This document shows, piece by piece, positions 1-64,000 of a stretch of 64,000 bases of DNA. The DNA is taken from contig NZ_RKLQ01000002.1 in assembly GCF_019599405.1 (NCBI RefSeq), forward strand, positions 372,001-436,000. The letters are read 5' to 3'. Position 1 is the first letter of the stretch. Every line of letters starts with the position of its first letter. The notes beneath the pieces are model-generated. The model was given only the letters and a program-made list of their open reading frames with translations. It searched no databases and was not told where the DNA came from. This DNA is from Haloarcula salinisoli. Lineage in GTDB: Archaea > Halobacteriota > Halobacteria > Halobacteriales > Haloarculaceae. Both the position numbers and the translations under genes were made by a program.

Positions 1-198
1 GTGGCTCGTGCGGTCGTCCTCCTGCTTGCGACGCCGACCGGCGTAACCACTATCATCCTCGTCGGCGCGTTCAGCGGCGTCGGCGACGGGCTGGCGCCCG
101 GCGAGTTCACGAGCGCGACCGTCTTCGTCACGACGGTCGCGAGCGTCCTCACTGTGACCGCCCTCGTCGCGGCACTGGAGGCGGGCTGGCTCGTCTAG
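1..198 (+). CDS. C-terminal end of a membrane carrier, possibly AEC (auxin efflux carrier) family
   Basis: Only the last 65 codons are inside the window, so the true start lies upstream. The visible part forms two hydrophobic segments, roughly residues 4-24 and 38-62, joined by a short loop rich in Gly and Asp. The pattern of a proline before the first segment, a short loop, then a final membrane helix ending at the stop codon resembles the end of AEC-family permeases, but that rests on shape rather than a signature motif. It converges with the next gene and shares four bases with it at the stop codons. Confidence 0.5.
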   Translation: MARAVVLLLATPTGVTTIILVGAFSGVGDGLAPGEFTSATVFVTTVASVLTVTALVAALEAGWLV

Positions 199-458
199 TC
201 GCCGGCGGCGTCGAGCGGGGTGAGTTCGACGCGACTGCCGTCACGGACGGTCACCCGATAGCCGGCGAACTCGAACGCGACGGTGACGTCGCTGTCCCCA
301 CAGAGTCGGTCGAGCGCGTCCGGGTCGACGGCGTCGAAAAGCGGTGGCGAGATATCGAGCGGTGAAATCCCGTCGCGGTCCGCGATAGTATGGATAACTC
401 GCTCACTGACGGTGGGGGTGGTCTCTGGAGCGAACTCCAGTGTGTTGGCGTGTCTCAT
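195..458 (-). CDS. HalOD1 output-domain protein
   Basis: This 87-residue protein is essentially one HalOD1 domain, a small haloarchaeal module found alone or fused to receiver domains as a presumed signalling output. The recognisable stretch is around residues 30-50, where DGISPLDISPPLFDAVDPD matches the family core, followed by two beta strands ending in a short acidic tail. It starts at an ATG and converges with the partial membrane protein. No receiver domain is attached, so its input signal is not visible here. The family assignment is good; the molecular function is not known to me. Confidence 0.8.
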   Translation of the reverse strand: MRHANTLEFAPETTPTVSERVIHTIADRDGISPLDISPPLFDAVDPDALDRLCGDSDVTVAFEFAGYRVTVRDGSRVELTPLDAAGD

Positions 459-577
459 CTCGTGACCGTTGTCTGGCAGTGAGAATATACTTATCGGACG
501 ATATATGAACGCTGTAGATTTCGAACTCTCGCCTAGGTGTGGTGTCCATCTCCGAAACGCGGTTACCGACGGTCGAA

Positions 578-1048
578 CTACGGTCCCATTTCGAGTTCGA
601 ATCCGCTGAACGGCTGGCGGTCGTGACGCCAGATGAGGTGTTCGCGTTCGATTTCGAGCCCGAGTTTGTCGAGGCGCCGAGCGAGGTCGCTGACGGCTTC
701 TTTTCTGCTCGCTGCTGCGACGACGTAGACGTTGTGCGTGCCGGTCATGAGCGTGAGGACCTCCGTCACGGAGGGCTGCTCTCGGGCCTTCTCGGCGAGT
801 TGTTCGCGCTCGCTGACGCGGACCGAACAGACGAACAGGTAGTAGTGCTGGACGCCGGCCGTGTCGTAGTCCACGGTCGCCTGATAGCCGGTGATGACAC
901 CGCGCTCCTCGAGCGACCGGATGCGGTTGCGGACCGTGTTGTCGGAGACGTTCACCGCGTCGGCGATCTCCGTTATGGGCTTTCGGGCGTCCGTCTGGAG
1001 GTGGTGGATGATGGCCCGGCCGAGCCTGTCAGTTCTATTACATCCCAT
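578..1048 (-). CDS. Lrp/AsnC-family transcriptional regulator
   Basis: A 156-residue DNA-binding regulator. Residues 1-60 form the AsnC-type helix-turn-helix, with ITEIADAVNVSDNTVRNRI as the recognition region, followed by a RAM-type effector/oligomerisation domain of alternating strands and helices (LMTGTHNVYVVAA). Such proteins usually bind DNA as dimers or octamers and sense amino acids or related metabolites. The ATG start sits just after a TATA-like GATATAT stretch on the opposite side at about 1051-1057. It is transcribed away from the NifU-like gene; nothing shows that it controls it. The ligand cannot be deduced. Confidence 0.88.
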   Translation of the reverse strand: MGCNRTDRLGRAIIHHLQTDARKPITEIADAVNVSDNTVRNRIRSLEERGVITGYQATVDYDTAGVQHYYLFVCSVRVSEREQLAEKAREQPSVTEVLTLMTGTHNVYVVAAASRKEAVSDLARRLDKLGLEIEREHLIWRHDRQPFSGFELEMGP

Positions 1049-1240
1049 GGGGATATATCTCCCGTCGGCTTCTTAACGGTCAGGTCGGTTACCGGACCCC
1101 GCTAGTGACCTGGTTCGCAGGGACTGCTTGGGACCTACGACCCCGTGTCGGAAATCGCTACGACAGTCCTCTCAGTCGTCCGCAACGGTCCCATCAGGGC
1201 CGGCCCGCGTTGGCGACGCGCTCGCGCCCGGCGAGCGCAG

Positions 1241-1364
1241 GTTTAGGCAATACGAAACTTGATAGAAGGCGTGTATATTTGAAGTTAGCACTACCTAAAA
1301 AGGGCTCTCAGAGCCCTTCTAGGCGTTTTTTAGGCACTACTAACAGCTAATCTTTATTACATAT
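1241..1364 (+). promoter_or_regulatory. Promoter and paired operator-like sites of the NifU-like gene
   Basis: Two sites with identical architecture, TTAG-N6-CTAA, lie at 1285-1298 (spacer CACTAC) and 1330-1343 (spacer GCACTA). A half-site, TTAGGCAATAC, lies at 1243-1253. A perfect 8-bp hairpin (AAGGGCTC, loop TCA, GAGCCCTT; 1300-1318) sits between the two full sites. An AT-rich TATA-like element (CTTTATTACATA, about 1352-1363) follows the second site and is about 30 bases before the ATG at 1386. Operators of this TTAGG/CTAA type are typical of DtxR/IdeR-class metal regulators, and a DtxR-like gene is 0.5 kb downstream. The regulatory link is inferred. Confidence 0.6.
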
Positions 1365-1385
1365 GTGGCCCAACACTCTGTTACA

Positions 1386-1712
1386 ATGAGCACAGAAAGC
1401 CTTGCACGGCAGACGCGGAACTACATCAGCAACAACGTCCCCCAGATTCAGCAACACGGCGGCTCCTTCGAAGTCCGAGACGTCGACGAAGCGGCGGGGA
1501 CGGCGACCGTCGCTATCGGCGGCGCCTGCTCGGGCTGTGGCATCGCTCCGATGACGATGAAACTCATACGGCAGCGCCTCCCGGAGAGCGTCGACGGGCT
1601 GGAGAACGTGGAGGTCGTTCAGTCCGGTGGCCCCCGCGCCGCCGTGATGCCCTCCAAGACCAGCGAGATGGACGAGATGGACGAGTACGAAGACTACAGT
1701 CCGCCGTTCTAG
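1386..1712 (+). CDS. NifU C-terminal-domain protein (Fe-S cluster scaffold or carrier)
   Basis: A 108-residue protein carrying a NifU-type domain; the motif GGACSGCGIAPMTMK contains the two cysteines (CxxC) that hold an assembling [4Fe-4S] cluster in this family. The C-terminus is an unusual acidic tail with repeated DEMDE units. I prefer the ATG at 1386 over the GTG at 1365 because the TATA-like element is about 30 bases before it and would overlap the upstream choice. It is a single gene behind two operator-like palindromes, suggesting control by iron or redox state. Its partner proteins are not in this window. Confidence 0.85.
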   Translation: MSTESLARQTRNYISNNVPQIQQHGGSFEVRDVDEAAGTATVAIGGACSGCGIAPMTMKLIRQRLPESVDGLENVEVVQSGGPRAAVMPSKTSEMDEMDEYEDYSPPF

Positions 1713-1734
1713 GCGTGCCGGTCGAACTCGCAGC

Positions 1735-1867
1735 GCTCGTCACCTCGCTGCTCGCGGGTCGCTAGCGCTCCCCGTCGTCGGGCGGCATCGCCGCCCGACT
1801 GCCTGCGGGACCGTCGGTCCCGCTCCGCTCGCAATAACGAGGAATCTCACTCCGTTCGATTCCTCGC
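1735..1867. repeat. Hairpin-rich tract between two convergent genes
   Basis: The space between the NifU-like gene and the DtxR-like gene holds three consecutive hairpins: GTCGGGCGGC with GCCGCCCGAC, GCGGGACC with GGTCCCGC, and GAGGAATC with GATTCCTC. Each has a short loop. No protein-like reading frame is convincing. It could serve as a bidirectional terminator, and it resembles in style the longer palindromic elements at 18, 21, 23, 37 and 55 kb, without sharing their constant blocks. Confidence 0.5.
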
Positions 1868-2245
1868 TTACTCCGCCAGCTCGGCCGGGTCGTCGTAGGG
1901 AAGCGTGGTCGCGAGTTTCTCGGCCACGTTCGGACTGACGTTGCCGGCGAGTCGCATCGCCTCGGTCTCGTAGTTCTCCAGGTCGAGGACGCTCCGGAAG
2001 AACCACGACAGCCGAACGTAGGTTTCGTGCAGTTCGGCGGCGCGTTCCACCCCTCGCTCGGTGAGCGTCGTCCCCTCGTACGCTTCGTACACGACGAGCC
2101 CGTCTTCTTCCAGCCGCTGGAACGTCTCGGTAGTCGTCGCCGTCGAGCGGTCCAGCATCTCGGCGACTCGTCCCGAGGAGACCGGCGGCGGTTCTCGGTG
2201 GCCAGCGATGTAGAGCGCGAGGAGATAGGGTGGCGCCCGGGTCAT
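1868..2245 (-). CDS. DtxR-like metal-regulator homologue, short form
   Basis: A 125-residue winged-helix protein. Residues 8-65 match the DtxR/MntR DNA-binding domain (VSSGRVAEMLDRSTATTTE, then the wing EDGLVVYEAYEGTTLTERG), and residues 66-120 match the dimerisation domain (ETEAMRLAGNVSPNVAEKL). In typical members the last segment reads EA..LEH..S, and the Glu-His pair binds metal; here it is Ala-Gly, so metal sensing may be altered. There is no C-terminal FeoA/SH3 domain. I chose the internal ATG at 2245 because the possible upstream extension is arginine-rich and unlike a haloarchaeal protein. Confidence 0.75.
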   Translation of the reverse strand: MTRAPPYLLALYIAGHREPPPVSSGRVAEMLDRSTATTTETFQRLEEDGLVVYEAYEGTTLTERGVERAAELHETYVRLSWFFRSVLDLENYETEAMRLAGNVSPNVAEKLATTLPYDDPAELAE

Positions 2246-2652
2246 TGGTCGGCGACGACTGCTGGTGGAGACCGCTGCCCGCCCCATCTCTGTCTTGACG
2301 GAACGACCGGTTCGTCGCGTCCTGACGAACCGATCTGTGTCTGTCGCTCCGCTTCCACCCGCCGGGGTGACCGCGGGCCGGGCCGTCGCCGCTGTCGTGT
2401 CGGTGGCGTGCTTCTCCCACGAGGCCGGTTCTCGCTGGCGTCGCCCGAGCGAGCGACGGGACAAGCGGCGCTGTCGCCGCCCAGTGTCCCCCAATGCTCC
2501 TGGCCGGGTGCCGTCGAGACGCGCATATACTCTCCGCCGGGTCAACAGTACATAATGGCTGCGGATTTTAGGCCAGCCAAAACAAACGCGCCGAAGCCGC
2601 CACGCTGTCTAGTTTTCAAAGAATTTAAAATTAAATAATCCGACGTTCAGCC
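2246..2652. promoter_or_regulatory. Gap between divergent genes with a palindromic site and a TATA element
   Basis: I see no convincing gene in these 407 bases; open frames are arginine-rich shadows. An imperfect palindrome, TTTAGGC-CA-GCCAAAA, lies at 2567-2582 and resembles DtxR-type operators (the TTAGG half recurs near 1243 and 1330). A strong TATA-like TTTAAAAT at 2624-2631 is about 26 bases before the ATG at 2653 and is the likely promoter of the exported beta-helix gene. Confidence 0.5.
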
Positions 2653-4290
2653 ATGGCAGTCGAATACGACGACCTGTCCGACGACGCCAAGGAATCGCTC
2701 CTCGCTGACCTCGAAGGTCGGATGAAGGACCCGCAGTTCGACTCGACGCGCCGTGGCGTGTTACAGGCGGGCGGTGTCGGACTTGCGTCCCTCTTCGGTG
2801 TCGGCTCGGCACGAGCTGACTCACCGGCACTCTCGGACGGCGAGAACGAGGCCCCGAGTATGGCGATGCCCGACGCAGAGCGACTGGCGACGGGCCACGT
2901 CGTCGCCGTGACCACAAACGAACGCGTCGTCGTCGACCCCAGGGAGTATGCCGATTCCGGTCAGGCCATACAGGCGGCCAACGACAAGCTCCTGGAGACG
3001 ATGGACGGGGAAGAGTACGGAACGGTCGTCATCCCGGCGGAGGGCCCTGACGGCAACGCGCACCACGTCTCCGAGACAGTCGCGTTCGGTGGGACCGGGA
3101 GCAACGTCATCCTCCCCCAGGGGTGGGGGTTCGGTGACCCCTCGGCGGGTATCCAGTGTGATATCGACGATGGCAGCCCGATGTTTCGGGTCGACGGGGA
3201 GACCGAGAACCTGACTGCTCGGTCCTGTCAGGGACTCCCGTTCGGGAACTTCACCGTCCACGGGAACGGCAACGACGCCGAGTGCGTTCGACTGCGCTAC
3301 ATCAACGCGTTCACTCAGCGAAACATCCAGGCGAGTGCGTTCGACACGGACACGGCAGACGGTGTGTTCGTCTACGAGGGGCGGTGTTACAACAGTGTTA
3401 TCGACGAGGTTGGCTACTCGCAGGCCGGGTTCCACCCAGCCTGCCCGAACTGTGTCGTGTTTACCTTCAGCAACGAGCTGGCGAGGGAACGCGGTGTCGA
3501 CACCCAAAAGCAGACGCCCGGCGAGCTGAAGTTCGGAACCGGCTGTTCGACGTACGCGGCTCCGGACAACCCCCTCGATACGGTGTACGACCAACAGATC
3601 GACTGTACGGGGATGTACTACAGGGGTCGTGCCGAGGGCGCCGGTGGGGACGCGATGTTCCACGTCACAGATGGCTACCTGACGCTTTCGGGCGCGGAGA
3701 TCGGCCGCGTGGACGACCTGTCGGGCGACGGGACTCACAAAGTGCTGTTCTCCGGGACGAAGCTCACTGTCGACGACGCCTGTCAGTCGAAAACCGCCAA
3801 CGAGCACGGTGACTGTATCCGTATCGCACAGGGGGCGGGACAGGTTCGAATCGCCGCGTTTCAGGATAGCGAGCCCGCCGGGCACAGTATCAATGTCGCG
3901 GAGGACGGCGGCGGCAGTAACATATACGTCGTCCCGTATCCGTCATCGCTTCGCGGCTCAGTGGGCTACCCGGACGAACGGTGGGAAGCCACGCGCTATC
4001 CGGACGGCTGGCAGCTCTATCGGAGTGGAAAGACCGTCATTCAGGCCAACGAGACGACGGTACTCAGCGACTGGGCCGGTGGGGCCGCGGAGTCGTCGAA
4101 ACTGACGAACCTCACGTTCGAGGCCCCGGAGGAGACGGATGTCTCATTCCAGACCCCGCCGGATTCGGATGTCCGGTTCGAGACCGTCCGGGGGTGGTCC
4201 AGTAACAACGGGCAGCAGGTCCACGCCATCAGAGAGACCTCGGGACAGAAATTCTACCTATCCTGGGAGGTCCACAGACGGGCAGATTGA
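2653..4290 (+). CDS. Tat-exported beta-helix (pectate-lyase-like) surface protein
   Basis: A 545-residue secreted protein. The N-terminus has an acidic, probably cytoplasmic leader and a Tat signal (STRRGVLQAG at 32-41, then a hydrophobic stretch ending near ARA at 53-55). The mature part has the short strand-turn repeats of a right-handed parallel beta helix between about residues 90 and 430, with many Gly, Asn and Asp turns and at least eight cysteines. This fold suggests binding or cleavage of polysaccharide, but no catalytic set is recognisable. It is monocistronic with its own promoter. The fold assignment is moderately sure; activity is unknown. Confidence 0.65.
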   Translation: MAVEYDDLSDDAKESLLADLEGRMKDPQFDSTRRGVLQAGGVGLASLFGVGSARADSPALSDGENEAPSMAMPDAERLATGHVVAVTTNERVVVDPREYADSGQAIQAANDKLLETMDGEEYGTVVIPAEGPDGNAHHVSETVAFGGTGSNVILPQGWGFGDPSAGIQCDIDDGSPMFRVDGETENLTARSCQGLPFGNFTVHGNGNDAECVRLRYINAFTQRNIQASAFDTDTADGVFVYEGRCYNSVIDEVGYSQAGFHPACPNCVVFTFSNELARERGVDTQKQTPGELKFGTGCSTYAAPDNPLDTVYDQQIDCTGMYYRGRAEGAGGDAMFHVTDGYLTLSGAEIGRVDDLSGDGTHKVLFSGTKLTVDDACQSKTANEHGDCIRIAQGAGQVRIAAFQDSEPAGHSINVAEDGGGSNIYVVPYPSSLRGSVGYPDERWEATRYPDGWQLYRSGKTVIQANETTVLSDWAGGAAESSKLTNLTFEAPEETDVSFQTPPDSDVRFETVRGWSSNNGQQVHAIRETSGQKFYLSWEVHRRAD

Positions 4291-4370
4291 CAGCCTGCAT
4301 CGTCCTCGTCACGAGCGGCTTCTCTCGGCCGGCACCGACGACTGCCCAGCTGGGCCGCTCGACGGGTCTC

Positions 4371-5891
4371 TTAGTCGTCGGCAACCGCCGCGTCGGGGTC
4401 GGCCCGCGGGTCGGCGTCGCGCCAGGTCCCGCGGGTGAACCACGCAAAGGCGAGCGCCGCGGCGACGACGTTCGAGACGCCAAAGGAGAGCCAGATACCC
4501 CGCTCTGCCAGCGAGAACGCCAGCGCGTCGACGACGCCCGTTCCGAGCGTCGCGGATATCCCAAAGAGCGGGTCGGCCGCCCGGGCCGGCAGGGCGACGG
4601 GGCGTGACATGACCCACGCGACCGGGAGCCGGACGACGCCCAGCATCGTCACCGCCAGCGCCGCTGCGGTGAGGGTCTTGCCCGCGCCGCGGAACCCGCC
4701 CGAGTAGGCCCGGACGATGCCGATGAAGCCGAAGGTGGGCGCGACCCACTGGAGGAACTCGGCACCGATACGGACGACCTCGGGGTCGTTGCTGAAGACG
4801 CTGACCACTGCGGGGGCAGCGAAGATGGTGATGACGCCCAGGATAGAGAGGAGGGCAAAGGAGACTTTTGCCGCGAAGTGGTTGGCCCGTCCCGCCCGAT
4901 TGGGGTGGTCGGCCCCGAGGTTCTGGCCGGTCATCGTCTCGACGCCGCGGTCCATCGCGATGGCGGGCATGAACACGAGCGAGAACACGCGGATGCCGAC
5001 GCCGAACGCGGCGACGACCGTGACCGAGAACGTCCCGACGATAAACAGCATCGCGTTGACCGACAGCGCCCGGCCGGTCCCCTCGATGGAGGCGGGGACG
5101 CCGATGGCGAGCAGCTTCTTCAGGTACGTGAAGTCGGGCACCATATCCCGTGGGTTGACCTGGATGCCGCGGTCTCCCCGCAGCATGATGGCGATGCCGA
5201 CGGCGAAGGCCAGCCCCCGCGAGAAGACGGTGGCGACGGCGGCCCCGACCACGCCCAGTTCCGGGAACGGCCCCCAGCCGAAGATGAGGAACGGGTCGAT
5301 GACGATGTTCAGCACGACCGTGCCAAGCATGACGAGCATCGGCGTGACGGTGTCGCCGGCCCCCCGCATCAGCGAGATGAACACGAAGAACCCGAACATC
5401 GTCGTCAGTCCGAGCGAGACCACCTGCAGGTAGCCCGTCGCGCCCGGGAGGACCTGCTGGGAGGCCCCGAGCAGCCGCAGGAAGTCCTCGACGAAGAAGT
5501 AGCCGACCGAGCCGAGCAGCAGCGAGCCGACGATCGCGAACGTCAGCGTCTGGGAGGCGGCGTACTCGGCCTGGGCGTGTTCCTCGGCCCCGGTGTGCTG
5601 GGCGACCAGCACGCTGCCCGCCACCGACAGGCCCATCCCCAGCGAGATGAGCAGGAAAATCATCGGGAAGGCAAACGAGATGGCCGCCAGCGCGGTCGTG
5701 CTGTACTGTCCGAGCCAGAAGGTGTCGGCGAGGTTGTACGCGACCTGCAGCAGGTTCGTGATGACGATGGGGAAGGAGAGATACAGCAACGGCTTCCCGA
5801 TGGGGCCGCTGGTCAGCTCCAGCTCCTCTTTGCTCTTGAAAAGCCCGCTCAGCCGCTCCGCGACGGCGCTCACACGCTCGCGGGCGCTCAT
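4371..5891 (-). CDS. MATE-family multidrug/cation antiporter
   Basis: A 506-residue integral membrane protein with about twelve hydrophobic segments arranged as two homologous six-helix halves, the MATE layout. The N-terminal motif FPIVITNLLQVAYNLADTFW and the counterpart near residue 260 (AIGVPASIEGTGRALSVNAM) are typical. MATE proteins expel organic cations, drugs or metabolites in exchange for Na+ or H+. Its start overlaps the stop of the upstream TetR gene by four bases, so the two are translated from one transcript. A repressor-controlled efflux system is the simplest reading. Confidence 0.92.
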   Translation of the reverse strand: MSARERVSAVAERLSGLFKSKEELELTSGPIGKPLLYLSFPIVITNLLQVAYNLADTFWLGQYSTTALAAISFAFPMIFLLISLGMGLSVAGSVLVAQHTGAEEHAQAEYAASQTLTFAIVGSLLLGSVGYFFVEDFLRLLGASQQVLPGATGYLQVVSLGLTTMFGFFVFISLMRGAGDTVTPMLVMLGTVVLNIVIDPFLIFGWGPFPELGVVGAAVATVFSRGLAFAVGIAIMLRGDRGIQVNPRDMVPDFTYLKKLLAIGVPASIEGTGRALSVNAMLFIVGTFSVTVVAAFGVGIRVFSLVFMPAIAMDRGVETMTGQNLGADHPNRAGRANHFAAKVSFALLSILGVITIFAAPAVVSVFSNDPEVVRIGAEFLQWVAPTFGFIGIVRAYSGGFRGAGKTLTAAALAVTMLGVVRLPVAWVMSRPVALPARAADPLFGISATLGTGVVDALAFSLAERGIWLSFGVSNVVAAALAFAWFTRGTWRDADPRADPDAAVADD

Positions 5892-6484
5892 GCTTCGAGC
5901 GCCCCCGACTCGGCGAGCAGGTGTTGCCTGACGTACGAGCGCAGCATCCGTCTGGTGGACTCGACGGAGTGGCCGACGGTGACCCGCTCGGTCGAGGCCC
6001 CGGTCAACACGGTGACGAGGAAGCGCGCGGTCTCCTCGGGCTCGACGTCCGCCACGAACGTGCCGTCGTCGCGGCCCCTCGAAAGCACCTCGACGAACGC
6101 CTCGACGAGATACGTCTCGAACCGGCCCAGCCGCTCGCGGAAGCCGGGTTCGTATGGGGCCTGGGCCCGTATCTCCAGTAGCGCTGTCTCGAAGGCTTCG
6201 GGCTCGGACTCGGACTTCTGGAGCACCACGTCGACGAGTGCCAGTAGTTCATCGAGGGGGTCCTCGGCCTCGATGTCGGCCGTCCGCTCGACGAACCGCT
6301 CGTAGAGATAGTCGAGAAACGCACACAGCAGGTCGTGCTTGCTGTCGTAGTGGTAGTGCAGGGCGGCCTTGCTCTTCGGGGATTCGTCGGCGATGTCCTG
6401 CATCGTCAGGTCCGCGTAGCCGTGCGAGCAGAGCGCGCGATAGGTCGCACACATTATCTCCTCGGCGGCGTCGCCATCGCTCAT
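5888..6484 (-). CDS. TetR-family repressor of the adjacent MATE exporter
   Basis: A 198-residue regulator. The N-terminal helix-turn-helix is around residues 20-50 (DLTMQDIADESPKSKAALHY followed by HYDSKHDLL), the standard TetR pattern, and the rest is an all-helical ligand-binding and dimerisation domain. I use the ATG at 6484; a GTG nine bases earlier would be closer to the operator. The gene is four-base coupled to the MATE gene, and a perfect palindrome at 6496-6509 lies directly before the start, which indicates autorepression of the operon until a ligand of the pump is present. The ligand is unknown. Confidence 0.9.
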   Translation of the reverse strand: MSDGDAAEEIMCATYRALCSHGYADLTMQDIADESPKSKAALHYHYDSKHDLLCAFLDYLYERFVERTADIEAEDPLDELLALVDVVLQKSESEPEAFETALLEIRAQAPYEPGFRERLGRFETYLVEAFVEVLSRGRDDGTFVADVEPEETARFLVTVLTGASTERVTVGHSVESTRRMLRSYVRQHLLAESGALEA

Positions 6485-6495
6485 TGACAGCACTA

Positions 6496-6509
6496 ACTGA
6501 CTGGTCAGT
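6496..6509. promoter_or_regulatory. Probable TetR operator
   Basis: The sequence ACTGAC-TG-GTCAGT is a perfect inverted repeat with 6-base arms. It lies 11 bases before the ATG of the TetR gene, where bound repressor would block transcription initiation of the TetR-MATE operon. Confidence 0.7.
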
Positions 6510-6688
6510 CAAGAATCCGTTGGTTCCGAGCCCGTTGCCGTGTCACCCTCACTCACCGCTCGGGCTGTTCGACGGTCCGACGCCAGTAGTCGTCGCGCAG
6601 AAAGCGCTCTTCGACAGCGCGGCCGCTCTGTGGGCGGTGTCGAGTTCCCCGTGTGTCACAGGTCCCCCGTCCTGTCGGTCGGCTCGCC

Positions 6689-7144
6689 CTACTCCAGGTC
6701 GAGCTCGAACTGCTCGTGTTCGCTGGCGGTGTTCAACACGACTGAGGTGTTGGACTCGTTGATCTCGGGGTCGGTGAGCAGCTCCTTGATCTGGGCGTTC
6801 ATCCCGTCGGTGTCGGTGAACTTGCCGACGGCGATGATGTCGTAGTCGCCGGTGACCTCGTACACCGATATCATCTGCTTGTGCGCTTTGAGGCTCTCGG
6901 TCACGTCGGGCAGGGAGGACCCCTCCACCTTGAGCTGGATGATGGCTGTGACGTCATAGCCCAGCGCGTCGTAGTCCACCTTCGGGGTGTAGCCGTTGAT
7001 GATACCCTCATCTTCCAGGTCCGAGAGGTGATTCGAGACGGTCGTCACCGATACGTCGAGGTCCTCACCGAGGCTTCGCAGGCTGGCACGGCCGTCACCC
7101 AACAGTGCATTCACTAACTTGCGGTCGAGATTTTCATACGTCAT
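6689..7144 (-). CDS. lrp: Lrp/AsnC-family regulator divergent from glnA
   Basis: A 151-residue regulator with an AsnC-type helix-turn-helix ([20 protein letters not shown], residues about 20-42) and a RAM effector domain ending in an acidic tail. It is divergent from glutamine synthetase; Lrp-type proteins beside glnA in haloarchaea have been linked to control of nitrogen metabolism, so control of glnA is a reasonable inference. The ATG at 7144 is preferred to a GTG nine bases upstream because an AT-rich GTAAAATTCTAA element is centred about 30 bases before it. The symbol reflects context, not a unique motif. Confidence 0.85.
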
Positions 7145-7270
7145 TACATCCACTCACGGTAGCGGGGGATTAGAATTTTACGAATGTCCAAATGCGCCCG
7201 AGCAGGCCGAAATCCTTGCGCATAACGGCAGGGTTTTAGTATTAGCAGTGTTCCTTCCCGGTGTCCAAGC
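7145..7270. promoter_or_regulatory. Divergent lrp/glnA promoter region
   Basis: Reading rightward, GTTTTAGTATTAG at about 7232-7244 is a TATA-like element about 30 bases before the glnA ATG. Reading leftward, GTAAAATTCTAA at about 7169-7180 precedes the lrp start by a similar distance. The space between the two is only about 50 bases, so a regulator bound there could affect both genes. Confidence 0.5.
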
Positions 7271-8623
7271 ATGACAAGCGAACTTTCCGCTGAGGCTGAA
7301 GAGGTACTCGACGAGATCGAAGAGAAGAACGTCGACTTCCTTCGACTCCAGTTCACCGACATCCTCGGCACAATCAAGAACGTCTCGATTACGGCCGACC
7401 AGGCCGAGAAAGCATTCACAGAGGGCATCTACTTCGACGGCTCCTCCATCAACGGCTTCGTCCGCATCCAGGAGTCCGACATGCGTCTGGACCCGGACCC
7501 GTCGACCTTCGCCGTCCTGCCGTGGCGCGAAGACGTCGAGGGCGGCTCCAGCGCTCGACTCATCTGTGACGTCATCAACACCTCGACCGGCGAGCCCTTC
7601 GAGGGCGACCCGCGACGCGTTCTGAAGAACGCCGTCGACCGCGCCGAGGAGATGGGCTTCGAGGTCAACGCCGCCCCCGAGCCGGAGTTCTTCCTGTTCA
7701 AGGAGGACGAGGACGGCAACGCGACGACGGAGTTCGGTGACAAGGGTGGCTACTTCGACCTCGCACCGAAGGACCTCGCAAGCGACGTGCGCCGTGACAT
7801 CATCTACGGCCTCGAGAAGATGGGCTTCGACATCGAAGCCTCCCACCACGAGGTCGCGCAGGGCCAGCACGAGATCAACTTCACTTACGACGACGCGCTG
7901 ACCACGGCCGACAACGTCGCCACCTTCCGCTCTGTCGTCCGCGCCATCGCGGCCCAGCACGACCTGCACGCGACGTTCATGCCAAAGCCCGTCCCGAAAA
8001 TCAACGGCTCGGGTATGCACACCCACATGTCGCTGTTCAAGGACGGCGAGAACGCCTTCTACGACGAGGACGGCCAGTTCGGTCTCTCGGACACGGCCCA
8101 GTCCTACATCGCAGGTATCCTCGACCACGCGCCCGCCATCGCCGCGGTCACCAACCCGACCGTCAACTCCTACAAGCGCCTGGTCCCCGGCTACGAGGCA
8201 CCCGTCTACGTCGCCTGGTCCGACCGGAACCGCTCGGCGCTCATCCGCAAGCCGGCCGCCCGCACGCCGGCCGCCGCGCGTGTCGAGGCTCGCTTCCCCG
8301 ACCCGTCCTGTAACCCGTACCTGGCCTTCGCCGCGCTCATCCACGCCGGTCTGGACGGCATCGAGCGCGACCTCGACTGCCAGGACCCGATTCGGGAGAA
8401 CATCTACGAGTTCGACGAGGCAAAGCGCGAGGAGTACGGTATCGGGACGCTGCCCGAGAACCTCGGCGAGGCCATCGAAGAGCTCGAAAACGACGAAGTC
8501 ATCTCCAGCGCGCTGGGCGACCACGTCTACGAGAACTTCGTCGAGGCGAAGACCCAGGAGCACAAGGAGTACCTGGTCTCCGTCTCCGAGTGGGAAATCG
8601 AGCAGTACCTCGAGAAGTTCTAA
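7271..8623 (+). CDS. glnA: Glutamine synthetase (type I)
   Basis: This 450-residue enzyme makes glutamine from glutamate, ammonia and ATP in the cytoplasm and is the entry point for nitrogen assimilation. The N-terminal beta-grasp domain includes [13 protein letters not shown] and [10 protein letters not shown]. The catalytic domain has [11 protein letters not shown] with metal-binding Glu residues, [12 protein letters not shown] for ATP and metal, and the glutamate-binding [14 protein letters not shown] segment. The length is that of the short GS-I forms of archaea and Gram-positive bacteria. I do not see the KPLL..NLYDLP adenylylation loop in its usual form. Its stop codon overlaps the end of the converging PAP2 gene. 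Confidence 0.97.
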
Positions 8624-9528
8624 CTGCCGCTACCACGACCGCTTTTTTTCGCGACGCGCTCACCGAGCAGCGGCAGCGCCAGCGCTGTCCCCATCCCGAC
8701 GGCGACGAGAGCGCTCACCACGGGCTCGGGCGGTGCTACCAGCACGACCGCGGCGGCGAGCGTGCCCAGCCAGACGGCCCCCAGTGTGGCCGTAACGGCA
8801 CCGCCCCGACGGGTCGGCTCCCGGACGCTGTCGAGGGCCGTCGACGCTACCAGCCCACCGATGCCCATGCCCAGCACCGCGGCGGTGTCCCGGCTCGACC
8901 CGCCCGCGATGAGACCGACGACGGCCACGAGCGTCACGAACGCGAACACTCGCGTCGGCGTCCGGAGCCTGGTCACGGCCAGCCAGAGGACGGCCCCAGC
9001 GATGGCGGCGCCGGCGACCACGTCGACCAGATAGTGCACCCCGAGGACGAGCCGCGAGAGCGAGACGACCGCGACGACTGCGGCCGCGACGGCGTAGCGC
9101 TGTCGCCGGGTGCCGACCCGTAGCGCCCACGCGAACCCGCCCCAGACGAGCACCGTCGTGGTCGCGTGCCCGCTCGGGAAGCCGTAGCCCTGGCCGGTGA
9201 CGACCGACTCGTAGAACGGTTCGACGGGCCAGGGAAGCTCGGCGGCTGCGGCCACTATCTCGGGGTTCGGCGGCCGCGGGAACGCGAAGACGGCCTTCAG
9301 TGCGATGGAGACGGTGGCGGCGGTGGCGACCAGCCCGACGAGCACTGCGCCCCGCTCGCGGGTGAGCCCACGTCCCAGTCGCGGCGTGGCCGACGCCAGC
9401 CAGTAGGAAAGCAGGCTCGCCGTCGAGACGAACCAGAAATCACCGAGCTGTGTGAGGACGGCAAAGAGCACGACGACGGCGGTCGGCAGCTCCGTGAGAA
9501 GCTCCGTGAGACCGACGCCACGGCTCAT
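8620..9528 (-). CDS. PAP2-family membrane phosphatase
   Basis: A 302-residue membrane protein with about eight helices. The three PAP2 phosphatase motifs are present: [12 protein letters not shown], then [13 protein letters not shown] with the catalytic His, and [16 protein letters not shown] with the second His and Asp. Such enzymes remove phosphate from lipid phosphates such as prenyl or phosphatidic phosphates at the membrane. It starts at an ATG that overlaps the stop of the upstream YihY gene, so the two are an operon of membrane proteins. The substrate is not determinable. Confidence 0.9.
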
Positions 9529-10754
9529 CACCGCCAGTCGCGTACCTTATCCAGGGCGATACCCGGCAGCCCTGTGACCCGGAGTCCGAGCCCGACGACG
9601 ACCATCACGACGTAGAGCCCGAGCGTCGACAGCCAGACGACCACCATTGCGAGCACCGCCCAGATGCTCTGGAGGTAGTAGAACGCGCCCAGCGTCATGA
9701 TGGTCCCGTACAGCAGGACGACGTAGGGGCCCCAGCCGCGGGCGTGACCCCGGCGCATCCGCCGGCGGACGTACTTCTTGAGGTCGCTCTCGACGTCGTC
9801 GCGGTGGAGCGTGCGGTCCTCCACGTCGTCGCGGAACGCCTCGAACTCCTCGCGTAGCTCTTCGAGTTCCTCGTCGGTCAGGTCGTCGACGCCCCCGGTC
9901 TCGGCGGGCGGGGGTGTCTCGCTGTCGGCATCCTCGCTCATCGCTTTGTTGGACCCTCGAAGGGATTCGTGTTGTAATTGCCGGTCCGTGCCGCCGGTCA
10001 ACACGGCGTTGAGCACCGCCCCCAGTAACAGGAGCTGGCCGGCGAAGTAGAACCACGTCACCAGCAGGAGGACGCCGCCGATGACGCCGTAGAGCTGAAA
10101 ACTGCCGGCGACGGAGGCATAGAGGCTGAAGACGGTCGCCAGCACTGTCCACCCGACGGCCGCGAACACCGTGCCCGGGAGCACCCCTCGGACCGTCGTC
10201 TTCGTGTCGGGAAAGAGGTAGTACAGCGGGAGGAAGGCGACGACGAGGATGGGAATCAGCACCAGCCCGCTCAGTGCGACGTCGACACCGAAGACGGCGC
10301 CCAGCGACCCGACGACGGCAAAGCCCACCAGAGCGAGGCCGATGCCGCCAAGCGCCGCGGCCGCGTCGACGATGCTGTCGAGAAAGCCCCCGACCTCGTG
10401 GGTGTCGTAGATGCGAGAGAAGGCCGTATCGACGCCGCGAAACACCTTCAGCGCCCCCCAGAGCATGACGGCGAGACTGACGGCAGTCGCCCCGCCCCGG
10501 CCGCTGGCGTTCGTGAGCGCGTTGCCGACGAGGTTCGCTGCCTGCGGCGTCAGTGTGACACTGAGCACCCGCACTACCCGGTCTGCGAAGGCGTCCCCAC
10601 CGACGAACGTGGCGACGGCCAGCCCCAGGAGGAGGAGTGGCAACAGCGAGACGAACATGTAGTAGGCGATGCTGGCCGAGAGAAAGGAGACCTGCTGGGT
10701 CCGGACGGCGTCGAGGAGGTCCCGACCGACGCTGACGGTGCGGTTCCGGTTCAC
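9528..10754 (-). CDS. YihY/BrkB-family membrane protein
   Basis: A 408-residue protein. Residues 20-265 form six membrane helices of the YihY/UPF0761 family (QVSFLSASIAYYMFVSLLPL at the start). A charged cytoplasmic stretch at about 270-335 contains EDADSETPPP and an acidic helix, and two further helices close the protein (residues about 345-395), an extension beyond the usual family length. It starts with GTG at 10754, with GATATATG about 28 bases upstream as a leaderless promoter. Despite the old ribonuclease BN name, these are best described as membrane proteins of unknown transport role. Confidence 0.85.
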   Translation of the reverse strand: MNRNRTVSVGRDLLDAVRTQQVSFLSASIAYYMFVSLLPLLLLGLAVATFVGGDAFADRVVRVLSVTLTPQAANLVGNALTNASGRGGATAVSLAVMLWGALKVFRGVDTAFSRIYDTHEVGGFLDSIVDAAAALGGIGLALVGFAVVGSLGAVFGVDVALSGLVLIPILVVAFLPLYYLFPDTKTTVRGVLPGTVFAAVGWTVLATVFSLYASVAGSFQLYGVIGGVLLLVTWFYFAGQLLLLGAVLNAVLTGGTDRQLQHESLRGSNKAMSEDADSETPPPAETGGVDDLTDEELEELREEFEAFRDDVEDRTLHRDDVESDLKKYVRRRMRRGHARGWGPYVVLLYGTIMTLGAFYYLQSIWAVLAMVVVWLSTLGLYVVMVVVGLGLRVTGLPGIALDKVRDWR

Positions 10755-10917
10755 AGTCGGCTATCGAACGGCCACCACATATATCGTCACAATCGAAACG
10801 GTTTAGCCATCGATTTTCGATGGCCACGATAGCGCCGCGCGGCCCCGGCGTATGCGGGTGCCGCGACGACGTTCTTCATCACACAGCGCTTATATCTCGC
10901 CACCCCGACCTCCGCCC

Positions 10918-11325
10918 ATGGAGACGGCGATACGGACAGTGACGATGCAGGTGACGGCGCTGTGTCTCGTCGCCGCCGGGATACTGCTCGCGCTCGGCAC
11001 CGCCGGGGTCCCCGCCTCGCTTCCGCTGCTTGGCCTCCTGCTCGCGCTGTCGGCGGGGCTGTACTACACGCGGCCCGACGCCAGTGTGGGACAGGTGGTA
11101 GGTATCGACGTCGGCGGGATACTCTCGACCCTGTGGCTGGCCCCCGCGCTCTCGGCGTTCACAATCGTCTTCGAGCCGACCGCCTCGGCCGCGGAACTCC
11201 AGGCCCTGGGCGGGCTCGTCGGACTGGCCGGGATGCTGAACTACTTCCTCCGGCCGGTGTACCTGCTTGCCTACTCGCTCGCCGAGGCGGTCCAGAATCG
11301 GGGCAGCGGGTCGGTCGACCGTTGA
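10918..11325 (+). CDS. Small four-helix membrane protein
   Basis: A 135-residue protein made almost entirely of four hydrophobic segments (about residues 8-28, 33-50, 60-85, 92-118). I do not recognise a named family. The ATG at 10918 is favoured by CTTATATC about 25 bases upstream; an earlier GTG would add an arginine-rich leader. It is divergent from the YihY gene and ends 12 bases before the end of trm1, which converges on it. Confidence 0.7.
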   Translation: METAIRTVTMQVTALCLVAAGILLALGTAGVPASLPLLGLLLALSAGLYYTRPDASVGQVVGIDVGGILSTLWLAPALSAFTIVFEPTASAAELQALGGLVGLAGMLNYFLRPVYLLAYSLAEAVQNRGSGSVDR

Positions 11326-11337
11326 CGGTCGGGCCGA

Positions 11338-12441
11338 CTACTCCGCGGTCGCGTCGCGTATCGCTTCGACGTCGGCGTCGGTTTTGAACGATGTGCCACT
11401 GTAGTGCGTTCGCGATGCCTCGTAGCCCGCCGCCCGCAGTTTCTCGATGAACGTGTCCATCGCTTCGGCACCGCGGCCCCACCGTTTACACAGCCGGTGC
11501 TGGTCGTAGTGGGTCGGCGTGTCGAGTTCGCCGGCGAGCGTCTCACACAGCTCCCGGGCTTTCTTCGCGGTGCCCATCTCCTCGGTGACTTCCTCGGCGA
11601 CCGACTGGACGAACTCGGGCTCGCAGCTCCGGGCCAGCCAGATGGGGCCGGCGGTCTGGACGTGCTCGCCGCAGTGGGGGCAGGTCTCTGGGGCGTCCGC
11701 GATGAGCCCGCGCTCGCTCTCGCGCCAGAGACAGCGCTGGCAGTAGTAGACGTGGCCCAGCTCGTCGATACAGTCGTTGGCGACCTTCGCGCCGTGGTCG
11801 AACTCGAGGTAGGTGCGGACGTAGTGACTCGTGGCGTGGCTCAGGACGGGCCGGGCGGCGATGTCGTAGCGGGCGGCGGTCCGGACCATCGCTCCCAGCA
11901 GCACTCGCAGCCCCATCTCGGGGTGGAACTCGGTGTTCCGCGGGACGGCGCCGTAGCTGCGGACGCCGCTCTCGAAGTGGGCGCCACACAGCGGCGCGGT
12001 GTCGGTCGCGGTGACACAGAGCAGGTGTTTGGTGCCCTGGATGGCCGCGTCGGCAAAGGGAATCGGCGTCCCGAAGGGGTCCAGGTCGACCACGTCGAAG
12101 GCCTCCGAATGCATCAGGACGTTGGCGTTCTCGTGGTGGACCTCGCCCTCTAGACCGTTGTCCTCTAAGTTCTCTCGACAGAGCGCCACGGCGTCGTCGT
12201 CGACGTCACACAGACTCGTCTCCCAGCCGTCGGCGGCCGCCCGAACCCCGCGGATACCGCTGGCCGCGGTGGCGTCGAGATACGTCCCGACACGGGGCGT
12301 TCGCTTCCGGTAGGCCCGCAGTGTGGCCACGGTCAGGTCGCGGTTCAGCTCCTGGACGGGGTTGAAGAACACGTCGGCTCCCTTCCCCGCATCGGGCTGT
12401 TCGGGGACCGTGACGGTCACCTGGCCCTCGTTGACGCGCAT
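11338..12441 (-). CDS. trm1: tRNA (guanine26-N2)-dimethyltransferase
   Basis: A 367-residue S-adenosylmethionine-dependent enzyme that mono- and dimethylates G26 of tRNAs. Residues 40-80 hold the Rossmann SAM site ([17 protein letters not shown]), and the catalytic motif [12 protein letters not shown] lies near residue 120. The C-terminal half carries four cysteines in two CxxC pairs (CQRC and CPHC), the zinc ribbon of archaeal Trm1. The length matches archaeal homologues. It is read away from the neighbouring insertion sequence, whose right end lies about 120 bases before its start. Confidence 0.95.
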
Positions 12442-12558
12442 ACCGACCCCTGCCGGCGACGGCCGTTAAGTCGTTCGAAGGTGTGCTAGGCATGGGTGTG
12501 TCGTAGAAAGCTTTGGACACATTATCTGTCAGATTTTTTCCGGCGTCGTGTGCAAGGT

Positions 12559-12660
12559 GACATCCTCCGCGCCGTGAACGGCGCGGCTTCCCGGCATGGG
12601 AATACCAGCTAAGTTTCGCTGTTGCTGGCAGAGGGTTCCGACCCGTGGAAAGTCGAGAGG
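12559..12660 (-). ncRNA. Candidate TnpB guide RNA (omega RNA) region at the right end
   Basis: In IS605-type elements the RNA that guides TnpB is processed from the end of the tnpB message and the right end of the element, with the guide taken from flanking DNA. Here the expected location holds a strong GC-rich hairpin (12567-12586) just after the tnpB stop codon, then the likely element boundary near 12559. The guide would then come from bases below about 12559. The position is by analogy; no transcript is shown. Confidence 0.45.
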
Positions 12661-13880
12661 GTCATCTGCGAGGATTCCTCGCTCGTCTCTCGGTGGGTCG
12701 TGGCGCTGTCACAGGCGCTCCCATCCCGTGAGATGTCATCGCCCGCCGGTTTCAGCGGCAGGCTCTCACCCCACGGGTCATGGCGGTCAGCGATGTTGAC
12801 CGCCGCGTTGATGTCTGCGTGGTACTCCGATACCCAACACTCATCGTTCTGGCACCGGAACTCGTCGCCGTTCCGGCGCCCGATGTGACTGCACCCGTGA
12901 CACGTCTGGCTCGTGTACTCCGGTCGGACGTATCTGACCGGAAGCCCCGCCTCCCGTGCTTTGTCCTCGATACGCTGTTGGAGCCGAGCGAACGCCCATG
13001 CGTGGAGGCTTCGGTTCATCCACTCACCGTAATCGAGGTCTTCGCGGATGTCCGAAAGGTCTTCCAGCACAAGGACTGGCTTCTCGAATCGACAGGCGTA
13101 CTCGACGGCACGTCGAGACGCCTTCTCGATGATGTCTGTGAGTGCGTTCTGGTAGCGGTCGAATCGTTCGTCTATCCGCCACTCTGCGGCGTCACGCTCT
13201 TGGAGCCGCTTGAGTGTCGTGAACATCTCTTTGCGAAGGTGACGAGCGCGACCACCGTTGATGAGCAATGGGTCAGTCGGAGTCCCCTGCTCGCAGGCAC
13301 AGCCCGCGAGCAGGTGTGCTTCGCCAATGTCGAAGCCGACTGGTGTTACATCGTCGTCTGTCGGTTCGTAGTCCGGTTGTTCGACCGGGAACTCGACGGT
13401 GACGTGGAGGACCCACGACGTGCGGTGGCGTTGCAGTCGGAGTTGGCCTGCCGAAGCGTCACCGTGTACGAGGTCGTGCCACAGACCGTTTTGTTCAGGA
13501 TTGGTACGAAGTGGTATCCAGAAATTCGTCCCGCAACCGGGTTGCGGTGCCCACCATGTGAACTCGTAGTCACGCGCCGCTGAGTGGTCGAACTCGGCGG
13601 CTTGGTTGGTGAGCCGAACCGGGTGGTCGTCGTCCAACTCCTGTGCGTCGTAGGTGTCGTGAAGTTGTGGGACGTAGTTGCACAGGGCCGCTTTCGCCTG
13701 ATACGGTAGGTCGTAAGGCGTCACCACGTCGCTGGTTGCACTCATCGTCTCACACCCGGCGTCGAACGCCTCGTGTAGCCCCTCACGGTAGGTTTCGAGC
13801 AGGGCACACAGTTTGCGCTCTTTGTGTGCTGTTGGCGGGGCGAGCGTAGCTTCCAGCGTTTTCGTGGTTGTTGCGGTCAT
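12609..13880 (-). CDS. tnpB: TnpB, RNA-guided RuvC-like nuclease of the IS element
   Basis: A 423-residue protein with all the RuvC-type residues in place: Asp184 in VGFDIGEAHL, Glu273 in VLVLEDLSD and Asp356 in YHADINAAVNIA. The zinc ribbon has Cys327, Cys330, Cys343 and Cys348. TnpB proteins cut DNA next to a short target-adjacent motif under guidance of an RNA from the element's right end, which helps the element persist. The protein is complete, with an unstructured Ser/Glu-rich tail after the last motif. It follows tnpA with a one-base gap on the same strand. Confidence 0.95.
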   Translation of the reverse strand: MTATTTKTLEATLAPPTAHKERKLCALLETYREGLHEAFDAGCETMSATSDVVTPYDLPYQAKAALCNYVPQLHDTYDAQELDDDHPVRLTNQAAEFDHSAARDYEFTWWAPQPGCGTNFWIPLRTNPEQNGLWHDLVHGDASAGQLRLQRHRTSWVLHVTVEFPVEQPDYEPTDDDVTPVGFDIGEAHLLAGCACEQGTPTDPLLINGGRARHLRKEMFTTLKRLQERDAAEWRIDERFDRYQNALTDIIEKASRRAVEYACRFEKPVLVLEDLSDIREDLDYGEWMNRSLHAWAFARLQQRIEDKAREAGLPVRYVRPEYTSQTCHGCSHIGRRNGDEFRCQNDECWVSEYHADINAAVNIADRHDPWGESLPLKPAGDDISRDGSACDSATTHRETSEESSQMTLSTFHGSEPSASNSET

Positions 13881-13881
13881 G

Positions 13882-14274
13882 CTACTGGTCGTCCACGTAG
13901 TCCATCAGCACGTCAATGCTCACTTGGCCGGTCGTAGCGAGGAAGTATCCCGGTTGCCAGAACGCATCTTCGAGCGTTTGTGTCACTTCGGGAAACTCCG
14001 ACCGAACCCGGCGGGACGTGACGCCTTTGAGCGAGTTGATGAACTTCGTGAGGTCTGTGGTTGGTTTGGTCCGAAACAGGATGTGAACGTGGTCGGTACC
14101 ACCGTCCACGTTCTTGATGTCGGCCTCGAAGTCGTCTGCAATATCGTGGGCGATTTCAGCGACACGCTCAAGCCGCTCATCCGTGAGAATATCGGCTCGG
14201 TACTTCGTGACAGTCACGAAGTGATACTGAAGGGCGTGCACTGTGTGCGACCCGGTTTGCAGATGATACTCCAT
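13882..14274 (-). CDS. tnpA: TnpA, Y1-HUH transposase (IS200 type)
   Basis: A 130-residue single-strand transposase. The HUH motif is HVH at residues 62-64 inside DHVHILFRTKP, and the catalytic tyrosine is Tyr126 in VLMDYVDDQ, at the very C-terminus as in IS608 TnpA. The length is slightly under the usual 135-150. It cuts and joins single-stranded DNA at subterminal hairpins. With an intact active site and an intact partner TnpB, the element is probably competent to move. Confidence 0.95.
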   Translation of the reverse strand: MEYHLQTGSHTVHALQYHFVTVTKYRADILTDERLERVAEIAHDIADDFEADIKNVDGGTDHVHILFRTKPTTDLTKFINSLKGVTSRRVRSEFPEVTQTLEDAFWQPGYFLATTGQVSIDVLMDYVDDQ

Positions 14275-14729
14275 TTGGCCTTAGCAAATACAAGACACCC
14301 AAAACAGATAATTATTGTGAAGTGAGGTATTCGGCAGGGAGAAACCGAGTGGTTCGTTGCACAGAGCTTACGCGATTCACTCCCGCCCTGTTCGCTCCTC
14401 GGTTCCGATTGAACGTCGGAACACTCGTCACTCACGGGAAGGGCGGGATTCTCTCGCTGAATCAAGCTTACGCGATTCACTCCCGCCCTGTTCGCTCCTC
14501 GGTTCCGATTGAACGTCGGAACACTCGTCACTCACGGGAAGGGCGGGATTCTCTCGCTGAATCAAGAGAGCCCGCATACAGCACCCCTTACCATTAGTTT
14601 AGTAGCGGTTACACAGCCTACCGATGCTGGACGCCACACACCGGATATCCGGAGTGAAAACCGGGTGTCTGTTACGACTTATCGAACAAGGTGTAACGCG
14701 TAATAGCTGGCCTCGTCGAACGGGAGCAC
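14275..14729. repeat. Intergenic region with a 100-bp direct tandem repeat
   Basis: Two essentially identical 100-bp units lie head to tail at 14366-14465 and 14466-14565. Each contains an inner hairpin (GTTCCGA with TCGGAAC) enclosed by CCCGCCCT and AGGGCGGGA arms. The unit ends CTGAATCAAG. The position beside the left end of the IS and the folded shape suggest a relic of another TnpB-type element end or a duplicated structured RNA. The remaining 160 bases up to the next gene show nothing I recognise. No protein-like frame is convincing. Confidence 0.7.
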
Positions 14730-16085
14730 TCACTCGAAGACGTATGCCGAGCCCGCCTGCTCGCCGTTGGGATCCTCGTCGTCGTTGGCGCCGATGAGTG
14801 CGGTGGAGCCGTCACTCGACAGCGCTACTGACCAGCCGAAGATGTCGCCCCTGTCGCCGTCCTCGGCAGCGAGTTTGGCCTGTTGACTCCAGGAGCCACC
14901 AGAACCGTCGAAGACGTATACCGAGCCCGCGAGGGAGCCGTTGGGGTCCCCGTCGGTTTCGGCACCGATGAGTGCCGTAGAGCCGTCACTCGACAGCGTA
15001 ACTGACCCGCCGAACCCGTCTCTGATGTCACCGTCGTCGGCAGCGAGTTTGGCCTGTTGACTCCAGGAGCCACCGGAACTGCCGAAGACGTATGCCGAGC
15101 CCGCGCCCTCACCGTTGGGGTCCTCGTCACCGGTAGCGCCGATGAGTGCGGTGGAGCCGTCACTCGACAGCGTTACTGACCCGCCGAAGTAGTCGCTCAT
15201 GTCGCCGTCACCGGCGGTGAGTTTGGCCCGTTGACTCCAGGACTCACCAGAACTGTCGAAGATGTATGCCGAGCCCGCGCTGAGGCCGTTGGGGTCCTCG
15301 TCGTCCCTGGCACCGACGAGTGCGGTGGAGCCATCACTCGACAGCGCTACTGAATACCCGAAGCCGTCGCTCTCGTCGCCGTCATCGGCCGTGAGTTTGG
15401 CCCGTTGACTCCAGGACTCACCAGAACTGTCGAAGACGTATGCCGAGCCCGCGCCCTCACCCCGGGGATCCTCGTCGGCGCCGATGAGTGCGGTGGAACC
15501 GTCACTCGACAGCGCTACTGACTCGCCGAACTGGTCGTCGGCGTCGCCGTCATCGGCAGCGAGTTTGGCCTGTTGACTCCAGGAGCTACCAGAACTGTCG
15601 AAGACGTATGCTGAGCCCGCGAGGGAGCCGTTGGGGTCCTCGTCACCGGTAGCGCCGATGAGTGCGGTGGAGCCGTCACTCGACAGCGCTGCTGAATTGC
15701 CGAAGCCGTTGCCGAAGCCGCCGCGGATGTCGCCGTCATCGGCCGTGAGTTTGGCCTGTTGACTCCAGGAGCCACCGGAATTGTCGAAGACGTATGCCGA
15801 GCCCGCGCCCGCACCGTCAGGATTCCTGTCACCGGTAGCGCCGATGAGTGCGGTGGAGCCGTCACTCGACAGCGCTACTGACCAGCCGAATTTGTCGTCA
15901 CGGTCACCGTCATCGGCAGCGAGTTTAGCCCGCTGAGTGAGGTTTTGACGAGGGGGTGTGGGTTCTGTTGGTGTCGCTTGGTCGGCCGCTGGCGTTCCAT
16001 CTGCGGAATTATCCGAACAGCCAGCGATAGTACAAATCCCAACGACGCCAGAGAGACGGAGAAACCGTCGCCGGTGTGTTGACAT
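14730..16085 (-). CDS. Tat lipoprotein with a seven-bladed FG-GAP beta propeller
   Basis: A 451-residue surface lipoprotein. The N-terminus has a Tat motif (HRRRFLRL) and a lipobox TIAGC with the lipidated Cys23, followed by a Thr/Pro-rich linker. Residues 50-451 are seven near-identical repeats of about 57 residues, each with AKL-A-DDGD, FG-SVALSSDGSTALIGA and GSAYVFD-SGGSWSQ. Seven FG-GAP-like units are expected to close one propeller. The DNA is as repetitive as the protein, pointing to recent duplication or gene conversion. The AT-rich stretch at 16100-16130 holds its promoter. Ligand unknown; such propellers often bind proteins or sugars. Confidence 0.85.
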   Translation of the reverse strand: MSTHRRRFLRLSGVVGICTIAGCSDNSADGTPAADQATPTEPTPPRQNLTQRAKLAADDGDRDDKFGWSVALSSDGSTALIGATGDRNPDGAGAGSAYVFDNSGGSWSQQAKLTADDGDIRGGFGNGFGNSAALSSDGSTALIGATGDEDPNGSLAGSAYVFDSSGSSWSQQAKLAADDGDADDQFGESVALSSDGSTALIGADEDPRGEGAGSAYVFDSSGESWSQRAKLTADDGDESDGFGYSVALSSDGSTALVGARDDEDPNGLSAGSAYIFDSSGESWSQRAKLTAGDGDMSDYFGGSVTLSSDGSTALIGATGDEDPNGEGAGSAYVFGSSGGSWSQQAKLAADDGDIRDGFGGSVTLSSDGSTALIGAETDGDPNGSLAGSVYVFDGSGGSWSQQAKLAAEDGDRGDIFGWSVALSSDGSTALIGANDDEDPNGEQAGSAYVFE

Positions 16086-16331
16086 ACCTTAGCGTCGCCA
16101 CAATGTATTAAAATTCTTTTGTCAATTGGAAAAATAACTGGATCGCCGACTGGATGGTGTCTTCGACGCCCGCTCGTCCGATTACACCAGACACGCAACG
16201 GTGGCCGTGTGTCGATGACCGCGCCGACTATTTCGAACGATTCACACTCTATCTGCAATTCTGCACCGCAAACGTTCGCTGTGAACGGTTGTATGACACA
16301 CTGATCCGCAACTGCTAGCTGTAACAGTTCC
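16086..16331. other. Intergenic region, partly AT-rich
   Basis: Bases 16100-16135 are AT-rich and include the TATA-like TTTTAATAC (leftward) for the FG-GAP lipoprotein. The remainder, 16140-16331, has lower G+C than its surroundings and could be the tail of a decayed gene, but no family is recognisable in any frame. Confidence 0.4.
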
Positions 16332-18011
16332 CTATACAGCCCCAGTAGCGTCCTGCGCCGCCACGACTGGCACCCCAACCGTCACCGTCGTCCCGTCGCT
16401 CGTCTCGAAGCCGAGGTCGGCGCCGAGCGTCGTCGCGGCCCAGCTGACGAGCCAGAGCCCCATCCCGCTGCCGTGGGACAGCGCCGTCTCCTCGCCCCGC
16501 TCCAGCACGCCGAGTTCGTGGTCGGGGATTCCGGGGCCGTCGTCGGTGACCGACAGCGCCACCTCGTCGCCGTCGACCACCGCTCGCACGGTCACGTTCG
16601 CCTCGGGGACGTGCTGGAGCGCGTTCTCGACGAGGTTCTCGACTATCACGCCGAGCAACACCGGCTGGCTCTCGACTGTCAGGTCAGCGGGCACCTCGAC
16701 GGTGATGCTGCCCTCGTACTCGTCGGCCAGCCGGTCGACGATGTCCGCGACCAGTTCCCGAAGGGCGACGGGTTCGAGGTCGGTCTCGTCGGTGCTCGCC
16801 GCCGAGAGCGTGCGGGCCTTGTCGCCCGAGGCGACGAGTCGGTCGACGGCCCGCTCGATAGTCGCCGCGTGGTCGGCCTCGTCGCCGTCCAGTGTTTCTG
16901 CGAGCAGTTCGGCACGGGCCTGGATGACGACGCTCTCGTTGCGGACGTTGTGTCGCAGGAACCGATTCAGGACCTCCAGCCGGCGCTCGCGGCGGATCTC
17001 GTCGGTGATATCCTGGAAGACGACGGTGTAGCCCAGCTGGCTCCCGCCGCCGTCGGTCAGCTCGGTCTGCTGGAGTTTGTACTCCCGGCGGCGGCCGCCG
17101 TTTGCGACGCCAAAGCGGTCGTCGTCCTCGCCGGGGACGAACCGGTCGCCCTCGACGTGCTCGTCCAATGGCTCGGTCAGCACCGACCGCTTTGCGACGC
17201 CGAGCATCACCTCCGCGGCGGGGTTGCAGTTCACGACGCGGCCCGCCACGTCGACGATGGCCACCGGCGTCGCGATGTCGTCGATGGCCGCCCGCTCGCC
17301 GGCCCGTCGCGTGGCGGGGTGGAACTCGAACATATCGCTGCCGAGGAAGGCGTAGGCGTCGAGTGCGAGGTGGGGCAGGAACGCGAGCGTCGTCAGGTTC
17401 ACTGCCGGCCCGATATCCAGCGCCCACGCCAGGACGGCCAGTCCCGGCGGGATGGGGCTCAAACCGACGGCGATTGCCTCTCGGCGGTACAGCGGCCCGT
17501 AGCTGAGAACGGTGTCGAAGACAAGCATCGTCCCGAACACGACGAACAGCATGGCCGCGAATATCGCCAGATAGCCCAGCGGCTGGATGGTGTAGTTGAC
17601 GACTGTCCCCGCCGTCGTCCGCGACACCGTCGCCTCCGTCCACAGCAGCCCCGCCCGGCCGTTCGACAGTGCCAGCACCGTCACCGCCGCCGGGACGAGC
17701 GCGAGCCCCCGAAACAGCGCACTCTCCAGCGTGGCCTGCCGTCCGGTGTACCCCAGCGCGAAGCCCACGAAGACGTAGCCGAGCCAGCTGAGACAGGCCC
17801 ACGTGACCGCCTCCAGCGCGAGCCGTCTCGACGGTTCCGATACCAGCAGTGCCGTGCCGTAGACGGTCGACCAGACGGTTATGGTCCCGATCGTCGCGAC
17901 GAACCACTTCGCACCCGGCTTCGCCCAGTGCTCGCGCAGCTGTGCCAGCAGATACAGCGACCCGACTCCCGACGCGAACGACCCCAGCGCCACCCACGGG
18001 ACGTCGGCCAT
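16332..18011 (-). CDS. Sensor histidine kinase with 7TM sensor and PAS domain
   Basis: A 559-residue membrane kinase. Residues 1-225 form seven hydrophobic segments of the 7TM histidine-kinase sensor type. A PAS domain spans about 240-340 (ATPVAIVDVAGRVVNCNPAAE). The phosphorylated His is probably His354 in NRFLRHNVRNE, the haloarchaeal form of the H box. The ATPase domain has ENLVENALQH (N box), VTDDGPGIP (G1) and HGSGMGLWLV (G2). The ATG at 18011 begins just before the first helix. No partner response regulator is nearby, so the output is unknown. Confidence 0.92.
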   Translation of the reverse strand: MADVPWVALGSFASGVGSLYLLAQLREHWAKPGAKWFVATIGTITVWSTVYGTALLVSEPSRRLALEAVTWACLSWLGYVFVGFALGYTGRQATLESALFRGLALVPAAVTVLALSNGRAGLLWTEATVSRTTAGTVVNYTIQPLGYLAIFAAMLFVVFGTMLVFDTVLSYGPLYRREAIAVGLSPIPPGLAVLAWALDIGPAVNLTTLAFLPHLALDAYAFLGSDMFEFHPATRRAGERAAIDDIATPVAIVDVAGRVVNCNPAAEVMLGVAKRSVLTEPLDEHVEGDRFVPGEDDDRFGVANGGRRREYKLQQTELTDGGGSQLGYTVVFQDITDEIRRERRLEVLNRFLRHNVRNESVVIQARAELLAETLDGDEADHAATIERAVDRLVASGDKARTLSAASTDETDLEPVALRELVADIVDRLADEYEGSITVEVPADLTVESQPVLLGVIVENLVENALQHVPEANVTVRAVVDGDEVALSVTDDGPGIPDHELGVLERGEETALSHGSGMGLWLVSWAATTLGADLGFETSDGTTVTVGVPVVAAQDATGAV

Positions 18012-18084
18012 GATATGTGCACGTATTCTTGGCTGTTTACCTTTCCGGGCTAGCAATCAGGAGTGAAAACAGTCGGACGAACGA

Positions 18085-18421
18085 GGACAGCCAGAAAGCC
18101 CCGAGCGGCTACGGTCCCGCGACTCGCTGTGCTCCTCGTCACTCCCTTTGGTCGTTCCTGTGGTGCTTACTTCGTCGGGGTTCCCGTAGCCGCTCGCCCC
18201 TTTCGGCCCCACCCAGCGCTGATTGGCCAACCGGCTACGGGTGGACTGAAAGGGGCGAGACGCTCGGGGAAGGCGGGCGACGTAAGCACCGAAAGGAGCG
18301 AAGCGACTGAGGCGCGCAGCGAGCTCGTTCGAAAATCTTCGATTTTCGTGATGACGAAAGACGGCTTTGCCGTCTTTCGAACCACCCCCGACCCGAGCGT
18401 CTCGGGGCTTTCTGGCTGTCC
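18085..18421. repeat. Family 1 palindromic element, head-to-head dimer
   Basis: A 337-bp fold-back element with perfect 21-bp inverted ends at 18085-18105 and 18401-18421. It consists of two half-units pointing toward the centre. Each half starts CCAGAAAGCCCC, then a 12-base stem arm, an interior, the matching arm, and the end block GCCCCTTTC plus a GTCC-type tail. In the left half the arms are GAGCGGCTACGG and CCGTAGCCGCTC; in the right half they are GAGACGCTCGGG and CCCGAGCGTCTC, so the sequence changes but pairing stays perfect. The interior carries further small palindromes such as GAAAATCTTCGATTTTC. It occupies most of the 497-base gap between the kinase and the SWIM gene; no coding frame is convincing. 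Confidence 0.8.
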
Positions 18422-18507
18422 TGCACCGTGACTGAGACGAGACTGACGATATATCTCGCATCTCCTAGAGCCGACGCTGTTTTGTCGGGGCTATCCGTAG
18501 CGAGCGT

Positions 18508-18855
18508 GTGACCGCCGTCGAGGAGTGGGTGGCCCGATTAGCCGACGCCGGGGAGCTGACCCCCGACCTAGTGACGGCTATCGTCGACGTCCACGGCGAC
18601 CGGGGCCGGCGGGCCATCGAGGCCGTCGGCGAGAGTCGGGTGAAAGGGTACCGGGACTTCATGGTCGTCGTCGGCTACGAGGACGAGTACATCGTCGAGG
18701 ACGGCCAGTGTGGCTGTGCCGATGCCGAGTACAACCTGGATAGGGAGGACCCCGACCAGCTCTGCTGGCACGCCATCGCCGTCCGCATCGCCGACGCCAT
18801 CGACGCCGTCGACCACCACGATATGTGGTACTCGGACGTCCGTGACTTCCTATAG
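18508..18855 (+). CDS. SWIM zinc-finger protein
   Basis: A 115-residue protein starting at GTG. The SWIM signature is clear: CGC at about residues 68-70 and CWH at 87-89, giving the CxCxnCxH pattern of this DNA- or protein-binding zinc finger. The N-terminal half is helical and ends in GESRVKGYRDFMVVVG, a strand pair feeding into the finger. SWIM proteins include partners of recombinases in eukaryotes and archaea, but nothing nearby supports a repair role. A Family 2 element begins at the base right after the stop codon. Confidence 0.8.
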   Translation: MTAVEEWVARLADAGELTPDLVTAIVDVHGDRGRRAIEAVGESRVKGYRDFMVVVGYEDEYIVEDGQCGCADAEYNLDREDPDQLCWHAIAVRIADAIDAVDHHDMWYSDVRDFL

Positions 18856-19028
18856 ACCTTTTTGCCGGTCGGGTTTCCTCGGCCGACTTCGTCGGCCTGC
18901 GGGAACCCTCCCGGCAAAAATCTACGCTAAAAAGGCCGGAATCTCGGCCTGTGGCCTCGATTCCGGTGAAACCGCTCGCCGGCGGCGAGCGGTATGCTCT
19001 ACCGCGACAGCCTGCCCTCCCCCGTCGG
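18856..19028 (+). repeat. Family 2 structured element, copy 1
   Basis: A 173-base element that starts with ACCTTTTT directly after the SWIM gene's stop codon. In order it contains a long hairpin (18864-18915), the block GCAAAAATCTACGCTAAAAA (18914-18933), a second hairpin (CCGGAATC with GATTCCGG, 18936-18966), a third hairpin with a perfect 10-bp stem (18971-18993), and the end block GACAGCCTGCCCT followed by CCCGTCGG. The same order occurs on the other strand at 55157-55330, with different stem sequences for hairpins 1 and 2. This conservation of pairing over sequence suggests an RNA-level role, such as a 3'-end or processing signal, or a small mobile element. Confidence 0.75.
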
Positions 19029-19103
19029 CGCTCGGGGCCGATGAGGTCGGCCCACTCGCGCCCGGCCACCGCGACCGCAGACCGCTCCGTCGACCGCCGA
19101 CAC

Positions 19104-19886
19104 TCATACCACCGGCCGCCCGGCGCCGTAGGTCACCGCGCCCTCGAAGGCGAACTGCGCGATGGCGCGGTCGCCGAGGTTCAGGTCCCGCAGCGTCGCC
19201 GACCGGTCGTGGTAGCCACTCATAACCTCGAAGTCGCTCGATAGCGGCCGGACGCCGAAGCGGCCGTCCATGTCGACCGAGAGCTGTTCGAGCCGGTCGT
19301 CCCGAACGGCGTAGCTGGTCGTCTCGTGGTTGGCCGGCCAGGTCCGCGGGCGGGCGATGTCGACCGTCACGACGTGGTCGCCGTCTTCGACGACGCTCGT
19401 GGTGCGCCGGCCCGCCTCGTCGTGGTGGCTGATGCGAGCGACGGTCTTCGGGAGTCCCCAGACTTCGTCGCCGAGCGCGCGAGCGGGCTCGGTCGTCACC
19501 GGCAGTGAGTGGACGTAGCCGCCGTACTCGCCGGTCGCGAGCGGGACCAGCGGCCGGGGCGACGGCCGCGGCGTGGCGGCCAGCATCACGGCGAGCTCGT
19601 CGTAGGGGCGCATGGCGTCGTCGCCGATGCGGTGGTACTCGATAGCCATCACGGTGACTGCGGCCCGGTCCGGGGTGACACGGACGGGTTCGAGGCCGTC
19701 GGGGAGCCGGGCGGCGACGGCGTCGCTGTCGGCAGAGAGGACGAGCCCAGTCACCGTCGCCGTCGTTTCCAGTGGTAGTGTCACCGTCTGCCCTGTCGAG
19801 AGCGGTACGGTGTCGCCTGTGGCTGCCGTCTCCTGCCCGCTTCCGGTACCCGACGGGCGATTGCGGGTGTCGGTCTGGGAGGCCAT
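19104..19886 (-). CDS. Acetoacetate decarboxylase-like protein
   Basis: A 260-residue protein of the acetoacetate decarboxylase superfamily. The typical segments are VTVMAIEYHRIGDD, YDELAVMLAATP and GDEVWGLPKTVARI, the last corresponding to the region around the Schiff-base lysine of true decarboxylases; the Lys in WGLPKT is present. The first 30 residues are a low-complexity Ser/Thr/Gly leader. The family includes enzymes acting on quite different beta-keto or aldol substrates, so the reaction should not be assumed. It converges with the SWIM gene across the Family 2 element. Confidence 0.75.
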   Translation of the reverse strand: MASQTDTRNRPSGTGSGQETAATGDTVPLSTGQTVTLPLETTATVTGLVLSADSDAVAARLPDGLEPVRVTPDRAAVTVMAIEYHRIGDDAMRPYDELAVMLAATPRPSPRPLVPLATGEYGGYVHSLPVTTEPARALGDEVWGLPKTVARISHHDEAGRRTTSVVEDGDHVVTVDIARPRTWPANHETTSYAVRDDRLEQLSVDMDGRFGVRPLSSDFEVMSGYHDRSATLRDLNLGDRAIAQFAFEGAVTYGAGRPVV

Positions 19887-19970
19887 GTTAGCAACTGACG
19901 CACGCTTGACAGAAGAAGCTACTGCGGTGGCCTGTCGGGCACCCGAAACTGCGGCGCGGTACAGTTCCCC

Positions 19971-20621
19971 TCACCGCTGCTCGACGCAGTAGTCGACGTA
20001 GTTCCGCAGAATCTGCAACCCGGTCTCGCCCGATTTCTCGGGGTGGAACTGGGTTCCGAAGACGTTGCCGGCCTCTGAGGCGACGATGGAGGCGAAGTCG
20101 GTCCCGTAGTCGGTGGTGGCGACGACCGCGTCCTCGTCGTCGGGGACGGCGTAGTAGGAGTGGACGAAGTAGGCGTAGTCCCCATCGACGCCGTCGACGA
20201 GCGGGTGGTCCCGTTGGACGTCGAGTTCGTTCCAGCCCATGTGTGGGACCGTCTGGTCGCGCGAGAAGCGGACGTTCTTCCCGGGGACGAGGTCGAGCCC
20301 CTCGGCGTCGCCCTGGCCGGCGTGGTCGGCCTCCTCGCTCGTGGTCAACAGCATCTGCATTCCCAGGCAGATGCCAAAGAGCGGCGTCCCCGCCTCGGCC
20401 TCTTCTTCGAGTGCGTCCCGGAAGGGGCCGGCGTTGTCCATCCCTTCGGAGAAGGCCCCGACGCCGGGCAGGACGATGCCGTCGGCGCTGCCAAACTCCG
20501 CCGGGTCCGCCGTAAGCCGCACCTCGGCGCCGGCCCGCTCCAGCCCGCGGGTCACGCTCCGGAGGTTCCCGAGCCCGTAATCGACGACGACCACCTCTGC
20601 GGTGGTCTGTCTGGCGTTCAT
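19971..20621 (-). CDS. hisH: Imidazole glycerol phosphate synthase glutaminase subunit HisH
   Basis: A 216-residue class-I glutamine amidotransferase that supplies ammonia to HisF in histidine biosynthesis. The nucleophile is Cys85 in LFGICLGMQ, and the other triad members are His193 and Glu195 in QFHPEKS. The N-terminus VVVDYGLGNLRSV is diagnostic of HisH rather than other amidotransferases. HisF is not in the window; hisG is 36 kb away, so the pathway genes are scattered, as usual in haloarchaea. It is a single gene between the decarboxylase-like gene and a Family 1 element. Confidence 0.96.
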   Translation of the reverse strand: MNARQTTAEVVVVDYGLGNLRSVTRGLERAGAEVRLTADPAEFGSADGIVLPGVGAFSEGMDNAGPFRDALEEEAEAGTPLFGICLGMQMLLTTSEEADHAGQGDAEGLDLVPGKNVRFSRDQTVPHMGWNELDVQRDHPLVDGVDGDYAYFVHSYYAVPDDEDAVVATTDYGTDFASIVASEAGNVFGTQFHPEKSGETGLQILRNYVDYCVEQR

Positions 20622-20764
20622 GCGCGTGGGTACGCGAACACCGGCTAAGTGGCTTCCCCTTCGGACAGGTGTTGCGGCTAGTCGGTGGGTGTGTTTCGGG
20701 TGTGGCTATTGCTTCTGGGGGTCAGACAGCTCCGATAGCCAGGTGCGACACAATCACCGTGAAC

Positions 20765-20980
20765 AGCCAGAAAGCCCCCGACCGCTCGGGTCGCGCGCCT
20801 CGCTGTCGTCCGAAAGGCGCGCACCGCCTTTCGTGATCACGAAAATCTTCGATTTTCGAACGACGCCCTTCCCTCGCTCACTTCGTTCGCTCAGTCCAGT
20901 GCTTGCTTCGTCGTGCTTCCCCGGGCGGTCGGCCCCTTTCAGTCCCACCCAGCGTTGTTTGCCCAATCGGCTACAGGAGG
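20765..20980 (+). repeat. Family 1 palindromic element, single half-unit
   Basis: This copy has the constant start CCAGAAAGCCCC (20767-20778), the arm CGACCGCTCGGG (20779-20790), an interior that includes GAAAATCTTCGATTTTC as in the 18-kb copy, the matching arm CCCGGGCGGTCG (20920-20931, one G-U pair), and the end block GCCCCTTTCAGTCCCACCC. The centre-type sequence AGCG-TTG-TT-G-CCAATCGGCTAC follows, as in the dimer. It fills most of the 365-base gap between hisH and the uracil-DNA glycosylase gene. Confidence 0.75.
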
Positions 20981-20986
20981 TCTAGT

Positions 20987-21574
20987 TTAATAGTCTCCGA
21001 GTCGCTTCTGCCCGCTCTCACCATCAGTAAACTCCGCCGCTTTCTCCAGCGTCTTTCTGAACGTCTCCTTCTGGCTGGGGTCGTACAGCGTCGCGGCCGG
21101 ATGCACACAAATCATCACCGGCTGTGGCCCGCCGTCGACGGTCATGTCGGTCACATCGCCGGCCTCGCCCGTGACGGCCACGTCCCGCTCCAGCAGGTGT
21201 TCGCCGGGGACCTTCCCGAGCGTGACGACGAGTTCGGGGTCGACGAGCTCGATTTCGCTCTCCAGATAGTCCCGGCAGTTCGCCAGCTCCGCCTTGTGCG
21301 GGTCGCGATTCTCCGGCGGGCGACAGCGCACACAGTTGGTGATGCGCACGTCGGCCCGGTCCAGTCCGACCTCGCGTAGCGTCTCGTCTAGCACGTCGCC
21401 GCTGCGGCCGACGAACGGCTCACCCTGCTCGTCCTCGTTGGCGCCGGGGCCCTCGCCGACGAACAGCAGGTCCGCGTCGGCCGGACCGACGCCGTTGACG
21501 ATCTGTGAGCGCGACACACACAGCGCCTCGCAACGCTTGCACTCGGTCACGGTGAGCCCGTCCATGTTGCTCAT
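20987..21574 (-). CDS. Family 4 (Fe-S) uracil-DNA glycosylase
   Basis: A 195-residue DNA repair enzyme that removes uracil arising from cytosine deamination. The active-site segment GEGPGANEDEQGEPFVG and the second motif ICVHPAATL match family 4. Four cysteines for the [4Fe-4S] cluster are seen in CKRCEALC (two of them) and in the later CVRCRPPENRDPH segment plus the following Cys. The length is normal. It is transcribed from a region containing loop-type hairpins at 21611 onward. No operon partner is evident. Confidence 0.92.
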   Translation of the reverse strand: MSNMDGLTVTECKRCEALCVSRSQIVNGVGPADADLLFVGEGPGANEDEQGEPFVGRSGDVLDETLREVGLDRADVRITNCVRCRPPENRDPHKAELANCRDYLESEIELVDPELVVTLGKVPGEHLLERDVAVTGEAGDVTDMTVDGGPQPVMICVHPAATLYDPSQKETFRKTLEKAAEFTDGESGQKRLGDY

Positions 21575-21604
21575 GGCCGGCGGTTGGGGCGCGAGTGTAT
21601 CAAG

Positions 21605-21824
21605 GGTTGCGAGGAAGCGACCGGAGGAAGCTTCCTCGAAGGCGAAGCGGTGACCGAAGGGAACCGCAGAGCAGTTGCGAGGCGATGAGCCTAGCGAATC
21701 GCCTCGAAAGCGATGCGGGGAGAGCGAGACCGACCAGAGGGAGGTCTCGAAGCGAACCGGCGACCACAGGGAGCCGGAGAGCAGTGACCCGCAGAGCAGT
21801 AGCGAGCGCGATGGGACACGTCCA
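21605..21824. repeat. Family 3 constant-loop hairpin cluster
   Basis: Between the glycosylase and DUF99 genes are several hairpins whose stems differ but whose 11-nt loops are alike. GAGGAAGC/GCTTCCTC (21611-21637) encloses GACCGGAGGAA; GAGACC/GGTCTC (21726-21748) encloses GACCAGAGGGA; GAGGCGAT/ATCGCCTC (21679-21705) encloses GAGCCTAGCGA. The tract is purine-rich and has no convincing gene. Confidence 0.65.
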
Positions 21825-22385
21825 TCAGCGCTCGGCCCGCTCGGCTGCCCCCGCTCGCGCCGCGAGCCGGGCCACGCGGAGCGGCTCCGGTCGGCCCCCA
21901 GTGGGGGTGTACGCCCGCACTACGCCGCCCGCCTCGTCTGGGTCGAGCCCGACGCTACGGACGAACACCGTGTCGTCGTTGACCGATAGCTCGCGACGGT
22001 CGGGCTGGGCGTGGTAGGTCGCGAGGCGGTCCTCGACGACCGCGTCGCTATCAAACGCGTCACGAATCGCGTCGGCGAGTCCGGGCGAGGTCTCGAAGGA
22101 GACAGAGAGCGTCGGCAGCCCGGTGTGGTCGTGGATGGCGTGGAGGTCCAGCAGGTTGAACCACGCCGGCGCGATGCCGGACAGAAAAATGTACCCGAGG
22201 TCCTCGCGGTCGAGCCGGTCGAACATATCGCAGACGGCGGCCGTCGCGTCGCTCCCGCCGACGGTGCAGGTCCCGAAAACGAAGCCGTCGACCGCCCGGT
22301 CCGCGCGGACGACGGCTCCGGCGAGGTGACTCCGCTGGTCGCGGTCCGATGCTGCGATGCCCAGTGCGCGTCGCCCCGGTTTCAC
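21825..22385 (-). CDS. DUF99 (endonuclease V-like fold) family protein
   Basis: A 186-residue member of the archaeal DUF99/UPF0215 family, which shares the endonuclease V fold. The recognisable parts are LGIAASDRD near the N-terminus, DGFVFGTCTVGGSDAT and GYIFLSGIAPAWFNLLDLHA. Whether the catalytic acidic residues of endonuclease V are all kept cannot be settled by eye. It begins with GTG overlapping the stop codon of the upstream DUF5786 gene by three to four bases, so the two are translationally coupled. A nucleic-acid role is inferred from fold only. Confidence 0.8.
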   Translation of the reverse strand: MKPGRRALGIAASDRDQRSHLAGAVVRADRAVDGFVFGTCTVGGSDATAAVCDMFDRLDREDLGYIFLSGIAPAWFNLLDLHAIHDHTGLPTLSVSFETSPGLADAIRDAFDSDAVVEDRLATYHAQPDRRELSVNDDTVFVRSVGLDPDEAGGVVRAYTPTGGRPEPLRVARLAARAGAAERAER

Positions 22386-22573
22386 GTGTTCTGCTTTTCT
22401 TCCTCCTTGATATCTTTCAGCCGGTCGAGCAGTTCGTCGTTCGACGCGGTGAATTCGAATTCGACGTCCCCCTGATGGGCGTCCCCCTCAGTGTCGAGCC
22501 CATCATCGTCGTCGAAATCTGTGTCATACTCCTGGTTCTCCTGTTCCGACTCGTCGTAGCTCCCGAACCCCAT
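22382..22573 (-). CDS. DUF5786 small acidic protein
   Basis: A 63-residue haloarchaeal protein of the DUF5786 family. The start MGFGSYDESEQENQ is typical, the middle is strongly acidic (DTDFDDDDG), and the C-terminal part (DELLDRLKDIKEEEKQ) is a short helix, perhaps a coiled coil. It leads the two-gene operon with DUF99, with overlapping stop and start. The function is unknown; the fixed pairing would imply a shared job. Confidence 0.8.
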   Translation of the reverse strand: MGFGSYDESEQENQEYDTDFDDDDGLDTEGDAHQGDVEFEFTASNDELLDRLKDIKEEEKQNT

Positions 22574-22703
22574 TGTATGAACAACTATGTAGTTCAGGGT
22601 CAAAAATCTCTCGGCGGAATCGGGAGACGACATACGCGTGTGCGCACACGAGACACGCGCGGGTAACGCCGGCCTACCGCGCGGTGTCTCGACGTTCGCC
22701 GGC

Positions 22704-23423
22704 CTACCGTGACTCCGGCGCGTCGACGTTCCGGTTCCCACCGTGGGCATCGGCCCCCTCGCTCGGCGCGGCCCAGCGGACGGCGTTGTCCAGGACCGTC
22801 TGGATGTCCTCGCGGTGGTAGATGGGGTAGGTCTCGTGGCCCGGTCGGAAGTAGAAGATGCTGCCACGACCGCGTCGGTAACAACAGCCCGAGCGGAACA
22901 CTTCGCCGCCCTCGAACCACGAGGTGAAGACGAGGCGGTCCGGTTCCGGGATGCCAAAGGGCTCGCCGTAGGTCTCCGTCTCGTCGATGACGATGGACTC
23001 GTCCAGGCCGTCGACGATGGGGTGGCCGGGGTCCGTTATCCAGAGGCGCTCGCGCTCGTCGCCCTCGCGCCAGGTCAGGTCACACGGTGTCCCGAGCAGG
23101 CGGGTAAAGGGTTTCGAGGCGTGGGCCGAGTGGAGGACGAGCAGTCCCATCCCCGCCTGGACGCGGGCAACGACCCGGTCGACGATAGCGTCGTCGACCC
23201 GGTGGTGAGCGGCGTGGCCCCACCAGACCAGGACGTCGGTGTCGTCGAGGACGTCTTCGGTGAGGCCGTGGTCGCGCTCCTCGAGCGTCGCCGTCTGTGT
23301 GTCGTGGCCCCGTTCGGCCAGTGCGTCTGCGATGGCCACGTGGATGCCGTCGGGGTACACTTCGGCGACCGCGTCGTCCTCGCGCTCGTGGATGTACTCG
23401 TTCCAGACTGTGACTGATGGCAT
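22704..23423 (-). CDS. ThuA-domain protein (trehalose-utilisation/glutamine-amidotransferase-like fold)
   Basis: A 239-residue protein covering one ThuA domain. The key segments are DVLVWWGHAAHHRVDD, GLLVLHSAHASKPF and FRSGCCYRRGRGSIFYFRPGHETYP, typical of the family. ThuA proteins have an amidotransferase-like fold without the glutaminase triad; some oxidise or bind sugars. I start at the ATG at 23423; an upstream frame extension enters a noncoding repeat. A Family 1 copy and tandem repeats occupy the space upstream. The substrate is unknown. Confidence 0.85.
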   Translation of the reverse strand: MPSVTVWNEYIHEREDDAVAEVYPDGIHVAIADALAERGHDTQTATLEERDHGLTEDVLDDTDVLVWWGHAAHHRVDDAIVDRVVARVQAGMGLLVLHSAHASKPFTRLLGTPCDLTWREGDERERLWITDPGHPIVDGLDESIVIDETETYGEPFGIPEPDRLVFTSWFEGGEVFRSGCCYRRGRGSIFYFRPGHETYPIYHREDIQTVLDNAVRWAAPSEGADAHGGNRNVDAPESR

Positions 23424-24137
23424 GGACGTGCTTCGGGTGTAGTCCGTGTTAAGTTGGTGTTCGGTTCTCACTGTGCTGACAGCGCCCTTGCTCCTCGGTA
23501 GCACTTGGAATCCCTCACCCGCTCGACCCGGCTAGCATCGGTCTGTGCCAGCACTGCCACTCTTCGGGGGCACTCGGAAGCCCTCACCCGCTCGGCGCGG
23601 GTGTGCGGGATATCCTCGCTTCGCTCGGATAGGGCCCGCGCACCCGCGCCGACCGGGTTCGCCCTTCCAGTCCGCCAGGATACTGCAGGCCGGCCTACCC
23701 TTCCCCGACTCTGCCGATAAAACGGCTTCGCGGCCGGGAGTGCGCTCTGTCGCACGACCTGGGGGAGGGCAGGTGCTGCCTGGTGGACTGAAAGGGCGAG
23801 ACGGGTCGCGGGCGCGAGGAATCGACCGCAGGGAGATTCCTCGTGGGGGAACGGCGAACGGAGTGAGCCGTGGAGCGCTGTGGCGGCACTACCGAGCGAA
23901 GCGAGGTATCCGTCACAGCGCCCGCGAGCAGTCGAGGGCTTTCTGGCGGTATTGGGTAGCATCAACAGCGGAAAGAACCACTGTACCTAGCGAGCAGTCG
24001 AGGGCTTTCTGGCGGTATTGGGTAGCATCAACAGCGGAAAGAACCACTGTACCTAGCGAGCAGTCGAGGGCACGACCATCAACAGGCGCTCCAACGAGTG
24101 CTAGACACTCAAGCGCGTCCCGCCACTGGCGATAGAT
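23424..24137. repeat. Family 1 dimer plus tandem 66-bp repeats (long noncoding gap)
   Basis: This 714-base gap has no credible gene. A Family 1 dimer occupies 23571-23949. Its left half begins CGGAAGCCC and ends CGCCCTTCCAGTCC (about 23653-23670), enclosed by a roughly 25-bp stem around CGGCGCGGGTG. Its right half runs from GGACTGAAAGGG (about 23785) to GGGCTTTCTGG (23936-23946). A related lead-in, CACTTGGAATCCC, occurs 59 bases earlier. A 66-bp unit starting CGAGCAGTCGAGGGCTTTCT then repeats at 23925 and 23991, with a third partial copy at 24057-24071. Confidence 0.75.
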
Positions 24138-24746
24138 ATGGAGGTCCACAACGTCACCGCCGACGCAGAGACGTTCACGTGCAACGCCTATCTCGCGCTG
24201 GGCGAGCGGACAACGCTGGTCGACGCGGGCGGGTGGGAGGGCGTCGTCGACGCCATCCGCGACCACACAGACACCGTCGACGCGGTAGTGCTAACCCACC
24301 AGCACGGCGACCACGTCCAGGAGCTCGGTCGCGTCCTCGAGGCCTTCGACGCGGAGCTGTACGCCTACGGCGAGCATCCCCGCCGGGACCACGCCCTCGA
24401 CGACGGGGACGAGGTGCTCGTGGGCGGGGAGACCTGCGAGGTGGTGTACACACCGGGCCACGCCGACGACCACGTCTCGCTGGTCTCGGAGCACTCGCTG
24501 TTCTCGGGTGACGTGGTGGTCCACGACGACGGCGCCTTCGAGGGGGGCTCCTTCGGCCGGACCGACCGCCCGGGACAGTCACGCGAACGGGAGATAGAGA
24601 GCATCAGAGAGCTGCTCGACCGGATGCCCGACGGCGTCGAGGGGATGTACTCGGGCCACGGCGGCGTCTTCCACGGTGACGTCCGGGGTATCGTCGAGAA
24701 AGCGTTAGAGCGGGCCGAGCGCCGCGAGCCGAAGTACCCCGAGTAA
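24138..24746 (+). CDS. Metallo-beta-lactamase-fold hydrolase
   Basis: A 202-residue hydrolase with the two-metal motif LTHQHGDHVQEL (HxHxDH), the later histidine in YTPGHADDH, and the Asp in FSGDVVVHD. These residues form the metal site of glyoxalase II-like and related enzymes that cleave thioesters, phosphoesters or lactams. The size is that of a single MBL domain. It begins right after the 66-bp repeats. The substrate cannot be inferred; two other MBL proteins occur in the window at 33.6 and 44.7 kb. Confidence 0.88.
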   Translation: MEVHNVTADAETFTCNAYLALGERTTLVDAGGWEGVVDAIRDHTDTVDAVVLTHQHGDHVQELGRVLEAFDAELYAYGEHPRRDHALDDGDEVLVGGETCEVVYTPGHADDHVSLVSEHSLFSGDVVVHDDGAFEGGSFGRTDRPGQSREREIESIRELLDRMPDGVEGMYSGHGGVFHGDVRGIVEKALERAERREPKYPE

Positions 24747-24796
24747 GTCGCCGATATCGCCGTAAGCTTCTACATATCGGAAAATAAGGGTAGCTC

Positions 24797-25681
24797 ATGC
24801 ATCGGCGGACACTCGCCGGGGCGGGGCTGGCCGCTGTCGGGCTCGTTCTGGCAGGCATCCAGCTCGTCCACGCGATACAGCAGACGGACATCCCGGTCGC
24901 CATCGCGGTCGACGGCGTTCCCTTCGCGGCGATGGGGCTGGCGCTGGTCTACGCGGGGTACCGGCTGGCCCGCGACGACGCGTTCGAAGGGACGGCGACG
25001 CGGGTCGTCGTCTGGGGTGCCGGCGCGACGGTCGCCTTCGCCGCCGTCGCTGCGCTCTTGCTTTTCAGCCAGCAGGTCACGATGGGGTCGCTCGACCGGG
25101 CCGCCTTCCTCACCGTCGATATCCTCACCGTCGGCGCGCTCACCGGCGTCCTCGTGGGCCTGTACGACGCCCAGAGCCGCCAGCGGCTACAGGAACTCGA
25201 GACCGAGCGCGACCGGGTCGAGGCCTTCGGCCGGAAGGCCGCGGATGTGAACAACTACGGGCGGGCCATCGCCACCGCGGGCAGCGACGACGCCATCGCC
25301 GCCTACATCACCGAGGCCATCAGCTCGCTGATGGGTATCGACGAGACCGCCGTGTTGCGGGTGCGTGACGAGGAGGCCGAACTGCTCTCGAACACGGTTC
25401 GGACTGCCGGCGCGGAGCAGGTCGCGGAACTCGCGCGTGCCGTCCGGGACGAGCCACGCGGTGACGTGGTCGCCCACGGACGAGCGCCGCCGGTCGAGCT
25501 GGGCGAGACGGTCAGCGACGTGCTGACGGCCGTCGTCACCGAGCGTGACGAGACCACGACGGTCGTGGTCGCGGTCGAGACGAGCGGGACGGCGACCGAC
25601 GAGCACGACCGGAAGCTACTGGAACTGGTCGTCGCCCACGCGACGGTTCGGCTGGACAGACTGGCCGCTCAGCCGGCATAA
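24797..25681 (+). CDS. Membrane-anchored GAF-type sensor without an output domain
   Basis: A 294-residue protein. Four hydrophobic segments cover about residues 7-27, 38-56, 72-90 and 98-118; a short coiled helix (SRQRLQELETERDRVEAFG) leads to a GAF-like domain at about 150-290 (AYITEAISSLMGIDETAVLRV). The organisation matches haloarchaeal membrane sensors that normally end in a histidine-kinase module, which is absent here. An AT-rich element (ATATCGGAAAATA) precedes the ATG. It may bind a small ligand or act with a separate partner. Family assignment is moderate. Confidence 0.6.
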   Translation: MHRRTLAGAGLAAVGLVLAGIQLVHAIQQTDIPVAIAVDGVPFAAMGLALVYAGYRLARDDAFEGTATRVVVWGAGATVAFAAVAALLLFSQQVTMGSLDRAAFLTVDILTVGALTGVLVGLYDAQSRQRLQELETERDRVEAFGRKAADVNNYGRAIATAGSDDAIAAYITEAISSLMGIDETAVLRVRDEEAELLSNTVRTAGAEQVAELARAVRDEPRGDVVAHGRAPPVELGETVSDVLTAVVTERDETTTVVVAVETSGTATDEHDRKLLELVVAHATVRLDRLAAQPA

Positions 25682-25708
25682 GAGCGGAAAACAGCGAGTG
25701 GCGGAAAA

Positions 25709-25915
<207 letters not shown>

Positions 25916-25941
25916 TCAGGCTGGCACACCTCTCTCGGGGT

Positions 25942-27009
25942 ATGTACGACCACGTCGCGGACCTCCCACTCACGGTCGAGGACTGTGCCTTCGAACTCCA
26001 GGAGCGAGCCACCTCCAGCGGCTTCGACCGGGCGACGACCACCATCGTGTTGTCGGGTGACGGCGAGACTGGCCGGGGCGAGGACGTGACCTACACGAAC
26101 GACGCCCACCACGCGCTGGTCGACCACGAGGTGGACCTCGCGGGCGAGTACACCGTCGACACCTTCTCCGACGCGCTCGACGAGGCCGACCTGTGGCCCG
26201 ACCCACCGGACGAGGAGCGCTTTCGCCACTACCGCCGGTGGGGGTTCGAGAGCGCGGCGCTGGACCTGGCGCTGAAACAGGGCGAGACGTCGCTGGGGGC
26301 GGCGCTGGGTCGGGCCTACGACCCCGTCGCCTTCGTCGTCTCGACGCGGCTGTCGAACCCACAGGACGACGAGCCGCCGACGACCGACCGTCTGGACGAC
26401 CTCCTGCGGATTCACGACGACCTCGCGTTCAAGCTGGACCCGACGCCCGACTGGGACGACGACCTGCTGGAAACGCTTGCCGACTACGACGTTCGGGTGC
26501 TGGACCTGAAGGGCCTCTACGAGGGGACCGAGGTCGACGTCGAGGCCGACCCCGAGTTCTATCGCCGGGTCGCCGACGCCGTGCCCGACGCCTTCCTCGA
26601 GGACCCGAAGCTGACCGAGGAGACCCGACCGGTCTTCGAGGGCCGCGAGGAGCGGGTCACCTGGGACGCCCTCATCACCGGCGTCGAGAGCATCGAGGCC
26701 CTGCCCTTCGAGCCGAGCGTCCTCAACATGAAACCCTCCCGCTGTGGCAGCGTCGAGTCCGTGCTCGACACCATCGCCTACTGCGAGCGTGAGGGCATCC
26801 AGCTGTACGGCGGCGGCCAGTTCGAACTCGGGGTCGGCCGGGACCACATCCAGGCGCTGGCGTCGCTGTGCTATCCAGACGCCCCAAACGACGTCGCGCC
26901 GGGCGGGTACAACGACCCCGAGGCGGGTGCGGGGTTGCCGTCCAGTCCGCTGGCACCGCCGGCCGAGCCACGGGGCATCGGTGTCGGCTTCGCCGACCCT
27001 GAGAAATGA
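25942..27009 (+). CDS. Enolase-superfamily enzyme (mandelate racemase/OSBS-like)
   Basis: A 355-residue protein with an N-terminal capping domain and a C-terminal barrel. The catalytic-end motifs are visible: LAFKLDPTPDW (first lysine), VLDLKGLYEG (metal Asp), FLEDPKL (metal Glu) and LNMKPSRCGSV (second lysine). In the usual KxK pair the second lysine is replaced by Asp (FKLD), so the first acid-base position is altered. The ATG at 25942 follows the family's usual start. Members catalyse racemisation, dehydration or beta-elimination of acids; the substrate is not known here. Confidence 0.75.
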   Translation: MYDHVADLPLTVEDCAFELQERATSSGFDRATTTIVLSGDGETGRGEDVTYTNDAHHALVDHEVDLAGEYTVDTFSDALDEADLWPDPPDEERFRHYRRWGFESAALDLALKQGETSLGAALGRAYDPVAFVVSTRLSNPQDDEPPTTDRLDDLLRIHDDLAFKLDPTPDWDDDLLETLADYDVRVLDLKGLYEGTEVDVEADPEFYRRVADAVPDAFLEDPKLTEETRPVFEGREERVTWDALITGVESIEALPFEPSVLNMKPSRCGSVESVLDTIAYCEREGIQLYGGGQFELGVGRDHIQALASLCYPDAPNDVAPGGYNDPEAGAGLPSSPLAPPAEPRGIGVGFADPEK

Positions 27010-27048
27010 AGCTGAAATTACATTAGTGGCGACGTGGTAGCCTCCGAT

Positions 27049-27171
27049 ATGTACTGTCCAGCCTGTGGGACCAAAATCGAGGACGAGCTCGAAGCCCACG
27101 CCCGACACGCCTGTCCGTACTGTGACGCAGGGCTGCTCGAACCGACGGCCGGTCGCGCCAGCCGCCTATAG
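27049..27171 (+). CDS. 40-residue double-CxxC zinc micro-protein
   Basis: A very small protein starting MYCPACGTKI with two CxxC pairs, CPAC near the N-terminus and CPYC after a short acidic helix (EDELEAHARHA), giving a complete zinc ribbon. The tail GLLEPTAGRASRL is mildly basic. It lies 39 bases after the enolase-like gene on the same strand and ends three bases before the end of the converging tsr3. Small zinc proteins of this kind are common and functionally diverse in haloarchaea. I do not know its role. Confidence 0.7.
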   Translation: MYCPACGTKIEDELEAHARHACPYCDAGLLEPTAGRASRL

Positions 27172-27174
27172 TAG

Positions 27175-27690
27175 TCACTCCTCGACGAGATAGTCGTCCT
27201 GCACGTCGACGACCTCGCTCGAATCGGCACAGTCGGCGTACCGTTCGAGGGGCTCCTCGTTGAGTTCGAGGAAGGTGTGGCCCCAGGAGAACTTCGAGAG
27301 GATTCGTTCTGCGTGGTCACGCTCGCCCAGGATACAGAGCGCGCCGGCGAAGGCCTCCACCGTGTTGAGCTGGAACGGGGTGCCGTAGTTGACCGGATTC
27401 CCGGCGACGAGGAAGGGGAGCGACCGGTGGACGCCCTGGAGGTCAAAGGCCTCGCGCTCGGCGGTCTCCCAGGAACAGTCCAGCGCGACCAGGCGGTCGT
27501 GGCGCGCGCCGTCACCCGCCGTCGGCGCGTCGGCGGGCGAGAGTGCCTGGTCGGCGAAGGGGTTGCAGACGATGCCCGGCGGTGTCGAGCGGGTCGCTCG
27601 GTGGAGCTCGGCCAGGTCGAACCGGGCGAGCTTCCGGGCGCTGCATTTGTCGGGGTCGTCGTCGCCCTCGTAGCGAACGTGTAACTCCAC
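27175..27690 (-). CDS. tsr3: rRNA aminocarboxypropyltransferase Tsr3 (DUF367)
   Basis: A 171-residue member of the Tsr3/DUF367 family, which transfers the aminocarboxypropyl group of S-adenosylmethionine to a pseudouridine-derived base of the small-subunit rRNA. Typical segments are the N-terminal [21 protein letters not shown], and [17 protein letters not shown] followed by [15 protein letters not shown]. It starts with GTG. The length is near the archaeal norm. It is an isolated ribosome-maturation gene, converging with the zinc micro-protein. Confidence 0.92.
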
Positions 27691-27772
27691 AGCGGCCGTA
27701 CCGGGCCAGCGGGCAAAAGCGTCTCGCTGTGGGGTGGGTGAGTTTTTTACACCGGCGTGGACAGTGATACGT

Positions 27773-28984
27773 ATGCCAACACGGCGCTCGCTGCTCGGGC
27801 TCGTCGCCGCTGGACTGGCCGGCTGTCAGTCGCCGTCGGACGCGCGGCTCTCGACGGCGGCGTTTCCCGCCCTGGAGGGAGACCGACCGACCTTCCGGCG
27901 GTGGCTGCCGGCCGTCCCGGCAGTCGAGGAAGGGAGTCTCACCGCCGTCAACGTCGCGCGCCTGACGGAACTGCGGTCGACGCTCCCCGCGTCCGACTTC
28001 GAGTCCATCGCCGGCCTCGCCGCGACGGACTACTTCGGTCGCTCCGTCGACGAGCTGGAAGGGGCGCTCTGGCTGCCAAGCAGCACTGGGTCACTCTCCC
28101 TCTCGCTCGTCTACCCCGGCAGCTACGACGTGGCCGCGGTCGAGGACGCCCTGACCGCGGGCGGATACGAACGCTACGACGGCGACGGCTCGGCGCGGTT
28201 CTACCGTCGGCCCGGCACCGCCCGGGTCGCTGCGGCCTCGCCCGAAGCGGTCGTCATGGGGGTGTTGAACACGACCGGGAGCGAGCCCGAGCGGGGCTTC
28301 GTCGCGTTCAGCCAGCAGGTGTTCGCGGCCGGTGCGGGGCTGGCAGCCAGGGCACACGACCGGTCGGCGGCCTTCGAGCAGTACACCGACTCGGTGGGGT
28401 GGCCGGTCGTCGCGACCGGACTCTCGCCGGCCTGGACGGCGTTCCCCGACTGGGGAGCACCCGAGTCCCTCGAGGGGGAACAGGTCGCTCGTGGGTCGTT
28501 CGTCCGGGAAGAGATTCGGCACGACCGGTTCTGGCTCACCGCCGCCGACCCGTCGGCGGTCGTCGAGGACATCCGGACGATTGCCGAGAGCGGGGCCATA
28601 GACGCGTTCAACGGTCTGTTGACGGAGACGACGCCGGCCATCAGGACCCACGAGAACGCCGTCGACCTCGCGTTCACGCGCCGCCGCGACGACGGCCCGA
28701 CCGGGACGTACCCGCCGATGGCAACGCTCGATGCCACTCTGGAGGGCGAGACGGTGACGGTCACCCACCTGGCCGGCGAGCCAGTCGCCGTCGAGCGCCT
28801 CTCGGTCCCAGTACGCGACGGCCGCCGCCGGTTCGGCAGCGGCCGGCTGACACCCGGGGACACCGTCAGCGTCACGCTGTCCGGCGAGCCCCCGGATTCA
28901 CTGGATGTATTCGTGGAGACGTCCACCGGGGACGTCACTCGGGTGCTGTCGGTCGCGTCCGAGGCCGACGAGCCTGCGACATAG
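27773..28984 (+). CDS. Tat lipoprotein of unknown function
   Basis: A 403-residue secreted lipoprotein with a Tat motif ([10 protein letters not shown]) and lipobox LAGC at Cys18. The mature part is a mix of strands and helices with no catalytic motif I recognise; it resembles haloarchaeal proteins of similar length with a final beta-sandwich (residues about 320-400, rich in Thr, Val, Gly). The ATG at 27773 places the twin arginines correctly; an upstream frame would bury them. A peroxiredoxin fusion follows 50 bases later on the same strand. Confidence 0.7.
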
Positions 28985-29034
28985 CTATCGATTTTGCAGC
29001 CACCATTAAGTACTGACAGGTCATTTACCGGCGT

Positions 29035-30888
29035 GTGCTTTCCGAGGGGGCCGACGCTCCGGGGTTCGAACTACCGGCGCTAGTCGACGGTGAGAAGCGC
29101 CGCGTGGCGCTCGCCGAGTATCTCGGCGACGACGTCGTCATCCTCGCGTTTTACCCCGGCGACTTCAATCCCGCCTGCGACGAGGAGTCCTGTGACCTGG
29201 ACGAACTCGACCTCTTTACGATGCAGAAGGACGTGACCATCCTCGGTATCAGCCCCGATTCGGTGTACAGCCACGGGGCGTTCGCCGAGCAGTACGACCT
29301 CAAGATTCCGCTGCTTTCCGACACGGATGGCGAGGTCGCCGAGCGCTACGACATCGGCCTCGTCGACGACATCGGCCAGCGGCTCGTCGAGCGGGCCGTC
29401 GCCGTCGTCGACCACGACGGGACCATCACCTACAGCTGGAGCACCGACGACATGACCGAGCTGCCCCGCGTGGAGGAGATAAAGGACGCGCTGGCCGAGA
29501 CGGGCGGTGACGACACCGCCTTCGCCCGCTACCGTGTCGGGCACGCCCACTACACGGAGGGACGCCGGTCGTTCACCTCCGCGATGGAGAGCTTCCAGAA
29601 CACGGAGTGGGTGATGGCCCAGCACGACTTCCAGCAGGCCCGCGAGGAGTTCGAGGAGGCCGCCGACCGGTTCGACACCGCCGTCCGCTTTGTCGACGAC
29701 GACGCGCTGGTCCCCATCTACGAGGGGGCAAACGAGAAGGCCACCGCGCTGTGGCAGGCCGCCGACTGGCTGACCCGGTCGGCAAGCGCGTACTCCAGCG
29801 GGAGCGGCACCGAGGGCCAGGAGCTGCGCGACGACGCCGAGATTCCGCTGTCGACGGTCCGGGAGTACCGGGAACCCCCCGACCCGGACGGCGAGTGGCC
29901 CCCCGAGATGGAGAACCTGGAGAAAGCCGAGAGCGACGACCACAGCATCCTGCCGACGGAGCCCGACGTCGAAGACGCCGCCCTGGACCTCGACATCGAC
30001 GACGCGGACGACGAGCCGACCGACGCGGCCCCGGACACAGACACCGACGAGTCCGCCGACCCCGCGGAGCAGGTGGCGGCCACCGCGGACGGGCCCGACC
30101 CGGAGCCGGCGGCCGACGACGATATCGACGACGACGAACTGGCCGAGATTCAGGCCGAACTCGCCGCCAACAACCCCGAGTCAGAACCCTCGGTCGAGGA
30201 GCTGACCGAGGAATCGACGTCCATCGTCGACACGCCGCCGATGGGTGCGTCGGACGGCGAGACCGAAGCGGTGGAGGCCGCCGACAGCGAGACCGAGACG
30301 GCGGAGGCCGCCGCCAGCGCGACCGAGGACTCACCGTCCACCATCGACCCGCCGGCGACAAACGAGTCGGATGGAGACACAGCGTCGGCCGACGAGAGCG
30401 AGGAGCCGGTCGACGCGATGGCCGAGCCAGCAGACAGCGACCCGGCCGGCGAGCGCGACGTGGACGCGCCGGCCCAGGGCCACGAGGCCGAGACGGCCGA
30501 CGGGGCGGCCGGCGACGTTGCCGTCGCAGTCGAGGGACTGCCGACCGGTGAGTCGAGCGAGGGACCGGCGGTGACGGCCGACGAGCAGACTGACGCGACG
30601 GCCCCCGATTCGGCGGCGATGGCGACCGACGGCAGTGACGGCGAAGCTGCGGGGGAGAGCGACGAGACGGACGCCAGTGAGAGTGACGGAACAGACGCCA
30701 GTGAGAGCGACGGAACAGACGACGGTGAGAGTGACGAAGCGGACGCCAGTGAGAGCGATGGAACAGACGACGGCGGACCGGACCTCCAGCTCGAACTGGC
30801 CGAACCGGACCCCGACCCCATCGACGGCGACGGCCCGCCGATACCCCCGGCCGACGAGCCAGACGGGGAGTCCGGTTCGGATGAGTGA
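29035..30888 (+). CDS. Peroxiredoxin-domain fusion with helical middle and long acidic tail
   Basis: A 617-residue protein starting at GTG. Residues 1-155 are a PrxQ/BCP-type peroxiredoxin with Cys48 and Cys53 in the CxxxxC arrangement. The normally conserved Thr of PxxxTxxC is Asn45 here (PGDFNPAC), which may change peroxide reactivity. Residues 160-265 form a helical domain of unknown family (NTEWVMAQHDFQQAREEFEE). Residues 290-617 are a highly acidic, Ser/Asp/Glu/Thr-rich tail with tandem SESDGTDA units near the end. The NTF2-like gene overlaps its last eight bases. Function beyond peroxide handling is unclear. Confidence 0.75.
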   Translation: MLSEGADAPGFELPALVDGEKRRVALAEYLGDDVVILAFYPGDFNPACDEESCDLDELDLFTMQKDVTILGISPDSVYSHGAFAEQYDLKIPLLSDTDGEVAERYDIGLVDDIGQRLVERAVAVVDHDGTITYSWSTDDMTELPRVEEIKDALAETGGDDTAFARYRVGHAHYTEGRRSFTSAMESFQNTEWVMAQHDFQQAREEFEEAADRFDTAVRFVDDDALVPIYEGANEKATALWQAADWLTRSASAYSSGSGTEGQELRDDAEIPLSTVREYREPPDPDGEWPPEMENLEKAESDDHSILPTEPDVEDAALDLDIDDADDEPTDAAPDTDTDESADPAEQVAATADGPDPEPAADDDIDDDELAEIQAELAANNPESEPSVEELTEESTSIVDTPPMGASDGETEAVEAADSETETAEAAASATEDSPSTIDPPATNESDGDTASADESEEPVDAMAEPADSDPAGERDVDAPAQGHEAETADGAAGDVAVAVEGLPTGESSEGPAVTADEQTDATAPDSAAMATDGSDGEAAGESDETDASESDGTDASESDGTDDGESDEADASESDGTDDGGPDLQLELAEPDPDPIDGDGPPIPPADEPDGESGSDE

Positions 30889-31222
30889 GCCACCGACGGC
30901 GCCGGTCGAGCAGGCGCGGGCGTACTACCGGGCGATAGACGACGGCGACTACGACCTGCTGGGGGCCTTGCTCACCGAGGCGTTCGTCCACGACCGCCCC
31001 GACCGGACCATCGAGGGCCGCGAGCGGTTCGTCCAGTTCATGCGCGAGGAGCGACCCCAGACCGACACGACCCATCCCGTCGACACCGTGTTCACGGACG
31101 ACAGCAGCGTCGCAGTGCGTGGGCGCCTGCTCGACGCCGACGGCGAGCCTATCGTGGGCTTTGTCGACGTCTTCACGTTCGCTGCCGGGCGTATCGACCG
31201 CATCCAGACCTACACCCACTGA
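30881..31222 (+). CDS. NTF2-like (SnoaL-type) protein
   Basis: A 113-residue protein with the cone-shaped NTF2-like fold, recognisable by EQARAYYRAIDDGDYDLLGA at the start, IEGRERFVQFMRE in the middle and FVDVFTFAAGRIDRIQTY at the end. Such proteins are small-molecule binding modules or enzymes (isomerases, dehydratases). It overlaps the peroxiredoxin fusion by eight bases, so the two are translated together. The substrate is not indicated. Confidence 0.8.
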   Translation: MSEPPTAPVEQARAYYRAIDDGDYDLLGALLTEAFVHDRPDRTIEGRERFVQFMREERPQTDTTHPVDTVFTDDSSVAVRGRLLDADGEPIVGFVDVFTFAAGRIDRIQTYTH

Positions 31223-31375
31223 GCGGGACAAGACATATACCGGGTCGTCCGCGACAGTAGGTACTGCATATCATGTGTATCGCCACCATACCACGACCGG
31301 CTGGCGGCTCGCGACCGACCCGACGAGCGGGTAGGAACCGAGTAGCTATGTCCCACAGACCGGAGTGATGTGTCC

Positions 31376-31831
31376 ATGGTGAACGGGTTTGCGTCGCGAC
31401 AGGAGTCCACGGCTGAGACGTTTTCCGGGCGATACCAGCCCCGCTCAGGGGCGAAAGCACTCGTGACCAGCGACCGCGCGGTACTGCTGGTCAGAGAGCG
31501 CCACAGCGACGGCACGCCGTTCTGGACGCTCCCCGGCGGCGGCGTCTCCGCCCACGAGACTCCAACGGAGGGGTTGCGCCGGGAGCTGGTCGAGGAGCTC
31601 GGCTGTCGGGCGCGTATCGACGAACCCGTTTCGACGTTCTGGTACGCCCACGACAGCCTGGCGGCGTCGGTGTCGGTGTACACGGTCTTCGACTGTGACC
31701 TGCTCTCCGAGCCGGCGCCCAACCCCGCCGAGGGGGTCTTCGAGGCCCAGTGGGCCGAGCCCGACGCGCTCCCACCGGCGACGCTCCCGCAGGTCCGCTA
31801 TCTGTGTGCGAACGCGGTCGCGAGCGACTAG
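31376..31831 (+). CDS. Nudix hydrolase
   Basis: A 151-residue hydrolase with a full Nudix box ([20 protein letters not shown] followed by ELG), matching Gx5Ex7REUxEExGU. Nudix enzymes cleave nucleoside diphosphates linked to another moiety, such as oxidised nucleotides, sugar nucleotides or NADH. The ATG at 31376 is chosen over a GTG six bases earlier. Its stop overlaps the end of the converging serS gene by three to four bases. The specific substrate is unknown. Confidence 0.9.
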
Positions 31832-33210
31832 TCGCGCTCGCCGGCGCCGACGGCACTCTCGCCGATGGGTGCCGACCCCTCGATGACTTCCTGGCCGCCC
31901 ATGTAGGGCTGCAGTGCTTCGGGAACGGTGACGGTGCCGTCCTCGTTCTGGTAGTACTCCAGGATGGCGACCATCACGCGGGGCACCGCGAGCCCGGAGC
32001 CGTTGAGCGTATGGAGGTAGTCGGCCGACTCGTGGCGCTCCGGTCGGTAGCGCAGGCCGGCCCGTCGGGCCTGGAACTCCTCGAAGTTCGACACCGAGGA
32101 GACCTCCAGCCAGCGACCGCCCACGTCGGGGCCACCCTCCATGTCGTCGCCCGGTGCCCACACCTCGATGTCGTACTTCTTGGCCTGAGTGAAGCCCATG
32201 TCGCCGGTACACATATCCAGCACCCGGTAGGGCAGTCCGAGTTCGTCCAGCACCGCAGCCGCTTCGTCGAGCAGTCCCTCCAGGCGGTCGTAGCTATCCT
32301 CGGGCCGGACGAAGTTGACGAGTTCGACCTTGTGGAACTGGTGGACGCGGACGTAGCCACGGGTCTCGGTGCCGTGTTCGCCGGCCTCCCGGCGGAAGTT
32401 CGGCGAGAACGCCTGGTGTTTGACGGGGAGGTCGTCGTCCAGCAGAATCTCGTCGCGGTACATGTTGGTGACCGGGACCTCCGCCGTCGGCAGGAGCCAG
32501 AGGTCGTCCTCGTCGATGTCGTCGTCCTGACGAGACCCGACACGGTAGGCGTCCTCGTCGAACTTGGGGAGCTGTCCCGTCCCCTCCATCGACGCGGAGT
32601 TGACGGGAATCGGCGGCAGCACGTCGGAGTAGCCCTGCTCGCGGTGGACGTCGAGCATGAACTGTACCAGGGCGTGTTCCAGCCGGGCGCCCTCGCCCTT
32701 GACGAACTGGAAGCCGCCGCCGCTGACTTTCGCCCCGCGCTCGAAGTCCAGGATGTCGAGTTCCTCACCGAGGTCGTAGTGGGGAGTCACGTCGTCGGGC
32801 AGCTCGCGCAGGTCGTCGAATCCCTCGCGGTAGCGTTCGACGTTGTCGCTCTCGTCCTCGCCGGTGGGTACCGACTCGTGGGGGACGTTGGGAATCTCCA
32901 GCAGCGCGTCTTCGAGCTGGGACTCCAGTTCGTCGGCCCGTTCCTCGACGTTCTGGAGTTCTTCTTTGAGCTCGCTGGAGCGGGAAATGGCTTCCTGGGC
33001 GGCCTCCTCCTCGCCCTCCTGCTTGAGTTTACCAATCTTCGAGGAAACCTCGTTGCGTTCCTGGCGCAGCCCGTCGCCTTTCGCCTTCAGTTCGCGCCAC
33101 TCCTCGTCGATGGCCAGAATCTCGTCGAGGTCAACGCCCGTGACGCCCTTGCGCTCGATGGCGTCCCGGACCGTCTCGGGGTTCTCCCGGACGAACTGTC
33201 TCGATAACAT
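31828..33210 (-). CDS. serS: Seryl-tRNA synthetase
   Basis: A 460-residue class II synthetase that charges tRNA-Ser. The first 110 residues form the antiparallel coiled-coil arm that contacts the tRNA ([19 protein letters not shown]). The catalytic core includes motif 2 ([20 protein letters not shown] region) and motif 3 ([20 protein letters not shown]). It is the common bacterial-type SerRS, not the rare methanogen form. The ATG at 33210 begins [10 protein letters not shown], the usual start. Confidence 0.97.
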
Positions 33211-33330
33211 GGTCGGCGGTTCTCGGGGCCGGAAATTAGGCGTGTCGGTCGCGCGTGGCCGACGGCGACCGGGGACAGACCCCAACTCGCATACGTGTGG
33301 TCACGAACGAAGTAGTCGAGGCAGTATCTC

Positions 33331-33567
33331 ATGGGAATTCTCGATTCGTTCGGTGCCTTAGTCAGTAGTATCATCGCGTCAATCGTCCTGCTGGTGTTTG
33401 CCATCGTTAGCTTCTTCATCACGGTGTTTATCGTCCAGGTCGGTGCCGGGCTGGCCGGCTACTCCCCGAGTGGTGATTACATCGTCCTGTCGGCGGCTAT
33501 CCTCGCGACGGGCGCCATCGTCGCCGGGGCGACGCCGATGTCGAGTCTGGCCGGCGTCGAGGAGTAA
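33331..33567 (+). CDS. Small two-helix membrane protein
   Basis: A 78-residue protein with two hydrophobic segments, about residues 10-38 and 50-67. No cysteines or charged motifs suggest chemistry. It is read away from serS and 48 bases before an MBL-type hydrolase. I do not recognise the family. Confidence 0.65.
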   Translation: MGILDSFGALVSSIIASIVLLVFAIVSFFITVFIVQVGAGLAGYSPSGDYIVLSAAILATGAIVAGATPMSSLAGVEE

Positions 33568-33615
33568 CGACGCCCCCAGCACAACCGTTTTCCACGCCGG
33601 CAGTCACGCTCTAGT

Positions 33616-34518
33616 ATGGCAATCGGTGACGTGTACGACGCCGAGAACTGCGAGGATGTCCACTACGTCGACACGGGGATGTACGACGTGCCCGAATACG
33701 GCTCTGTCTACGTCGTCGACGCCGAGCGGCCGGCGCTCGTCGATACGGGCATCGGTGCTCGCTACGAGAATATCCTCGACACGATGGCCGAGGTCGGCGT
33801 CGCCCCCGAGGAGCTCGAAGTCATCGCCATCACGCACGTCCACCTCGACCACGCCGGCGGCGTGGGCTACCTCCTCCCCGAGTGTCCCAACGCGACCGTC
33901 TACGTCCACGAGATCGGCGCGTCCCACCTGGCGGACCCGACACGGCTCTGGGAGGGGACCAAGCAGGCCGTCGGTGACCAGGTGCAGTACTACGCCGAGC
34001 CAAAGCCGGTCCCCGAGGACCGCATCGTCGAACTCACCGACGGCGACGCTATCGACCTGGGGGACCACTCACTCGAAGCCCACCACGCGCCGGGCCACGC
34101 GCCACATCAGGTCGTCTTCCACGACCCGGCCATCGACGGCGTGTTCGTGGCCGACGCTGCCGGACTCTTTACCCCTTCGACCGACGAGGTCAACGTGACC
34201 AGTCCGCCGGTGAACTTCGACCTCGACCAGGCGCTCTCGGATATAGAGACGATTCGGGACCTCGACCCCGAGACGCTGCTGTACGCCCACTTCGGGACCG
34301 AGCAAACTGGCGACCGCCTCGACGAGTACGCCCAGAAGCTGGAGGCGTGGGTCACCGCTGTCCGCGAGAAACGGGCCGAACTGGGCGACGACGATGCCGT
34401 CGTTTCCCACTTCGTCGAGACGGTCGAGACGCCCGCGGTCTGGGGCGAGCACAAGGCCCGCGAGGAGGTCGCGCTGAACGTGCGGGGCGTGCTCGTCATG
34501 CTTGACCGCACCGACTGA
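33616..34518 (+). CDS. Metallo-beta-lactamase-fold hydrolase
   Basis: A 300-residue hydrolase with the metal motif ITHVHLDHAGGVGYL (HxHxDH), later HHAPGHAPHQ and FVADAAGLF, completing the two-metal site. The C-terminal region beyond residue 200 is helical (LDEYAQKLEAWVTAVREK), longer than in the simple MBL proteins. Related haloarchaeal proteins are grouped with flavo-diiron or glyoxalase II-like enzymes, but there is no flavodoxin domain. The substrate is unknown. Confidence 0.88.
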   Translation: MAIGDVYDAENCEDVHYVDTGMYDVPEYGSVYVVDAERPALVDTGIGARYENILDTMAEVGVAPEELEVIAITHVHLDHAGGVGYLLPECPNATVYVHEIGASHLADPTRLWEGTKQAVGDQVQYYAEPKPVPEDRIVELTDGDAIDLGDHSLEAHHAPGHAPHQVVFHDPAIDGVFVADAAGLFTPSTDEVNVTSPPVNFDLDQALSDIETIRDLDPETLLYAHFGTEQTGDRLDEYAQKLEAWVTAVREKRAELGDDDAVVSHFVETVETPAVWGEHKAREEVALNVRGVLVMLDRTD

Positions 34519-34586
34519 ACGAGCCGTCGTGCCGCTGGGCCGTATGACGGGTTTTATACGCCGGAGTACCGTTGCCAGCAGTGTAG

Positions 34587-36467
34587 ATGGCCGCTACCCA
34601 GCTACTGTTGCTCGTCGCGGGTATCATCGCTATCGGCGTCATCGCGCAGTTGCTCTCGAGTCGGCTCCAGGTCCCCAGTATCATCTTCTACATCGCTGCC
34701 GGGCTCGCGCTGGGCGAACCCGGGCTGGAGATTCTCACGGCAGAGACCTTCGGGAGCGGCCTCCAGACCATCGTCGGTATCGCCGTTGCCATCATCGTCT
34801 TCGAGGGGGCCTTCCACCTCAAAATCGAGCGAATCAAGGAGGCGCCTCAGGCCGCAGTTCGCCTGGTGACTATCGGCGCGCTCATCGCGCTTGCGGGGAC
34901 CGCTGCCGCCGTCAAGTACGCCTTCGGCGTCCCGTGGAACCTCGCACTGACCATCGGCGCGTTGCTGGTCGCGACCGGCCCGACCGTCGTCACCCCGATT
35001 CTCGACGTCGTGCCGGTCAGGGACCGGGTGGCCGCCGCACTGGAGACCGAGGGCATCGTCAACGACGTCACCGCGGCCATCCTCGCTATCGTCTTCTTCA
35101 AGACTGTCAATCCCGAGGCCGTGACGGAGGGGTTCCTGAACGCCTTCTTCAGACGGCTCGGGACCGGGCTGCTCGTGGGGGTAATCGTCGCTGCCCTCCT
35201 CTACTATCTCATCCGCTACGTCGACCTCTCGCCCGACAGTGCGCCCCGAAACGCGCGACTGCTGGTGCTTGCCGGTGCGCTGGTGGCCTACGCCGTCGCG
35301 AACTGGCAGGCCACCGAGGCCGGCGTCGCCGCTGTCGCCGTGGCCGGGTTCCTGCTTGGGAACGCCGATATCCCCTACGAGGCCGATATCGAGGACTTCA
35401 AGGGCGATATAACGTTGCTCGTGCTGTCCTTCGTCTTCATCGCGCTAGCAGCGCTGCTAGAGATAGACGTGCTCCTGGATCTGGGGCTTCCGGGACTGGC
35501 CGTCGTGGCCGTCGTCGCGCTGGTGCTGCGACCGATTCTCGTGTTCATCTCGACGATGGGCGGCCGGTTTACGCGGGAGGAGCGCGTGTTCATGAGCTTC
35601 GTCGGCCCGCGGGGTATCATCCCGGCTTCGGTCGCGACGCTCTTTGCGGTCGAGCTCCGAATCGCCGCCGATGAGCTTGGCAACCCCGTGCTGGCCGAGC
35701 AAGCGAGCATCCTGCTTGGCGTGGTCTTTCTCACTATCTTGCTGACGGCGGTCTTCGAGGGCGGTCTCGCCCGATACATCGCGGAAAAACTGGACGTGAT
35801 ACCAATGCGAGTCATCATCGTCGGCGGCGGACAGGTGGGCCGCGCGCTCGCCACGCGCCTCGAAGACCGGGGCGAGAACGTCGTCATCATCGAGCAGGAC
35901 GAACAGATAGTCGAACAGGCCCGAAACGCCGGGTTCAGCGTCAAGGCGGGCAACGGCACTGACACGGACGTGCTCCGGTCGGCCGGGGCCGAGAACGCAA
36001 AGACCGTCGTGGCCGCGACCGGCGACGACGACGCGAACCTGCTGGTCGCCCAGCTGGCGAGCTCGAAGTTCGACGTGGACAAGATAATCGCCCGGGCGAA
36101 CAACCCCGACAACGTCGAGGCGTTCGAGGACCTCGGGGTCCGGACCATCTCCTCGGCGATGGCGACGGCGTGGGCTATCGACAATCAGATCGAACGCCCC
36201 GCCATCGCCCACTGGATGACCGACGTGGGCCGGACCGGCGACGTCCAGGAGGTCGAAGTCAAGAACCCTGACGTCTTCGGCAAACCTGTCAAGGAAGTCG
36301 GGCCGATGCTGCCCGAGGCCTGTCTCATCGCCCTGGTCAGCGGCGGCGACCACAAGGAGGCCGAGGTCCCCACCGCCGACTACGTCCTGCAGGAGGGTGA
36401 TATGGTCACGCTGCTTGGCCGCAAGGAGTCGGTACGCGACGGGATGCAGCTGGTCACCAAGCAATAG
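34587..36467 (+). CDS. NhaP-type cation:proton antiporter with C-terminal RCK domain
   Basis: A 626-residue CPA1-family membrane transporter. Residues 1-405 contain twelve to thirteen helices with the ion-site segments FEGAFHLKIERIKEAP and EGIVNDVTAAILAIV, where the Asn-Asp pair is the expected cation site. Residues 407-626 form a TrkA-N/RCK domain (VIIVGGGQVGRALATRL, a GxGxxG nucleotide site) plus a TrkA-C domain. It would exchange Na+ or K+ for protons and be gated by a nucleotide ligand, a sensible function in high salt. It is a single gene. Confidence 0.93.
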   Translation: MAATQLLLLVAGIIAIGVIAQLLSSRLQVPSIIFYIAAGLALGEPGLEILTAETFGSGLQTIVGIAVAIIVFEGAFHLKIERIKEAPQAAVRLVTIGALIALAGTAAAVKYAFGVPWNLALTIGALLVATGPTVVTPILDVVPVRDRVAAALETEGIVNDVTAAILAIVFFKTVNPEAVTEGFLNAFFRRLGTGLLVGVIVAALLYYLIRYVDLSPDSAPRNARLLVLAGALVAYAVANWQATEAGVAAVAVAGFLLGNADIPYEADIEDFKGDITLLVLSFVFIALAALLEIDVLLDLGLPGLAVVAVVALVLRPILVFISTMGGRFTREERVFMSFVGPRGIIPASVATLFAVELRIAADELGNPVLAEQASILLGVVFLTILLTAVFEGGLARYIAEKLDVIPMRVIIVGGGQVGRALATRLEDRGENVVIIEQDEQIVEQARNAGFSVKAGNGTDTDVLRSAGAENAKTVVAATGDDDANLLVAQLASSKFDVDKIIARANNPDNVEAFEDLGVRTISSAMATAWAIDNQIERPAIAHWMTDVGRTGDVQEVEVKNPDVFGKPVKEVGPMLPEACLIALVSGGDHKEAEVPTADYVLQEGDMVTLLGRKESVRDGMQLVTKQ

Positions 36468-36558
36468 CGCCCAGTCGTTTCCTTCTCGCTCGACACCGCC
36501 CGCGAGTCGGTGGTGTCGTGACCACAGCGTTATCCGATTGGCCAGCTTACATTTTCTG

Positions 36559-37158
36559 ATGCCAGACGACAAACGAGGCCGAGAGAAGCAAGCCCGCGAC
36601 GCCGACCGACGACAGCGGGCGCGGGACGTGCTCGCACAGCTAGAGCGTGGCGAGGAGACGGAACCACCGGTCTCGGACACCGGTCTCGAATCGTTCGAAT
36701 CGGAGCTCGACGCGGTCGAGTTCCCGGCCACGGGGGCCGAAATCGTCGCGGCAGTCGGCGACGTGGAACTCCCCGCCGAGGAGGGACCGGCGACTGTCGA
36801 CGCGCTCGTCCCGGAGACTGACACGGAGACCTACGAGTCCCCGGACGACGTTCGGCTGCGGGTCCAGCGACCGACCATCGCCGCCGCGATGAAACGAATC
36901 GTGGAAGCCAACGCCGAGGCGACACAGGACCCACTCGGCGCTTCGCAGTGGGAGGCCTACGAGAAGACCCTCAGGGCGCTCAAATCCATCGACGCCGACG
37001 ACGAGGACGAGGGAATCACGGTCATCACCGACTGGATCGTCGAACAGACCCACGAGAACGACAAGCCCCCGGGTTCGCGGTCGGTTCGTCGGGAGGCGGC
37101 CGAGTTCTGCCGGGAAAGCGGCTACGAGGTCCGAAGCGACGAGTGGCTCGGAATCTGA
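36559..37158 (+). CDS. DUF5789 family protein
   Basis: A 199-residue haloarchaeal protein of the DUF5789 type. The N-terminus is a charged helix (MPDDKRGREKQARDADRRQR), and the middle includes LDAVEFPATGAEIVAAVGD. The C-terminal part, from about residue 110, is helical and ends in PGSRSVRREAAEFCRESGY. Homologues are small chromatin-neighbouring or DNA-binding-like proteins of unknown job; I claim no function. It uses the ATG at 36559, immediately downstream of an AT-rich stretch (TTACATTTTCTG) that may be its promoter. Confidence 0.7.
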   Translation: MPDDKRGREKQARDADRRQRARDVLAQLERGEETEPPVSDTGLESFESELDAVEFPATGAEIVAAVGDVELPAEEGPATVDALVPETDTETYESPDDVRLRVQRPTIAAAMKRIVEANAEATQDPLGASQWEAYEKTLRALKSIDADDEDEGITVITDWIVEQTHENDKPPGSRSVRREAAEFCRESGYEVRSDEWLGI

Positions 37159-37198
37159 ACTGCGCCGGTCGCCTCGGTCCCGGTCACACTGTTCACTC

Positions 37199-37457
37199 GC
37201 GATGGAACTCGATGGCCACACCGCTGCCACCTTTTTCTTCGTCGGGTATCCTCGCGAGCCTACGGCTCGCTGTGGGGAGAGCGTGGCGGCGTTGCCGCCA
37301 CGTCGTTCGGTTGCGGGCTACAGCCCGCAACCGGCTCTCTGCTCACGGGCGCAGAGCACCCGTTCGCATGGTCAGCGGGACCTCCGGTCCCGCACGACTC
37401 GAAAAACGTGGGCGAAAAAGCGGACTCTCGCTCCGTTCGAGTCCGTACCTGTCCCCC
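37199..37457. repeat. Hairpin-rich insert flanked by a duplicated thiolase 3' end
   Basis: Bases 37199-37230, read leftward, encode GGSGVAIEFHRE followed by a stop, a near copy of the thiolase end GQGAAIEFHRG. Between this fragment and the intact gene lie five hairpins, for example GTGGCGGC/GCCGCCAC, GGTTGCGGGCT/AGCCCGCAACC, GCGGGACC/GGTCCCGC and GGACTC/GAGTCC. Two A5 tracts separated by 8 bases (about 37398-37416) and an ACCTTTTT block (37229-37236) recall Family 2, but the rest differs. The arrangement suggests insertion of a structured element at the gene's 3' end. Confidence 0.6.
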
Positions 37458-38591
37458 TCAGCCCCGGTGGAACTCGATAGCAGCACCCTGTCCGAAGCCG
37501 ACGCATTCGGTCGCCAGTCCCAGCTCGGCGTCGCGGCGGTTCATCTCGTGGACGAGCGTCACCGGCAGCCGCGCGCCCGAGGCCCCGAGCGGGTGGCCGA
37601 TGGCGATGGCGCCGCCATTGACGTTGAACGTGTCGTCGGCAAAGCCCAGTTCCCGCTGGCAGTAGACGGTTTGGGCGGCGAAGGCCTCGTTGAGCTCCAC
37701 GAGGTCGTAGTCGTCGGTGGCCCGGCCGGTCCGCTCGGTGAGCTGGCGGACCGCCGGCACCGGGCCGATACCCATCACCGTCGGGTCGACGCCGACGACC
37801 TCGTGGGCGCCGATTTCGGCGAGCACGTCCAGGCCGTTCGCGTCGGCGAACTCGCGGCTCGTGACCACGAGTCCGGCCGCGCCGTCGGAGACCTGCGAGG
37901 CGTTGCCGGGCGTGACCGTCCCGTCGGATTTGAACACCGTCGGGAGTCCGCCGAGCGTCTCAAGCGAGGTGTCCCGCCGGATGCCCTCGTCCTCGGTGAC
38001 GGCCCCGTCGTCCGTTTCGATTGGCACCAGTTCGTCGTCGAAGCGACCCGAATCCGTCGCGTCGGCGGCCCGCTCGTGGCTCCGGAGTGCGTACTCGTCC
38101 TGGCGCTCCCTGCTGACCTCCTCTTCCTCGGCCACTTTCTCGGCGGTCATCCCCATCTGGAGTTCGCCGATGTTGTAGTGCTCCGCGAGGCGGGGGTGGA
38201 CGTTGTGGGTGTTCTCGCCCATCGGGACCCGCGACATCGACTCGACGCCGCCGGCGATGAGTACCTCGCGCTGGCCCGCCGCGATAGCGTCGGCGGCCCG
38301 CATCAGCGCCTCCGCCGACGAGGCACACCAGCGGTTGATGGTCGAACCGGGGACGCCCTCGCCCAGGTCCGACAGCAGCGAGATGACGCGGGCCACGTTG
38401 TTGCCCTGCTCGCCCCGCTGCTGGGCACAGCCCCACAGCAGGTCCTCGACCGCGTCGGGGTCGATACCCGTCCGAGAGAGCAGTTCGTTCACGAGCGGAA
38501 TCGAGAGGTCCTCGCTGCGGACACCCGCGAGGGCCCCGTCCTCCTTGCCTTGCGGGGTGCGGACGGCGCTGACGATAACCGGTGTTGGCAT
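37458..38591 (-). CDS. Thiolase (acetyl-CoA C-acyltransferase type)
   Basis: A 377-residue thiolase that joins or splits acyl-CoA at the 3-keto position. The nucleophile is Cys89 in TINRWCASSAEA; GGAIAIGHPLGASGAR provides the second catalytic His, and CVGFGQGAA the acid-base Cys. The complete set indicates an active degradative-type or biosynthetic thiolase. It is expected in fatty-acid or ketone-body metabolism; no partner gene is adjacent. Just past its stop codon lies a structured insert and then a near copy of its final dozen codons. Confidence 0.95.
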   Translation of the reverse strand: MPTPVIVSAVRTPQGKEDGALAGVRSEDLSIPLVNELLSRTGIDPDAVEDLLWGCAQQRGEQGNNVARVISLLSDLGEGVPGSTINRWCASSAEALMRAADAIAAGQREVLIAGGVESMSRVPMGENTHNVHPRLAEHYNIGELQMGMTAEKVAEEEEVSRERQDEYALRSHERAADATDSGRFDDELVPIETDDGAVTEDEGIRRDTSLETLGGLPTVFKSDGTVTPGNASQVSDGAAGLVVTSREFADANGLDVLAEIGAHEVVGVDPTVMGIGPVPAVRQLTERTGRATDDYDLVELNEAFAAQTVYCQRELGFADDTFNVNGGAIAIGHPLGASGARLPVTLVHEMNRRDAELGLATECVGFGQGAAIEFHRG

Positions 38592-38655
38592 GGCCGCCCC
38601 AACGACCGCAGTCGTGTTAAACCCTCACAAACTCACAGCCACGGACGAGGGGTTT

Positions 38656-39126
38656 TCACACCGACTCGTCGACATCGAACCCTGGTGGGAGCCCGGTGTG
38701 TTTGTAGCCGGTCCACTCGTCGACGCTGAACCGGTAGACGCTCACCTCCTCGGTCTCCATGGCGGCCTCGATGACGTCCGGGCGCCAGGCCGCTTCCAGT
38801 ACCGGCACGATATCGTCCCACTCGTCGTCAGGAATGGCCTCGACCCTGCCGGTCAGCAGAGCACTCTCCCAGCTGAAGGGGCTCTCGGCGGCGTAGGTCA
38901 GAAACACCGCGCGGTCGGTCGCCTCGATGAGCCCGCGCTTGCGGCTCTCGGGGCCCCCGACGAACGTGAAATACAGCGTCTCCGCGTCGTCGTAGCCAAA
39001 GGACATCGGGAGCAGGTACGGAATCTCGTCGGTCGGGAGGCCCAGCACCCCCATCTTCCGATTCGCCAGGAACGCCCTGATGGCGTCGTCGTCCATCTCC
39101 GTCAGCTGTATCTCCTCAACTGTCAT
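38656..39126 (-). CDS. Pyridoxamine-phosphate-oxidase-like flavin protein
   Basis: A 156-residue split-barrel protein of the PNPOx-like class. Typical elements are FLANRKMGVLGLPTDEIPYL at the start, TLYFTFVGGPESRKR, and SWESALLTGRVEAIPDDEW. Members bind FMN or F420 and reduce small quinones or act as haem-handling proteins. The ATG at 39126 follows an AT-rich stretch (AAGTTATATTTGTA read leftward) that serves as promoter. It is divergent from nothing and follows no operon partner closely. The cofactor cannot be decided from sequence alone. Confidence 0.8.
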   Translation of the reverse strand: MTVEEIQLTEMDDDAIRAFLANRKMGVLGLPTDEIPYLLPMSFGYDDAETLYFTFVGGPESRKRGLIEATDRAVFLTYAAESPFSWESALLTGRVEAIPDDEWDDIVPVLEAAWRPDVIEAAMETEEVSVYRFSVDEWTGYKHTGLPPGFDVDESV

Positions 39127-39217
39127 ACAAATATAACTTCGGCCGAGCGGCGAATAAGTGGTTCGGCGATTCCCGGGTTGGGGAGGGGGCCGAACGCGCC
39201 GCGATGGCAGCTCCGGC

Positions 39218-40774
39218 TTACTCGGACTGGTCGGCGGCGGGGCCGTGGCGCTTGACCCGCTCGATGCTGGCGACGGCACCGCTTCGTTTCCCGAACCCTT
39301 CGCCGCTGTCGGCGATTATCTGCCCGTTGCGGTGGCGGAGCCGCCAGCGCCACTCCTCGGCGCGGTCCTCGTATATCTCGAAGGCGGCGCTGCCGATGGC
39401 CAGCAGGTCCGCGTCGGCGGCGTACTGTTGGACTCGCTCGACCGCGTTCACGGCCTTGTTGCGCTCGGTGTACCCCTCACCGCTGTCGGCGATGATACCC
39501 TCGTCCGTTCGCAGTCGCCAGCGGAACTCCCCGCCCTTGTCCTCGTACACCTCGAACTCGTCGTCGGCGTCGGGGGCGACCGTTCGGACCTCGTTTGCGG
39601 CCCGCCGGGCCGCCGCGCGCGTGTCGTACCCCTCGCCGCTGTCGCCCAGAATCTCGCCGTTCCGGTGGAGGAGTCGCCAGCGGTACCGACCGGCCTTATC
39701 GGCGTAGACCTCGAAGGCGACCGGGTCGACCTGCAGGTAGGCCGCTCCGGGGACGTAGGCGCGCACGCTCTTCAGCGCCCGTCGGACGTTGGATTTGGAG
39801 GCGTACCCCTCGCCGCTGTCGGCCAGAACGTTCCCGTTGTCGTGGCGCAGCCGCCAGCGGAACTCCCCGCCCTTGTCCTCGAACAGCTCGAAGGTCCCCT
39901 GACTGTCCGGCGCGGGCACCTCGGGGACGTCCTCGACGGTGTCCTCCTCGGTGCCATCCGCAAGCAGGACGACGGCGCCGCCGGCGGCGTTGGTCTGGAC
40001 GCTGCGCAGTCCCTGCATCGCCTTCTGGCGCGAGGCGTACCCCTGTGCGCTGTCGGCGATGACGTTGCCGTTGCGGTGGCGCAGGCGCCACCGGTGCTTG
40101 CCTGCCTTGTCCGCGTACAGCTCGAAGGTGGCCTTGCTCTCCATCGCGGCGGCGATAGCCGCCTGTGCGGCGTCGAGTTCGCCCTCGGTGGCGCCGAGCA
40201 GCTCCGAGAGGTTCTCACGGGCCGACTCACTGGTCGCCAGGTCCTCGGCCAGCTCCGACCGTTCGGCGGTGGCTCGCTCGGCCGTCTCACTGGCCTGCTC
40301 GGCGGCTGCGGTGGCCTCGGCGGCGGTCTTCTGGGCCTGTTCGTAGGCCTCCTGGCGCCCGGTCAAAAGCGGCGCGACGACTGCGCCGATTGCTGCGAGT
40401 GCCAGCCCGGCCATGTACAGCGTGACCGCGGGGTTCCCTTCGGGGCCGGTCCAGCCGGCCGGGTAGATGAGCGTGAACCACAGCGTCGCGGCCAAAGAGA
40501 CCAGCGCCGCCGCGTACGAGACGAACAGCGCCTTGCGCGACAGCGGGAGCCGCATCGTCGGTCCGACAAAGAGCGCGATGACCCCGACCGCGGCGAAGAC
40601 GTAGCCGAACTCGCGCAACGTCGACCGCGACCCGGCGCCGTAGAACAGCCCCAGCCCGAGCGCGCCCAGGACGATACCCGCCACGAACAGCCAGTAACCG
40701 TAGACCTCGTCGTCCGTCGTTGGTGTCCCGATACGACCCCGGTACCATCTGGTAAGAATCCCGTCAGATGCCAT
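39218..40774 (-). CDS. Four-helix membrane protein with five DUF1508 (YegP-type) repeats
   Basis: A 518-residue protein. Four hydrophobic segments lie at about residues 24-44, 52-70, 78-98 and 110-130. A coiled-coil stretch follows (about 140-200, EQASETAERATAERSELAED). Then come five DUF1508/HVO_2922-type units, each centred on RWRLRHRNG and an IADSGEGY motif. Such units occur singly or in pairs in most proteins and tend to bind or protect nucleic acids or assemble as swapped dimers. The ATG at 40774 follows a strong TATATATGCTATATG element. It is divergent from the AAA ATPase gene. Confidence 0.75.
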   Translation of the reverse strand: MASDGILTRWYRGRIGTPTTDDEVYGYWLFVAGIVLGALGLGLFYGAGSRSTLREFGYVFAAVGVIALFVGPTMRLPLSRKALFVSYAAALVSLAATLWFTLIYPAGWTGPEGNPAVTLYMAGLALAAIGAVVAPLLTGRQEAYEQAQKTAAEATAAAEQASETAERATAERSELAEDLATSESARENLSELLGATEGELDAAQAAIAAAMESKATFELYADKAGKHRWRLRHRNGNVIADSAQGYASRQKAMQGLRSVQTNAAGGAVVLLADGTEEDTVEDVPEVPAPDSQGTFELFEDKGGEFRWRLRHDNGNVLADSGEGYASKSNVRRALKSVRAYVPGAAYLQVDPVAFEVYADKAGRYRWRLLHRNGEILGDSGEGYDTRAAARRAANEVRTVAPDADDEFEVYEDKGGEFRWRLRTDEGIIADSGEGYTERNKAVNAVERVQQYAADADLLAIGSAAFEIYEDRAEEWRWRLRHRNGQIIADSGEGFGKRSGAVASIERVKRHGPAADQSE

Positions 40775-40921
40775 AGGCATATATACGCACATATAGCATA
40801 TATAGTTTGGTAGCTGTCATGACCGACGTCGTACGGTTCCCGACGGCAGCGGTCGCCGGCCGATTTCCAGTTCGGACAGCTTCGAGTCACTTATGCCCGT
40901 CCCGAGGTAACCTGCGTGGGA

Positions 40922-42280
40922 ATGAGCAATCCGGAACTGGACGTCGTGGAGTTCTTGCTGACGACGACTATCTACAGCGAGCGGCGCGACCTCGACCCCG
41001 ACGACCTGCCGCCGGCCTACCGGACGGTGTTCTGGACCGACGGGGACATCGAACGCCCGCTGTCGGCGACGACCTCGACGGCGCGGGAGGCCACCGGGGT
41101 CGAGCGCCCGTGGAAGGCCGTCTCCGGGCTGATGTTCACCGACCGCGACGACTTCTCGGGCAGTATCTCCTTTACCGACCGGGACCTCGCCGAGGAGTGG
41201 TTCTTAGAACGGGCCGACGCCAGCACCATCGAGTCGAACCCGGTACTCGCGGCCGAGTACGGCGACGAGTACGACGTGGACTACGACGCCGCCCGCGAGG
41301 GCAATCGACCGGCGCGGGCCGACCGCGCCTTCATCGACGCGATGCTTGAAGAGGCCTTCGACAGCGAGGACGAGGACGACGAGGAGATGCTCGACCTCGT
41401 CGACGTCCGCGCCCCCGCGGAGGTCGAGACGACGCTCAACGACCTCGTTCTCACCCCCGACCAGGAAGGCGAAATTCAGAAGATAGTGAAGGCCATCGAG
41501 CACCGCGACTACCTCGCCCGCATCGGCCTGCGCGAGATCGGGAAGCTGCTGTTCGTCGGCCCGCCGGGCACCGGAAAGACGAGCGTCGCCCGCGCGCTGG
41601 CCCACGACCTCGACCTCCCCTTCGTCGAGGTGAAACTGTCGATGATTACGAGCCAGTATCTCGGCGAGACGGCCAAGAACGTCGAGAAGGTCTTCGAGGT
41701 GGCCAAACGGCTCTCGCCCTGTATCCTCTTCATGGACGAGTTCGACTTCGTCGCGAAGACCCGCTCGTCGGACGAGCACGCCGCTATCAAACGCGCCGTC
41801 AACACCCTGCTGAAGAGCATCGACGAGATATCCCTGATTCAAGACGAGGTCCTGCTCATCGGCGCGACGAACCACCCCGACCAGCTCGACGCCGCGGCGT
41901 GGCGCCGCTTCGACGAGATCGTCAATTTCCCCAAGCCCGACCGGGGGATGCGTTCGGACATCCTCCGCATCGTCACACGACAGATGGAGATTACCGACTT
42001 CGACCCGGACACGCTGGCCGACCTCACGGAGGGCCTGACCGGCAGCGACCTCCGGATGGTGCTGCGAGAGGCAGTCCTGGAGGCCCTGACCGAGGAGCGG
42101 ACCACGCTCACCCAGGAGGACCTCGAGGACGCCATCAAGGACTTCGAGGAGCGTGACAACCTCAAGAACATGGACATGATAGACGGCGACCACGACGCCC
42201 TGGTCGCCGGCGGGGACTTCACCGACGACGGCGCCGATGCGGCCTCCGACGGCGGGCACGACCACGACCACGACGACTGA
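40922..42280 (+). CDS. AAA-family ATPase with a novel N-domain and His/Asp-rich tail
   Basis: A 452-residue ATPase. The N-terminal 165 residues do not match a family I can name. The AAA core has GPPGTGKT at 213-220 (Walker A), ILFMDEFD at about 268-275 (Walker B) and GATNHPDQLD (sensor 1), with a C-terminal helical lid carrying TGSDLRMVLREAV (sensor 2 region). The C-terminus ends in DHDHDD, a His/Asp-rich tail. Such solitary AAA proteins often remodel proteins or complexes. It starts 148 bases from the divergent DUF1508-repeat membrane protein, which could be a functional partner. Confidence 0.85.
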   Translation: MSNPELDVVEFLLTTTIYSERRDLDPDDLPPAYRTVFWTDGDIERPLSATTSTAREATGVERPWKAVSGLMFTDRDDFSGSISFTDRDLAEEWFLERADASTIESNPVLAAEYGDEYDVDYDAAREGNRPARADRAFIDAMLEEAFDSEDEDDEEMLDLVDVRAPAEVETTLNDLVLTPDQEGEIQKIVKAIEHRDYLARIGLREIGKLLFVGPPGTGKTSVARALAHDLDLPFVEVKLSMITSQYLGETAKNVEKVFEVAKRLSPCILFMDEFDFVAKTRSSDEHAAIKRAVNTLLKSIDEISLIQDEVLLIGATNHPDQLDAAAWRRFDEIVNFPKPDRGMRSDILRIVTRQMEITDFDPDTLADLTEGLTGSDLRMVLREAVLEALTEERTTLTQEDLEDAIKDFEERDNLKNMDMIDGDHDALVAGGDFTDDGADAASDGGHDHDHDD

Positions 42281-42359
42281 TACGGACCGTTGTGGTATAC
42301 ACCGACTCGGGGTCGCCACAAGCCGCCGATACTCCTGTGACGTCGCTGCTTGTCCCAGT

Positions 42360-43544
42360 TCAGCTCTCAATTGCGACTGCCGTCCCGTCGGAGTCGCCCA
42401 CGTAGACGATACCGCCGTCGACTCCGAGCGTGTTTATCCGTCCGGGCACGGTGTGGCGCCACTCGATGGCGCCGTCTGTCCGGTCGAGCGCCACGACGCC
42501 GTCGAAGCTCCCCACGTATGCGGTCTCGTCGGTCAGCACCACCTTGGTCGACGGGATGGCGTCGATGTCGCCCTCCCAGGTTATCTCTCCCGTCTCGGCG
42601 TCCACTGCGCCGATCTCTGACTGCCCCGTCGCCGTGTACAGCTGGCCGTCTGCCAGCGCGGGGTTGCCCCCTGCGTTCACGCTCCGCTCGACCTCCCAGA
42701 CCGTCGATCCGTCGGCCTTTTCGAGGGCCCAGATTCCGTTTTTGTCGGTCGCGTACAGTGTCCGCTCGCCGACCGCAACCCCCTCGACGACACTGCCCCG
42801 GCCACCCGTCCATCGCGTCGCGCCAGTCCCCGTCTCCAGGGCGACGATTTCAGTGGTGCCGATGTACACCGTGTCACCGCTGACTACCGGCTGGGACAGC
42901 ACCGCGCCGGCGGTGTCGGTCGCCCACCGCTGGTCCCCGTCGTCGGTGTCGTACGCCAGACAGCGCCCGCTGACCGAACTCTCGCCGTCGGTCTCGACGA
43001 TGCCCAGCGTCCCGGCGTACAGCGTGCTGTCATCGAATGTCAGCCCGGTGATGTTAGACCCGAGACTATCCTGCCAGCGTTGTGCTCTGTCGTCGAGAGC
43101 GAACGCTTCGAGGCTTCCGCTACGCCGCCCGAGGTACACGGTCGAGTCGTCAACCGCGATGTCCGTGACCGCCCCTCTGTTGCCCTTCTCGTAGGTCCAG
43201 ACCTGCTGCCCTTCGGCGGCGTCGAACCCGAAGACCGTCCCCGCCTCGGTTCCGTATACGACCGTCCCGTCGACAACGACAGGGGGTGTCCCGGTGCTGA
43301 TACCGAGAGACTGGGCCCACAGCCGTCGGGACGATTCCGGCGGCTCAACCGGACCATCGGGTTCGTCGGTCTCGGCGGGCTCTGCCGATTCGTCCGGGTC
43401 CCGGTTCCGCGTGGTGGTCGACGTCGTCCCGTCGAAGGTACCACAGCCAGCGAGTGCGCTCGCACATGCTGTGAGCGACGTATGGAGGACCAACCGTCGG
43501 CTCCGCTTGAGCTGTGCCACCTCCTTCCCCGTCTCGTTTGTCAT
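42360..43544 (-). CDS. Tat lipoprotein with PQQ-type beta propeller
   Basis: A 394-residue surface lipoprotein. The N-terminus has a Tat motif (KRSRRLVLHTS) and lipobox LAGC with Cys34, then a Thr/Pro/Glu-rich linker. The remainder is a repeated eight-strand pattern of about 40 residues with AEGQQVWTYEK, VVYGTEAGTVFGF and similar segments, typical of PQQ-like (BamB-type) propellers. It binds no PQQ for certain; the fold is mostly a scaffold. It is preceded by an AT-rich stretch near 43640-43660. Function unknown. Confidence 0.85.
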   Translation of the reverse strand: MTNETGKEVAQLKRSRRLVLHTSLTACASALAGCGTFDGTTSTTTRNRDPDESAEPAETDEPDGPVEPPESSRRLWAQSLGISTGTPPVVVDGTVVYGTEAGTVFGFDAAEGQQVWTYEKGNRGAVTDIAVDDSTVYLGRRSGSLEAFALDDRAQRWQDSLGSNITGLTFDDSTLYAGTLGIVETDGESSVSGRCLAYDTDDGDQRWATDTAGAVLSQPVVSGDTVYIGTTEIVALETGTGATRWTGGRGSVVEGVAVGERTLYATDKNGIWALEKADGSTVWEVERSVNAGGNPALADGQLYTATGQSEIGAVDAETGEITWEGDIDAIPSTKVVLTDETAYVGSFDGVVALDRTDGAIEWRHTVPGRINTLGVDGGIVYVGDSDGTAVAIES

Positions 43545-43726
43545 GTCTCTGTGCTCGTGTTCTTGCGGGGCTGGCGGCTGCGTCGACAGCGACACCAGCG
43601 GGCCCTACCTGTTCCGGTCGCAATCATCTTGCTTTCTGCTCAGGCTGCTAAAAAATAAACTCTGCCCTCGGCCCGTGGTCGGCACGGTTCTCGATACGGC
43701 CGAGACGGTTACGGGCTGTTCACGGC

Positions 43727-44161
43727 TCAGTCGCTCCGGACCAGCACCACGTCGTAGGAGCCGTCGGTGGCGATGCGGTTGCCGACACTGGACGCCGTCG
43801 TCGTGAGACGGCCGGCGTCGTCCGAGCCGACAAAGACCATGTCGGCGTCGTTGCGCTTGGCGACCTTCCGGACGGGCTTGGCGATGCGGTTGCCGGTGAC
43901 GCTCCGGCTACACCGCTCGTACTCGAAGGTCGCATCGGGCGCGATATCGGTGACCTGGTCGCGCAGCGTCGTGACGATAGTCTTCATGTCGAACGGCTCG
44001 CCGGCCGGGAGCCAGCCCCGTTCCCGGGCGTAGGCGGCGTTGTGCTGCGGGATGACGCTGACGACGATGATGTCTTCGCCGAGCGCGTCGGCGAACTCGC
44101 GGGCGCGGTTCAGGGCTGTGACGGTGCGTTGTGCGCCGTCGAAGGGAACGACGAACGTCAT
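43727..44161 (-). CDS. Universal stress protein (UspA family)
   Basis: A 144-residue UspA-fold protein. It opens with MTFVVPFDGAQRTVTALNRA, has the central DIIVVSVIPQH strand, and ends in ADMVFVGSDDAGRLTTTASSVGNRIATDG, near to the ATP-binding pattern Gx2Gx9GS but with GSDDAGR in place of the usual first glycines. Such proteins bind ATP or AMP and help cells survive starvation or osmotic shift. It is divergent from the small acidic protein at 44273. Confidence 0.85.
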   Translation of the reverse strand: MTFVVPFDGAQRTVTALNRAREFADALGEDIIVVSVIPQHNAAYARERGWLPAGEPFDMKTIVTTLRDQVTDIAPDATFEYERCSRSVTGNRIAKPVRKVAKRNDADMVFVGSDDAGRLTTTASSVGNRIATDGSYDVVLVRSD

Positions 44162-44272
44162 GCCCGTTGGGTGGTGGCGCCTCGTATTTATATGGGCAGT
44201 TCGCACACGCCAGTCGGTACGCTGGCAGTTGACAGTGGGGAGCTATATCGTGAGCGAGCGTGGTAGCCGTGT

Positions 44273-44566
44273 ATGACAGACGACGTAACTACCGAAACAG
44301 AGGACGACGTGTTCACGGAGCCCGACGACACCACCGACGAGTGGGTGGACGTACGGATGACCGACCCCGACGCCGGCGAGTGGGACATCGACGTGGTCGT
44401 CGCCGAGGGGCAGGTAGAGTTCGTCGACCTCCGTATCGAGCCGGCGCTGCTTTCGGGCTTTATCGACTGTCTCGTCGACGACCTGGGCGAGACACGCGCC
44501 CGCGAAATTCTCGCCGCCGTCGCCCGCAGGCAGGGGCTAGACCTCGCCGAGGACAGCGAGGCCTGA
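44273..44566 (+). CDS. Small acidic protein of unknown family
   Basis: A 97-residue acidic protein. The first 24 residues are Thr/Asp/Glu-rich and probably disordered; the rest has strands (WDIDVVVAEGQVEFVDLRIE) and a C-terminal helix (ETRAREILAAVARRQG). I do not recognise a family. It has its own start after a short AT-rich gap, downstream of the universal stress protein's divergent promoter. A Family 3 hairpin follows the stop codon by about 20 bases. Confidence 0.65.
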   Translation: MTDDVTTETEDDVFTEPDDTTDEWVDVRMTDPDAGEWDIDVVVAEGQVEFVDLRIEPALLSGFIDCLVDDLGETRAREILAAVARRQGLDLAEDSEA

Positions 44567-44578
44567 ACCCTCGACGGA

Positions 44579-44700
44579 ACGGGGAGAGCGAGGCGGTGAG
44601 CGTAGCGAATCGCCTCGAAAGCGAGCGGTGCAACCGCGAGCCCGAAGCGAGGCATGGAGTAACGCCGCGAAAACGCGGGACTTAGGACCCTCGCCGCGAG
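44579..44700. repeat. Family 3 constant-loop hairpin
   Basis: Stem GAGGCGGT (44590-44597) pairs with ATCGCCTC (44609-44616), with one G-U pair, around the loop GAGCGTAGCGA (44598-44608). The same loop appears with other stems near 21.7 and 62.35 kb. Purine-rich GAGC and GCGA runs continue to about 44690, just before the PhnP-like gene. No gene is seen. Confidence 0.65.
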
Positions 44701-44711
44701 AGTGTCCGGCG

Positions 44712-45587
44712 ATGGAGGTCACGCTGCTGGGCACCGGCGACACGACGGGCACACCGACCATCGGCTGTGACTGTGACACCTGTGAGCGGGCTCGCGACCC
44801 GGACGACCCACTGCGCGAGCGCATGGCCGAGCGGGGCGTCGACGCCCAGGGCGGCGTCGAGCGGTCGCGCTTTTCGGTGTACCTGGAGAACGACGCGACG
44901 GGCGAAACGCTGCTGGTCGACGTCAGTCCCGACTTCCGCCACCAGTTTCTGCGAGACGGGGTCCCGTTGCCCGACGCCGCCATCGTCACCCACGTCCACT
45001 TCGACCACCTCGACGGGCTGGGCAACGCTTACCGGCTGTTCGACGACCTGCCGGTGTACGCGGCCGACGAGACCGACCCCGTCACCGGCGAGAGTGTCGC
45101 CGAGGGTATCAGAAGCCGCTACGACTATCTCGACACTGTCTCCGTCCACCCGCGGACGCCGTACGAGCCCTTCGAGGTGGCCGGCTTCGAGGTTCGGCTC
45201 GTCCCCGTGGAACACCCGCCGATGCTGTGTTACGGGCTGCGCATCGAGGAGCCCGAGACCGGCGCCGTGCTCGCGATAACGGGGGACACCTGCTACGAGG
45301 TGCCCGACCGCTCCCGGGACCTGCTGTCGGGCGCCGACCTGGCGCTGGTCGAGGGGCTGGTCCACGCCGAGGCCTGTGAGTTCCACCCGAAGGGCGGCGC
45401 CCACCACGACGCCGACGGCGTCCCGCGGACCTTCGGGACGAAACATATGACTCTCTCCGGCGCCCGTGACTTTGCCGCCGACATCGACCCCGACGACTAC
45501 CGGATCGTCCACACGGCCCACTACGTCCCGGCCGAGCGGGCCTTCGCCGACGATATCGCCGTCGACGGCGAGCGCTTCTCGCTGTGA
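44712..45587 (+). CDS. PhnP-like metallo-beta-lactamase hydrolase
   Basis: A 291-residue hydrolase of the PhnP/cyclic-phosphodiesterase branch. The start MEVTLLGTGDTTGTP and the cysteine cluster GCDCDTCERARDPDDPL are the PhnP hallmarks, while VTHVHFDHLDGLGN and LAITGDTCYE supply the metal residues. In bacteria this branch opens cyclic phosphates made during phosphonate breakdown; no phosphonate genes are nearby, so the substrate may differ. The ATG at 44712 is the family's usual start. Confidence 0.88.
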   Translation: MEVTLLGTGDTTGTPTIGCDCDTCERARDPDDPLRERMAERGVDAQGGVERSRFSVYLENDATGETLLVDVSPDFRHQFLRDGVPLPDAAIVTHVHFDHLDGLGNAYRLFDDLPVYAADETDPVTGESVAEGIRSRYDYLDTVSVHPRTPYEPFEVAGFEVRLVPVEHPPMLCYGLRIEEPETGAVLAITGDTCYEVPDRSRDLLSGADLALVEGLVHAEACEFHPKGGAHHDADGVPRTFGTKHMTLSGARDFAADIDPDDYRIVHTAHYVPAERAFADDIAVDGERFSL

Positions 45588-45642
45588 CGTATCAGACGGG
45601 CTGTCGTATCAGCCAGTGAGACGGTCCTGACACCTTTGTACG

Positions 45643-45969
45643 ATGGCTGTGAATGCGGTTCACATGGAACGGCGCGGAATCGCGGAGGCAGGCGGTGCGG
45701 CGCTCGTAAGTGGCGTCCTCGCCATCGGCGCGCTGTGGCTGGCCGTCGGCTACATCGACTGGGTCCTCGTCGTCGGGCTCGCCCTCGGTGCCGCCATCGC
45801 CGCCGCGGCCAACTACCGGGCCCGGACCGGTCACGCCGACACGGTCAAAACGGAGGCACCCGAGGTGACCGCCGACAACTTCGAGAACTACACGCCGGTG
45901 AAAGCCGGTGACGGCGGCACAGAGGGGCTAGACGAGGAACGCGAAGCGTCCGACCGCGAGTCGGAGTAG
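45643..45969 (+). CDS. Two-helix membrane protein with acidic tail
   Basis: A 108-residue protein (88 if translation begins at the second ATG, 45664). Two hydrophobic segments cover about residues 15-38 and 40-58; the remainder is a charged tail with EAPEVTADNFENYTPVKAGDG. This tail pattern recurs in haloarchaeal small membrane proteins of unknown function. It is read toward the DUF5787 gene, which ends one base after its stop. Confidence 0.6.
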   Translation: MAVNAVHMERRGIAEAGGAALVSGVLAIGALWLAVGYIDWVLVVGLALGAAIAAAANYRARTGHADTVKTEAPEVTADNFENYTPVKAGDGGTEGLDEEREASDRESE

Positions 45970-46914
45970 TCACCGGAAGCGGTCCAGTCCAGACTGCCGG
46001 CGGCGATAGCCGTCTGGCTCGGGCTCCCACGGCGAGCGGCTCGCCCGCAGCGTGTCGGTGTCGACCGGCGGCGGGTCACTCGCCTCGTACCCACCACACG
46101 CCGCGCCACACTCCTCGCTCGCTCTGACGGGGCGGCCCTTCCACGCACAGTACGGGAGGCCGTCGTCGTCGGGCGAACACTGCGCACACGCTGGGTAGTC
46201 GAACGTGCGCCACCCCTTCGCGTAGGCCCGCTCGGCCAGCCGGGTCCGGGCGCTCGCAATCTCTGGGGCCGTCACCGGCCGCACGTCGGTCCGGCCGGGG
46301 TGGCCCTCGATGCGTTCGATGCCCGGCCCGTCGGTCGGGAGCGGTTCCGGCTCCCGGACCACCTCGCGCTCGCCGCTGTCGGGGTCGAACCGCCAGACGC
46401 CGACCGCGTCGGGGATGCGGTTGAGGTGGGCGCGGGTGACGTAGTCGGCCGTCGCCAGCACCACCTCGTCGGCAAGCGCCAGCGACACGTCGGTCCGGAG
46501 CTGGGCCTCAAGCTCACCCGGTCGGTCGAGGTCGGGCTTGTTCTCGATGGCCGTGACACGGTCGACCCAGTCCGGATAGCGGGCGGTCTGGCGGACGTAC
46601 GTCCGACCACCGCGGCGTTCACGCTCGAAAAAGCCCCGCTCGACGGCGAGTTCGACGGCCCGCTCGGCCCGGTCGGGGTGGCAGTCGAAGGCGTCCTTCC
46701 AGTAGCGGGCCCGGCCCGTCCCCACGTCGGACTCGATGGCCGCCGTCGGGATGCGCTCGCTGGTGATGGCGGCCCGCGCCGGGATATCGCCCGCGACGAC
46801 GACGGTGTCGAGGATGCGCCGCCCGTGGACGTGGCCGCCCAGTTGCCGGCTCACCAGCCGCTCGTCGCCCTCGAGGGCCCCACACAACGCCAGCTCGAAG
46901 CCGAACTCACGCAC
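45970..46914 (-). CDS. DUF5787 protein, possible PD-(D/E)XK-type nuclease
   Basis: A 314-residue protein of the DUF5787 family starting with [11 protein letters not shown] (GTG start, one of two candidates). Residues 130-160 contain [20 protein letters not shown] and then a strand ([12 protein letters not shown]), which looks like the E-x-K and Q-D end of a PD-(D/E)XK nuclease core. The C-terminal part has a cysteine group (CAQC and CGAACGG, also YCAWKG), a likely metal-cluster or zinc site. A Cas4- or RecB-like comparison suggests itself, but I cannot confirm it by eye. It is the tail gene next to aIF2-gamma. Confidence 0.6.
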
Positions 46915-47068
46915 GGGCACTGAGACGGGCGGAACGAACAAAAACTGTCTGCTCGCTGCATCCCAGACAGGCGACGCCGCCTTTTACTGGTTCGACCGTC
47001 GGACTGCGGGTCGAAACAGTAGGTTTATCAGTCGCACGTGGCGAATCTCCACCAAGATTACTCCCGAG

Positions 47069-48301
47069 ATGACATCAAACAACCAACCGGAGGTGAACAT
47101 CGGACTCGTCGGCCACGTCGACCACGGGAAGACCACCCTGGTACAGGCGCTGTCCGGCGAATGGACCGACCAGCACTCCGAGGAGATGAAGCGCGGAATC
47201 TCTATTCGGCTCGGCTACGCCGACGCCACCTTCCGTCGCTGTCCCGAGGGCGAGGAGCCCGAGGCGTTCACCGTTTCCGAACGCTGTGAGGACCACGACG
47301 TCGACACCGACCACCTTCGGACGGTGTCGTTCGTCGACGCCCCCGGTCACGAGACGCTGATGGCGACGATGCTGTCGGGCGCGGCCATCATGGACGGGGC
47401 CGTCCTCGTGGTGTCGGCGACCGAACCCGTCCCACAGGCCCAGACGGAGGAGCACCTCTCCGCGCTGGACATCATCGGCATCGACAACATCGTCATCGCC
47501 CAGAACAAGGTCGACCTCGTCGACGAGGAGCGGGCGATGCAGAACTACGAGCAGATCGAGGAGTTCGTCGAGGGGACCGTCGCCGAGGGCGCGCCCGTCG
47601 TGCCCATCAGCGCGGGCCAGGAGGCCAACATCGACCTGCTCATCGACGCCATCGAGCGGGAGATTCCCACCCCCGAGCGCGACCCCGACGCGGACGCCCG
47701 CATGATGGTCGCGCGCTCGTTCGACATCAACCGGCCCGGCACCACCTACGAGGACCTGCTGGGCGGTGTCCTCGGTGGCTCGCTCGTCGCGGGCGAGCTC
47801 GAAGTCGACGACGAACTCGAACTCCGTCCCGGCCGCGAGGTCGAAGAGGGCGGCAAGACCGAGTGGCGCCCGGTCGAGACGGACGTCCGCTCGCTGCAGT
47901 CCGGCGGCGACTTCGTCGACCAGGTCACGCCCGGTGGCCTGCTCGGTGTCGGGACCGGCCTGGACCCATCGATTACGAAGGGTGACGCCCTGGCCGGCCA
48001 GGTCGCCGGCCCGCCCGGCAGCCTCCCGCCGACCCACGAGCAGTTCGTCATGGACGTCGACCTGCTCGAACGCATCGTCGGCGACGACGGCGGCGAGGTC
48101 GAGGAGATTTCGACCGGCGAGCCGCTGATGCTCACCATCGGCACCGCCACCACCGTGGGCTCGGTCACCAGCGCCCGCGGGGGCGAGTGCGAGGTCGCGC
48201 TCAAACGGCCGGTGTGTGCCGAGGCCGGCGCGAAGATCGCTATCAACCGCCGTGTCGGCACTCGATGGCGACTCATCGGCGTCGGCACACTGCGTGAATG
48301 A
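47069..48301 (+). CDS. eif2g: Translation initiation factor aIF2 gamma subunit
   Basis: A 410-residue GTPase that carries Met-tRNAi to the ribosome. The G motifs are GHVDHGKT (15-22), a DAPGHE switch II and NKVD for guanine specificity. The N-terminal region also has the archaeal cysteine-containing insert ([18 protein letters not shown]). Three domains match EF-Tu-like beta barrels after the G domain. Its stop overlaps the next gene by four bases, starting a compact run of five information-processing genes. The ATG at 47069 gives the usual start. Confidence 0.97.
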
Positions 48302-48714
48302 TAGTGCTTGACACGAACGCACTCATGATGCCGGTCGAATGCGAGGTTCGCCTCTTCGAGGAGCTCGATAGGGTCGCGCCACGCGCGACCGAAACGTCGA
48401 GCGGCGATCAGCCGCGAGACGACGCCGGGGACTACCTCGCGCCGGACGCGGTCCGCGAGGAACTCGACAAACTGGCCGACGGCGCCGGCAACGAGGCCAC
48501 CGCGGCCGCCGTCGGTCGCGACCTATTGGAGCGGTGTACGCTCGCCGCGACCGAGGCCGACTACGCCGACGACGCCGTGCTCGAACTCGCACAGCGCGAC
48601 GACGTGACACACGCCGTAACGAACGATAAACCCCTCAAACACCGCCTGCTCGACGCGGGGATTCCAGTAATTAGTTTAAGGGGCCGGAACAAACTGGGTA
48701 TCACTCAACCATAA
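48298..48714 (+). CDS. PIN-domain protein, Fcf1/Utp24-like
   Basis: A 138-residue PIN nuclease-fold protein. The first acid is Asp5 in [10 protein letters not shown], with Glu around EELDKL and the later Asp in [12 protein letters not shown], giving the metal site. Archaeal genes in this position, between aIF2-gamma and Rpo7, are relatives of Fcf1/Utp24, which process rRNA precursors. The start is ATG overlapping the eif2g stop by four bases. A role in rRNA maturation is inferred from conserved placement. Confidence 0.85.
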
Positions 48715-48715
48715 C

Positions 48716-49294
48716 ATGTACAAACGGGTACGCCTACGCGATACAGTCGAAGTGCCGCCGCGCCACCTCGCGGACGTCAGTCCGGGGATGGTCAAGAAGC
48801 TCCTGCAGGACAAACTGGAGGGCCGGATGGACGAGGACGTCGGCAGCGTCGTCTCCGTCATCGAGGTCCACGACATCGGTGACGGGGCCGTCCTCCCGAA
48901 CAAGCCCGGTGTCTACTACGAGGCCGAGTTCGACGCCTTGACCTTCGACCCCCAGATGCAGGAAGTCGTCGACGGGGAGGTCGTCGAGGTCGTCAACTTC
49001 GGGGCCTTCATCGGCATCGGCCCGGTCGACGGGCTGCTCCACGTCTCCCAGATCTCCGACGAGTATCTGGCCTACGACGAGGAGAACCAGCAGCTTGCCT
49101 CCCGCGAGTCGAACCGCACCCTCGGTGTCGGTGACCCGGTCAGGGCCCGCATCGTCACCAAGAGCATCGACGAGCGCAACCCCCGCGACTCCAAGATCGG
49201 CCTCACCGCAAAGCAGGTCGGCCTGGGCAAACACGGCTGGCTCAAGGAGGAGCGCAAGAAACGCGAGGGCCCAGCGGAAGCCGGTGATAGCTGA
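48716..49294 (+). CDS. rpo7: RNA polymerase subunit Rpo7 (RpoE')
   Basis: A 192-residue subunit that with Rpo4 forms the polymerase stalk and helps initiation. The N-terminal RNP-like domain opens with MYKRVRLRDTVEVPP, and residues 80-170 form an S1 RNA-binding domain (VNFGAFIGIGPVDGLLHVSQI). The ending GKHGWLKEERKKREG is typical. The gene follows the PIN gene after one base, and the next gene overlaps its last base. Confidence 0.97.
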   Translation: MYKRVRLRDTVEVPPRHLADVSPGMVKKLLQDKLEGRMDEDVGSVVSVIEVHDIGDGAVLPNKPGVYYEAEFDALTFDPQMQEVVDGEVVEVVNFGAFIGIGPVDGLLHVSQISDEYLAYDEENQQLASRESNRTLGVGDPVRARIVTKSIDERNPRDSKIGLTAKQVGLGKHGWLKEERKKREGPAEAGDS

Positions 49295-49491
49295 TGGCGG
49301 ACCGACTCGTCTGTCGTGACTGTCACCGCGTCCAGGGCGCCGAAATCGAGAGCCAGTGTGAGGCCTGTGGCGGCACCTCCCTGACGGAGGACTGGGCGGG
49401 CTACGTCGTCATCGCCCACCCCGAGGAATCGGACATCGCCGCCGAGATGGAAGTGACGAAACCGGGCCAGTACGCGCTGAAAGTCCGCTAA
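49294..49491 (+). CDS. spt4: Transcription elongation factor Spt4
   Basis: A 65-residue zinc protein, historically called RpoE2. It has CRDC and CEAC as the two zinc pairs and the body SLTEDWAGYVVIAHPEESDI. Spt4 binds Spt5 on the elongating polymerase and improves processivity. It directly overlaps the end of rpo7 by one base, so the two stalk/elongation genes are co-translated. Confidence 0.97.
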   Translation: MADRLVCRDCHRVQGAEIESQCEACGGTSLTEDWAGYVVIAHPEESDIAAEMEVTKPGQYALKVR

Positions 49492-49492
49492 C

Positions 49493-50038
49493 GTGGCCGA
49501 CGTTTTGCTGGACCTTCCCGAGACGCTCCGCAGCGAACTCAAGGAGCCGATGGGCGCTATTTATACCGACACAGCGGCGCTGCTTGCCGACGCCGGCGAG
49601 CCGCTCGTCGCCGTGGGGGATATGGTCACCTACCACCTGCTCGAAGCGGGCCGGGTGCCCGACCTCGCGCTGGTCGACGAGCAGACCAAGCGGTCGGCCG
49701 TCGACAGCGACGTGACCGCAGCTATCACCGGCTTCGACCGGACTGTCGCGGTCGCCAATCCGGCCGGAACGCTCACCAGCGAACTGCTCGAGGCGATGCG
49801 TGCGGGACTGGACAGCGACGCGACGACGCTCGTCGACGTCGACGGCGAGGAGGACCTGGCCGCGCTGCCGGCCGTGCTCATGGTCTCGGAGACGGCCAGC
49901 GTCGTCTACGGCCAGCCCGACGAGGGGATGGTGCTCGTGACGCCCGATGGGGCCGTTCGGGACCGTGTGCGCTCGATTCTGTCTCGGATGGACGGGGACT
50001 CCCAGGCGGTTTTCGACGCGATTTCGTCCCGAGAATAG
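49493..50038 (+). CDS. GTP-dependent dephospho-CoA kinase (DUF359)
   Basis: A 181-residue enzyme of the DUF359 family, shown in archaea to phosphorylate dephospho-CoA using GTP, the last step of CoA synthesis. Typical segments are ETLRSELKEPMG, VAVGDMVTYHLLEAG with the following ALVDEQTKR, and LVDVDGEEDLAALPAVL. It begins with GTG one base after the spt4 stop, ending the operon. The order is a common archaeal arrangement, which supports the annotation. Confidence 0.9.
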   Translation: MADVLLDLPETLRSELKEPMGAIYTDTAALLADAGEPLVAVGDMVTYHLLEAGRVPDLALVDEQTKRSAVDSDVTAAITGFDRTVAVANPAGTLTSELLEAMRAGLDSDATTLVDVDGEEDLAALPAVLMVSETASVVYGQPDEGMVLVTPDGAVRDRVRSILSRMDGDSQAVFDAISSRE

Positions 50039-50100
50039 CGGTTCGACGGAGCCACAGACAGCGGCAGCTATCGGATACTCCGAACCCGATTCGGGGCGAG

Positions 50101-50256
50101 CTACTGCGGTCGGGGGACGCTCAGGTTCTGCATCTCGACGCCGCACCGGTCACAGCTCACCGTCGAGAGGTCGGTACAGAGCCGCTTACCGCAGTCCGGG
50201 CACTCGAAGAGCCGTTCGTCGTCGTCGCAGGGGGCGGGGTCTGACCACCGTGGCAT
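50101..50256 (-). CDS. Small zinc-ribbon protein
   Basis: A 51-residue protein starting MPRWSDPAP. The four key cysteines are CPDC (residues 19-22) and CDRC (35-38), with Cys10 and Cys27 nearby, forming a zinc ribbon like rubredoxin or rubrerythrin tails. Haloarchaea carry many such single-domain zinc proteins. It is transcribed leftward from an AT-rich short promoter near 50270-50290 and lies between the kinase and trmG10. The role is unknown. Confidence 0.7.
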   Translation of the reverse strand: MPRWSDPAPCDDDERLFECPDCGKRLCTDLSTVSCDRCGVEMQNLSVPRPQ

Positions 50257-50349
50257 AGTTATGCATAGATGCCCATCCCGGGAGCTTAAACATTGTTACC
50301 ATTCCGCAACGGTGGACGTTCGTCCAGAAAAACTGGACGAACGGTCACT

Positions 50350-50460
50350 CAGGCACCGCAAACTGTCTGACTAGCGACCGGTTACACCAGCACGTGCACG
50401 TGCCTGACCAGCGTCCAGTCACGCCAGCACGTGAACGTGCCTGACTAACGACCGATGGAC
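50350..50460 (-). repeat. Three tandem copies of the trmG10 3' end (37-nt period)
   Basis: The last 37 bases of trmG10 (50424-50460) recur as degenerate copies at 50387-50423 and 50350-50386. Matching points are CCAGCACGTG at 50387 and 50424, and CTGACTAGCG / CTGACTAACG at 50367 and 50441, exactly 74 bases apart. As the period is not a multiple of three, the added copies lie out of frame and after the stop codon. Read leftward the segments look like repeats of the C-terminal SLVRHVHVL peptide. Confidence 0.7.
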
Positions 50461-51456
50461 GCGGCGCTCGAACCGGTCGGTGACGGTCCAGCCGGCCTCG
50501 CGGGCGAGGTGGCTCCAGTCCCGGTCGGCGACCAGCACACAGCGAGGGGCGATTCGGTGGGCGGCTTCGAGCGCACCGGAAACGAGGGGGGCGAGCTCGC
50601 CCTCGATGCGGGACTGGCGGCCGTAGGGCGCGTCGAAGACCACGGCGTCGGCGGCGTCGTCGGCGAGTGGCAGGCGCGCGGCGTCTGCGCGGAACAGCCC
50701 CCACTCGCCCGCAGCAGGATACCGGTCGGGCGCCGGATGTCCGTCGCCGTCGAGGACGTGTCGGAGGTTCCGCCGGGTGCCCCGGACCATCTTTTCCTGT
50801 GCGTCGCCGCCTACCACGTCGGCCCCGACGAGACCGGCCTCCAGCAGGAGGCCGCCGGTGCCACACATCGGGTCGACGACGGTGGTATCGGGGCGGGCGC
50901 CGGCGATGTTTACCAGCGCGCGGGCCTCCAGCGGGGCCATGCTGCCGGGCTGGAAGAACGGCCGGTCGGTGGGCTGGCGGCCGCCGAAATCGCGCAGGGA
51001 GTCGACCACCTGCCAGCCCAGCGCACAGCAGGCGTCCCCGGCCGGTTCGTCGGTCTCCTCGTCGCCCGCGGGGTCGGCGAAGTACGCGTAGAGCGTGTGG
51101 TCGGGCGCCTCCAGGTCGACGGCGAAGCCCCGGTCGGTCAGTACGCCACCCAGCGCGCGCTCGGCCCGCTGGGTGTCGATGCCCGTGCTGGCACGCACGT
51201 CGACGGCCCGGACCGCGACGGTCCCCTCGCGGTCGACGGTGGCCGCGTCGAGGACAGCCCTCGCGCTCTCGACGTCGGGGGCGGCGGTGCCGACGAGCTC
51301 GCAGGCCCGGTGCGTGTAGGCGAGGTGGCCCACGCGATCGGTGACGCCGCGGGCGGTGGCGAGCCCGGGCGCCAGTGGGGTCACGTCGCTGGCCGCGCTC
51401 GCGGCCTCGCGGCGCGCGAAGGGGTCGTCCTGTCCGCCGAGTTCGAGGACGTACAC
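50419..51456 (-). CDS. trmG10: tRNA (guanine10-N2)-dimethyltransferase
   Basis: A 345-residue SAM-dependent enzyme that methylates G10 of tRNA. The N-terminal 150 residues include a THUMP tRNA-binding domain (GTVAVRAVDVRASTGIDTQRA region), and the methyltransferase has VVDPMCGTGGLLLEAG (SAM site) and VFDAPYGRQSR. The usual catalytic motif is DPPY; here it reads DAPY. The GTG at 51456 begins VYVLELGGQD, the family's typical start. Two additional degenerate copies of its 3' end follow the stop codon. Confidence 0.93.
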   Translation of the reverse strand: MYVLELGGQDDPFARREAASAASDVTPLAPGLATARGVTDRVGHLAYTHRACELVGTAAPDVESARAVLDAATVDREGTVAVRAVDVRASTGIDTQRAERALGGVLTDRGFAVDLEAPDHTLYAYFADPAGDEETDEPAGDACCALGWQVVDSLRDFGGRQPTDRPFFQPGSMAPLEARALVNIAGARPDTTVVDPMCGTGGLLLEAGLVGADVVGGDAQEKMVRGTRRNLRHVLDGDGHPAPDRYPAAGEWGLFRADAARLPLADDAADAVVFDAPYGRQSRIEGELAPLVSGALEAAHRIAPRCVLVADRDWSHLAREAGWTVTDRFERRVHRSLVRHVHVLA

Positions 51457-51659
51457 ACCCGAGCACTGTTCCCACGGCGGTATCAGCGTGCCGGTCCGCC
51501 CTCCCTGGCCGGAAACCCGGAGACGGCGGCCGCACGGTCCCGGCTGGACGACGGCGACGCGGGCCGGTGACCCCGCCCATCGTCGCGACCGACCCACCGT
51601 ATTTAAAACGATTTATAGTCGAGAATGTGGTAGTTTCCGGCCGTTGACTGTCAGTCCAT

Positions 51660-51704
51660 GCCATGAACCTTTATAAAGATTAAATACGTGTTTTAAGTCG
51701 AGAT
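51660..51704 (+). promoter_or_regulatory. tbp promoter
   Basis: CTTTATAAAGATTAAATA (about 51668-51685) holds a strong TATA element centred 30-33 bases before the ATG of tbp, suited to a leaderless message. A second AT-rich stretch, GTTTTAAG, sits at about 51690-51697. The surrounding DNA is GC-rich, so this stretch stands out. Confidence 0.55.
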
Positions 51705-52265
51705 ATGGTTGACCCCAAGGAAACCATCAACATCGAAAACGTCGTCGCCTCGACCGGTATCGGCCAGGAGCTCGACCTTCAGAGCGTGGCGATGGACCTC
51801 GAGGGTGCCGACTACGACCCTGAGCAGTTCCCCGGACTCGTCTACCGCACGCAGGACCCCAAGTCCGCGGCGCTAATCTTCCGTTCGGGCAAGATCGTCT
51901 GTACCGGCGCGAAGTCGACAGACGACGTCCACCAGAGCCTGCGCATCGTCTTCGACAAGCTGCGGGAGCTGAACATCCAGGTGGACGACGACCCGGAGAT
52001 CGTCGTCCAGAACATCGTCACATCGGCGGACCTCGGACGCAATCTGAACCTCAACGCCATCGCCATCGGGCTGGGACTCGAGAACATCGAGTACGAGCCC
52101 GAGCAGTTCCCCGGCCTCGTCTACCGGCTCGACGAGCCCGACGTGGTGGCGCTCCTGTTCGGTTCCGGGAAGCTGGTCATCACCGGCGGCAAAAAGCCCG
52201 ACGACGCCAAGGAGGCCGTCGACAAGATCGTCTCCCGGCTCGAAGAGCTCGGGCTGCTGGACTGA
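51705..52265 (+). CDS. tbp: TATA-box-binding protein
   Basis: A 186-residue general transcription factor made of two direct repeats of about 90 residues: EQFPGLVYRTQDPKSAALIF in the first half and EQFPGLVYRLDEPDVVALLF in the second. It forms the saddle that bends TATA boxes for TFB and RNA polymerase. The acidic character and lack of extra domains match haloarchaeal TBP-e type. Haloarchaea often carry several TBPs; only this one is in the window. Its promoter holds its own TATA element, so self-control is possible. Confidence 0.98.
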   Translation: MVDPKETINIENVVASTGIGQELDLQSVAMDLEGADYDPEQFPGLVYRTQDPKSAALIFRSGKIVCTGAKSTDDVHQSLRIVFDKLRELNIQVDDDPEIVVQNIVTSADLGRNLNLNAIAIGLGLENIEYEPEQFPGLVYRLDEPDVVALLFGSGKLVITGGKKPDDAKEAVDKIVSRLEELGLLD

Positions 52266-52358
52266 GACCGCACTACGCGGTTCCGTCCGCCCTCCGAAGT
52301 GGGGGAGACCCCACCGCGTAGCACAACGCACAAACGCTGGCACGCCCAACTGTCGGGT

Positions 52359-52748
52359 ATGCTCCAGGCCGGCACGCCGAGTCTGACGGGCGGCGGCGTC
52401 CTCGCAGTCATCGTCACGCTGCTGTTGACGTGGCTGTTCTACGCCGTTACCCTCCATCTGGCGGCGACCTTCTTTATCGGTGAGACGCCGACACAGCTGG
52501 CGGCAAAGGCCGCCATCGTCCCCGCCATCGTCTCGATGTTGCTCCAGCAGTGGGGGGTCTCTTCGGGGCTGGTCTCGCCTAGCCTCGGCGTGCTCGTCGT
52601 CGTCGTCGCCACGCTCGTCGCAGACGGCATCGCTATCAGCCTCTCCTACCGGCTCTCGACGAGTTCGACGGCGCCGCTCGTGGCGCTCCACCTGGCCTTC
52701 GCCGCGGTGCTTGGCTTCGCGCTGAACAACATCTTCAGTCTCGTGTAG
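52359..52748 (+). CDS. Four-helix membrane protein upstream of an MFS transporter
   Basis: A 129-residue hydrophobic protein with about four helices (residues 14-36, 44-64, 74-92, 102-125). It resembles haloarchaeal DUF7473-type membrane proteins, but I cannot be sure. The following MFS gene begins on the base after its stop codon, so they are co-transcribed and may share function. I prefer the ATG at 52359; a farther start would add a basic leader. Confidence 0.65.
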   Translation: MLQAGTPSLTGGGVLAVIVTLLLTWLFYAVTLHLAATFFIGETPTQLAAKAAIVPAIVSMLLQQWGVSSGLVSPSLGVLVVVVATLVADGIAISLSYRLSTSSTAPLVALHLAFAAVLGFALNNIFSLV

Positions 52749-54071
52749 ATGGACGACAACGACCGCGCTATCGTCTCCTTTACCGGGCTGGCCCACGCGC
52801 TGGTCCACACCTACGAGCTCTCTATCCCCATCTTCGTCGTCGTCTGGCTCACCGAGTTCCCCGTGACGACCGCGACGCTCGGCACCGTCGTCGCCGTCGG
52901 CTACGCCCTCTTCGGCGCGGGCGCGCTGCCCGGCGGCGTGCTCACCGACCGCTACGGCTCGAACACGCTCGTTACGCTCTGTCTCGTCGGGATGGGTGCC
53001 TCCTTCCTGCTGCTCTCGGTCGCGCCCACCGTTCCAGTTATCGCCGTCGCGCTCGGGCTGTGGGGTCTCTCGGCCAGCGTCTACCACCCCGCCGGGCTGG
53101 CACTCATCTCGAAAGGCGTCGAGGAACGGGGCACCGGCTTCGCGTACCACGGGATGGCCGGCAACGCCGGTATCGCGCTGGGGCCGCTCGTTACTGCCCT
53201 CCTCTTGCTCGTTGCCGACTGGCGTCTCGTGGCCGCCCTGCTAGTCCTGCCCGCGGTTGGTGCCGTCGCCTACGCACGGACTGCGGAGTTCGACGAGATG
53301 GCCGCCGTCGACACGGCGGGTGAGGCAAGCCCCGACGGCGGGGAGGCGAGCGACGAGAGCCGCCCCTCGTCGGACCAGCGTTCCGACGGCGGCGAGTCGA
53401 ACGCTGCAGCAGACGGCCCACCGAACTCCCTCCGCGACTTTCTCGCCGATAGCCGCGCGCTCTTCACCGTCGGCTTCACCCTCGCGATGCTCGTGGTGAT
53501 GGCCAACGGGCTGTTCTATCGCGGGGTGCTCACCTTCCTCCCGGACGTGCTCGGGGGCTTTCTCCCGCCCGTGGGCGACGTGCTCGGCCTGTTTGCCGAC
53601 AGCCCGCTCGCCGCGGAGTTCGACCTGGCCTCGTACCTGTACGTGGGGCTGTTGACTGTCGGTATCGGCGGCCAGTACGCGGGCGGAAAGCTCACCGACC
53701 GCATCCCCACACCCATCGGCATGGTGGCCGTCTTCGCGGCGCTCGCCGTTGTCGCCGTTCTCTTCGTCCCCGCCGCGGGGGCCGGTATCGCGCCACTGCT
53801 GGCGGTCAGCGCCGGGCTCGGCTTCCTCCTCTTTGCGCTCCAGCCGCTCTACCAGGCCACTATCGCCGAGTACAGTCCGCCCGGTGACCGCGGACTCTCC
53901 TATGGCTACACCTACCTCTGTTCGTTCGGTATCGGTGCCGCCGGCGCGGCTATTTCGGGGTATCTCCTGTCGACGGTCGGCGTCGACGGGACCTTCCTCG
54001 GGCTTGCACTGTTCCCCGTCTTCGGTCTCGGCGTCGCGCTGGCGCTGTGGCGGCTGGACGGGGGTCACTGA
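52749..54071 (+). CDS. MFS transporter
   Basis: A 440-residue membrane protein of the major facilitator superfamily with twelve helices. Motif A-like LTDRYGSNTLVT and its counterpart KLTDRIPTPIGM follow helices 2 and 8. The central loop (residues 180-225) is long, acidic and Ser-rich. The gene begins one base after the small membrane protein's stop. The substrate is unknown; the family exports or imports organic ions, sugars or drugs. Confidence 0.9.
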   Translation: MDDNDRAIVSFTGLAHALVHTYELSIPIFVVVWLTEFPVTTATLGTVVAVGYALFGAGALPGGVLTDRYGSNTLVTLCLVGMGASFLLLSVAPTVPVIAVALGLWGLSASVYHPAGLALISKGVEERGTGFAYHGMAGNAGIALGPLVTALLLLVADWRLVAALLVLPAVGAVAYARTAEFDEMAAVDTAGEASPDGGEASDESRPSSDQRSDGGESNAAADGPPNSLRDFLADSRALFTVGFTLAMLVVMANGLFYRGVLTFLPDVLGGFLPPVGDVLGLFADSPLAAEFDLASYLYVGLLTVGIGGQYAGGKLTDRIPTPIGMVAVFAALAVVAVLFVPAAGAGIAPLLAVSAGLGFLLFALQPLYQATIAEYSPPGDRGLSYGYTYLCSFGIGAAGAAISGYLLSTVGVDGTFLGLALFPVFGLGVALALWRLDGGH

Positions 54072-54082
54072 GTGCCCGGTGG

Positions 54083-55072
54083 CTACGACTCGGCCGCCAG
54101 CTGCTCGCGCTCCCACGCGAAGTACTCGCGCAGGCCGTCCTCGACCGGCCGATGGTCGATACCGAGCTCGCGCCTGGCCTTCGTGTTATCCACCGCGACG
54201 TGCTTCCCGCTCAGAAAGTCGAGCGTCTCCGCGCGGAGCCCCTCGGGGGGTGTCGTCACGCGCTCGACGACCCCCATCGCGCTGGCCAGGAGACCGAACA
54301 GCGACGGCGGGACCGTCCGCGGGGCCGGGACGCCGGTGATGGCCTCGGCCACGTCGAACAGGGCTTCCATCGTGTGTGTCTCGCCCGCGACGATGTACTC
54401 CTCGCCCGGCTCGCCCCGCTCCATCGCCAGAATGTGTGACCGCGCGGTGTCGGCGGCGTGTTCGAACGGGAACGCCCAGTCCCGGGGAATCATCGGGAGC
54501 TCCTCCTGCAGGTAGTCCCGCAGGACGCCGCGGTTCGTCCCGTAGGGCTTGTCCCACCGACCGAAGGCGTTGCCCGGCAGGACGACGACGAGGGGCAGTC
54601 CATCGTCCATCATCGGCCGCGCGACCTCGTAGTGGGCGTCCCACTTCGTCCGGGTGTAGACGGGCGAGGAGGGTCGCTCGGGGTCGTCGGACTCGTCGAC
54701 CGGCTCGTCCGTGTCGTCGTAGAGGCCTGTCGTGCTGGTGTAGACACCCTTGGGCACGTCGAGCTCGTCTATCAGCTCCAGGACGTTCCGCGTACCCTCG
54801 ACGTTGATGCGCTCGGCTTTCCGCTCGTTTTCGGGTCCAGGGCCGACGTAGGCCCACCCTGCGATGTGGAAGACGCCGTCGACGCCGGCCATCGGTTCGC
54901 GCAGACTCGCCTTCTCGGTGATATCGCCCTCGGTGACGGTGATCTCGTCGGGCAGGTGGCCCGCGTTCGATGCCGAGCGCGTCACCGCCACCACGTCGTG
55001 GTCGTCCTCGACGAGCTGGTCGACGACGTGCGAGCCGACCAGTCCCGTCGCCCCGGTGACGAGATACTCCAT
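54083..55072 (-). CDS. NAD-dependent epimerase/dehydratase family protein
   Basis: A 329-residue extended short-chain dehydrogenase. The NAD site is MEYLVTGATGLVGSHVV (TGxxGxxG), and the catalytic tyrosine and lysine are in SPVYTRTKWDAHYEV (YxxxK). Related haloarchaeal proteins act on sugar-nucleotides, sterol-like or other hydroxy groups. The ATG at 55072 follows the family's usual start; the additional upstream six codons are less likely. The space upstream, to hisG, contains a Family 2 element. Confidence 0.88.
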   Translation of the reverse strand: MEYLVTGATGLVGSHVVDQLVEDDHDVVAVTRSASNAGHLPDEITVTEGDITEKASLREPMAGVDGVFHIAGWAYVGPGPENERKAERINVEGTRNVLELIDELDVPKGVYTSTTGLYDDTDEPVDESDDPERPSSPVYTRTKWDAHYEVARPMMDDGLPLVVVLPGNAFGRWDKPYGTNRGVLRDYLQEELPMIPRDWAFPFEHAADTARSHILAMERGEPGEEYIVAGETHTMEALFDVAEAITGVPAPRTVPPSLFGLLASAMGVVERVTTPPEGLRAETLDFLSGKHVAVDNTKARRELGIDHRPVEDGLREYFAWEREQLAAES

Positions 55073-55156
55073 ACACGACGGCTTGCTCAATCAGGACAAA
55101 AAGACTGGGCGGCTGTGCGGGCGGTACGGATGGCCGGGAGCCGCCTCCGTGCGGCT

Positions 55157-55330
55157 CCGACGGGGAAGGGCAGGCTGTCAGATGGAGCATACCGCTCGCC
55201 GACGGCGAGCGGTTTCCCCGAACTCGCGGCTCTGCCGCGAGTTCGGCAGTTTTTAGCGTAGATTTTTGCGAGACCCCTCCCCACAGCGCGGCCGGTGGCC
55301 GCGCGAGGAGAGGGGTCGAAGTAAAAAGGT
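55157..55330 (-). repeat. Family 2 structured element, copy 2
   Basis: Read leftward from one base after the hisG stop codon, this 174-base element has the same order as copy 1 at 18856: ACCTTTTT, long hairpin 1, GCAAAAATCTACGCTAAAAA (55250-55269 on the other strand), hairpin 2 (CCGAACTCGCGGC with GCCGCGAGTTCGG, 55218-55246), hairpin 3 (55191-55213), and the end block GACAGCCTGCCC followed by TTCCCCGTCGG. Hairpins 1 and 2 have different sequences from copy 1 but still pair perfectly. The two copies differ by one base in total length. Confidence 0.8.
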
Positions 55331-55331
55331 A

Positions 55332-56180
55332 CTATTCGACTAGCCGCTCGATTTCCGTCACCAGTACGTCGCTGGCGCCCACGTCTTTGAGGTCGTTGAT
55401 AGTCTCGAAGACGTGGCTGTCGTCGACGACGGCGTGGACGGCCACGTCGTCGCTGCCGGCGATGTCCATCACCGTCGGCCCGCCCATCCCCGGCAGCACG
55501 TCTTTCACCTCGGAAAGCGCGCTCTCGGGGACGTTCATCATGAGGTAGCGTTTCCCCTCGGCCGACAGCACCGAGTGCAGTGCCATCTGCACCTGCTTGA
55601 CCTTCTCGTCGTCGGCCACGTCCTCGCGAGCAAACAACCGCACCGAGGAGGAGAGCACTTCGTCGATAATCCCCAGCCGGTTCATCCGCAGTGTCGTCCC
55701 GGTCGAGGTGATGTCGATGATGCCGTCGGCGATGTCGACGTGGGGGGTGAGTTCGGTCGCGCCGGAGACCTCCGCGATGTCGACGTCCACGTCGAGGTCA
55801 GTGAAGTAGCTCCGGGCGATATTGGGGAACTCGGTGGCGACGGTGCCGCCGTCCAGGTCGTAGACGGTCTCGATGTCGCCTTCCTCCGGCGCGGCCAGTA
55901 CCAGCCGGCAGCTGCCAAAGTCCAGGTCCAGCAGCTCCTCGAGATTACTGACCTCGGACTCTTTGACCTGGTCCAGCCCGGTGATGCCGATGTCGGCCGC
56001 ACCGTCGGAGACGTACTCCGGGATGTCGGCGGCGCGGGCGTACAGCACCGTCACCTCGGGGTCGACGGTGTCGGCGTACAGTTGGCGGTCGGCTCCGTCG
56101 ACGATGTGGAGGCCGGCCCGTTCGAGCAAGTCCTCGGCCGGCTCGTGCAAGCGACCCTTGTTGGGGACGGCGATTCGCAT
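55332..56180 (-). CDS. hisG: ATP phosphoribosyltransferase, long form
   Basis: A 282-residue enzyme catalysing the first step of histidine biosynthesis, joining ATP and PRPP. The N-terminal [19 protein letters not shown], the core segments [15 protein letters not shown] and [13 protein letters not shown], and the PRPP-binding [19 protein letters not shown] are all present. Residues 210-282 are the ACT-like regulatory domain of the long, HisZ-independent form. The ATG at 56180 gives the standard start. A Family 2 element begins one base after its stop codon. Confidence 0.96.
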
Positions 56181-56236
56181 ACTGGGTGGTCGCGGCCGCG
56201 GGCCTACTGTCTTTCCCTCTAGCAGGGGTGGGCGGA

Positions 56237-57436
56237 CTAGTCCCGCCGCGGCAACACCAGGAACAGTCCACCAGCCACCAGCGTCAGCCCGGCCATCAGG
56301 TAAAACGAGAGGTCGAAGAGGCCGCGGTCGGCCAGGGCACCGACGAACACCGAGCCGAGCGAGCCGACGGCGAAGAAGCCGCTCCGCAACAGCCCCCACC
56401 CGGTGCCCTCGACGGCGTCGGGGAGCACGTCGACGATGTAGGCGTTCGTCAGCGGCCCCGAACTCATCCGGACGCCGATGGCGGCCGCGGCCAGTCCCAG
56501 GGGGAGCTGTCCCGAAAGTACCGGGAGCAGTGCGAGCGGGACGGCGCTGCCCACTGCGACCCCGACGAGCACCTTCGGAGTGCCGTACGTGTCGGCCAGC
56601 CGCCCGGTCAGCGCCTGGGAGACGGCGCCGCCGACGAACAGCCCGGAGAGGATGCCCCCGGCGGTCCCCTGACTGATACCGCGCGTCGTGACGAGATACG
56701 TCGTCAGGAACGCCGTCACGGCCTGGAAGACCAGCAGCATGACCATCGCGCCCAGTACTGCGAGTGCCAGCCGGCGGTCGCCCAGTCCGGCCAGGACCGC
56801 CCGGAGGTCGGCCCGCAACGACCGGTCGTCGGTGGCCGTCTCCCGGTCGGAGATGCTGAGCCAGAGCGCGACGGCGACGAGCAAGAACAGGGGCGCGACG
56901 GCGGCCAGCCCGACCCGCCAGCCGTAGCGGGCGGTGACGGCGACGGCGACGAGCGGGAGGGCGGCCGAGCCGACGGAGCCGGCGGCCATCACCGTCCCGA
57001 AGGCGACCCCTTCGTTGGCGTCGAAGGTCCGGGAGAGCAGGGTACCACGGGGCGGGCCGTAGAGTCCGGTCCCCAGCCCGAACCCGGCCGTCGCCAGCAC
57101 GAACAGCGCGTAGGTCGGCGCGACGAGGTAGGCGAGCAGCCCGACACCGGACAGCAGCGCCGAGCCGACCAGCAACACCCGCTCGCCGACGCGGTCGATG
57201 TACACCCCCGTGGGGAACTGCATGGCCGCGTAGGTGAGCCAGAGGACGGTGACCGCCGCGCCCGCGCTGGTGTTCGACACCGCGAACTCCGCGCGGATGG
57301 TCGGGAGGACGGCGGGGACGACAAAACGCATCCCCAGCACGAGGAACCAGCCCGCCGCGACGGCCGCCAGCAGGCGATAGGGGTTGCCAGCCCGCGAGTC
57401 GCTGACGGCCCCGCGGACCCGGTCGGTGACACCCAT
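56237..57436 (-). CDS. MFS transporter
   Basis: A 399-residue, twelve-helix MFS protein. Motif A-like [15 protein letters not shown] and [12 protein letters not shown] follow helices 2 and 8. A charged loop between helices 6 and 7 ([20 protein letters not shown]) divides the halves. The ATG at 57436 begins [11 protein letters not shown]; longer upstream frames lack a membrane-consistent leader. It is divergent from the M48-like gene. Substrate unknown. Confidence 0.9.
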
Positions 57437-57593
57437 CAGATACCGGACGAAGGCGTTCGACCGGAAAGACGCTGACGGAAGCGGTTCCGGCGGTGCGCGA
57501 CACCTGTCCGTGCACTGGGTAATTCGACGACACACCGCCGACCGGCCCGGAAGCACAAGCCTTTGTTTCACGACACAATAGCTGAAGCTGTTG

Positions 57594-58742
57594 GTGAGTA
57601 CGATCTCTCTCACACTAGCGACTCTCGTTCTGTTGAGTCTGGTAGTCGCTTCGACGCTCTACGCGCGGCGAGTTCGGCGCTACGACAGCGAGCGTGCAGC
57701 GGCGATGCTGGACAGTGCTGGTGGAACGGTGTTGGGGGCCTTTGCCACGGTCGCCGTCCTCGCCCTCGTCGGCAGCAACGCCGCCCCCCTCAACGACGGG
57801 CTCGCAGTCGCGTTTCCGGCCGGCGGCTGGCGGTTTGTCGGGACCGTCAGCGTCGCCGCCCTTTTCGCCGGGCTGCTCGCTGGGGGGATACTCGTCTGTT
57901 ACGTACCGCTCGCGTTCGCCCTCGTCACCGCCACCGAGACGGACCGCACCGCACCCGAACTGCTCGGCAGGCTGGCTCGCCCGCTCCTCGTCTACGCCCT
58001 CGTGTTGACGCCGCTGCTGACCGTCCGCTGGTGGCCGCAGTTCGGACTCGCCGCGCTTCTCGCGACACTGGCGGCGCTGCGGGCACTGTGGCACCTGCTT
58101 TCCCCACAGCTCGTCCGGTTTACCCACCGGACGCGACCACTGCGGGAAGAAGAGCGCGAGCGCCTCGAAGCGGCGTCCGCTGCCGTCGAGTTCGAGCCCC
58201 ACGCGGTCTCAGTTCTGGACAGTGAGCGGTCCCCCAAGCTCGGGATGAGTTACTTCGGAATCCCGGGCCGTCGCACGGTGCTCGTCGCCGAGCAGTTCCT
58301 CTCGAACGCGGACGAGTCACAGCTTCGCGTCGCGCTCTCCCATCTCGACGCCATCTGTCGGACGAGGGTTACCGAGCGCCGGACCGCGATTCTCTCCGGC
58401 GGTCTGCTTGGTTGTGCGTTCTTGCTCTCGCCGCTGTCGCCGCTCTCCGCTTTCGGGACGCTCCTCGCTCTGGCGGCCCTGGCCGCGGGTGTCGTCGCCG
58501 GGCTCTGGCGACTCAGCGCGAAACTCTATCGCGCCGATCGCGTTACAGCGGACCGGGTCGGCGCGCGGGAGCTGCTCGCGCTGTTCGAGTGGTGGCTCGA
58601 CGAGTGTGGCCAGCCGGAGTCCACGCACGGGCGACTCGCCACAGTCCTGACCTCCCAGCCACCGCAGGACCGGCGACTCGACCGGCTCCGTGAGCGAGCC
58701 GACGACCCGGCGGAGCCCGACGGACAGAACCCGGCAGATTGA
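57594..58742 (+). CDS. M48-like membrane protein without the zinc-protease motif
   Basis: A 382-residue protein starting at GTG. About four hydrophobic segments fill residues 5-165, followed by a cytoplasmic part that aligns by pattern with HtpX/M48 proteases ([20 protein letters not shown]). Where an active HExxH would be expected it reads LSHLDAIC, so metal binding by that site is lost. A pair of helices near residue 265-300 follows. It may be a non-catalytic relative acting as a regulator or scaffold. The amidohydrolase gene starts 26 bases beyond its stop. Confidence 0.6.
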
Positions 58743-58768
58743 GGCCCCGGGAGGCAAAAGCCCGTCCC

Positions 58769-60067
58769 ATGACCGACCTCCTCGTTGCCGGCGGACAGGT
58801 ACTGCGACCGGATATGACCGTCGAGCGCGCGGACGTGCTCGTCGACCAGGACAGCGGCGACATCGTGGCCGTCGACGACCCCGGCGAACTGGCGGGCGAG
58901 GACACGCTCGACGCCAGCGATGGCCTGGTCATCCCCGGCCTCGTCAACGCCCACACGCACGTCGCGATGACGCTCCTGCGGGGGTACGCCGACGACAAGC
59001 CCCTGGACGCGTGGCTCCAGGAGGACATCTGGCCGGTCGAGGCCGAACTCACCGCCGAGGACGTCCGTGTCGGGGCGGAACTCGGGCTGGTGGAGATGAT
59101 TCGGTCGGGAACGACGGCCCTCTCGGACATGTACTTCCACGTCGACGAGATAGCGGCGGCCGTCGAGGACGCGGGGTTGCGGGCCGTGCTGGGCCACACC
59201 GCCGTCACGGTCGCCAAGGACGACGAGGGCGCGCGAGCGGATATGCAGGAGAGCCTCGACACCGCGCTCGAACTGGACGGTGCGGCCGACGGCCGTATCC
59301 GGACGACGTTCCAGCCCCACAGTCTGACCACCGTCGGCGAGGAGTACCTGCGCGAGTTCGTCCCCGAGGCCGTCGAGGCGGGCCTGCCTATCCATCTGCA
59401 CGCCAACGAGACGACCGACGAGGTCGAGCCTATCGTCGACGAACACGGGATGTGGCCACTCGAATACGCCGACGACGTCGGGCTCATGGGCGACGATACC
59501 TTCCTCGCCCACTGTGTCCACGTCGACGAGACCGAAATCGACCTGCTCGCCGAGACCGGCACGGGCGCGGTCCACTGTCCGGCCTCGAACATGAAACTCG
59601 CCAGCGGGATGGCGCCGGTCCAGAAGATGCTCGACGCCGGCGTCACCGTCGGCCTCGGCACGGACGGCGCGGCCTCGAACAACGACCTCGATATGTTCGA
59701 CGAGCTGCGCGACGCCGCGATGGTCGGGAAGCTGGCCGCCGACGATGCGAGTGCCGTCCCCGCTGGGGCCGCCGTCGAGATGGCGACCGCGAACGGGGCC
59801 GACCTGCTGGGCTTCGATTCGGGCCGCGTGGCGGCGGGCGCGAACGCCGACCTCGCCGTCCTGGACCTCGAGGCTGTCCACCTGACGCCGGCCCACGACC
59901 TCGTCTCGCATCTGGCCTACGCCGCCGGCGGGAGCGATGTGCGCCACACGGTCTGTGACGGCGAGGTGCTCATGCGGGACCGCGAGGTCACTGTCTTCGA
60001 GGCGGCGGCGGTCCGCGAGCGAGCGGGCGAGCACGCGGCGGCGCTGGTCGACCGGGCGACCGAGTGA
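58769..60067 (+). CDS. Amidohydrolase, adenosine/MTA/SAH deaminase type
   Basis: A 432-residue metal-dependent hydrolase. The metal site is seen in VNAHTHVAMTLLRG (HxH), LPIHLHANETTDEVE, LAHCVHVDE and GTDGAASNNDLDMF, the pattern of 5'-deoxyadenosine, methylthioadenosine or S-adenosylhomocysteine deaminases. Such enzymes convert by-products of SAM reactions. The nearby ahcY gene supports this role. The ATG at 58769 is the usual start. I cannot pick the exact nucleoside substrate. Confidence 0.88.
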   Translation: MTDLLVAGGQVLRPDMTVERADVLVDQDSGDIVAVDDPGELAGEDTLDASDGLVIPGLVNAHTHVAMTLLRGYADDKPLDAWLQEDIWPVEAELTAEDVRVGAELGLVEMIRSGTTALSDMYFHVDEIAAAVEDAGLRAVLGHTAVTVAKDDEGARADMQESLDTALELDGAADGRIRTTFQPHSLTTVGEEYLREFVPEAVEAGLPIHLHANETTDEVEPIVDEHGMWPLEYADDVGLMGDDTFLAHCVHVDETEIDLLAETGTGAVHCPASNMKLASGMAPVQKMLDAGVTVGLGTDGAASNNDLDMFDELRDAAMVGKLAADDASAVPAGAAVEMATANGADLLGFDSGRVAAGANADLAVLDLEAVHLTPAHDLVSHLAYAAGGSDVRHTVCDGEVLMRDREVTVFEAAAVRERAGEHAAALVDRATE

Positions 60068-60280
60068 AACGGACTGTTGTCGCTGTGTCCCGGTGACCGC
60101 CCTCCCGGGAGCGGCGATACCGGGACGATACTGCACCAGCCCGTATGAGAATTAAACGCTCAAAGAAGGTTATAAACACTCCAACGAAATCTGGGGCCGT
60201 AATATCGTAGCTGACACGCAGGTGAACGAACTGAACGGGATGGGGGGTTTAATCAGGTCTCTGGCGAGGGTGGATGTGTG

Positions 60281-61027
60281 ATGCATACCAGATTGTTTGC
60301 AGTTATGGCCACAGTGGGGTTGGTCCTGTTCGCGCTGGGACCGGGGGCGGCCACCGTCGCGGCTGAGAGTGCAGGCAACGACTCGCTCGACGTGTCGGTC
60401 AGCCAGGCCGGCAACGCCGGGCCGACCGTGACCGTCACCGACAACGACACCGCCGTGGAAAACGCCACCGTGACCGTCGAGGTCCTCGACAACGGCACGT
60501 ACGCGGGTGCCGGCGAGGCGTACTCGACCGACGCGGACGGGACGGTAACGCTGCCCGAACCCGAGGAGAACGTCTCGGTCGAGGTGACCGCGACCGACGG
60601 GACGGCGACCGGCTCGACGACCGCGGAGCTGACCGTTTCGGACGGGAACGAGACCGGCGTCTTCGGTGACCGCGTCTCCTCGTTCGTCAAGTCGCTGCTC
60701 TCCGAGAACTCGACCGGTATCGGTCAGCAGGTCGCGCAGTTCGCGACCGAGAACAACCCCGGAAACGCCCCGGAGTGGGCCGGCCCGCCGGCAGACGGTG
60801 AGCGCGGCCCGCCCGAGCACGCCGGCCAGAACGATTCCGACAAGCGAGGCGGCCCGCCCGAGCACGCCGGCCAGAACGACAACGAGACGGCCGAGAACGA
60901 CTCTGACAAGGGCGGTGGCCCGCCCGAAGACGCCGGCCCGTCCGGCGATAGCGACGACGCGCAGAGCCCCGGCGGCAACGGCAACGGCGGCGGTCCGCCA
61001 GAGAAGGCCCGCGGCAACGGTAACTGA
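60281..61027 (+). CDS. Secreted Ig-like protein with Gly/Pro-rich repeats
   Basis: A 248-residue secreted protein with a Sec-type signal peptide (about residues 1-30, LFALGPGAATVAAESAG). Residues 40-115 are a beta-sandwich resembling carboxypeptidase-regulatory or Ig-like domains (AVENATVTVEVLDNGTY). Residues 155-248 are low-complexity, with units such as GPPEHAGQNDSD repeated two to three times and a final Gly/Asn-rich end. It lies between the deaminase and ahcY genes. A TATA-like GGTTATAAACAC sits near 60167-60178. The job is unknown. Confidence 0.75.
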   Translation: MHTRLFAVMATVGLVLFALGPGAATVAAESAGNDSLDVSVSQAGNAGPTVTVTDNDTAVENATVTVEVLDNGTYAGAGEAYSTDADGTVTLPEPEENVSVEVTATDGTATGSTTAELTVSDGNETGVFGDRVSSFVKSLLSENSTGIGQQVAQFATENNPGNAPEWAGPPADGERGPPEHAGQNDSDKRGGPPEHAGQNDNETAENDSDKGGGPPEDAGPSGDSDDAQSPGGNGNGGGPPEKARGNGN

Positions 61028-61071
61028 GCAGCTTCGGTAGCGTTTTAGGAACTCTGTCCTTTCTCTCGGGC

Positions 61072-62349
61072 ATGACAGCGCCCATTTCGGAGCGACTCGC
61101 AGACGTCGAACAGGCCCGTGAGTCGGGCCGACGGAAGATGGACTGGGCAGCCCAGCACATGCCCATCTGTGACGCACTCGCCTCGGAGTTCGAGGCCGAA
61201 CAGCCCTTCGAGGGCGAGCGCATCGGCATGGCGATGCACGTCGAAGCCAAGACGGCGATTCTGGCCGAGATTCTGGCTGCCGGTGGCGCTGAGGTCGCTA
61301 TCACCGGCTGCAACCCGCTCTCGACTCACGACGACGTCAGCGCCGCCCTGGACGCCGTCGACGGCGTCACCTCCTACGCCGAGCGCGGCGTCGACGACGA
61401 GGCGTACTACGCCGCTATCGAGGCCGTCATCGACCACGAGCCGACCATCACGGTCGACGACGGCATGGACCTCGTCGCGGCCATCCACGAGGACTACCCC
61501 GAGCTCATCGACACTATCGTCGGCGGGGCCGAGGAGACCACGACGGGCGTCCACCGCCTGCGCGCGATGGACGAGGACGGCCAGCTCGACTACCCGGTCT
61601 TCGCCGTCAACGACACGCCCATGAAGCGCCTCTTCGACAACGTCCACGGCACCGGCGAGTCCTCGCTTGCCAGCATCGCCATGACCACGAACCTCTCGTG
61701 GGCCGGCAAGACGGTCGTCGTCGCCGGCTACGGCCACTGCGGGAAAGGCGTCGCGAAGAAGGCCAGCGGCCAGAACGCCGACGTGGTCGTCACGGAGGTC
61801 GAACCCCGCCGCGCCCTGGAGGCGCACATGGAGGGGTACGACGTCCTCCCGATGGCCGAGGCCGCCGCCGAGGGCGACGTGTTCATCACGACCACCGGCA
61901 ACCGCGACGTCATCGTCGAAGAGCACTTCGAACGGATGCAGGACGGCGTCCTGCTGGCCAACGCCGGCCACTTCGACGTGGAGATCGACCTCGACGCGCT
62001 CTCGGATCTGGCGGTCGACTCCTACGAGGCCCGCGACGGCGTCCAGGCCTACGAGATGGCCGACGGTCGCCGGCTGAACGTGCTGGCGGAGGGCCGACTG
62101 GTGAACCTGGCGACTCCCATCGCGCTGGGTCACCCAGTCGAAGTGATGGACCAGAGCTTCGGGATTCAGGCTGTCGTCGTTCGCGAACTGGTCGAGAACG
62201 GCGACGCGTACGAGGCGGGCGTCCACGACGTACCCGACCGACTGGACAAGGAAGTCGCGGAGATAAAACTGGACGCCGAGGGCGTCGAGTTCGACGGGCT
62301 GACCGAGACCCAGGCCGAGTATATGGATTCCTGGCAGCACGGGACGTAG
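61072..62349 (+). CDS. ahcY: S-adenosylhomocysteine hydrolase (adenosylhomocysteinase)
   Basis: A 425-residue NAD-dependent enzyme that splits S-adenosylhomocysteine into adenosine and homocysteine and relieves product inhibition of methyltransferases. The diagnostic pieces are the NAD-binding VVVAGYGHCGKGVAKKA, CNPLSTHDDV, and DTPMKRLFDNVHGTGES containing the lysine-bearing region, plus the final QAEYMDSWQHGT-like end. The length matches archaeal forms. It is the metabolic partner of the adenosine-type deaminase 1 kb upstream. A Family 3 hairpin starts at its stop codon. Confidence 0.97.
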   Translation: MTAPISERLADVEQARESGRRKMDWAAQHMPICDALASEFEAEQPFEGERIGMAMHVEAKTAILAEILAAGGAEVAITGCNPLSTHDDVSAALDAVDGVTSYAERGVDDEAYYAAIEAVIDHEPTITVDDGMDLVAAIHEDYPELIDTIVGGAEETTTGVHRLRAMDEDGQLDYPVFAVNDTPMKRLFDNVHGTGESSLASIAMTTNLSWAGKTVVVAGYGHCGKGVAKKASGQNADVVVTEVEPRRALEAHMEGYDVLPMAEAAAEGDVFITTTGNRDVIVEEHFERMQDGVLLANAGHFDVEIDLDALSDLAVDSYEARDGVQAYEMADGRRLNVLAEGRLVNLATPIALGHPVEVMDQSFGIQAVVVRELVENGDAYEAGVHDVPDRLDKEVAEIKLDAEGVEFDGLTETQAEYMDSWQHGT

Positions 62350-62560
62350 GAGGAACTGAGCGTAGCGAAGTTCCTCCGAACTGCGCAGCGGTGACCGCAG
62401 GGAACCGCGAGCATAGCGAGGTCACGAGCCTGCGAGTGACCTCGTACCGGAGCGGGGAACGCAGTGACCCGTGAGACCGAGCGAGGCCGCGACGGAGTGA
62501 GCGTCTTGGTAACTGCGAGCCGTGAGCAGAGGACCCGCGAGTAGTACGCGGACCGGTCCA
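62349..62560. repeat. Family 3 constant-loop hairpins after ahcY
   Basis: A hairpin starts on the last base of the ahcY stop codon: GGAGGAACT (62349-62357), loop GAGCGTAGCGA (62358-62368), AGTTCCTCC (62369-62377). A second is GAGGTCAC (62418-62425), loop GAGCCTGCGA, GTGACCTC (62436-62443). More purine-rich palindromic runs follow to about 62545. No gene is seen. Confidence 0.65.
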
Positions 62561-62616
62561 CACATCGTACGTGAGAGACAAACCGAAATCGATTACAGCC
62601 GGGGGCTCCGCTGTTC

Positions 62617-62808
62617 ATGTCAATGACTGGCGAACTCACTGTCGAGTTTCTCGCGCTCGAATCCGCCTTCATCATGGTCGGCTTCGCCGTCGCCGCACAG
62701 GTCGCACCGCCGGACCCGTACTCACAGGTGCTCGGGACGCTGGTGATTCTGGCGGTGACGCTCCCGCTCTCGTACTGGCTGGTCTACCGGCGGGGGCTCT
62801 CGCTGTGA
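62617..62808 (+). CDS. Small membrane protein, paralogue 1
   Basis: A 63-residue two-helix protein. The second half, ending LPLSYWLVYRRGLSL, is nearly the same as the second-copy protein at 63191. A nearby ATG six bases later (62623) is an alternative start. No function can be deduced. Together with its downstream bases it looks like a duplicated copy of the segment preceding priL. Confidence 0.65.
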   Translation: MSMTGELTVEFLALESAFIMVGFAVAAQVAPPDPYSQVLGTLVILAVTLPLSYWLVYRRGLSL

Positions 62809-62867
62809 GGGTGTGCCGACCGGCAGCCGCTGCCTGCTGACCGCCGCGACCGGGGACGGCAATTTTG

Positions 62868-62965
62868 TTCATCCTCCACGCCGTGAACAGCGTGGCGTCG
62901 GAAACGCCGCGAGCAGTCGGCCCCAGGCCGACGACGGCGGGAGAATCCCGTTGAATCAGATAGTG
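62868..62965. mobile_element. Relic of an IS200/IS605-type right end
   Basis: ATCCTCC at 62871-62877 is followed by a hairpin CCACGCCG, loop TGAA, CAGCGTGG (62876-62895; one mismatch), closely similar to the right end of the intact element at 12562-12586, which reads ATCCTCC then CGCGCCG, TGAA and CGGCGCGG. Nothing resembling tnpA or tnpB follows, so it is a fragment. It interrupts a copy of the priL-upstream segment. The remaining 62900-63190 region is hairpin-like noncoding DNA. Confidence 0.5.
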
Positions 62966-63190
62966 GGGCCGACCCAGGGAGACCCAGAAAGGGTGCGGAG
63001 AGGGACCGGAGGTCCCTCAAGCGGTCGGGTGGCGACCAGCGGGAGCCGTGAGTAGCGAGGAACTGCGCGCAGCGAATCCCTCCGAAATTGCAAGCGGGCG
63101 AGCGGTCGAGACAGGGTTCGTTACAGAGAGAGTGGATGGAAAGCAAAATACCTACATTTAACGTCATTTATTCCCCAGAAGAATACAGCA

Positions 63191-63370
63191 ATGAGTGGAG
63201 AACGCTTGTTGGAGTTTGCTGGGGCCGTAGCCGCCTTCGGCACGGTCGGATTCTGGGTTGGCGCGTTCCTGGGACAGAATATCCCGGAGTTAGCGCTTCT
63301 CATATGGCTGATAAGTCTGGTGGTGGCCCTCCCGCTCTCGTACTGGCTGGTCTACGGGCGGGGGCGCTGA
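63191..63370 (+). CDS. Small membrane protein, paralogue 2
   Basis: A 59-residue protein with two hydrophobic stretches, about residues 9-30 and 33-52. Its end LPLSYWLVYGRGR matches paralogue 1, and the DNA is the same for 27 bases (62761-62787 and 63329-63355). The unit GGGGACGGCAATTTT also recurs after each gene. It lies 65 bases before priL. A duplication of this gene and the priL promoter stretch is inferred. Confidence 0.65.
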   Translation: MSGERLLEFAGAVAAFGTVGFWVGAFLGQNIPELALLIWLISLVVALPLSYWLVYGRGR

Positions 63371-63435
63371 GGTCGCATCGAACCGCCCGGCACGGGGACG
63401 GCAATTTTATTCGGCCCCACGCGCAAGCGGTGTCC

Positions 63436-64000
63436 ATGCAGCCGCTCCACGCGCGCTACCCGTTCCTGGCCGCCGCCCGCGAGGCCGTCGAGACTGCGGC
63501 GGTCGACCTGGGCGAGGTCGTCGCGACCGACGAGGCCGTCACCGAGCGGGCCGTGGAGCGGGTCGAACACGCCATCACGGACGGTAGCGTCGGCGACCCA
63601 CACCGGCGCACCCGCGTCGAGTTGCTCTCCTACCCCGTCGCGCGCGTGCTCGTCTCGCTAGTCGATACGCACGTCTGTACCCGCAAGTACGCCCAGGCCG
63701 AGGCCGAGTCGGCCCAGGAGCGGTTCAGTCAGGAGTTCGCGGCGACGACGGAGTTCAAGTCCACCAGCACCGAGCGCGTGAGCCTCGACCAGTTGCTCGC
63801 GGAGTTCGACCTCGCGAGCGCCGTCACCGACGCCGCCGAGGGCTACTGGGTCGAGGTGGGGACCTATCTCGACCTGGCGGCCGACCAGCGGGGTGACCAC
63901 TGGCGGCTGGTCAACCGGCCGCTGGCGGACGGTCGGGTCCGAATCGGGTCCGAGGAGCTGCACGTCCTGCTGAAACAGGCCATCCGCCACCGGGTCGCCG
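63436..64000 (+). CDS. priL: DNA primase large subunit (5' part, runs off the window)
   Basis: The first 188 codons of the primase large subunit, which with PriS makes RNA primers for replication. The start MQPLHARYPFLAAAREAVE and the helical segment AYVARVLVSLVD-like stretch (YPVARVLVSLVDTHVCTRKY) are typical of haloarchaeal PriL. The C-terminal [4Fe-4S] domain lies beyond the window. CAATTTTATTC about 29 bases before the ATG is the probable promoter, and it is copied upstream at 62861 next to paralogue 1. Confidence 0.9.
   Translation, partial: MQPLHARYPFLAAAREAVETAAVDLGEVVATDEAVTERAVERVEHAITDGSVGDPHRRTRVELLSYPVARVLVSLVDTHVCTRKYAQAEAESAQERFSQEFAATTEFKSTSTERVSLDQLLAEFDLASAVTDAAEGYWVEVGTYLDLAADQRGDHWRLVNRPLADGRVRIGSEELHVLLKQAIRHRVA

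Follow-up and report, generated by a model that had tools for sequence, protein, structure and literature searches.

The e14 prophage of Escherichia coli is an integrative element that uses the 3′ end of the icd gene as its attB site and carries a replacement for that end. REP/BIME-type palindromic elements, which are hairpin-rich, terminator-like and found in arrays, occur at the 3′ ends of bacterial genes, and we know of no duplicated coding ends associated with them. In haloarchaeal genetics, insertion-duplication (‘pop-in’) recombination is used. Integrases of archaeal tRNA genes have been reviewed (PMC8371274), and gene conversion has been described in polyploid Haloferax (PMC11276520). 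MITEs, PATEs and SMRs have been described in haloarchaea (Haloquadratum); SMRs are reported to insert in palindromes of other mobile elements without target duplication, and the target duplication of MITEs is set by the helper transposase (PMC3119063).

A hairpin element downstream of a thiolase gene in Haloarcula salinisoli bears likenesses to, and differences from, these systems. As with integrative elements, the gene is rebuilt with an incoming end, its former end comes to lie on the far side, and tandem end-element-end-element-end arrangements occur; however, the hairpin element carries no integrase gene, measures only about 70-300 nt and targets many unrelated genes without a shared attachment sequence, with 20-230 nt duplicated. 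Because there is neither an integrase nor a common attachment site, we do not class it with integrative elements. Like MITEs, PATEs and SMRs, it is short, non-coding, dispersed and hairpin-rich, has imperfect inverted repeats and lacks a transposase of its own. Unlike SMRs, it has long flank repeats and sits at gene ends; unlike MITEs, it has no short duplication of fixed length, its repeats being about 20-230 nt and absent at convergent sites; and it differs from both MITEs and SMRs in that replacement gene ends occur with it. With REP/BIME elements it has in common hairpins, a position at gene 3′ ends, terminator-like features and arrays, but the sequence is unrelated. Pop-in recombination is similar in that a homologous fragment and its passenger enter by one crossover and the fragment is left on both sides, but it is a laboratory manipulation, and a natural, family-wide passenger is not described in the literature that we found. 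A search of the open-access literature likewise yielded no description of a gene-end-duplicating hairpin pattern. We regard the element as akin to dispersed hairpin repeats (MITE/SMR-like), with a real chance of its being a new kind. In several cases the newcomer end lies in the gene and the original persists as a leftover copy, so that the elements appear to exchange gene ends while spreading.

The window analyzed here is a stretch of 64,000 nucleotides of the H. salinisoli genome, in which the following features were annotated:

37458..38591, minus strand: intact thiolase gene, acetyl-CoA acyltransferase-like, 377 amino acids (open reading frame; Pfam PF00108 and PF02803; matches in 60/60 relatives)
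37458..37490, minus strand: the copy of the duplicated end that lies inside the gene (CAGGGTGCTGCTATCGAGTTCCACCGGGGCTGA), a direct repeat with 37193-37226
37227..37445 (37445 approximate), minus strand: hairpin element, a dispersed repeat made up of a terminator-like hairpin, a core with T5 tracts, additional hairpin modules and the right end GAAAAAGGTGG
37421..37445, minus strand: terminator-like hairpin CGGACTC/GAGTCCG before the first T5 tract (inverted-repeat search)
37400..37419, minus strand: conserved element core TTTTTCGCCCACGTTTTTCG, recurring in family and class genomes
37254..37393, minus strand: extra hairpin modules, with stems at 37254-37270, 37282-37302, 37308-37333, 37334-37364 and 37375-37393
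37227..37237, minus strand: element right end GAAAAAGGTGG, an imperfect inverted repeat of the core’s CCACGTTTTTC (17 exact copies in the genome)
37193..37226, minus strand: stub (CAGCGGTGTGGCCATCGAGTTCCATCGCGAGTGA), a thiolase 3′ end that was displaced or duplicated, abutting the element right end

The thiolase carries both Thiolase_N and Thiolase_C domains (Pfam), and its translated C-terminus reads GFGQGAAIEFHRG*. Downstream lie at least six perfect hairpins, and the minus-strand fold has a predicted energy of -153 kcal/mol (z = -5.4), which none of 100 shuffled sequences equaled in stability. Beyond them, a leftward frame at 37228-37193 reads GGSGVAIEFHRE* and is homologous to the final 10-11 thiolase codons. 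A preliminary description of the locus had recognized this order of intact thiolase, hairpin-rich insert and leftward stub, and the reading frame, the hairpins, the fold and the repeat bear it out. Its term ‘near-identical’ for the stub was too strong: the thiolase end and the stub form a direct repeat of 77-81% identity (77% at the DNA level over 30 nt), with 9 of the last 11 residues the same.

Taken alone, the repeat in this genome is barely above chance, with a score of 13 against a top score of 12 among 100 shuffles. It is nevertheless secure because relatives show the stub and the element together. Across 29 congener loci with usable downstream sequence, this genome counted in, the stub is present at 7/7 loci with the element and at 0/22 loci without it. 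A stub in relatives lacking the insert would have spoken against the preliminary description, and none of them has one. In four relatives with both element and stub (G008, G029, G001 and G022), the junction is AAAAAGGTGGCAGC|GG... or closely similar to it. At the thiolase gene of G004 the second end copy spans 29 codons with few differences, and in G017 the same gene is followed by a tandem array of 164-nt units, each consisting of the thiolase end and the element.

The element is dispersed well beyond this locus. The preliminary description had pointed to two A5 tracts 8 bases apart within the insert; these turned out to be the conserved core, which reads T5-CGCCCACG-T5 on the minus strand and occurs once in the window (expected 0.00) and 14 times exactly in the genome. 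It had also proposed looking for further copies of the insert, and these are plentiful: the genome holds 71 matches to the dispersed element, the core TTTTTCGCCCACGTTTTTCG is found in 65/146 genomes of the family, and its 18-nt form TTTTTCGCCCACGTTTTT in 72/391 Halobacteria genomes, mostly Haloarculaceae; a reversed-pattern control gave 0 matches. Named carriers are Haloarcula, Halomicrobium, Halorientalis, Salinibaculum, Halovenus, Halosimplex and Salinarchaeum. Both the core and the right end were recovered in other genomes, separated by 47-71 nt in most copies and by 296 nt at most; the window copy, with 182 nt between them, is longer because extra hairpin modules have been inserted. Within the element, CCACGTTTTTCG and CGAAAAAGGTGG form an imperfect inverted pair, and the outer left end is not sharp. 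Among 132 copies there was neither a longer coding form nor a larger autonomous element sharing these ends. An Rfam search of the element returned a below-threshold chance match only and no known structured RNA family. On plasmids we found no full copy, matches there spanning 14-44% of the query and chiefly covering the inner hairpin modules. A viral vehicle was rejected, since the sole core match on a viral contig (L432) was due to chance, other element features being absent around it.

For a comparison across the whole element family, the in-gene end is termed U and the stub beyond the element D, giving the layout body - U - element - D. With a threshold score of at least 18, a direct repeat across the element was detected in 65 of the 125 element copies in which both parts were recognizable; what is repeated is the adjoining gene's terminus. 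When non-orthologous flanks were swapped, such repeats appeared in 8/1455 combinations, and inverted orientation gave none. The repeats are about 20-230 nt long and mostly end near the stop codon of the target gene. Counted from the list of repeats, about 30 different genes are targeted, mostly at their 3′ ends; the duplicated-end pattern, which the preliminary description had proposed looking for at other gene ends, is thus present there, and a thiolase-specific attachment site is ruled out. Inspection of repeat starts and breakpoints across these roughly 30 unrelated genes showed no shared motif.

At the other boundary, D begins right after GGTGG, the sharp right end of the element. At many junctions GGTGG is followed by three target-matching bases, then one or a few extra bases (usually C when single) and then the target; at ileS this pattern with its extra base is conserved across several genera. 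At one gene, represented by loci L025 and L156, it is instead the start that is duplicated; this gene is oxidoreductase-like and lies on the other strand. Thus 5′ ends can also take part, and the process acts on DNA ends, not on translation or stop codons. Differences between U and D concentrate at codon position 3 (pooled, 61:53:205 over the three positions), as would be expected if D, like U, was a functional coding end until recently. The two are identical in some cases (for example L193, 86/86), and arrays of n elements with n+1 ends, perfect or near-perfect, occur in G017 (L178), G029 (L192) and, at ileS, G124 (L275).

Copies without a detectable repeat have a setting of their own. In 33/60 of them the right end lies near a convergent open reading frame, mostly 0-4 nt from its stop codon, and others adjoin tRNA-like sequences; examples at convergent stops or tRNA-like sequences are L209, L153, L161, L224 and L240. 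Judged from sequence, terminator anatomy is present, with a hairpin followed by a T tract at gene ends and in both directions between convergent genes. This arrangement suggests that an element between convergent genes may serve as a bidirectional terminator.

Which of the two end copies is new is clearest at ileS, where U is foreign while the body and D are native, the switch falling at the start of the repeat. In Haloarcula sebkhae (G003, L157) and in G005 (L212), windowed identity to native relatives is at baseline along the gene body, drops to 54-79% in U, in windows in which the natives reach 78-90% with one another, and returns to or near the native baseline along the length of D. The drop sets in no more than 30-60 nt into the repeat and leaves about 77 foreign in-gene codons at the end of the gene. 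Between these two genomes U is 99% identical, compared with about 94% for the bodies and 87% for the D copies; the end and the element together have therefore moved separately from the gene body. The foreign ileS C-terminus is also AT-richer (GC3 of 0.57 vs 0.87 in the body) and has spread between species of Haloarcula. A related foreign end without a stub is present in G016 and G027 (L246 and L247), and G016 retains a truncated element that looks like a footprint. The ileS breakpoint is the same in several genera. At ileS, U and D mostly resemble each other (88-100%), which also fits a duplication followed by gene conversion.

Other genes yield comparable records. For purM, G013 is 81% identical to its sister G020 in U and 89% in D, and D is the closer copy in 8/8 relatives listed; purM of G029 and a DHH gene of G090 point in the same direction more weakly. 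In spt5 of G016, D is closer than U to 9/10 relatives. The spt5 genes of G006, G018 and G008 show the opposite, an in-gene copy that is native-like and a D that has drifted; these stubs exclude any general rule equating stub and native end, and they lead us to conclude that old stubs decay. Separately, in H. salinisoli itself, downstream of an spt5/nusG-like gene (L424, C1 about 559,500), the inner segment bounded by inverted repeats is inverted in place and is followed by a decayed stub of the spt5 end.

In the preliminary description, the inner side of the insert carries a replacement end and the old end lies outside. That arrangement is best shown at ileS of G003 and G005, with purM of G013 and G029 and spt5 of G016 in agreement; the thiolase copies themselves are not confidently polarized because their repeat is too short. 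By analogy with ileS, the in-gene copy at 37458..37490 is a candidate replacement end. The thiolase stub is likely a displaced or duplicated end of the family-wide kind, with the inner copy the likely newcomer of an unpolarized pair.

On balance, we favor a mechanism in which a replacement gene end joined to the element enters at the start of the repeat through homologous recombination, with the old end left beyond the element. Since one element family serves about 30 termini without a breakpoint motif, recognition is most probably by gene-end homology, that is, by homologous recombination. The traveling unit would be the gene end together with the element. It might enter as a circle by a single crossover, a ‘natural pop-in’, or by allelic exchange with the donor’s D acting as the homology arm on the right; both routes would put the new end in the gene and leave the old one beyond the element. 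The element would be lost again if U and D recombined with each other, and end-element-end-element-end arrays could arise from several successive entries or from unequal exchange. We observed neither a circular intermediate nor an ongoing event, and homologous recombination alone accounts neither for the precise right end nor for the recruitment of new genes, and the sharp GGTGG boundary suggests that an element-specific nick or cut likely made the first junction. More tentatively, the elements could be integrase-free terminator cassettes, mobile units of gene end plus hairpin element that, from one species to another, swap the 3′ (or 5′) termini of conserved genes, using the gene end as a homology arm and leaving the native end as a fossil.

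If this holds, tiny non-coding elements move and exchange the ends of housekeeping genes such as ileS, purM, spt5, citrate synthase-like, gatA-like and thiolase genes between archaeal species without a recombinase of their own, and in effect they are a natural means of exchanging the C-termini of proteins along with terminators. Such exchange would account for stub reading frames downstream of genes, and because each stub keeps the previous native end, these loci would be dated, polarized records of gene-end exchange. It also becomes a testable question by what route a non-coding repeat that has a single sharp end can take up 20-230 nt of whichever gene adjoins it and make a second copy of them.

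The main rival to recombination at gene ends is transposition, in which an unknown transposase would nick the two strands 20-230 nt apart and insert the element, giving a long and variable target duplication whose copies are later made uniform by gene conversion and mixed by ordinary gene exchange. The sharp right end, the imperfect inverted repeats CCACGTTTTTCG/CGAAAAAGGTGG, the dispersed copies and the cases in which U equals D (such as L193) all suit it, as does the inverted spt5 segment of H. salinisoli, which shows that a segment bounded by inverted repeats behaves as a unit. Against this, transposition does not predict that D should be closer than U to relatives (ileS in G003 and G005, purM in G013 and G029, spt5 in G016), copies between convergent genes have no duplication, and such repeat lengths are, to our knowledge, far outside known transposase staggers; we judge it unlikely, though deserving of weight. 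Strong RNA-like hairpins, a duplication of variable length and a single conserved end would also be expected of a SINE-like retroposon spread by target-primed reverse transcription of a structured RNA. However, the reverse transcriptase domain PF00078 was found in 0/32 congener genomes, with control genomes positive as expected, and the foreign in-gene ends would be left unaccounted for, making this origin highly improbable.

A classical integrative element, with a tyrosine recombinase and a gene 3′ end as attB, that was later reduced to its joined ends would produce the same outcome, a gene end rebuilt from the element and an old end displaced. Yet about 30 unrelated genes are involved without a common breakpoint motif, core and right end nearly always lie 47-71 nt apart, and the copies include no longer form with coding sequence, so that we find this origin improbable. 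The preliminary suggestion of a site-specific recombinase is not supported on similar grounds, namely the lack of coding capacity and of a common breakpoint motif and the many unrelated genes. Plain tandem duplication of gene end plus terminator by slippage, with the last terminator lost, would explain the perfect-period arrays (164 nt in G017; ileS of G124), but not why the same element with the same sharp right end recurs at unrelated genes or why the last unit regularly lacks the element. As a general explanation it is ruled out, being unable to produce the foreign in-gene end at ileS, and we give it very little credence overall. Least probable of all, and scarcely credible, is an origin of the stub in a second thiolase gene that has otherwise been deleted. 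Paralogous thiolases are present in haloarchaea, but the stub begins directly after the element end, like those of other target genes, and the co-occurrence of stub and element (7/7 vs 0/22) rules this origin out; nor did anything that we found point to a second, intact thiolase ending in the stub.

The extra hairpin modules of the window copy are seen again at two other loci (L002 and L073). An inner module at 37360-37393 matches plasmid repeats outside the family and recurs at 17 places in a single replicon of Natrinema gelatinilyticum. Given these matches on haloarchaeal plasmids outside the family, the modules may have a history of their own.
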